Shown here piece by piece: positions 1 through 10,370 of a stretch of DNA of 10,370 nucleotides. Every line of letters starts with the position of its first letter. The stretch's first letter is position 1. Origin of the DNA: an uncultured Chryseolinea sp. (GTDB lineage: Bacteria; Bacteroidota; Bacteroidia; Cytophagales; Cyclobacteriaceae); contig CAMLER010000121.1 in the NCBI GenBank assembly GCA_946478915.1, positions 1 through 10,370 of the forward strand. The letters run 5' to 3'. The notes under the pieces are model-generated. The model searched no databases and was not told where the DNA came from. It worked only from the letters and a program-made list of their open reading frames with translations. Made by a program: the position numbers and the translations under genes.

Positions 1-1057
1 AAATGATGCAAACAGTTTCAAAGAATGGATACTCGATGCGAATGGTGGTAATGTACCATCGGCAAATGTTAATACGATCCTTTCTTCAGATTATCCATCC
101 GTTACAGGGAATCCAACCAATTCTGTATTCAAAGTGAAGCCAGCAATTTTGGATGTCATTGGTGCGTTTGAAGCCCTTCGGGTGAAATCATTGGAAAATC
201 AAAATCGAAATTTGGGTCCAAAAGTGGGGAATCGTCTTTATATTTTTATGTCTGGACATGGTATTGCACCAACACCATACGGGAATAAAATAGAAAAAGA
301 GTCCGGCTTACTGATGTCCAACGTTGAGCCCACAAATATTGCGGCGCCGCATTTTCATCTGCCTGGCGCGTATGCAGCAACCTGGTTCTGCGAGAACGAA
401 TTGTTTGAAGAAGTTTTTCTTTTCATGGACTGTTGCCGGGACCTGACTATTGTTCCAGGATTAAATATTTTCCTGCCTCCGAAGGGAAACGCGGATAAAG
501 CAAAGCGTTTTTACGCATTTGCAACACGGTGGTCGAGACGGGCGCGGGAGCGAACAATCAACGGAAAGGTTCAGGGAGTTTTTACCAAAACTCTCTTGAT
601 GGGCTTATATGGTGCTGCCGCAGAACCTGATCCCAACGATTCATCAAATGGCGTGATTACCGGAGCTTCATTGAAAAGTTATCTGTATCAGAACATGAAA
701 GAATTCATACACCCTGACTATAGAAACGATCCGGAGTTGCAAGAACCTGACGTTGATTATTTCCCTAAAGCAAATGAAGGCCGGGACATTGTAATCAAGA
801 AAGTTCCTATTCGAAGATTCCCCGTAAAACTAAAAGTTCCGAAAACTGCCAAAGGTGATCTCATCATTTTATACAACGGTCAAACACAGGTGCAAAAAAT
901 ATCCATAAATGCAGCGCCGACTGAATTCGATATTCAATTGCCTCGAGGAAAATATTTAGCAATTGCAAATATCGATAACACGGCGAAACCAACTTTATTC
1001 GATGTTAGAGGGATTGAAGAAACTGCGAGTGAAGCACTGGTTGACCTCACAGTTTAA
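1..1057 (+). CDS. Caspase-family cysteine peptidase (C14-like), 5' partial
   Basis: The reading frame is open from base 2 to the TAA at 1055-1057 (351 visible residues), so the start lies before the window. The internal GTG at 134 is not a credible start because caspase-like sequence precedes it (DANSFKEWILDANGG). The catalytic His is in YIFMSGHG (His codon 257-259). The catalytic Cys is in FLFMDCCRD, most likely the second Cys (434-436), which aligns with the DSCHSG type of metacaspases. The roughly 59-residue spacing fits the fold. After the peptidase domain, from about base 800, comes a short beta-rich stretch (PVKLKVPKTAKGDLIILYNG, then QLPRGKYLAIANI) resembling PEGA or carrier beta-sandwich domains. 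Members of this family hydrolyse proteins after basic or acidic residues; the specificity here cannot be read. It is first in a likely operon with an adaptor-like protein, a serine protease and a membrane protein, which suggests a regulated proteolytic effector. Family call strong; role inferred. Confidence 0.88.
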   Translation, partial: NDANSFKEWILDANGGNVPSANVNTILSSDYPSVTGNPTNSVFKVKPAILDVIGAFEALRVKSLENQNRNLGPKVGNRLYIFMSGHGIAPTPYGNKIEKESGLLMSNVEPTNIAAPHFHLPGAYAATWFCENELFEEVFLFMDCCRDLTIVPGLNIFLPPKGNADKAKRFYAFATRWSRRARERTINGKVQGVFTKTLLMGLYGAAAEPDPNDSSNGVITGASLKSYLYQNMKEFIHPDYRNDPELQEPDVDYFPKANEGRDIVIKKVPIRRFPVKLKVPKTAKGDLIILYNGQTQVQKISINAAPTEFDIQLPRGKYLAIANIDNTAKPTLFDVRGIEETASEALVDLTV

Positions 1058-1077
1058 TTTTTTTGAATGTGGTAACT

Positions 1078-2493
1078 ATGGAAACAAAACAAGTAGAAAC
1101 CTATAATCTTTCGGTAGAAACCAGCGACGAAGGCGCTGAAATTTTCATTCTCAATAGTCAGTTTCAACGCGTTGCTTCAGATACTGGAAAATCAGCAGTC
1201 TTTAAATTGAAGGAGGGTTTATATACCATCAAAGTTGCAGCGGGTTGTGAAACCATTGAAAAATCCATTGCTTTATTATCTAAAGATGAGACCGTAGTGT
1301 TCAATCCGGTAGCATTCCCTTCACCAGCTCCCCTCGAAGAGACTAGTCGCACTCATGAAGATCATATTAAAAATGCGGTTGATCACAGCCATCATGTACA
1401 TATACAAATTGGACATGGAAGTCAGATTTACGTATTCGCACGCGTCTGGACAAAGACTTTTCCATCTGGACTAAATCCTCACATCGAAGATCCTTCAACC
1501 GGGCTGACATTGAGAGATGTGGCGGATCAAATTCTCGTTGACTTCGGCCGACCCGAGATAGGATTTAACTCCGCTACAAGTGATCCATGGTCAGCCTGCA
1601 ATGTGGAACTAAATCCCGGAGTATATATCTTATGCCTTGAAACAAAAGGTAAAACTTTTAAACAAGTTATCGCCGCGTCTCCTTCGTGGCAGACACAAGT
1701 ATTCTTATTGAAAAGTGACCGCGCCAACTCTGAGGATTTTGAGTGTGATGCAGGTCTATCAAACGCCTCCATTTTTATGGCGGAATTAGGAACTGGGTTC
1801 AGGTCTTCAAGAAAAGAAAATCTGTCCTCCGATCCCGATTTCCGCCTCACGGAAATCGCCAGACAAGCTTTAATATCCAATCGTCCCGTGCTACGACAAG
1901 ATCTGCTATATCAAATGTTAGACGACAAGTTCAAAAATCCAATGCTAGGTATCTATGGATGTCATTTACTGTTGTTGAACAAGAAAACAGATAAGTCAAT
2001 GCTTCCTCGAATAATATCCAATCTCAGGAGGTTAGTAATAGATCCTCATCCTGAGATTGAGGCCTTGGCGGTAAAGCTTGATATGGATACGTCTTATGTT
2101 TTTAATGTGCCCCCAATGCTTCGGCAAAGTTGGAACTACATTCTTGAGGCCTCCGTAAGAAAAACTGACTTGATTCCCGAAAATTCCTTGACATCACGAA
2201 TTGCTGGGAATCTTTGGAGTGGAAATCAATGGCTGGTATGGGGTGGCAGCTCCTTTAACACCGATGATTATCTGAAAGACCAACTCAGGAATTTATCAGC
2301 CTTCAATATCTTCCTCCCTGAAGATGTTTCAAGTAGGTCATTCGATACAACTTTAAACTTCGACATGGGAAATCATATACCCGCATCCCTAGAGCTAGAC
2401 GAAGAAAAAATGAAACTCATGGTTCAAGCGTTAGGCGTTCCACGATCCAAACTTGATGCCGCAATTCATAGTATAAAAAGCAACATCAAATAA
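1078..2493 (+). CDS. Beta-sandwich plus helical-domain protein associated with caspase operon, function unknown
   Basis: ATG at 1078 gives 471 residues. TTG 1063 and GTG 1069 are in-frame alternatives only a few codons longer, and no Shine-Dalgarno separates them. Residues about 6-76 form a PEGA-like beta domain (FKLKEGLYTIKVAAG). A Pro/His-rich linker follows (HEDHIKNAVDHSHHVH), then a second beta-rich domain at about 108-215 (VELNPGVYILCLETKGK). The segment at about 245-385 is mostly helical (RQALISNRPVLRQDLLYQML; NPMLGIYGCHLLLL; VPPMLRQSWNYILEASVR). The C-terminus is a short helical motif (MKLMVQALGVPRSKLDAAI). There is no signal peptide and no membrane segment. I recall similar helical regions in proteins beside bacterial caspase genes, but cannot verify this. 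It starts 20 bases after the caspase stop, so the two are probably cotranscribed. An adaptor, sensor or substrate role is inference; no enzymatic motif is visible. Confidence 0.8.
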   Translation: METKQVETYNLSVETSDEGAEIFILNSQFQRVASDTGKSAVFKLKEGLYTIKVAAGCETIEKSIALLSKDETVVFNPVAFPSPAPLEETSRTHEDHIKNAVDHSHHVHIQIGHGSQIYVFARVWTKTFPSGLNPHIEDPSTGLTLRDVADQILVDFGRPEIGFNSATSDPWSACNVELNPGVYILCLETKGKTFKQVIAASPSWQTQVFLLKSDRANSEDFECDAGLSNASIFMAELGTGFRSSRKENLSSDPDFRLTEIARQALISNRPVLRQDLLYQMLDDKFKNPMLGIYGCHLLLLNKKTDKSMLPRIISNLRRLVIDPHPEIEALAVKLDMDTSYVFNVPPMLRQSWNYILEASVRKTDLIPENSLTSRIAGNLWSGNQWLVWGGSSFNTDDYLKDQLRNLSAFNIFLPEDVSSRSFDTTLNFDMGNHIPASLELDEEKMKLMVQALGVPRSKLDAAIHSIKSNIK

Positions 2494-2559
2494 TATCGGG
2501 CCTAAGATTTGTTCAACTACGCAAAACTCCCTCAATATCACCCCCAAAAATTTTCATTT

Positions 2560-3678
2560 ATGTTAACCGAAAAAGATCTTGAATCAATCCCTCACGAGGA
2601 ACTCCTCGCAGAATTAAAATCAAGGCAACTAAAAGGAGGCAAAGCAGAGAAAGACTTGGCCAACTCATCAGGTGTCAGGACATCAACTAATCCTCTCTCA
2701 GATGTTCCTGAAATGAAACTTTTTGAAAAGGCAATGGAAAGGCAGAAAGTCATTTATGGAGTCGATGATAGACGAGAAATTAAAGAACTGTTAGATGGAA
2801 TGATCAAGAATAATGCTGATAGTGTTGTTGGAATTTTTGACTTCGATCAGATTGTCCCTAACGGAGATGGGACATCGCGACTCGTCTTACGTTCCTATCA
2901 GGAATCATTTCGCCTTTGCTCAAATGAGTTATTTTCTCGTCAACCTGTTGGTCCTAGTTGTACCGGTTTTTTGATTGCACCTGACTTAATAGCCACGGCT
3001 GGCCATTGTATTGACGGCAGCAATTTTCTGACAAAACGTTTTGTTTTCGGCTTTGAAATAATCAATGGCGACGTTGCAAAAACAACCATCTCCGATAGTG
3101 ATATCTTCGAGGCAACGGCAATAGTGGATCATAGACTAGAGACAGCCGGATCAGACTATGCAATAGTAAAACTTGACCGACCCGTCGCAGGGCACAACAT
3201 AGTCACATTAAACAGCAGACAAAAAATCCGGGATAATGAGAGGCTATATGTTATTGGACATCCTTCCGGACTACCAAAAAAATTTGCCGATGGTGCCGTT
3301 GTAAGAGACAACACGCCTTCAACTCATTTTGTGTCGAATTTAGATACCTATGGTGGAAACTCAGGCTCACCGGTTTTCAACGCGAATACCCATGAGGTGG
3401 AGGGTATTTTAGTACGGGGAGAAAACGATTTTGTACTGGTTAACGGATGTGCACGTTCCCAGGTTTGTCCCACGACTGGCTGTCGAGGTGAAGACGTAAC
3501 ACGCGTCAGCGAGTTTATTAATAAAATTCCTAAAGGTAATGGCGTAGATTCTTTAGATGACCGGATGGTCATACTGGAGAGGACAATGCAATCTTTCAAA
3601 ATTGATCTTGCTGAGATTAAGAATCTGTTAAAGAAGCCAACCAAAAAACAACCAGCTGGAAATAAATACAAAAAGTGA
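2560..3678 (+). CDS. Trypsin/V8-like serine protease (S1 chymotrypsin fold), no signal peptide
   Basis: I chose ATG 2560 (372 residues). A TTG at 2509 would add 17 residues that look non-coding (FNYAKLPQYHPQKFSF). The triad is complete: His149 in ATAGHCID, Asp199 in GSDYAIVKLDRP and Ser268 in YGGNSGSPVF. Cys pair SCTG/AGHC matches the C42-C58 disulfide of chymotrypsin-like proteases, and a C-terminal cluster (NGCARSQVCPTTGCRGED) supplies three more cysteines. Residues 1 to about 95 form a charged helical pro-region (IPHEELLAELKSRQL). The last 50 residues are a predicted coiled coil with a basic tail (MVILERTMQSFKIDLAEIKN). No signal peptide is seen with either start, so it is either cytosolic or exported by another route. 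It lies 66 bases after the beta-sandwich gene and 63 before a membrane-protein gene. It may act in a cascade with the upstream caspase, with the N-terminal region as a regulatory prodomain; that is inference. Confidence 0.9.
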   Translation: MLTEKDLESIPHEELLAELKSRQLKGGKAEKDLANSSGVRTSTNPLSDVPEMKLFEKAMERQKVIYGVDDRREIKELLDGMIKNNADSVVGIFDFDQIVPNGDGTSRLVLRSYQESFRLCSNELFSRQPVGPSCTGFLIAPDLIATAGHCIDGSNFLTKRFVFGFEIINGDVAKTTISDSDIFEATAIVDHRLETAGSDYAIVKLDRPVAGHNIVTLNSRQKIRDNERLYVIGHPSGLPKKFADGAVVRDNTPSTHFVSNLDTYGGNSGSPVFNANTHEVEGILVRGENDFVLVNGCARSQVCPTTGCRGEDVTRVSEFINKIPKGNGVDSLDDRMVILERTMQSFKIDLAEIKNLLKKPTKKQPAGNKYKK

Positions 3679-3741
3679 GGAATAACAGTCAGGCTACCTG
3701 TAGAACTCATTAATGTCCTTTCACAACTTAACCAATCTGCC

Positions 3742-4206
3742 ATGAATAATGATGATTCGCCAAATCAAAAGTACATCTTTGCTATTGCTTGTTTCGTAAT
3801 TTACGTTGTTGTAATTGTAGTATTAGCTATGAATGTGGAAGCGGAGGAAACAACGTGGGGGCGATACACATATCTGTTTCAAGGAATTGAAGCCATCGTT
3901 TTGGCGGCTGTAGGGTGGATTTTCGGCAAGGAAGTCCACCGGCAGCAGGCCAAAAATGCGGAGACCCGAGCAGATGCTGCACAGAAAGAAGCAGCCGCAA
4001 AGGAAAGTGAGTTAGCTAAGGTCAAGACAAACCTTTCTAACCTTAGATCATATATTAAGTCACATGCCCCAATGGATAATGGAATGCCAGAGACCGTCAC
4101 AGGTATGACTGAGTCTGACAAGTCAAACGCAACCAATACCGTGGAACAATCTGCAATGGGAAAATGGTCGGAGCTTATTAAATTCTCTGATAGCCTAGAT
4201 TTCTAA
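3742..4206 (+). CDS. Small two-TM membrane protein with cytoplasmic coiled coil
   Basis: 154 residues. TM1 is about residues 11-30 (YIFAIACFVIYVVVIVVLAM). A short polar loop follows (NVEAEETTWGRYTYLF), then TM2 at about 45-62 (GIEAIVLAAVGWIFGKEVHR). An Ala/Lys/Glu-rich coiled coil (about 65-110) and a low-complexity acidic tail complete it. The positive-inside rule places both ends in the cytoplasm. The TM2 exit motif FGKEVHRQQA looks conserved from memory in membrane proteins near protease-type conflict genes, which I cannot check. ATG 3742 is the only standard start in this frame downstream of the protease stop. The frame is open for 21 codons upstream, straight back to the TGA of the protease gene at 3676-3678. 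It is probably the last gene of the operon. An anchor or pore-related role for the cassette is plausible but unproven. Confidence 0.72.
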   Translation: MNNDDSPNQKYIFAIACFVIYVVVIVVLAMNVEAEETTWGRYTYLFQGIEAIVLAAVGWIFGKEVHRQQAKNAETRADAAQKEAAAKESELAKVKTNLSNLRSYIKSHAPMDNGMPETVTGMTESDKSNATNTVEQSAMGKWSELIKFSDSLDF

Positions 4207-4786
4207 CTTAGATTCGACAACTATAACATCTGTCTTCTCTAGGATAATAATTTACTGCTATTTGTCCAGACATGTAAGCAGGCAAAAAGAAAACGAATTC
4301 GTGAATTTAGAAGAGGCTCCTACTGTTCAGGCCAGCCTGCAATTTTCTCTTTTGCGACTGCACTATAAAGAAGTTAATGATTACTGCACCTCAATTGTCG
4401 TTTGAGTCAATCGTATCTGAAACAGGCCAACGAAACTATTTTCTTTGCTAGAGATTCATTAGACGGAAAAGTACGACTGGCCCATCTTTTTTACCTGCCA
4501 ACCCGTTGATTTGGAAACATAGTTGTGGCTTCATGCTGTTCCGCCGAATCGCTCCCTACCAATTCTTGCCTTCTCCCTTATCATATGTTGCTCCATGAAA
4601 GTCATTAACTTCTTCCGGAGGGAGGCCATCGATCGTTTTTCTTCCATGGTGAGCTCACCAACAAATCAATTTCCCAAGACTATCACTCTTTGGTAAGAAC
4701 GGGAGTAAGTCTTCTACTTTTTTCTATTAACAAACTCATTAAACAATATTGTTTTATATCGGTTCCCGAATGGAGAATGCGACAAT
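4207..4786. other. Intergenic region of about 580 bases, no recognisable gene
   Basis: No convincing coding sequence is seen on either strand; open stretches are short and do not resemble known proteins. A small inverted repeat at 4328-4339 (CAGG/CCTG arms) followed by T-rich DNA (ATTTTCTCTTTT) could be a weak terminator for the four-gene cluster. A 10-base palindrome, ACGAATTCGT, lies at 4293-4302. The promoter of the downstream receptor should lie in the right half, but I could not find a clear Bacteroidota TTG / TAnnTTTG pair. Confidence 0.5.
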
Positions 4787-7151
4787 ATGATAAAACTTAT
4801 ACTCACCTTTCTGATCACGCTTATTGCTATAGTCCAGGGGCTGTGCCAAAACGGTTCATTCTCAGGCCGAATCGTGGACAAACGCACTGGCGAACCGCTT
4901 GTTGGAGCGACTGTGCAACTGGAGGGAACATCGCTTGGGACCACCACCGATACTGACGGGACTTATACACTTACCGACGTTCCGCCCAAGTCCTACAATG
5001 TCAAAAGCTTCGTTCGTCGGATATCAGGGATTAACCGAGTTTAACGTTGTTGTTCGCTCGGAAGGGAATATTGACGTTAACTTTGAGTTGATCGAGACCA
5101 CGGAACAATTAGAGGACGTCGTCATTACAGCAAACCCGTTTTTAAAGGTCGAAGAAACACCGCTTTCCATTCAAAAGCTTAGCCAGGAAGAAGTCGCTGC
5201 CTATCCGGGTGGGAACAACGACATTGCAAAAGTAGTGCAATCATTACCGGGGGTATCTGGCTCGGTGGGCGGCTTCCGAAATGATGTTATCATTCGCGGT
5301 GGGGCGCCAAGTGAAAATGTCTACTATCTCGATGGTATAGAAATTCCTAACATCAATCACTTTTCTACACAGGGTAGTGCCGGAGGGCCTGTTGGTTTGT
5401 TAAACGTTTCGTTTTTTGAGGGCGTGACATTGACCACCAGTTCCTTCGGCGCACAATATGATAATGTTTTGTCCGGTGTACTTCAATTCGATCAACGGAA
5501 TGGTAACGAACGAAAATTCCAGGGTAACATTCGTGTCGGCGCAAGTGAAACCGCCCTGACAGTTGAAGGCCCATTGTTTAAAGGATCAAACGAGAAAAGC
5601 AAAACGAGCTTTATTGCCTCGGCAAGGAGGTCATATTTACAATTTTTATTCGACTTGATCGGTTTACCCATTTTACCTGACTATTGGGATTTCCAGTACA
5701 AGCTTAAACACGACATTAACGAATACAATCAGCTTACCCTGCTCGGCCTTGCTTCTATCGATGACTTCAAAATTAACGAACTGGAGGAATTCGATGCGGA
5801 GCAGCAGGCGATTCAGGATCAGGTACCGATCATCAAGCAACGAACCAACACCATTGGATTATCCTGGAAAAAAAGGTTCCGCGACAACTCAGGATTTATG
5901 ACAACAAGCATAAGCAACAATTTCCTGGAAAATGATTTCTCACAGTTCAGAGACAATATCAATCAATCGGGCCTTTACTTTGAGAACGACTCACAAGAGC
6001 AGGAGACAAAATTGCGATATGCGCTAACAAAATTCGTGGGGTTATGGACTACCACAGCAGGTACATCGATCCAGGTAGCAAATTACAAAAACAATACGTC
6101 GAACCTTGTCAACAATTTCAGCTACAATACCGAATTGAATTTCATCAGATACGGGGTGTTTGTCCAGGCATCACGTAAGTTCGCCAACGATCGTTTTGGA
6201 TTATCGTTAGGTGTCCGCACTGACGGGAACACATTCACGACGACCGGGAACGAAGTGCAAAAAACATTGAGTCCGAGACTGGCGATTTCTTATCGACTTG
6301 ATCAGAAAGAAAAATGGACTGCAAATGCTTCCGTTGGACGATACTATAAATTACCTGCATATACGGTTCTTGGCTTCGCTGACAATACCGGCGTCCGCAT
6401 CAACAAGAATGCATCATATATTCAAACCGACCATCTAGTAGCAGGCATCGAATACCTTCTCACTGAGTCGTCACGAATCTCAGTTGAGGGTTTTGCAAAG
6501 ATTTACAACGACTACCCTGTATCAATCATCGACAATGTCTCGCTGGCAAACAAAGGCGGTGGCTTTGAAGTGGTAGGGAACGAGCCTGTTCGCTTTGACG
6601 GTAGAGGTAGAACCAGGGGAATCGAGTTACTGTACCAGCAGAAGTTCAACGGGAAACTCTACGCCATCGCGGCTTTTACATTTTATCGTAGTGAGTTCAC
6701 AAATGGTGACAAAGATAATTATTTACCTTCTACATGGGATAACGGTCAATTGGTGTCGTTAACTGCCGGCTATAAGTTCGCTCGGAATTGGGAAATCAGT
6801 TCAAGATTCCGGTTCCTTGGACGAGCTCCATATGCACCTGTCAATGAAGATGAAACTCTGGCTAACTATCCGGCTATTGTACGCGACTACACGAGGCTTG
6901 GGGAAGATCGGCTGGATAGTTTTCAACAACTTGACTTTCGTGTTGACAAGAAGTGGAACTTCAAACGCTTTAGCCTCGACCTCTATTTTGATATACAGAA
7001 CATCCTGTTTTCACAGACACCGTCAGAGCCAGCTTATGGGCTTGACCGCAATCAGGAAGGTGAAATTGTCGAGCCACGGAACCTCGTGATTGTTAACACA
7101 AATGAGACCGATGCAGCACTTCCCTCAATTGGTGTTGTCATCAACTTTTAG
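4787..7151 (+). CDS. TonB-dependent outer-membrane receptor, interrupted by a frameshift near 5003-5006
   Basis: ATG 4787 opens a signal peptide (MIKLILTFLITLIAIVQG) and a carboxypeptidase-like regulatory domain (GRIVDKRTGEPLVGATVQLE; DTDGTYTLTDVPPKSYNVK). This frame then goes off-sense and stops at 5044. The domain continues in another frame as ASFVGYQGLTEFNVVV. Removing one A from the AAAA run at 5003-5006 restores a protein of 787 residues ending at the TAG of 7149-7151. The plug domain spans about 108-230 (LEDVVITANP; DVIIRGGAPSENVYYLDG; GVLQFDQRNG). The remainder is a 22-strand-type barrel ending in the usual aromatic residue (IGVVINF). Such receptors import siderophores, cobalamin, glycans or other large ligands using TonB-ExbBD energy; the substrate cannot be read here. 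No SusD-like partner follows, so it is not a SusCD pair. The ATG at 4899 in the downstream frame is not a real start. It is either a sequencing error or a recent pseudogene. Confidence 0.9.
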
Positions 7152-7152
7152 A

Positions 7153-7180
7153 AACCAGTCGTTGGTTCGATTTTATTATT
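7153..7180 (+). terminator. Possible weak terminator after the TonB receptor
   Basis: Arms AACCA (7153-7157) and TGGTT (7163-7167) enclose a 5-base loop. They are followed at 7171-7180 by TTTTATTATT. The stem is only 5 bp and the T-tract is interrupted, so efficiency would be low. It starts one base after the receptor stop codon. Confidence 0.35.
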
Positions 7181-7202
7181 ACAATTAATGAGCATGCGTG
7201 CC

Positions 7203-7223
7203 AAAAAAGGATGCGCGGCATCC
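7203..7223 (-). terminator. Intrinsic terminator of the DUF4174 gene
   Basis: On the minus strand the order is GGATGC, loop CGC, GCATCC, then TTTTTT: a perfect 6-bp GC-rich hairpin directly followed by six T. It lies about 50 bases after the TAG stop of the minus-strand gene at 7273. On the plus strand no T-tract follows the stem, so it acts mainly on minus-strand transcripts. Confidence 0.75.
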
Positions 7224-7272
7224 TGTACTTTGTCCTTTGGTATAGCATAAGTACATTCTGGTGTGTTCTTGG

Positions 7273-7626
7273 CTAACCAGTTTTCCTGCTCTTCATTTCT
7301 GCCTGACGCATGGGCATGCTATCAATCAATTGAAAAATCGTTTTAATTTCGACAGGTTTAGAGGATCTCAACTTTTCGCCCCCGTCCTTTCCAATAAGTA
7401 ACAAGGTAAATTGATTGGAAATCACATTATACTTTTTATACTCCGATTCCTTTTCAACAATAATTATCACAAGATCTCTTTCAGCAATACCGCTGCTATC
7501 TTGATGGAGTAAAGTAAGTTGCTTTTTGAATTCAGGTTGAGCTTCTCCAAAAACTAACAAGCGGCGTGTGGATGACTGTACATGCATTTGAAGGGAGAGG
7601 AATAGTGACAATAAGAGAAGATACAT
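7273..7626 (-). CDS. DUF4174 domain protein with signal peptide
   Basis: 117 residues from the ATG at 7624-7626 (minus strand) to the TAG at 7273-7275. Residues 1 to about 18 are a hydrophobic signal peptide (MYLLLLSLFLSLQMHVQS), so the product is probably periplasmic or exported. The mature part carries the hallmarks I know from DUF4174: RRLLVFGEA near the start, a central ERDLVIIIVE strand (49-58), the LLLIGKDGGEKLRSSKPV motif (75-92) and the terminal IDSMPMRQAEM (101-111). The family is short and of unknown function, with a suspected thioredoxin-like fold but no CxxC here. It is convergent with the TonB receptor and divergent from the lipoprotein gene, so it is probably monocistronic, with its own terminator at 7203-7223. 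Confidence 0.88.
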   Translation of the reverse strand: MYLLLLSLFLSLQMHVQSSTRRLLVFGEAQPEFKKQLTLLHQDSSGIAERDLVIIIVEKESEYKKYNVISNQFTLLLIGKDGGEKLRSSKPVEIKTIFQLIDSMPMRQAEMKSRKTG

Positions 7627-7646
7627 GAGCTCATAACATTTCTGCT

Positions 7647-7663
7647 GTGAAGTTGTTCTTCAC
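7647..7663. repeat. Perfect 6-bp inverted repeat upstream of the DUF4174 gene
   Basis: Arms GTGAAG (7647-7652) and CTTCAC (7658-7663) are separated by TTGTT. The repeat lies 20 bases upstream of the minus-strand ATG, so it would fall in the 5' untranslated region or over the promoter. It could be an operator or an mRNA hairpin; nothing decides between them. Confidence 0.4.
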
Positions 7664-7802
7664 GATGACACTAATCTCTGAGTATTCATTCATTTGCATT
7701 TATTCTCCGGAGGATATACTCATATGCCTGACGGATCTGCCACCACAATACTGACAGATGATTACATTCGATTTACAACAATTGTTAGCAATAGAGGATG
7801 AT

Positions 7803-7820
7803 AGTTCTTTTCCAAGAACT
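7803..7820. repeat. Perfect 7-bp inverted repeat in the divergent intergenic region
   Basis: Arms AGTTCTT (7803-7809) and AAGAACT (7814-7820) flank TTCC. It lies 60 bases before the lipoprotein ATG and about 175 bases upstream of the DUF4174 start. No T-tract follows on either strand, so an operator for the lipoprotein promoter is more plausible than a terminator. The function is not established. Confidence 0.45.
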
Positions 7821-7880
7821 CACTAAATTGTATTCAGACTCCGACGCAGTTAGGGTGCCCCTATAAGAAATTTTGATTTT

Positions 7881-8600
7881 ATGTTTGTTCAAAAAGCTAT
7901 TAGCGTTGTCACTATCATTATGCTGATAATGCTTTTGAACAGTTGCTCGAATGATGCGCCAGTACCAATAGTTGAGGAAAAGATTGACCCGTTGAAGGGC
8001 TTGCCAGATGAAGGTCCAGTGCGTTTCGATAACCTGATAATAGGACAACGAAGTTACTACATCTATTTTCGGGCTTTTAATAAGACCGACACCGAAGACA
8101 TTCGCTTTGAATATAAGACTGATACGCTGGTAATAGCAGTCACGGGCAAGGAATCCGACAGATGGATCTTAAAAGAATTTATTACAGAAGGTTCCACTTT
8201 TTTTTCGTCCGATACTGTATTTACGCTTTCATTACGGTTTGAATCGGATGTTGCTTTATTTGCAGAACCATCCGATGGGAGTTATTACTCCAATTTTTTT
8301 GCCATTCGAAACGGTGAAAGTATTGGGTTTCCGATGATATTGATAGCCGAACCATCAAAGGAAAATCCTACCTGTTCTCCCTTTGCCAGCATTAATTCGA
8401 ATGAGATGGAATTTGCACGCAACTATACTCAATTTGGTCAGAACTTTGAACACGTGAATATTTATCAGGACTATACCGCGACTGCAACGGATGGACCTGG
8501 ACTGATGTATGTCTACTCTCCTGCTGACGGGTTTGTACGAATGACCGTCTTCAATCCTTGGGTATACGACCAAGTAACCGGATGGGATCTCATCCCATGA
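7881..8600 (+). CDS. Lipoprotein of unknown function
   Basis: 239 residues from ATG 7881 to TGA 8598-8600. The N-terminus has a short basic start, a hydrophobic core (AISVVTIIMLIMLL) and the lipobox LNSC with Cys22, as expected for signal peptidase II processing and lipid anchoring. The mature part begins SNDAPVPIVEEKIDPLKGLP and is rich in beta-prone, aromatic segments (RFDNLIIGQRSYYIYFRAF; TDTLVIAVTGKESDRWILK). It has a single further Cys (NPTCSPF). I recognise no family motif, and such small lipoproteins are common and fast-evolving in Bacteroidota. No SD-like sequence precedes the start. The gene stands alone: it is divergent from DUF4174 and followed by a long gap. Confidence 0.85.
   Translation: MFVQKAISVVTIIMLIMLLNSCSNDAPVPIVEEKIDPLKGLPDEGPVRFDNLIIGQRSYYIYFRAFNKTDTEDIRFEYKTDTLVIAVTGKESDRWILKEFITEGSTFFSSDTVFTLSLRFESDVALFAEPSDGSYYSNFFAIRNGESIGFPMILIAEPSKENPTCSPFASINSNEMEFARNYTQFGQNFEHVNIYQDYTATATDGPGLMYVYSPADGFVRMTVFNPWVYDQVTGWDLIP
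8582..8598. repeat. Perfect 7-bp inverted repeat at the lipoprotein gene end
   Basis: ATGGGAT (8582-8588), loop CTC and ATCCCAT (8592-8598) overlap the last codons and the first base of the TGA stop. There is no T-tract after it, so it is not a standard intrinsic terminator. It may stabilise the 3' end of the message, or it may be chance. Confidence 0.45.
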
Positions 8601-9043
8601 GAAATACGATACGCCTGCGGTGTACACCTACACTAGGTTGCCTACTGCAAATTCAGCGTTAAATTTCCCGCTCTCTGCATAGTATCCTGCTATGTCCCCT
8701 TAGATACTCCGAGCTTAATGGTATTCTTGTCGTTTTCATATTGATGTTTTTAAGCCTATCTGTCAAAATTGTTTGACGCCAGGTTCTGCGCGAATCGAAC
8801 ACGTGCCATCATAATATATCACCCTTGAACCAGTCAAGTGTTGCAACAAGAAATGAGGTAATTGAGGAGGTCCAAAGCTGATTTATATCATTCGTTAATT
8901 CCATCTTAGTGACTTAAATCAGTTACCTGTGTATAGCTACAATGTATATTGATCAGACGATTCCCGTATCCGTCAAAACCTGGAACAACTTACCGTTAGT
9001 GAACTTAAGATCACCCGGCAGTAACCACATTTGATAAAAATAA
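8601..9043. other. Intergenic region of about 440 bases before arsA
   Basis: No protein family is recognised on either strand and no tRNA fold is seen. The region holds several symmetric elements. One is the palindrome GGTGTACACC at 8619-8628. Another is GTCAAA-ATTG-TTTGAC at 8762-8777, a 6-4-6 operator-like site. A third is a pair of 7-base arms, CTGATTT (8878-8884) and AAATCAG (8916-8922). A 30-codon open frame from ATG 8942 to a TGA just before arsA looks random. The arsA promoter must lie here, but no clear Bacteroidota promoter motif was found. Confidence 0.5.
8762..8777. promoter_or_regulatory. Operator-like inverted repeat upstream of arsA
   Basis: GTCAAA and TTTGAC are exact reverse complements separated by ATTG. 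The size and symmetry suit a dimeric transcription factor. It is about 270 bases upstream of the arsA start, and no regulator gene is visible in the window, so the link to arsA is tentative. Confidence 0.25.
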
Positions 9044-10370
9044 ATGAAAAAAATATCATCAACTTTTATATTCTTCACAGGAAAAGGCGGCGTAGGAAAA
9101 ACTTCTCTCGCCTGTGCAACCGCTGTTAAGTATGCTGACAAGGGAAAAAAAGTTCTTTTAGTCAGCACGGATCCCGCTTCCAACTTGGAAGACGTATTAC
9201 AAAGTCCGGTAAAAAATGAAATAACACCTCATAACATTATAGGTAATCTTTTCGCCATCAATATCAATCCTGAAGTTTCAGCGCAGGAATACAGAGATAG
9301 AGCAACTGCTCCACTTAAAGGTATAGCTTCTCCAGATGAAATAAACAAAGTAGTAGAGCAACTCTCCGGAGCATGTACCACTGAGATAGCTTCATTTGAT
9401 GAATTCTCACGTTTCATAACAGGCGAAGGTAGTTTACAAGATTTTGATGCAATCATTTTTGATACCGCCCCTACCGGTCACACTATTCGTTTGCTGGAGT
9501 TGCCTGCTGCGTGGGATACCTTTCTCGACAACAATCCCAAGGGTGCGTCCTGCATCGGTCCGTCTACTGCTCTAAAAAGTAGTAAGGATCGATATAAAAA
9601 GGTCGTCAAGAGTTTAAGGGATCCAAAGCAAACAACTTTCTTTTTGGTAGCTCGTCCTGAAACTTCATCCTTAAAGGAAGCTGCGCGTACTAGTTTGGAA
9701 CTGAAAGAACTAGGAATGTCAAATCAAGAACTATTGATAAATGGAGTATTCAAAGCAATGGATCGTAGTGACCCCATAGCTTTGGAAATCGAGAAAATGT
9801 CTGAAGAACATTTAGCGAGTTTACCCGCCGAGCTGCAAAGTCTGGAAAAATCAGAATATCCAACGTTACCATATAATGTTCTAGGTGTAGAAAAATTAAG
9901 ATCATTGTTAGATCGCAACCTTCAACTCAAACTCATAAAAGAAGAGATTGCAATCGGTACTGAATTGGTGCGTCCTCTTGACGACTTATCCAAATTGATA
10001 GATGATCTGGAAGGGAGTTCCAATAGTGGTTTAATTATGACAATGGGCAAAGGCGGTGTAGGTAAAACTATTATAGCCGCATCTATTGCAACTATTTTGG
10101 CGAAACGGGGGCACCAGGTACTGTTAACCACTACAGATCCGGCAGCGCACATCAATGATTTCATGAACCAATTAGATAAAATTCCAGACGGTCTGGTGAT
10201 CGAACGGATTGATCCCAAGGTTGAAACTAAGAAATATATAGATAAGATAGTCGAACAAAAGGGTTCCAAACTGGATGATGAAGGAAAGAAGTTATTAATC
10301 GAAGACCTGAAATCGCCGTGCTCAGAAGAAGTGGCGGTCTTTCATGCCTTCTCCAATGCGATCTTCAAAG
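9044..10370 (+). CDS. arsA: Arsenite/antimonite-pump ATPase ArsA, 3' partial
   Basis: ATG 9044 follows an in-frame TAA directly (TAAATG) in A-rich DNA. 442 codons are visible and the gene runs off the right edge; ArsA is usually near 580 residues. ArsA is the soluble ATPase that powers the ArsB membrane pump in efflux of As(III)/Sb(III). The first half has P-loop GKGGVGKTS (13-21), STDPASNLED and the DTAPTGHT switch (140-147). A second P-loop, GKGGVGKT (335-342), starts the second half, followed by TTTDPAAH. The three metalloid-binding cysteines of the E. coli plasmid protein (113, 172, 422) have counterparts: Cys111 in QLSGACTTEI, Cys170 in KGASCIGPS and Cys426 in LKSPCSEEVAVF. This favours a true arsenical ATPase over a Get3-like paralogue. 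arsB or acr3 may lie beyond the edge; arsD and arsR are not seen upstream. Confidence 0.95.
   Translation, partial: MKKISSTFIFFTGKGGVGKTSLACATAVKYADKGKKVLLVSTDPASNLEDVLQSPVKNEITPHNIIGNLFAININPEVSAQEYRDRATAPLKGIASPDEINKVVEQLSGACTTEIASFDEFSRFITGEGSLQDFDAIIFDTAPTGHTIRLLELPAAWDTFLDNNPKGASCIGPSTALKSSKDRYKKVVKSLRDPKQTTFFLVARPETSSLKEAARTSLELKELGMSNQELLINGVFKAMDRSDPIALEIEKMSEEHLASLPAELQSLEKSEYPTLPYNVLGVEKLRSLLDRNLQLKLIKEEIAIGTELVRPLDDLSKLIDDLEGSSNSGLIMTMGKGGVGKTIIAASIATILAKRGHQVLLTTTDPAAHINDFMNQLDKIPDGLVIERIDPKVETKKYIDKIVEQKGSKLDDEGKKLLIEDLKSPCSEEVAVFHAFSNAIFK

What the first reader, a model, noticed from the sequence alone, without database searches (positions are those of the whole stretch)
1..4206. 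Four-gene cassette pairing a caspase with a trypsin-like protease, an adaptor-like protein and a membrane protein
Directly seen: two proteases of unrelated clans, each with intact catalytic residues, flank a beta-sandwich/helical protein and are followed by a two-TM coiled-coil protein, all on one strand with gaps of 20, 66 and 63 bases. Known: bacterial caspases and trypsin-like peptidases are effectors in predicted conflict systems that also carry adaptor and membrane components (work of Kaur, Burroughs, Iyer and Aravind). Inferred: the cassette could be a two-step proteolytic switch in which a trigger activates one protease, which then matures the other, ending in membrane-linked damage or dormancy. 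No NTPase sensor is visible; one may lie left of the window.
Basis: partly seen in the sequence, partly recalled or inferred. Interest (0 to 1): 0.75.

Follow-up and report, generated by a model that had tools for sequence, protein, structure and literature searches.

The report
Caspase–partner module with swappable hydrolases
Two neighbouring genes in this bacterial fragment, a caspase-like protease and a so far unnamed partner protein, are found side by side in many distant bacteria together with an exchangeable set of destructive enzymes, which suggests a modular self-destruct or anti-virus switch of which the trypsin seen here may be one optional part.

Summary
All four genes are there, with gaps of 20, 66 and 63 bases, but the caspase is cut by the window's left edge and the four are not a conserved cassette. 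What is conserved is a pair: caspase (2-1057) and gene 2 (1078-2493). Gene 2 belongs to a family without a Pfam name (two beta-sandwiches, a helical domain, a short tail). In 35 of 35 counted loci (33 without copies), from 7 other phyla by record titles, a caspase lies directly 5' of gene 2 or is fused to it; two weak matches left out of the count have none. Around the pair the enzymes swap: beside it, usually upstream, a zinc metallopeptidase (17 of 33) or an alpha/beta-hydrolase (11), never both; trypsin domains, often with NucA, in 6. So the window's trypsin is a plausible optional partner, and the missing left-hand gene is probably a metallopeptidase. Gene 4 is a rare orphan, linked by position only. 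Best mechanism: the triggered caspase-gene 2 complex cuts after Lys/Arg and switches on stored hydrolases; the trypsin family keeps a basic residue at a possible activation site, but the V8-like reading of that site is weak. Closest by logic: Canu. A defence role is inferred, not shown.

The parts
2..1057 (+). gene 1, caspase-fold protease, 5' end cut off by the window; the part after about residue 270 looks like a small beta domain by sequence only
   Evidence: ORF; caspase family by A3; His86 (257-259) and Cys145 (434-436) in 25 of 25 rows; proposed S1-pocket acids Asp2 (5-7) and Asp143 (428-430) in 25 of 25 rows
1078..2493 (+). gene 2, unnamed partner family: N-terminal prealbumin-like beta-sandwich (residues 1-80), second beta-sandwich (about 115-236), helical domain (about 255-400), linker, C-terminal two-helix tail (442-470)
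   Evidence: searches (94 proteins, the window's own included; no Pfam family shared by the 37 members scanned), AF2 model, fold comparison; next to a caspase in 35 of 35 counted loci
1795..2301 (+). helical domain of gene 2 (residues 240-408), no confident match among solved structures
2560..3678 (+). gene 3, trypsin/V8-like serine protease; His149 (3004-3006), Asp199 (3154-3156), Ser268 (3361-3363)
   Evidence: PF13365 and PF00089; family alignment A4; best solved sequence by profile glutamyl endopeptidase 1p3c
2560..2748 (+). proposed propeptide of gene 3 (63 residues) ending at Lys63; proposed cleavage Lys63|Val64
   Evidence: inference; of the 120 listed homologues 105 fit the pattern and 101 of these have Lys or Arg at that place; the piece around the junction did not align to 1p3c
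3742..4206 (+). gene 4, small protein with two hydrophobic stretches and a coiled-coil-like tail; membership uncertain
   Evidence: 4 proteins at E <= 0.01 among 20 candidates; link by position only

Best explanation
Genes 1 and 2 are the constant core of a modular bacterial system: a caspase held and probably triggered by gene 2, which acts as sensor-adaptor and platform. When triggered, the caspase cleaves after Lys/Arg and switches on stored hydrolases encoded next to it. The hydrolases differ from genome to genome: zinc metallopeptidase or alpha/beta-hydrolase, trypsin-NucA, trypsin-PLD, or subtilisin. In this window the visible partner is a trypsin/V8-like protease that could be matured by a cut at Lys63|Val64; a metallopeptidase gene probably lies just left of the window. 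The outcome is most likely growth arrest or death of a cell under attack by phage or plasmid. Shown: the pair's conservation, the swapping of partners, the fusions, and intact catalytic residues. Inferred: complex formation, order and site of cleavage, trigger, and role in defence.
For: Pair: caspase directly 5' of or fused to gene 2 in 35 of 35 counted loci, two of them copies of others. Of 7 plasmid records found by searching with the caspase alone, 7 carry gene 2 next to it. Distances on quick trees of the two proteins correlate, r 0.81 over 33 rows, 0 of 1000 permutations as high. 18 of 94 gene 2 proteins are fused to a caspase. Partners in 33 loci: metallopeptidase 17, alpha/beta-hydrolase 11, subtilisin only 1, none of these 4; metallopeptidase and alpha/beta-hydrolase never together. 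Zinc motif in 18 of 18 metallopeptidase ORFs, GHSxG in 10 of 11 hydrolases. Trypsin domains in 6 of 33 (L014, L018, L035, L037, L040, L050; Pfam for five, L035 by its near-identity to L018), two of them fused to gene 2. The caspase keeps both acids that make the metacaspase S1 pocket accept basic residues, 25 of 25 rows (PMC4357240 and PMC6426788, passages read). The L018/L035 trypsin has a Lys-Arg|Val-Val-Gly-Gly site and GDSGG. L015 joins gene 2 to TIR and CHAT. L036 lies near a PADLOC candidate defence pair PDC-M01A/B (9 chosen proteins were tested). Patchy: 13 of 1474 sampled genomes, 5 of the 13 being the seeds and 2 weak (only the best few candidates per genome were scored). Gene 3-type trypsins elsewhere also lie near a clan CD peptidase: a C25 relative within 7 kb in 3 of 3 plasmid records (clan membership recalled).
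Against: The gene 3 family is mostly independent: 7434 of 7996 scored candidates are homologues; among the 120 listed, only the window's own shares a contig length with the gene 2 list (a weak test); no caspase of this type in any of four neighbourhoods of gene 3 relatives (L054, L055, L058, L059); the family was found in 1 of 150, 0 of 171 and 1 of 169 sampled genomes. No locus but the window has a gene 3-type trypsin beside gene 2; the trypsins of the other loci are of other subfamilies, and a basic activation site is clear only in L018/L035, which are near-identical. The V8 reading of Lys63|Val64 is loose: 85 residues from Val64 to the catalytic His against about 46 in 1p3c (its mature start is recalled), the piece around the junction aligned to 1p3c only near GHC, and in 11 of the 15 listed homologues outside the pattern the next residue is Gly or Ala (by eye). 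No cleavage, toxicity or phage data exist. Two weak gene 2 matches (L043, L046) have no caspase in the about 3 kb held for each. The odds were lowered from 0.55 on recheck because and the Gly/Ala cases.
Confidence: 0.5

Rival explanations
1. Only genes 1 and 2, plus a missing upstream hydrolase, form the system; the trypsin and the small membrane protein are unrelated neighbours or a separate transcript. (Shares the core with the best explanation.)
For: Gene 3 relatives were seen without gene 2; gene 4 is a rare orphan; gaps of 66 and 63 bases are wider than the overlaps or short gaps usual between caspase and gene 2 (coordinates).
Against: Trypsin domains recur beside or fused to gene 2 in 6 of 33 other loci; same strand, short gaps, and no terminator-like site on the + strand between 2400 and 4900 (a consensus scan only).
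Confidence: 0.3
2. It is a Canu-type defence system in which gene 2 is the counterpart of CanB and an as yet unseen pro-nuclease is the caspase's target.
For: Canu pairs a caspase with a co-purifying partner CanB and a proteolytically opened nuclease (PMC12799240, section 8 read); gene 2 has beta-sandwich and helical parts, and the paper mentions Ig-like and TPR folds in canu loci in general.
Against: No HxHxDH motif of the metallo-beta-lactamase kind in an ORF of credible size in 33 loci and the window (a motif scan of the DNA held); no nuclease gene in the window; homology of gene 2 and CanB was not tested.
Confidence: 0.15
3. The order is reversed: the trypsin-like protease is triggered first and matures the caspase, with gene 2 as inhibitor.
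For: Either protease could in principle cut the other; trypsin-gated nucleases are known in Hachiman and AVAST (PMC12799240, passages).
Against: The caspase-gene 2 pair is constant and the trypsin optional, so the constant part is more likely the initiator.
Confidence: 0.1
4. A housekeeping, developmental or surface-proteolysis module unrelated to conflict.
For: The N-terminal beta-sandwich weakly resembles the C-terminal domain of gingipain and other surface-protein domains; no direct defence test.
Against: Sparse, multi-phylum distribution, plasmid copies, and fusions to TIR-CHAT and NucA are typical of conflict systems; genes 2 and 3 start without an obvious signal peptide (by eye).
Confidence: 0.15

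Closest known systems
Canu (CanABC) caspase-nuclease defence system (PMC12799240; passages and section 8 read)
   Same: Caspase beside a partner protein that may hold and modulate it; caspase switches on a stored hydrolase; loci vary
   Different: No MBL-fold pro-nuclease seen here; partners are metallopeptidase, alpha/beta-hydrolase, trypsin, NucA, PLD or subtilisin; relation of gene 2 to CanB untested
NucA-trypsin conflict system, 'System 3' of Kaur et al. 2020 (PMC7159879, section 32 read)
   Same: Trypsin-NucA genes stand beside or are fused to gene 2 in L014, L018, L035, L040 and L050; a subtilisin in L038 and L050
   Different: Section 32 mentions no caspase or gene 2-like core; the window has no NucA
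Caspase plus alpha/beta-hydrolase pairing in VMAP ternary systems (PMC7159879, passages read)
   Same: Caspase with neighbouring alpha/beta-hydrolase, as in 11 of 33 relatives
   Different: Here gene 2 is constant and the hydrolase is replaced by a zinc metallopeptidase in 17 of 33; MoxR, vWA and VMAP were not searched for in the relatives
EACC1-caspase two-gene system (PMC7159879, passages read)
   Same: Constant caspase with variable effectors
   Different: Its constant partner is a single-TM protein 5' of the caspase; gene 2 is a large protein without an obvious TM stretch (by eye), 3' of the caspase

Membership tests
Caspase family C14 / prokaryotic orthocaspase | Caspase fold domain with His-Cys dyad | tested here: met
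   20 of 25 rows match PF00656, the cut window row not; metacaspases best by profile; His and Cys in 25 of 25 rows
Caspase family C14 / prokaryotic orthocaspase | Acidic S1 pocket for Arg/Lys (Asp95 and Asp211 of TbMCA2) | tested here: met
   Asp at both positions in 25 of 25 rows; the first is aligned to MCA2, the second I placed by the DxC motif; specificity itself not assayed
Canu | MBL-fold pro-nuclease gene downstream of the caspase | tested here: not met
   none downstream in the window; no credible HxHxDH ORF in 33 relatives (motif scan); the window's left side is unseen
Canu | CanB homologue | not tested
   no CanB sequence at hand: the word accession does not occur in the main text and supplements could not be opened
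Canu | Caspase with C-terminal Ig-like domain | tested here: inconclusive
   a C-terminal segment runs through alignment A3 but was not modelled
NucA-trypsin System 3 | NucA endonuclease with trypsin | tested here: not met
   the window's genes lack Endonuclease_NS; both are found in relatives L014, L018, L040, L050
VMAP ternary system | MoxR ATPase, vWA protein and VMAP | tested here: inconclusive
   none among the window's genes, left flank unseen; not searched for in the relatives
EACC1-caspase system | EACC1 gene directly 5' of the caspase gene | tested here: inconclusive
   window cut there; in 29 of 33 relatives a metallopeptidase, alpha/beta-hydrolase or subtilisin gene lies beside the pair, mostly directly upstream
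V8-like glutamyl endopeptidase | Zymogen whose mature N-terminal Val completes the S1 pocket | tested here: inconclusive
   Lys63 then V-I-Y-G-V-D-D-R and best PDB hit 1p3c by profile, but spacing to His differs and the junction piece did not align to 1p3c; no assay

The most novel reading that the evidence does not exclude
A so far undescribed modular immune platform in about 8 bacterial phyla: one caspase-adaptor core that acts as initiator for an interchangeable set of zymogens (zinc peptidases, lipases, trypsin coupled to nuclease or phospholipase), that is, a true bacterial initiator-to-executioner protease cascade, with the gene 2 helical domain and tail as a new kind of effector-docking platform.
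Probability: 0.35. Interest if true: 0.82.

Novelty: new variant of a known kind. Interest (0 to 1): 0.62.

Why it matters
Canu showed that a bacterial caspase can switch on a stored nuclease. If this module works as proposed, the same logic extends to lipases, zinc peptidases and a second protease, around one constant caspase-partner core shared by distant phyla. That would give natural experiments on how a caspase recognises and releases different executioners, and would give a role to a protein family for which Pfam and PADLOC gave no name here.
Full report
What is in the window. Four same-strand genes lie at 2-1057 (5' end cut), 1078-2493, 2560-3678 and 3742-4206, with gaps of 20, 66 and 63 bases. 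Further right are a TonB-dependent receptor, a DUF4174 protein and an ArsA ATPase. That the organism is a Bacteroidota is my inference from these and from the nearest named gene 2 homologues; no genome is held for the window.

Gene 1. The cut sequence alone matches no Pfam family, but its relatives do: of 25 aligned rows (window plus 24 loci) 20 match PF00656, their profile finds solved metacaspases and, weakly, MALT1, and the His-Cys dyad is in 25 of 25. Two acids that in TbMCA2 help bind basic residues (PMC4357240 and PMC6426788, passages read) are also in 25 of 25; the first is aligned to MCA2, the second I placed by the DxC motif.

The pair is the conserved unit. A pattern scan of the genome collection gave 21 loci; plasmid searches with gene 2 gave 5 records and with the caspase 7; genome sampling added others. 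In 35 of 35 counted loci a caspase lies directly 5' of gene 2 or is fused to it, including the two plasmid records found by the caspase only. Two weak gene 2 matches left out of that count have no caspase in the stretch held. Distances on quick trees of the two proteins correlate (r 0.81, 0 of 1000 permutations; 32 loci plus the window, L021 left out). 18 of 94 proteins are single caspase-gene 2 chains. By record titles the loci span Acidobacteria, Chloroflexi (Anaerolineae), Abditibacterium, Planctomycetes, Proteobacteria, a Desulfobacteraceae bacterium and Polyangium (partial match); with the Bacteroidota homologues that is about 8 phyla by my reading of the titles.

The partners swap. In 33 non-redundant loci the partner is a zinc metallopeptidase in 17, an alpha/beta-hydrolase in 11, a subtilisin alone in 1, and none of these in 4 (one of these, L010, starts about 1 kb before its caspase); metallopeptidase and alpha/beta-hydrolase never occur together in the DNA held. 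Caveats: in L012 the metallopeptidase is on the other strand and on the other side, in L020 the match is weaker and 0.4 kb away, in L048 it is fused to the end of gene 2, and L050 has a subtilisin too. In L016 the metallopeptidase is fused to a GDSL lipase (L017 has the same length and match), in L049 to a phosphoesterase of family PF04185. Trypsin domains occur in 6 of 33: with NucA in L014, L018, L035, L040 and L050, with PLD and a second trypsin in L037; in L050 on the opposite strand, in L014 half a kb away. NACHT-type NTPases lie directly downstream in L005 and L051; L015 joins gene 2 to TIR and CHAT domains, with AAA, NB-ARC and TPR matches below Pfam's cut-offs. On the gene 2 tree the metallopeptidase/hydrolase label changes at least 3 times (1 to 2 if only well-supported branches count), and the window falls with four metallopeptidase loci (support 97), so I predict a metallopeptidase gene to its left.

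The trypsin. Gene 3 belongs to a large, well-conserved family (7434 of 7996 scored candidates; alignment) that I saw mostly elsewhere. Three plasmid records hold it; in all three a C25 (gingipain-type) peptidase lies within 7 kb, directly downstream in two, while 7 of the 10 plasmid records with that C25 type are not in the trypsin list. None of four neighbourhoods read has this caspase type. Of the 120 listed homologues 105 fit the pattern residue-[VIL][IVLF]Y..[DN][DNS]R and 101 of these have Lys or Arg before it (3 Glu, 1 Gln). In the 15 others the printed N-termini show Lys or Arg at the matching place, by eye, but in 11 of these the next residue is Gly or Ala. In V8-like enzymes the free N-terminal Val completes the substrate pocket only after the propeptide is cut off (PMC5508998, passages). 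A caspase cut at Lys63|Val64 is therefore a concrete, testable activation step, but the spacing to the catalytic His differs from 1p3c, the junction piece did not align to 1p3c, and only two near-identical relatives (L018, L035) show a comparable basic site.

Gene 4 has four detectable homologues, one a 99% copy; its role is open.

Comparison with what is known. Canu (PMC12799240: passages and section 8 read) is the closest in logic: caspase plus co-purifying partner, activating a stored nuclease. The module here lacks that nuclease as far as a motif scan shows, and whether gene 2 is related to CanB could not be tested. Kaur et al. 2020 (PMC7159879: section 32 and passages) describe NucA-trypsin systems and caspase plus alpha/beta-hydrolase pairs; I saw no caspase-gene 2 core or metallopeptidase/hydrolase swap in what I read, which is not the whole text or the supplements. 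Kaur et al. 2021 (PMC8195603) was read in passages only. The listings showed no paper on such a family.

Verdict. The finding is real but wrongly bounded: a conserved caspase-partner core with an interchangeable set of hydrolases, of which the window shows one likely example. Defence is the most likely role (sparse distribution, plasmid copies, fusions to immune-type domains, one locus near a candidate defence pair), not a demonstrated one.

Noticed in passing
window 4787-7151: The TonB-dependent receptor gene is split over two reading frames near position 5000 (ORFs 4787-5044 and 4899-7151), a sequencing error or a broken gene.
   Followed up: no
window 7273-7626 (-), 7881-8600 (+), 9044-10369 (+): A DUF4174 protein, a lipoprotein-like protein without a family (by eye), and an ArsA ATPase cut by the window end.
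   Followed up: no
L054, L055: Relatives of the window's trypsin on Rhizobium and Bradyrhizobium plasmids lie near C25 gingipain-type peptidases, with radical SAM and ferritin-like genes or an AbiE-type pair nearby.
   Followed up: partly
L036 12413-15016: A candidate defence pair (PADLOC PDC-M01A/B) about 4 kb from a fused caspase-gene 2 protein on a Sinorhizobium plasmid.
   Followed up: partly
L015 9500-14917: Single ORF joining the gene 2 domain to TIR and CHAT domains, with weaker AAA/NB-ARC and TPR matches.
   Followed up: partly
L001 11639-12616, L002 11566-12513: A similar gene of about 320 residues without a Pfam family directly downstream of gene 2 in two Acidobacteria loci.
   Followed up: no
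P0071: A gene 2 homologue followed in the same chain by what look like two LexA-like units (source Pfam list; sequence).
   Followed up: no
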